10,106 bases of DNA from an uncultured Lachnospiraceae bacterium (GTDB lineage: Bacteria > Bacillota > Clostridia > Lachnospirales > Lachnospiraceae), in assembly GCA_900313265.1 (NCBI GenBank), contig OMRN01000312.1, positions 1 through 10,106 of the forward strand. Direction: 5' to 3'. Shown one piece after another: positions 1 to 10,106 of the stretch. The notes beneath the pieces were generated by a model, which ran no database searches, was not told the DNA's origin, and was given only the letters and a program-made list of their open reading frames with translations. The position numbers and the translations under genes are program-made. Each line of letters opens with the position of its first letter. The stretch's first letter is position 1.

Positions 1-1050
1 CTCGAAGGTGTGGAGGAAGTGCTTGTAACAGAGGAACTTTTCCCTTATCTGGAGGAAGAACTTTTCATGCTTGCCGGAAAGGAGCATCTTACGTTTAACG
101 TCTTCGGAAAACATACCGGCCATTCCCCGCTTGCGGGAGAGAATACCGCCGAGGGCGTTGCGAAGCAGATTTCCGTATTTTTAGGCGAAGACAACCAGGA
201 AGAAAAGCACCGGGAAGAGATCGAGGATCTTACGAGCCGGATTAAGGGCATGTTAAACGGAAACAGGGAAGAAACGGCAGCACCGGTATCCGTACCGGTG
301 CCCGATTTGCCGGTGAGACCTCCCGTACTGTGTGCGGGCTGTCCGCACAGGGCATCCTTCTATGCGGTAAAGCAGGCCATGAAGGGACTGAAGGCAAATT
401 TCTCCGGAGACATCGGCTGTTATACACTCGGAAATGCCATGCCGCTTGATATGGTTGACACCTGCCTTTGCATGGGTGCCGGAATTACCATGGCACAGGG
501 ACTTTACCATACCGATCCGGGGACTGCGAATTTTGCGTTTATCGGAGATTCCACATTCTTTGCCTCCGGTATGACGGGAATCGCCAATGCCGTGTATAAC
601 GAAGCGGATCTGATTGTCTGCATTCTGGATAATTCCACCACGGCAATGACCGGACACCAGCCTCATCCGGGAACCGGTATAAACATGATGGGGGATGTCA
701 TCGATAAAATCAATATCGAGGCCGTTTTAAAGGGTCTTGGTGTAAAGAAGGTTCTTACGGTTGATCCGCTGAATTTGGGAGAAGCCGTAAAGGCCGTAAA
801 TAAATGCGTAAAAATCGCAGGCGTAAAAGCGATTATTTTTAAATCGCCCTGCATTGCACTTTCGAAACCGACGGAAAAATGCATCATCACCGATGCCTGC
901 ATCGGATGTAAGAAATGCATTCGTGAAATCGGCTGCCCGGCAATCAGTTTTGTCGACGGGAAGGCAGTCATTGACGGATCCCTTTGCACCGGCTGCAGTT
1001 TGTGTGCGTCGGTTTGTCCGTCGTCTGCCATTGAAAAGGAGGTGCGCTAA
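1..1050 (+). CDS. iorA: Indolepyruvate ferredoxin oxidoreductase, alpha subunit (3' part)
   Basis: The reading frame is open to the left edge, so this is the C-terminal part (about 350 residues) of a protein that is usually about 600. IorA with IorB oxidatively decarboxylates aryl pyruvates (from Trp, Phe, Tyr) to arylacetyl-CoA and reduces ferredoxin; it is cytoplasmic and oxygen-sensitive. Numbering from the GTG at base 10, a thiamine-diphosphate binding region is visible (GDIGCYTLG, then GDSTFFASG and LDNSTTAMTGHQPHPGTG). The C-terminus carries two [4Fe-4S] ferredoxin motifs: C297-x2-C300-x2-C303-x5-C309-P and C326-x2-C329-x2-C332-x3-C336-P. This order (TPP domain then ferredoxin domain) is typical of IorA. 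The stop codon abuts the iorB start and the iorB ribosome site lies inside the last iorA codons, so the two are translationally coupled. The missing N-terminal pyrimidine-binding half must lie upstream of the window. Confidence 0.95.
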   Translation, partial: LEGVEEVLVTEELFPYLEEELFMLAGKEHLTFNVFGKHTGHSPLAGENTAEGVAKQISVFLGEDNQEEKHREEIEDLTSRIKGMLNGNREETAAPVSVPVPDLPVRPPVLCAGCPHRASFYAVKQAMKGLKANFSGDIGCYTLGNAMPLDMVDTCLCMGAGITMAQGLYHTDPGTANFAFIGDSTFFASGMTGIANAVYNEADLIVCILDNSTTAMTGHQPHPGTGINMMGDVIDKINIEAVLKGLGVKKVLTVDPLNLGEAVKAVNKCVKIAGVKAIIFKSPCIALSKPTEKCIITDACIGCKKCIREIGCPAISFVDGKAVIDGSLCTGCSLCASVCPSSAIEKEVR

Positions 1051-1794
1051 ATGTCCTATAATATTTTGCTTTGCGGAGTCGGCGGCCAGGGAACGGTCTT
1101 GGCATCCAAACTTTTAGCGGCAACCGCGGGAGGTGCGGGACTTTGTGTGCACTCTGCGGAGACCATCGGAATGGCACAAAGAGGAGGCCCGGTAACGAGC
1201 CACGTCCGGATCGGAGAGGATGCTTATTCTCCCTTAATTCCGAAGGGCGGTGCGGATTTAATCATTGCATTCGAACCGGCGGAAGCGGTCCGCAATCTGG
1301 ATTACCTGAAAAAAGACGGTGCCGTAATCGTAAACGAAAACTGCATCCGTCCGGTAACGGAATCGTTAAATCCCACGGGTTATGACGGAACGGAAATGCT
1401 CGAATATCTGAAACGGAAAATCGGAAGGTTAATTACGGTCAATGCCGATTCGTTATGCGAATCCCTGGGCTCTTCGAAGTTCTTTAACGTTGCCGTCCTC
1501 GGCGTGGCACAGGGAGCAAGACTTTTGGATTTTTCCGAAGAAGAAATTCTTTCCACGATCGAAAATACGGTGAAAGAAGATTTCGTTAAAATCAATAAAA
1601 AGGCATTTCTGCTCGGCCGGGAAATCGGCATGAAAGAAGCCGGTATCGGAATGTTTGCAAAGGGAAAGGAAGATGCATTCGATCTGTCGGAAGAGAATAA
1701 ACCGGCAGGCGTGTCCCGTCATCTGACAAAGGAGGAGGCAGAGAAACTGCTTTCCGTTCGAATTGAAGTAAGAAAGAAAAATCACAAGGCATAA
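1051..1794 (+). CDS. iorB: Indolepyruvate ferredoxin oxidoreductase, beta subunit
   Basis: This is the partner of IorA. It begins with the glycine-rich GVGGQGTV (residues 9-16), followed by the MAQRGGPV segment and IPKGGADLIIAFEPAEA, all hallmarks of the pyruvate ferredoxin oxidoreductase gamma-type fold. At 247 residues it is longer than the typical IorB of about 190-200; the extra 50 or so residues are a charged, lysine/glutamate-rich C-terminal tail with no domain I recognise. The ATG immediately follows the iorA stop, and AAGGAGG at 1037-1043 gives a well spaced ribosome site inside iorA. It is 13 bases before paaK, so iorA-iorB-paaK very likely form one transcript. Function by family resemblance is firm; substrate range among aryl pyruvates is inferred. 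Confidence 0.95.
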   Translation: MSYNILLCGVGGQGTVLASKLLAATAGGAGLCVHSAETIGMAQRGGPVTSHVRIGEDAYSPLIPKGGADLIIAFEPAEAVRNLDYLKKDGAVIVNENCIRPVTESLNPTGYDGTEMLEYLKRKIGRLITVNADSLCESLGSSKFFNVAVLGVAQGARLLDFSEEEILSTIENTVKEDFVKINKKAFLLGREIGMKEAGIGMFAKGKEDAFDLSEENKPAGVSRHLTKEEAEKLLSVRIEVRKKNHKA

Positions 1795-1807
1795 AGGGAG
1801 GGAATTC

Positions 1808-3046
1808 ATGAAGCCGACAAAGGAACAGCTGGAACTGATTAACAAACAGGTAAAACGCCTTGTGGCAGGCGAGAGTTATTACGGAAAAATGTACCGCGAA
1901 ATGGGTCTTACGGAAATCAATTCCGAGGAAGACTTCTATAAGATTCCGTTTTCCTCAAAGGAAGATTTGCGGAATGCATATCCGCTCGGCATTCAGGCCG
2001 TGCCCGACGAAGAAGTGGTAAGAATCCATTCTTCTTCCGGAACAACGGGAAAACCGGTAATCATTCCCTATACCAAAAAGGATGTGGAAGACTGGGCGAT
2101 TATGTTTGAACGCTGCTATAAGATGGCGGGGATTACCAGTAAAGACCGGATTCACATTACACCGGGATACGGACTGTGGACGGCCGGAATCGGTTTTCAG
2201 GCAGGCTGTGAGAGACTTGGTGCCATGGCGGTTCCCATGGGCCCCGGCAACACGGAAAAACAGATTCAGATGATGATCGATCTTAAGTCCACCGTGCTGT
2301 GCGCAACCTCTTCCTATGCGCTGCTTTTATCCGAAGAGATTAACAGGCGCGGAATCCGTGACCAGATTCATTTAACCAAGGGTGTCATCGGCTCCGAACG
2401 CTGGAGCGATAAGATGAGGGAAACCATTCATAACGGACTGGGGATTGATTTATACGATATTTACGGTCTGACCGAAATTTACGGACCGGGTATCGGAATT
2501 AACTGCCCGGGCGAGCGTGCGATGCACTGCTTCGATGATTATCTTTATATCGAAATTATCGATCCGAATACCGGGGAAAACGTACCGGACGGAGAGGAAG
2601 GAGAAATCGTCATTACGACGCTGGTTAAGGAAGGCGCACCGCTTTTACGTTTCCGTACCCATGATATTTCCCGCATTGTTCCGGGTGAGTGTAAGTGCGG
2701 ATGCAAATATCCGAGACTGGATGTCATCAAGGGAAGAAGCGATGACATGTTTAAGATTCACGGCGTGAATATGTTCCCGAGCCAGGTGGAGGAAATGCTG
2801 GCCAAAGTGGAAGGAGCGACGAGTGAATACCGTGTTACCTTAGCACATGACGATGACAAAAACTGCGATGTATTCTTACTTACCGTGGAGGGTGAAGGAA
2901 AATACAGTTTCGATGACATGGCAAAGAAGATTGCCTATGTCTTCAAGACCTATATCGGAGCCACTCCGAAAGTAACGATTGTTCCCGTCGGAACCCTGCC
3001 GAGAAGCGAGAAGAAGACCAAGAGAGTGACGGATTACCGCAACTGA
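1808..3046 (+). CDS. paaK: Phenylacetate-CoA ligase (aryl-acetate adenylate-forming enzyme)
   Basis: This 412-residue protein belongs to the ANL adenylating superfamily, PaaK branch, which joins phenylacetate (or a related arylacetate) to CoA using ATP, forming AMP and pyrophosphate. The P-loop-like SSSGTTGKP is at residues 75-83, YGLTE at 219-223, and the hinge segment GRSDDMFKIHGVNMFPSQVE at 309-328; the C-terminal lysine-rich RSEKKTKRV is the expected site of the catalytic lysine. Length is close to the usual 430. A small cluster, C295-x-C297-x-C299, may bind metal, but this is only a guess. The ribosome site GGGAGGG at 1796-1802 supports the ATG. Its place after iorAB suggests the pair links arylacetate, arylacetyl-CoA and aryl pyruvate, either making arylacetates from aromatic amino acids or reductively rebuilding amino acids from them. 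The gene ends with tandem stops TGA TAA. Confidence 0.93.
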   Translation: MKPTKEQLELINKQVKRLVAGESYYGKMYREMGLTEINSEEDFYKIPFSSKEDLRNAYPLGIQAVPDEEVVRIHSSSGTTGKPVIIPYTKKDVEDWAIMFERCYKMAGITSKDRIHITPGYGLWTAGIGFQAGCERLGAMAVPMGPGNTEKQIQMMIDLKSTVLCATSSYALLLSEEINRRGIRDQIHLTKGVIGSERWSDKMRETIHNGLGIDLYDIYGLTEIYGPGIGINCPGERAMHCFDDYLYIEIIDPNTGENVPDGEEGEIVITTLVKEGAPLLRFRTHDISRIVPGECKCGCKYPRLDVIKGRSDDMFKIHGVNMFPSQVEEMLAKVEGATSEYRVTLAHDDDKNCDVFLLTVEGEGKYSFDDMAKKIAYVFKTYIGATPKVTIVPVGTLPRSEKKTKRVTDYRN

Positions 3047-3154
3047 TAAGGGAAAGAAAAAACCAGAAAATACAGAACGGATAAAGCAGGTAAAAAAATC
3101 TGCGGACAAAGAGAGAGTCAAAGCAGACGAAAACTGCAGAATAAGGAGATGCGT

Positions 3155-4165
3155 ATGAAAATATTAGTCAGCGGAGGAACCGGATATATCGGATCACATA
3201 CTTGTGTGGAACTGATAGAAGCGGGACACGAGGTTGTCATTTTTGATAATTTATATAATTCCAAGGAAGAAACCCTGGATAAAATCAAGGCCATTACCGG
3301 AGTCCGTCCGAAGTTTTACAATGCGGACATGACGAAAGCAGAGGAACTTGAGCCGATTTTTGCGGAAAATAAGTTCGATGCGGTGATTCATTTTGCCGGA
3401 CTCAAAGCCGTCGGAGAGTCGGTGCAAAAACCCTTGATGTATTATGAAAATAACCTGGGCGGAACGTTCAACTTATGCGAAATGATGAATAAATACGGAT
3501 GTAAGAAAATCATCTTTTCCTCTTCCGCAACGGTTTACGGGGTCCCGGAGACGGTGCCGATTACCGAGCAGTTTCCTCTCGGTGCGACGAATCCGTATGG
3601 CCGGACGAAGCTGATGCTCGAAGAAATCTTAACCGATCTTACGGTGGCCGACCCCGAGTGGAGCGTTGTTCTGCTTCGCTATTTCAATCCGATCGGAGCA
3701 CATGAAAGCGGATTAATCGGCGAATCACCGAACGGCATTCCCAATAACCTGATGCCGTATATCATGCAGGTGGCAGTCGGAAAACTGCCGGAACTCGGCG
3801 TTTTCGGAAACGATTACGATACCCCGGACGGAACCGGCGTGCGCGACTATATTCATGTAACGGACCTTGCGAAAGGTCATGTTGCAGCACTGCCCAAGGC
3901 CGTAAACGAGAAGGGGGTTCATATTTACAACCTCGGAACCGGTAACGGATATTCCGTACTGGATATCGTGAAGGCATTCGAAACATCCAACGGAGTAAAG
4001 GTGCCTTATTCCATCAAACCGAGACGTGCCGGTGATGTGGCGCAGTGTTATGCCGATCCGACAAAAGCGAAAGAAGAACTCGGCTGGGTGGCACAGTATG
4101 ATTTGGAGCGTATGTGCAAGGATTCCTGGCGTTTTATCTGTAAGGAAACCGGACGGGAGATTTAA
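3155..4165 (+). CDS. galE: UDP-glucose 4-epimerase
   Basis: GalE interconverts UDP-glucose and UDP-galactose with tightly bound NAD, serving galactose use and cell-surface sugar supply. It is an extended short-chain dehydrogenase of 336 residues, the normal family length. The NAD-binding GGTGYIGS is at residues 7-14, the catalytic serine lies in SSSATVYG (about 122-129), and the Tyr148-x3-Lys152 pair is in NPYGRTK. I chose the second ATG (3155) and not the in-frame ATG at 3149: the ribosome site AAGGAG at 3143-3148 directly abuts 3149 but lies six bases from 3155, and starting at MKILVSGGTG matches the family. It lies 108 bases after paaK with no visible terminator between, so partial read-through from the upstream operon is possible; I see no convincing own promoter. 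Confidence 0.95.
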   Translation: MKILVSGGTGYIGSHTCVELIEAGHEVVIFDNLYNSKEETLDKIKAITGVRPKFYNADMTKAEELEPIFAENKFDAVIHFAGLKAVGESVQKPLMYYENNLGGTFNLCEMMNKYGCKKIIFSSSATVYGVPETVPITEQFPLGATNPYGRTKLMLEEILTDLTVADPEWSVVLLRYFNPIGAHESGLIGESPNGIPNNLMPYIMQVAVGKLPELGVFGNDYDTPDGTGVRDYIHVTDLAKGHVAALPKAVNEKGVHIYNLGTGNGYSVLDIVKAFETSNGVKVPYSIKPRRAGDVAQCYADPTKAKEELGWVAQYDLERMCKDSWRFICKETGREI

Positions 4166-4213
4166 TTCCCGACATATCATGTATTATTTAGCGTAAAAAA
4201 GGAGGAATTTGAA

Positions 4214-4807
4214 ATGGACGGAAACATGAATTTTGATCCCATGACGGGACAGCCGCTTAATAATCCGGCACCGCAACCGGAAGTTCAGCCGCAGCCGGTA
4301 TACACACAGCCACAACCCCAGCCGGTCTATACGCAGCCGGTATACACACAGCCGCAGCCCCAGCCGGTTTATACGCAGCCGGTCTATACACAACCGGTTT
4401 ATACGCAGCCGGTTTACACACAGGCCCCGGTACAGAAAGATCCGGTTGTATTTCCCGGAAAGGAAATTGTTGCCGTGGTGTTTGGAGGTTTTTCTCTTTT
4501 CCACAGTTTAATCGGAGCGGGATTCAGCTGGTTCCCGTTTTACGGATGGTTTATCGGCGGCTTTAATGCCGTATTCGGTCTGATTTGTGCCATTGTGGCA
4601 AAGGCAAATGCCGGAAAAGTGAAGAAAGAAGCGACTTCCTATACCGGAAAAGTGAAAGCGGCGGGAGGCCTTTCCACGGCCGGCCTGATTCTTTCCATTC
4701 TCGGAATTCTGGAAGTGATTATCAGTGTTATTGTCGTTATTATCTTTATGGTAATTATCGGCGGAGCAGGCATCAGCGATATTCTAAACAACGGATACAC
4801 ATTTTAA
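4214..4807 (+). CDS. Small membrane protein with PVYTQ-repeat tail (DUF4190-like)
   Basis: This 197-residue protein has two parts. Residues 1-75 are a Pro/Gln/Tyr-rich low-complexity tail with seven copies of PVYTQ. From residue 80, FPGKEIVAVVFG opens a hydrophobic region with about three or four membrane-spanning stretches (about 84-107, 110-130, 152-184), with a basic stretch AKANAGKVKKEATSYTGKVKAAGG between them, as in DUF4190-type proteins. There is no signal peptide or enzyme motif; function is unknown. The ribosome site AAGGAGG at 4199-4205 supports the ATG. The next gene, 21 bases on, encodes a paralog with the same core and the same MDGN start and YTF end. The family assignment is by resemblance in layout and is tentative; that it is a real membrane protein is much more certain. 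Confidence 0.85.
   Translation: MDGNMNFDPMTGQPLNNPAPQPEVQPQPVYTQPQPQPVYTQPVYTQPQPQPVYTQPVYTQPVYTQPVYTQAPVQKDPVVFPGKEIVAVVFGGFSLFHSLIGAGFSWFPFYGWFIGGFNAVFGLICAIVAKANAGKVKKEATSYTGKVKAAGGLSTAGLILSILGILEVIISVIVVIIFMVIIGGAGISDILNNGYTF
4295..4423 (+). repeat. In-frame tandem repeat encoding PVYTQ units
   Basis: Seven PVYTQ units, two sets of them separated by PQPQ spacers, fill residues 28-70 of the first membrane protein. The codons vary between copies (TAC/TAT, ACA/ACG, GTA/GTC/GTT), so the repeat is conserved better at the protein than at the DNA level, which suggests selection on the peptide and not just recent slippage. Confidence 0.9.
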
Positions 4808-4828
4808 TTGTTACGGAAAGGGAACGAA

Positions 4829-5503
4829 ATGGACGGAAATACCGGTTACGGAGAATACACGCCGGATTTAAATGCATCTGCCGGATATGACAATCCGGGA
4901 ATCAATGAGGGATACGATGCGGGATATGTAAATCCCGGGTATGATGCAGGGTACGTAAACCCCGGTTATGCAAATGCAGGGTACGTAAATCAGGGATATA
5001 TAAATCCCGGATTTAATCAGGGATACCCGGCACCGGGATATGATGCATCTTACACAATGCCGGATTTGCAGGGCTTTCAGGAAGAACCCGTTCGCTGCCC
5101 CGGCAAAGAAATTGTTGCACTGGTATTCGGAATCAATGCCCTTTTCTGGGGAGTATTTGCGGTTCTGTTCTGCTGGTATCCGATTATTGCCTGGTTTTAC
5201 GCCCTCAGCGGAATTGTCTATGCAATCGTGGCACTTGTCATGGCAAAGAAAGTAAAGGAGCAGGCGGAAGAGACCACGCGTAAAGTCGATATCGGAAAGG
5301 GTCTTGGCATTGCCGGTCTGATTACTTCCGTCGTCGGCCTTGTCATTTCCGTTATTATTGCCGTAATATTCGGTGTGGCGGTCATCGGAGGATTATTAAA
5401 TTCCGTTAACAGTTACAATAATGCCATTAATAATTACAACAATAATTATAATAACGGAAGCACGTACAACAATAACGGCACCGGTTATTACTACACATTC
5501 TGA
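4829..5503 (+). CDS. Small membrane protein with GYVNPGY-repeat tail (paralog of the previous gene)
   Basis: This 224-residue protein shares the membrane core of its upstream neighbour: CPGKEIVALVFG (residues 90-101) aligns with FPGKEIVAVVFG, and the later GLGIAGLITSVVGLVISVIIAVIFG aligns with GLSTAGLILSILGILEVIISVIVVI. Its N-terminal tail is different: repeats of GYDA, GYVNPGY and GYINPGF (residues 28-71). It also has an Asn/Tyr-rich C-terminal tail (about 194-224) ending YYTF. I chose the ATG at 4829 over the in-frame TTG at 4808 because the upstream paralog also starts MDGN and AAAGGG at 4816-4821 gives a usable ribosome site. It is probably cotranscribed with its neighbour. The last 13 bases overlap the 3' end of a convergent gene. 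Function is unknown; the sticky-looking tails suggest interaction or self-assembly, which is inference. Confidence 0.85.
   Translation: MDGNTGYGEYTPDLNASAGYDNPGINEGYDAGYVNPGYDAGYVNPGYANAGYVNQGYINPGFNQGYPAPGYDASYTMPDLQGFQEEPVRCPGKEIVALVFGINALFWGVFAVLFCWYPIIAWFYALSGIVYAIVALVMAKKVKEQAEETTRKVDIGKGLGIAGLITSVVGLVISVIIAVIFGVAVIGGLLNSVNSYNNAINNYNNNYNNGSTYNNNGTGYYYTF
4910..5041 (+). repeat. In-frame degenerate repeat encoding GY-(V/I)NPG-type units
   Basis: About ten short units of the form GY-x-x or GYxNPG occupy residues 28-71 of the second membrane protein. Two 27-base copies (GYDAGYVNP twice) are close to identical at the DNA level, with later copies diverging (GYVNQ, GYINP, GFNQ). Confidence 0.8.
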
Positions 5504-5787
5504 CATTTGCAGGAAATCTGCCAGACGGTTTTGGGCGGAGTGTTGTAAAGACGTACGGTCTTTTCGGTACCGAGAATAAGAATGCTGCATTCAAAAATAA
5601 GCGTATTGTCGGTTACGTAAACACCGTCCGGCATCTGCATGCAGCCGCGGTGGGAGAGATCTTTGTATTTCTTAATGGAATAAACCTGTGGCAGGCCGTC
5701 TTCATCGGTCACACGAATTCTAAGGGGGATGATATCCCCCTTTTTTGAATACATGCATATTAAATCGACATCCTGCAGGTGATTCAT
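5491..5787 (-). CDS. Conserved-type small cytoplasmic protein of unknown function
   Basis: This 98-residue protein reads MNHLQDVDLICMYSKKGDI at its start, continues with RIRVTDEDGLPQVYSI and ends near the left coordinate. It has no signal peptide or membrane segment. It looks like a compact beta-rich domain and resembles small hypothetical proteins I associate with Lachnospiraceae (beginning with a DLIxxxxxxG-x-PxxxR-type segment), but I can give it no function. I chose the ATG at 5787 over an upstream in-frame TTG at 5793: GAGGA lies about seven bases before the ATG and only two before the TTG. A good promoter lies upstream with a palindrome in its spacer. The gene converges with the membrane-protein pair, overlapping it by 13 bases, and its codons for SKKGDIIPL double as the plus-strand terminator hairpin. 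Confidence 0.8.
   Translation of the reverse strand: MNHLQDVDLICMYSKKGDIIPLRIRVTDEDGLPQVYSIKKYKDLSHRGCMQMPDGVYVTDNTLIFECSILILGTEKTVRLYNTPPKTVWQISCKCQNV
5722..5746 (+). terminator. Rho-independent terminator for the membrane-protein pair, inside the opposing gene
   Basis: A perfect 9-bp stem (AAGGGGGAT / ATCCCCCTT) with loop GAT is followed on the plus strand by TTTT. It is the first terminator-like structure after the stop at 5503, about 220 bases downstream. In the opposite direction the stem has no U-tract, so it should not stop the minus-strand gene in which it lies. It makes the plus-strand mRNA end antisense to most of that gene. Confidence 0.7.
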
Positions 5788-5830
5788 AAACAAATCCTCA
5801 CAAATGGCTTTAAAACAGGGTTTTTAAAAT

Positions 5831-5859
5831 AATATAGAACATTTGTTCTTATTTGTAAA
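5831..5859 (-). promoter_or_regulatory. Sigma-A type promoter of the minus-strand small gene
   Basis: Read on the minus strand there is TTTACA (5854-5859), exactly 17 bases, then TATATT (5831-5836). Transcription would start about 5824, giving a leader of some 37 bases with a GAGGA ribosome site before the ATG at 5787. The distance, order and spacing all fit. Confidence 0.65.
5836..5849. promoter_or_regulatory. LexA/SOS-box-like palindrome in the promoter spacer
   Basis: AGAACATTTGTTCT is a palindrome with 6-base arms and contains GAAC-N4-GTTC, the core of the Gram-positive LexA box (CGAAC-N4-GTTCG in Bacillus). It sits between the -35 and -10 of the minus-strand promoter, where a bound repressor would block RNA polymerase. 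A further GAACAAAT half-site lies at 5862-5869, just upstream of the -35. Whether LexA or another repressor binds is inferred. Confidence 0.5.
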
Positions 5860-6019
5860 CCGAACAAATTATTAATTTTTGAGAATTATAAAAGATTTTA
5901 TAAGAGAATCCGGCAACAGTGACAGAACTGTGACCGAAGAGGGTGTATTCTTTCTTTAAATTAAAACAACAATAAAAAACCTCATTCATAAAAATAAAAA
6001 ATAACGAAAGGAAGGAAAT

Positions 6020-6592
6020 ATGCATATGAAAAGAACAATGAAAAATCAGATTAAGGCTATGACGGCAATCATACTTTCCTTCGTATTTTTCATGACGATG
6101 GGAATGTATGCTTTTGCGGCCTCTCCGAGGGAAGATACGGCAGCGATGCTTCGTGCCACGAAGGGAGATTATTACGCGGATCAGTGGTTGCAATGGCAGG
6201 ACATGATGGACAATTATATTCATTTTAAATTCAGCAATGCCGGATTTTTCTGTGTGAAAGAAACCAAGCTGTATGCGAGGGAAATCGTCGGAATGTATGA
6301 AGACGGATCCTATATTATCGGTCCCTGGAAACTGGTTCATCAGGGAAGCGGAGAGGGTGAAAGGCTTTCCTTACCCGGAGATTATGTAATGTTTGCATTC
6401 GGATACGATGTTACATGGGGAACCGACTGGCCGTACAGCGACGTATTCTGGACGGATGCCAAAACAAGAGTAAGAGAAATCAGCATCTATTCCTGGGGAG
6501 AAGTAAGGACACCGGGAATACATATAAGTGTTAACGGAGAAGAAGTATATGACAGATATAATCTTCCCTCACATAAGCAATGGCAGCCGTAG
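6020..6592 (+). CDS. Secreted protein of unknown function
   Basis: This 190-residue protein has a clear signal peptide: basic start (KRTMKNQIK), hydrophobic core (TAIILSFVFFMTMGMY), and a signal peptidase I site AFA-A at about residue 33. The mature part (about 157 residues) is rich in aromatic residues (eight Trp, many Tyr) and acidic, with no cell-wall anchor, lipobox or membrane segment after the signal. I recognise no domain. The start could be ATG 6020 or ATG 6026; AAAGGAAGG at 6007-6015 serves either one, and the second gives a more usual MKRTMKNQ start. It stands alone: no confident promoter was found in the A/T-rich 150 bases upstream, and a strong terminator follows. Tandem TAG TAG stops end it. 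The aromatic, probably beta-rich composition could suit ligand or carbohydrate binding, but that is speculation. Confidence 0.85.
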   Translation: MHMKRTMKNQIKAMTAIILSFVFFMTMGMYAFAASPREDTAAMLRATKGDYYADQWLQWQDMMDNYIHFKFSNAGFFCVKETKLYAREIVGMYEDGSYIIGPWKLVHQGSGEGERLSLPGDYVMFAFGYDVTWGTDWPYSDVFWTDAKTRVREISIYSWGEVRTPGIHISVNGEEVYDRYNLPSHKQWQP

Positions 6593-6612
6593 TAGCGGTA
6601 ACGGGATTTTTT

Positions 6613-6655
6613 AAAGGATCTTTCCCCGGTTTTGACAGGAGAAAGGTCCTTTTTT
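6613..6655 (+). terminator. Rho-independent terminator of the secreted-protein gene
   Basis: A 12-bp stem, AAAGGATCTTTC (6613-6624) with GAAAGGTCCTTT (6641-6652) including one G-U pair, closes a 16-base loop and runs into six U residues (6650-6655). It lies 20 bases after the stop codon and insulates the following metY promoter. Confidence 0.85.
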
Positions 6656-6668
6656 AAAAAATTTTTAA

Positions 6669-6691
6669 AAACCTATTGACACGATAGGTTT
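6669..6691. promoter_or_regulatory. Palindromic operator overlapping the metY -35 box
   Basis: AAACCTAT (6669-6676) and ATAGGTTT (6684-6691) form a perfect 8+8 inverted repeat around TGACACG. The -35 hexamer TTGACA lies in its centre, so a dimeric protein bound here would exclude RNA polymerase. The convergent Rrf2-family regulator at 9504-9899 is the obvious candidate, by analogy with CymR, the Rrf2 repressor of cysteine genes in Bacillus and Staphylococcus; the assignment is inference. Confidence 0.6.
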
Positions 6692-6705
6692 ATATGTGAT
6701 ATAAA
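6676..6705 (+). promoter_or_regulatory. Promoter of the leader-metY-cysK operon
   Basis: TTGACA (6676-6681) is a consensus -35. After 18 bases comes TATAAA (6700-6705), preceded by TGA, an extended -10 element. Transcription would begin near 6712, about 30 bases before the leader ATG and about 450 before metY. Confidence 0.8.
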
Positions 6706-6742
6706 AAAATGCGTAAGCAAAAAATGAAAGGAGCATGAAGTC

Positions 6743-6859
6743 ATGAAGAACAATCAGTACACGACAATCCGGACCATGTGTTGTTGTATGCGAATGTTAA
6801 ACTCCCGGGCAGGAAAACTGGCGTGGGCGTCTGACATGGCTTGTCATGCGTCCGAATAA
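6743..6859 (+). CDS. Cysteine/methionine leader peptide (regulatory ORF)
   Basis: A 38-codon ORF starts MKNNQYTTIRTMCCCMRM and lies between the operon promoter and a terminator. Codons 12-18 encode Met-Cys-Cys-Cys-Met-Arg-Met, so six of seven residues contain sulfur; another Cys is codon 34, and all four Cys codons are TGT. The ribosome site AAAGGAG (6727-6733) is nine bases from this ATG; an earlier ATG at 6735 is too close to it and gives only a three-residue peptide. Such a clustered run of the amino acids made by the downstream enzymes is the signature of an attenuator leader peptide: ribosomes would stall at 6776-6793 when Cys-tRNA or Met-tRNA is low. The peptide itself probably has no function. 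No similar leader has been named here from memory with confidence, so I give no symbol. Confidence 0.85.
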   Translation: MKNNQYTTIRTMCCCMRMLNSRAGKLAWASDMACHASE

Positions 6860-6896
6860 ACATCATCCTAAAATCAATATGCCAGATGCCCGGGAG
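6802..6896 (+). promoter_or_regulatory. Antiterminator pairing of the metY attenuator
   Basis: CTCCCGGGC at 6802-6810, inside the leader ORF 14 bases after the third Cys codon, is perfectly complementary over nine bases to GCCCGGGAG at 6888-6896, the 5' arm of the terminator. Formation of this pairing excludes the terminator. Between them a further imperfect 12-bp hairpin (6825-6836 with 6842-6853, one mismatch, two G-U pairs) would bring the partners together. A ribosome halted at the Cys run would leave 6802-6810 and the hairpin free; a ribosome moving on through codons 20-38 would disrupt both. Confidence 0.7.
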
Positions 6897-6915
6897 AAAT
6901 CTTCCGGGCATTTTT
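6886..6915 (+). terminator. Attenuator terminator upstream of metY
   Basis: ATGCCCGGGAG (6886-6896) pairs with CTTCCGGGCAT (6901-6911) through 11 bp including one G-U, with a four-base loop AAAT, followed by five U residues. It begins 26 bases after the leader stop and 245 bases before metY, far from any gene it could end other than the leader itself. Confidence 0.85.
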
Positions 6916-7032
6916 CTTCCTCCTCAAACAATGCCACTTTACAAAAAGATGCCCGGAGGGCAGAAAGCAGGCCATTCACTTTTAGTAAAAACGAACGTAA
7001 AGAATCCAAATAAAAAAATAAATCACAAAACG

Positions 7033-7146
7033 AAATAAAATAACAAAATCAACAAAAAACAAACAATAACAAAATCAACAAAAAACAAACAATAACAAAT
7101 AACAAACAACAACAAATAACAAACAATAACAAATAACAAACAAAAA
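7033..7146 (+). repeat. G-free tandem-repeat 5' leader of metY
   Basis: These 114 bases contain no G on the plus strand. They are made of two identical 26-base units (7041-7066 and 7067-7092) followed by three 17-base units (7093-7109, 7110-7126, 7127-7143; the middle one differs at its first base), which run directly into the metY ribosome site AAAAAGGAG. The RNA would be unstructured. The repeat pattern suggests growth by slippage. The piece before it (6916-7032) holds only a third CCCGG-type segment (6949-6959) able to pair with the terminator 3' arm. Confidence 0.85.
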
Positions 7147-7159
7147 GGAGAACAGACCC

Positions 7160-8440
7160 ATGAGCAATTATAAATTCGAAACATTACAGTTACACGTAGG
7201 ACAGGAACAGGCAGATCCCACAACGGACTCCAGAGCGGTACCCATTTATCAGACCACTTCTTATGTATTCCATAACAGCAAGCATGCAGCAGACCGTTTC
7301 GGACTGGCAGATGCCGGAAATATTTACGGAAGACTGACCAACTCCACGCAGGACGTTCTGGAAAAAAGAGTTGCCGCATTAGAGGGAGGAAGCGCAGCTC
7401 TGGCACTTGCTTCCGGAGCAGCCGCCATTACCTATACCATTGAAGCACTTGCCGCAAACGGCGGACATATCGTAGCACAGAAAACCATCTACGGAGGAAG
7501 CTACAATCTCCTCGAGCATACACTTCCCCAGTACGGCATTGAAACCACTTTTGTAAATGCCCATGATCTTTCCGAGGTGGAGGGTGCCATTAAAGAGAAT
7601 ACAAGAGCCATCTATTTAGAGACGCTCGGCAACCCGAATTCCGATATTCCCGATATCGATGCCATCGCGGAAATCGCACATAAGCATGGATTACCGTTAG
7701 TTGTCGACAATACTTTCGGAACTCCCTACTGGTTCAGACCGATTGAGCATGGCGCAGACATTGTGGTTCATTCCGCAACCAAATTCCTCGGCGGTCACGG
7801 AACAACACTTGGTGGAATCATTGTAGAGAGCGGCAAATTCAACTGGAAAGAAAGCGGCAAATATCCGAACATCGCAGCTCCGAATCCCAGCTATCACGGT
7901 GTATCCTTCTATGATGTGGTAGGACCGGCCGCATTCGTTACCTATATCCGTGCCATCCTTCTTCGTGATACCGGAGCCACGATTTCTCCGTTTAACGCAT
8001 TCCTTCTTTTACAGGGTGTGGAAACATTATCGCTTCGTCTCGACCGTCATGCCGAGAATACAAAGAAAGTGATTGAATTTTTGAAGAATCATCCGAAGGT
8101 TGCCAAGGTGAATCATCCTTCGATTGAAAACCATCCGGATCATGCCGTATATCAGAGGTATTTCCCGAACGGAGGCGGTTCGATTTTCACCTTTGAAATC
8201 AAGGGAGGCCAGGAAGAGGCATGGAAGTTCATCGACAATCTGGAGATTTTCTCCCTTCTTGCAAACGTTGCCGATGTAAAGAGCCTTGTCATTCATCCGG
8301 CATCTACGACACATTCCCAGCTGTCCGAAGAAGAACTTGCCGATCAGGGAATTACACCGGGAACCATCCGTCTGTCCATCGGAACGGAGCATATTGACGA
8401 TATTATCGCAGACCTTGAAAAAGGTTTTGCCGCAGTATAA
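7160..8440 (+). CDS. metY: O-acetylhomoserine sulfhydrylase (aminocarboxypropyltransferase)
   Basis: MetY makes homocysteine from O-acetylhomoserine and sulfide, the direct sulfhydrylation route to methionine. It is a PLP enzyme of the Cys/Met metabolism family; its 426 residues match the MetY length and exceed the roughly 380-400 of cystathionine synthases and lyases. Visible signatures are NIYGRLTNST (residues 54-63, cofactor phosphate contacts from the neighbouring subunit), LASGAAAI, the PLP-ring aspartate in VVDNTF (Asp183), and the Schiff-base lysine in HSATKFLGGHG (Lys208). The ribosome site AAGGAG (7145-7150) is nine bases from the ATG. The protein has no cysteine and only the initiator methionine. 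It is first in an operon with cysK and is controlled by the operator, leader peptide and attenuator upstream. Some homologs also use O-acetylserine, so a minor cysteine synthase activity is possible. Confidence 0.95.
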   Translation: MSNYKFETLQLHVGQEQADPTTDSRAVPIYQTTSYVFHNSKHAADRFGLADAGNIYGRLTNSTQDVLEKRVAALEGGSAALALASGAAAITYTIEALAANGGHIVAQKTIYGGSYNLLEHTLPQYGIETTFVNAHDLSEVEGAIKENTRAIYLETLGNPNSDIPDIDAIAEIAHKHGLPLVVDNTFGTPYWFRPIEHGADIVVHSATKFLGGHGTTLGGIIVESGKFNWKESGKYPNIAAPNPSYHGVSFYDVVGPAAFVTYIRAILLRDTGATISPFNAFLLLQGVETLSLRLDRHAENTKKVIEFLKNHPKVAKVNHPSIENHPDHAVYQRYFPNGGGSIFTFEIKGGQEEAWKFIDNLEIFSLLANVADVKSLVIHPASTTHSQLSEEELADQGITPGTIRLSIGTEHIDDIIADLEKGFAAV

Positions 8441-8465
8441 AATATAAAAATCGGAGGAAAAAGTC

Positions 8466-9398
8466 ATGTCTAAAATTTACAAAAACGCATCGGAACTTAT
8501 CGGAAATACCCCTTTGGTAGAGGTTAGCAACATTGAGAAAGAACTGGGACTGAAAGCGACCGTTTTGGTTAAGCTCGAATACTTTAATCCCGCAGGAAGC
8601 GTAAAGGACCGTATCGCCAAGGCCATGATCGAAGATGCCGAGAAAAAGGGTCTTTTGAAGGAAGGCAGTGTTATTATCGAGCCGACATCGGGAAATACGG
8701 GAATCGGTCTTGCTTCCATCGCCGCCGCAAAGGGCTATCGGATTATTCTGACCATGCCCGAGACCATGAGCGTGGAGAGAAGAAATATCTTAAAGGCATA
8801 CGGCGCGGAACTTGTGCTTACGGAAGGCTCGAAGGGAATGAAGGGAGCCATTGCCAAAGCGGAAGAACTTGCGGCTGAAATTCCGGGAAGCTTTATTCCG
8901 GGACAGTTTGTAAATCCCGCAAACCCGGCCATCCATAAAGCGACCACCGGTCCGGAAATCTGGGCGGATACGGACGGAAAAGTGGATATCTTCATTGCCG
9001 GTGTAGGTACCGGAGGAACCGTAACCGGTACGGGCGAATATTTAAAAGAGCAGAATCCGAATGTGAAAGTGGTTGCCTTAGAGCCCGCGGATTCACCGGT
9101 TCTTTCCGAAGGAAGAGCGGGAGCACATAAGATTCAGGGAATCGGTGCCGGATTTGTACCCGATGTTCTCAATACGAAAGTTTATGACGAAGTTTTCAAA
9201 GCGGCAAACGAGGATGCTTTTGCAGCGGCAAAACTTTTGGCAAAGAAAGAGGGAATCTCCGTCGGAATTTCTTCCGGAGCGGCTTTACACGGAGCAATCG
9301 AACTCGCAAAGAGACCGGAAAACGAAGGAAAGATTATCGTAGCACTTCTTCCGGACAGCGGTGACCGTTATTATTCTACCGCACTCTTTACCGAATAA
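8466..9398 (+). CDS. cysK: Cysteine synthase A (O-acetylserine sulfhydrylase)
   Basis: CysK joins sulfide to O-acetylserine to make cysteine, using PLP. The 310-residue length is typical. The Schiff-base lysine is Lys47 in NPAGSVKDR; the substrate-binding TSGNTG is at residues 74-79; the cofactor phosphate loop GTGGT is at 181-185; SSGAA near residue 268 and the final [10 protein letters not shown] complete the family pattern. The ribosome site GGAGG (8453-8457) is eight bases from the ATG, and the gene starts 25 bases after metY, so they share a transcript. The enzyme contains no cysteine and only four internal methionines. In Bacillus, CysK also serves as the partner of the Rrf2 repressor CymR when O-acetylserine is low; the convergent Rrf2 gene here makes a similar link plausible but unproven. 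Confidence 0.95.
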
Positions 9399-9428
9399 TG
9401 GATAATTGTTCAAGGGGATTCTTTATAC

Positions 9429-9462
9429 AAACGAGCCTGTCGGATTTCCGGCAGGCTCGTTT
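9429..9462. terminator. Shared hairpin terminator between cysK and the Rrf2 gene
   Basis: A 15-bp stem (9429-9443 with 9448-9462, one G-U pair) closes a four-base loop ATTT. On the plus strand it ends in TTT, 31 bases after the cysK stop; on the minus strand it also ends in a short TTTG tract, 42 bases after the regulator's stop. The stem is strong but both U-tracts are short, so it probably serves both convergent genes. Confidence 0.75.
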
Positions 9463-9503
9463 AAATGTCGTTGATGATTGGATCGGATGATGTTAAACGG
9501 AAA

Positions 9504-9899
9504 CTACAGCATGTCCTTCAGCGTGAACTGCTCGAAGTATTCCCGGGTCAGGTTATCATACCCCTCCCATAATCCGATGGTTTTGCATTCGTCTTTTCTG
9601 GGGCAGAGTTCCGCATTCTTGGCAAGACATGCCACGGGAGCCAGATTCTCCTCGGTGCAGTCTAAAATTTCCCAGACCGTGTACTCTTCCGGCTTGCGGC
9701 TTAACATATATCCGCCGCCTTTGCCGCGGTGGCCCTTAACCATTTTGTTGCGGACCAGGGTCTTTATAATAATCTCCAGATACTTCTCGGAAATCCCCTG
9801 CCGTAACGCAATATCATGCAGCGGAACAAACGTATCCTCTTTCTGCCCGGCTAAATCAATCATTACCCTGAGCGCATATCGTCCTTTTGTGGAAATCAT
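9504..9899 (-). CDS. Rrf2-family transcriptional regulator (CymR/IscR-like)
   Basis: This 131-residue protein has the Rrf2 winged-helix layout: MISTKGRYALRVMIDLA at the N-terminus, the recognition region ISEKYLEIIIKTLVRNKMV (about 36-54), and the wing RGKGGGYML (58-66). Four cysteines follow: C81, C91, C99 and C105. The spacing C91-x7-C99-x5-C105 resembles the [2Fe-2S] ligands of IscR (C-x5-C-x5-C) but is not identical, and the histidine ligand is not evident. CymR of Bacillus lacks such a trio. So it may sense Fe-S or redox state, or act as a CymR-like cysteine repressor using CysK. Its position facing cysK and the palindrome on the metY promoter favour a role in sulfur control. The ribosome site AGGAGG (9905-9910 on the minus strand) supports the ATG at 9899. 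Confidence 0.9.
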   Translation of the reverse strand: MISTKGRYALRVMIDLAGQKEDTFVPLHDIALRQGISEKYLEIIIKTLVRNKMVKGHRGKGGGYMLSRKPEEYTVWEILDCTEENLAPVACLAKNAELCPRKDECKTIGLWEGYDNLTREYFEQFTLKDML

Positions 9900-9932
9900 A
9901 ATTCCCTCCTGCTTGTATACTATTCAGAATCC

Positions 9933-9961
9933 CGTATATTGGCTCGCGTCGCACTTGTCAA
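9933..9961 (-). promoter_or_regulatory. Probable promoter of the Rrf2 regulator
   Basis: On the minus strand TTGACA (9956-9961) is followed after 17 bases by TATACG (9933-9938), about 30 bases before the ribosome site. Just downstream, TATAC (9916-9920) and GTATA (9934-9938) flank ATTCAGAAT, a nested symmetric pattern that could be an autoregulatory site. The latter is weak. Confidence 0.5.
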
Positions 9962-10106
9962 ACCTTCGACGGGAATCGGTTGTGTTTGCAACTTCAGGCA
10001 TATTTCGAATGAGGAAGATTATGTTGTTGCAAACTACATACTCATCCCTTACGAAGTTTGCCAATCGCTCGCTCGAGCAAGTCTTGCGAATACGTGTATT
10101 ACAGCA
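9939..10106. repeat. Intergenic element with related inverted repeats (probable interspersed repeat, continues past the edge)
   Basis: GTTTGCAAC (9984-9992) and GTTGCAAAC (10026-10034) form a perfect inverted repeat; GCAAACT (10029-10035) and AGTTTGC (10055-10061) form another, extendable to 12 bp with one mismatch. CAAACCTTCG near 9960-9969 recurs inverted as CGAAGTTTG at 10052-10060. CG-rich bits (GGCTCGCG, CGCTCGCTCGAGC) occur towards both sides. Several reading frames are open across it on both strands, but none has a ribosome site or a recognisable protein. This looks like a repeat element and not a gene; the class is unknown. Confidence 0.45.

Follow-up and report, generated by a model that had tools for sequence, protein, structure and literature searches.

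A predicted cysteine-codon leader attenuator upstream of metY-cysK in a Lachnospiraceae bacterium and its recurrence before cysteine and methionine genes of Clostridia

The region upstream of metY-cysK in the window (the whole stretch of 10,106 nucleotides analysed here) very probably holds a ribosome-mediated attenuator of transcription, responsive to charged Cys-tRNA and common to a cysteine/methionine regulon of Clostridia. Firmicutes are thought to control their cysteine and methionine genes by T-boxes, SAM riboswitches and CymR, and the leader-peptide attenuators of the trp, his and leu operons are the classical mechanism in Proteobacteria. The sequence basis of our reading consists of a leader, its conserved frame, its codon bias, a terminator, a covarying antiterminator, the spacing of these parts and the set of genes that follow them, and from these we infer which signal acts, that ribosomes stall and polymerase reads through, and in what order.

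The leader peptide ORF (6743..6859, + strand) comprises 38 codons, encodes MKNNQYTTIRTMCCCMRMLNSRAGKLAWASDMACHASE and has a frame that is conserved in the family. Its translation agrees with the initial annotation, which had described a 38-codon ORF with three consecutive Cys codons between Met codons: Met-Cys-Cys-Cys-Met-Arg-Met corresponds to 6776-6796, and the presumed regulatory codons ATG TGT TGT TGT ATG (Met-Cys-Cys-Cys-Met; 6776..6790, +) are of the two kinds, Cys and Met, that are enriched in the family. The ribosome site reported ahead of the leader is the Shine-Dalgarno sequence AAAGGAG (6727..6733, +). A promoter had been claimed as well, and one is plausible from the sequence, with a -35 hexamer TTGACA (6676-6681, +), an 18-base spacer and a probable -10 box TATAAA (6700..6705, +) that ends 37 bases 5' of the leader start codon, although a consensus scan listed none, as its rule demands T as the final -10 base. 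ATGTGYTGYTGY occurs once in the source assembly (2.24 Mb, 73% complete), and the region 6700-6920 folds 4.4 sd below its shuffles, none of 200 being as low. The first gene after the element is metY (7160..8440, +), coding for an O-acetylhomoserine/O-acetylserine sulfhydrylase (PF01053; TIGR01326 above cut-off), and the second (8466..9398, +) codes for a cysK-like cysteine synthase (PF00291; the name cysK was taken over from the initial annotation). The interval between the terminator and metY contains long A-rich repeats of the AACAAA/AATAAC type, poor in G and T (7010-7145), perhaps an unstructured landing zone for ribosomes.

An intrinsic terminator hairpin with a 13-bp stem and a 4-base loop, followed by a T-rich tail, is present at 6884..6913 (+) as previously proposed, but it starts 24 bases after the leader stop and ends 246 before metY instead of 26 and 245. 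What had been overlooked is the antiterminator, i.e., the pairing of segments B and E together with inner helices. Segment B, the 5' arm of the antiterminator according to alignment, covariation and folding, is CTCCCGGGCA (6802..6811, +) and is exactly complementary to TGCCCGGGAG (segment E, 6887..6896, +) within the terminator 5' arm, a shared arm that pairs either with B or with the terminator 3' arm F. The B:E helix has 10 bp in the window and is extended by an inner helix, with CTGGCGT on its 5' side (6818..6824, +; folded structure, covarying helix 2) and ATGCCAG on its 3' side (6879..6885, +; folded structure), so that the window has CTGGC:GCCAG where the family consensus is ATGGC:GCCAT. 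Hairpin C:D (GGGCGT...GCGTCC; 6825..6853, +; folding, covarying helix 3) lies in the antiterminator loop. Segment A, CGAATG (6791..6796, +; CGA in 31/31 rows), is a conserved spacer that would lie beneath a ribosome stalled on the codon run and may also pair with bases 3' of segment C. Segment B begins 11 bases past the codon run and 14 past the last Cys codon, and the plain fold of the region in the window gives the terminator rather than the antiterminator.

It is the position of segment B relative to a stalled or an advancing ribosome that points to ribosome-mediated transcription attenuation. With enough cysteine, the ribosome would pass the Cys codons and cover B while RNA polymerase makes E and F; with B covered, the terminator E:F would form and transcription would stop before metY. 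Under a shortage of Cys-tRNA, the ribosome would halt with a Cys codon in its A site and its leading edge would end before B, which would then be free to pair with E, prevent the terminator and allow metY-cysK to be transcribed. In the window the antiterminator would have to form first, before F exists, and folding of the RNA before F allows this.

In order to look beyond the window, metY loci were collected by the MetY protein alone and the best 80 of 576 were kept. The core CGAATG-N5-CTC(C/T)CGGG was found within 700 bases 5' of metY in 31 of these best 80. Among the remaining 49 of the best 80, neither a loose core (up to 5 mismatches) nor the E arm (C/T)CCGGGAG was detected at any locus (0/49 for both; L100 has only 217 upstream bases), while the E arm was present in all 29 named metY loci that yielded an alignment row. 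Genome G120, of the same genus and rated 100% complete, has MFGNYVNLTTEYMCCCRMQYSRACNLAGAFD at the corresponding position ahead of metY and shares the core and the terminator arm with the window. With separate peptide and terminator definitions, 25 of the best 80 of 576 loci had both leader and terminator, 11 the leader only, four the terminator only and 40 neither (Fisher p 2e-8), and when any terminator-like hairpin no more than 350 nt from metY was counted, 30/31 core loci had one vs. 17/49 others of the same best 80. Judged by the identical arrangement in G120 and the core in 31 of the best 80 of 576 loci, the presence of leader and terminator at metY exceeds chance. The comparison of relatives that the initial annotation had proposed thus turned out in its favor, as the Cys-codon leader, its reading frame and the terminator co-occur upstream of metY, and its attenuator ahead of metY-cysK is supported, the coreless loci being devoid of the terminator arm.

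The 38-aa leader protein gave mostly weak matches in 150 family genomes, and at least five of the 30 loci fetched from this search hold the element (the window, L004, L015, L021, and L022, the last coinciding with a family hit of the covariance model; L015 is the same site as L124 and was dropped). The pattern CGNATG-N5-CTCCCGGGC had 37 sites in 33/397 family genomes; nine of ten fetched sites with CGC or CGG fell in ordinary genes, L134 alone being a leader, and one CGA site (L131) was not a leader either. A different Cys-rich leader, MSYALINKSYEYMCSNRMCCCRIGSCRMCCCDMCNDCID, is located about 90-207 bases before metY at L098, together with the promoter palindrome described below but with no B core and no evident terminator. 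Cysteine is nearly absent from MetY itself: the 80 metY genes of L033-L112, each about 427 codons long, have 6 Cys codons between them.

Reading frame and codon usage were examined in 110 elements, namely the 29 named metY loci and 81 covariance-model hits; L199, L220, L226, and L227, which have no anchor, are absent from this set. A start codon with a Shine-Dalgarno site of at least four matches was found in the leader frame of 106/110 elements, vs. 4 and 9 in the other frames, so that a translatable short ORF is predicted almost throughout. The five codons before CGA (550 in the 110 elements) include 227 Cys codons (198 TGT and 29 TGC), 137 ATG, 18 TGG (Trp) and only 2 TTG/CTG/GTG, the latter figure having led us to reject the reading of the run as mere UG-rich RNA. 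For comparison, the long ORFs of the core loci, spurious frames included, contain 873 TGC vs. 433 TGT, and CGA is their rarest Arg codon. In 104/110 elements the eight codons that precede the anchor include at least one for Cys, and the leaders of the other six, which were anchored too early, hold Cys as well. Many leaders across the family end in Arg-Cys-stop, an extra Cys codon at the stop.

These data bear on two other explanations of the element. One is that it acts as a riboswitch or a protein-binding RNA, with the ORF as a mere bystander, a view favored by CGAATG-N5-CTC(C/T)CGGG being nearly invariant in its bases before different genes in several families. This is very unlikely indeed, for a start codon with a Shine-Dalgarno site of at least five matches is kept in the leader frame of 96/110 elements vs. 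2 and 1 in the other frames, the Cys codons differ in number by entire codons and may be either TGT or TGC, and neither the window nor 60 loci had any Rfam match of this kind. The other is an arrest peptide, in which the nascent chain and a bound metabolite, instead of a shortage of charged tRNA, would stall the ribosome. The conserved residues R-M-x-x-S-R-A of the leaders speak for it, but they lie at or after the codon run and not before it, where no residue at codons -8 to -6 exceeds 13/57 strict hits, and leaders differ in how many Cys codons they have (1 to 5). Moreover, the conserved residues hold to one codon (CGA, TCC or TCT, and CGG in 31 rows) although alternatives were allowed, CGA being kept in 31/31 aligned rows where any CGN codon would have been accepted, which points to the RNA; we regard an arrest peptide as very unlikely. 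CGAATG is conserved beyond what spacing needs.

Covariation of the helices was assessed in an alignment of 47 elements, from which L119, L134, and L141 (3/52 rows) were left out as they are without the CCGGGAG arm, and L057 for its very short spacing (it was kept in the folding of 48 loci described below). In this alignment 90.2% of the antiterminator cells were paired, vs. 86.4 in shuffled and at most 49.4 in slid alignments, and 40 cells were doubly changed vs. 16.0 in shuffles, a value that none of 500 shuffles reached. Helices 2 and 3, neither of which was used in selecting the members, showed two-sided changes in 10 of their 12 pairs, and helix 1 (B:E) is nearly invariant; the way in which members were selected accounts in part for the constancy of helix 1 and of the N5 spacing, since the CTCCCGGGC pattern was used for some loci and CCGGGAG for the arm. 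An antiterminator that would exclude the terminator is thereby predicted with covariation on its side. The terminator helix (84.2% of cells paired) did no better than shuffles because segment E barely varies. A further hairpin, A-B:C-C', which would hide B, is possible: 79.9% of its cells were paired, against at most 49.0 when slid, but 12/500 shuffles matched its pairing and 3/500 its covariation score, and a single pair changes on both sides. We discarded a pairing of CGAATG with CATTTG ahead of the E arm, as some members have CATATG instead, and set aside the likeness of TGTCGAATG to a tRNA T-loop as coincidence. A constitutive terminator placed after a small functional peptide and without any regulation would be consistent with the strength of the terminator in the window, yet a B:E complement with covarying flanks just outside the stalled ribosome would then be useless, and the gene set belongs mostly to one pathway; we regard this as extremely improbable.

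The attenuator reading was also modelled by folding 48 loci with a ribosome footprint, assumed to reach 16 bases upstream and 12 downstream of the first A-site base. Without a ribosome the mean antiterminator probability was 0.56 and the antiterminator was favored in 29/48 loci, a preference that would not hold where the hairpin A-B:C-C' masks B. It rose to 0.67-0.73 when any of codons -6 to -1 occupied the A site (0.73 at -1, where 35/48 loci exceeded 0.5), fell to 0.36 at CGA and 0.07 at the following ATG, and was 0.00 from +2 to +10, where the terminator reached 0.81-0.83. The last codons of the run are therefore so placed that a ribosome on them stops just short of B. At +12 and beyond, B was uncovered again and the antiterminator came back (0.39 at +12 and 0.52 at +13), so that termination would require the terminator to form while B is still under the ribosome. 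Before F exists, B:E formed in 47/48 loci with B free and in 0/48 with a ribosome at +3 or +8. In the model, a stall at the regulatory codons would free the antiterminator and passage would cover B. For the window, the stalled state at equilibrium gave 0.83 for the terminator vs. 0.17 for the antiterminator, and hence the order of synthesis must decide there.

The initial annotation had one leader sampling both Cys-tRNA and Met-tRNA, which holds at the codon level only (227 Cys and 137 ATG of the 550 codons). If the leader senses methionine too, stalls on either Met or Cys codons before CGA would release B, and in the folding a stall at any of codons -6 to -2 is almost as effective in releasing B as one at -1. 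The 137 ATG set against 2 TTG/CTG/GTG, the recurrence of MCMCMCRM, MCMRM, and MMCMCQMMCRM, and the MetQ- and MetN-like genes among the targets are all compatible with this, as are the means in the eight codons before CGA, which are 1.88 Met and 2.73 Cys in 26 ABC-transport leaders vs. 1.34 and 1.95 in 41 PLP-enzyme leaders. On the other hand, Cys exceeds Met at the two last codons before CGA (91 vs. 14 of 114 places in the 57 strict hits), the excess of Met could serve another end, and a stall at the ATG after CGA would cover part of B. We consider a methionine response possible but lean against it, and retain the sensing of Cys-tRNA as the preferred reading.

The covariance model found 67 places in 52/397 family genomes (source genome included), 20 places in 13/391 genomes of a class sample, and matches in 3/348 genomes of a phylum sample. 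Eleven of the 13 matched genomes in the class sample belong to four other families, seven of these 11 to one genus, and one phylum-sample match is outside the class, where it precedes metY and has the leader MTGFSKLCCCCRMTFSRAFNMARRFDIA. The downstream genes were surveyed at 85 of 88 model matches (L154 and L146, weak, opposite strand, and L184, the same site as L207, were dropped), taking the first ORF of at least 80 residues and naming domains from cluster representatives. At these 85 sites, 43 first ORFs fall in a cluster of Cys/Met PLP enzymes (MetY/MetB type) and 28 are parts of ABC transporters (20 in a solute-binding-protein cluster, one single, 5 permease-like, and 2 ABC ATPases), and there are one CysK and one protein with a GCS2 domain (glutamate-cysteine-ligase-like). 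In all, 73/85 are Cys/Met PLP enzymes, amino-acid or methionine ABC parts, CysK or glutamate-cysteine-ligase-like, functions assigned by likeness in that the MetQ, MetN, cystine-binding, and glutamate-cysteine-ligase NCBIfam models matched below their cut-offs. Four related proteins follow the elements at L164, L196, L206, and L214; the two tested (L164 and L206) have a GST C-terminal domain and that of L206 has no NCBIfam match. The other eight are a cyclase, a PFL-like protein, an SDR, a LysR, an M20 peptidase, a JAB, a nitrogenase-like protein, and one without a match. The GCS2 protein of L173 is the first long ORF after a strong element (E 3e-29), about 500 bases downstream; it and the first ORFs of L164, L226, and L174 (the last without a Pfam match) need not be regulated, as they start 263-535 bases past the element, and L225 (E 0.003, nitrogenase-like next gene) may be a false hit. 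At L160, L192, and L199 the element is followed by a fused substrate-binding protein, SBP_bac_3 and then NlpA (MetQ type), which may serve two substrates with a single chain.

The element thus appears to serve a Cys/Met regulon in Clostridia that extends beyond metY and had been overlooked in the initial annotation, and its codons match the amino acid that the operon makes or imports. With one core common to different operons, the element gives the impression of a module, either reused or moved. More speculatively, a single module reading Cys-tRNA and Met-tRNA in one run, spread by descent or transfer through Clostridia, might govern the whole sulfur-amino-acid regulon, its CGAAUG-N5-CUC(C/U)CGGG core being perhaps recognised by a further factor or tuned to the ribosome. 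We think this rather unlikely; if true, a single-module regulon would span biosynthesis, cystine and methionine import, and a glutamate-cysteine-ligase-like enzyme.

Also overlooked was a palindrome over the -35 box, CCTATTGACACGATAGG (CCTA-N9-TAGG; 6672..6688, +), which overlaps the TTGACA hexamer and is a candidate operator, perhaps of an Rrf2-family repressor. A gene of this family adjoins the operon (9504-9899, - strand) and does not reach the cut-offs of the CymR and IscR models. Within 600 nt before metY, CCTA-N7..10-TAGG was found in 25/31 core loci and 17/49 others of the best 80 of 576; in its form with GAC it was located 264-478 nt before metY in 24/31 core loci and 66-272 nt before it in 12/49 coreless loci, i.e., among these best 80 of 576, coreless loci have the palindrome closer to metY than core loci do. 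Matches to the Rrf2 protein by tblastn (E up to 1e-5, some weak or partial) occurred at 13/31 core loci and 16/49 others of the same best 80 of 576. A second control at the DNA level is probable, with a repressor acting at initiation and the attenuator afterwards, and CymR-like repression may act additionally through the promoter palindrome.

No T-box or SAM riboswitch was found in the window with Rfam at E up to 1, in agreement with the initial annotation, nor at the gathering thresholds in 49 coreless and 11 core metY loci, where the only matches were a purine riboswitch (L081) and a tRNA (L092); control of the element by either class was consequently discarded. Likewise, eight leaders, that of L098 included, had no match in NCBIfam. 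The element shares with the trp/his/leu attenuators of Proteobacteria a short leader ORF with codons of the pathway and an arm common to antiterminator and terminator, but differs in its Cys (and Met) codons, its occurrence in Clostridia and its single core before many different genes.

The earlier suggestion of a new regulatory class is too strong, as attenuation by leader peptides is long established and Cys leaders have been described for Actinobacteria (PMC1262725) and for cysS of Rhodobacterales (PMC8632094). In Actinobacteria, Cys-codon leaders were predicted before cys genes, in Mycobacterium without a conserved terminator hairpin (PMC1262725), and work on mycobacterial Cys leaders is attributed to Canestrari 2020 in PMC9031893 and PMC13236596, the one of M. 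smegmatis being leaderless (PMC9031893). Runs of consecutive Cys codons are shared with these polycysteine sORFs, but our elements do not appear to be leaderless, with a Shine-Dalgarno site in 106/110, and have an intrinsic terminator and an antiterminator. uORFC-8-2 before cysS in Rhodobacterales, for which attenuation was proposed (PMC8632094), likewise combines tandem Cys codons in a uORF with an intrinsic terminator. It is confined to cysS and dominated by UGC, whereas the present element occurs in Clostridia before metY, metB, cysK, and transporters with UGU dominant, and no CysS was assigned among the tested representatives of the 85 downstream ORFs. Leader-peptide attenuators are also described in Firmicutes, as the His leaders of bacilli, which use histidine and precede hisS and hisZ (PMC2965389). 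The CymR (Rrf2) cysteine regulon of Firmicutes overlaps in its genes (cysK, cystine uptake), but CymR is a DNA-binding repressor (PMC3828012). The main texts of PMC11109978 and PMC6429828 do not mention cysteine, cysK, metY or a leader peptide. No record of the element family was found in Rfam, NCBIfam or the literature searched, and no report of a Cys leader in Clostridia or Lachnospiraceae in that literature, where subscription papers are thinly covered and absence from print is unproven.

A leader attenuator of the trp type therefore appears to run cysteine and methionine genes in many Clostridia. The covariance model leads to sulfur-amino-acid genes, and the element offers a candidate cysteine sensor for gut and rumen bacteria.
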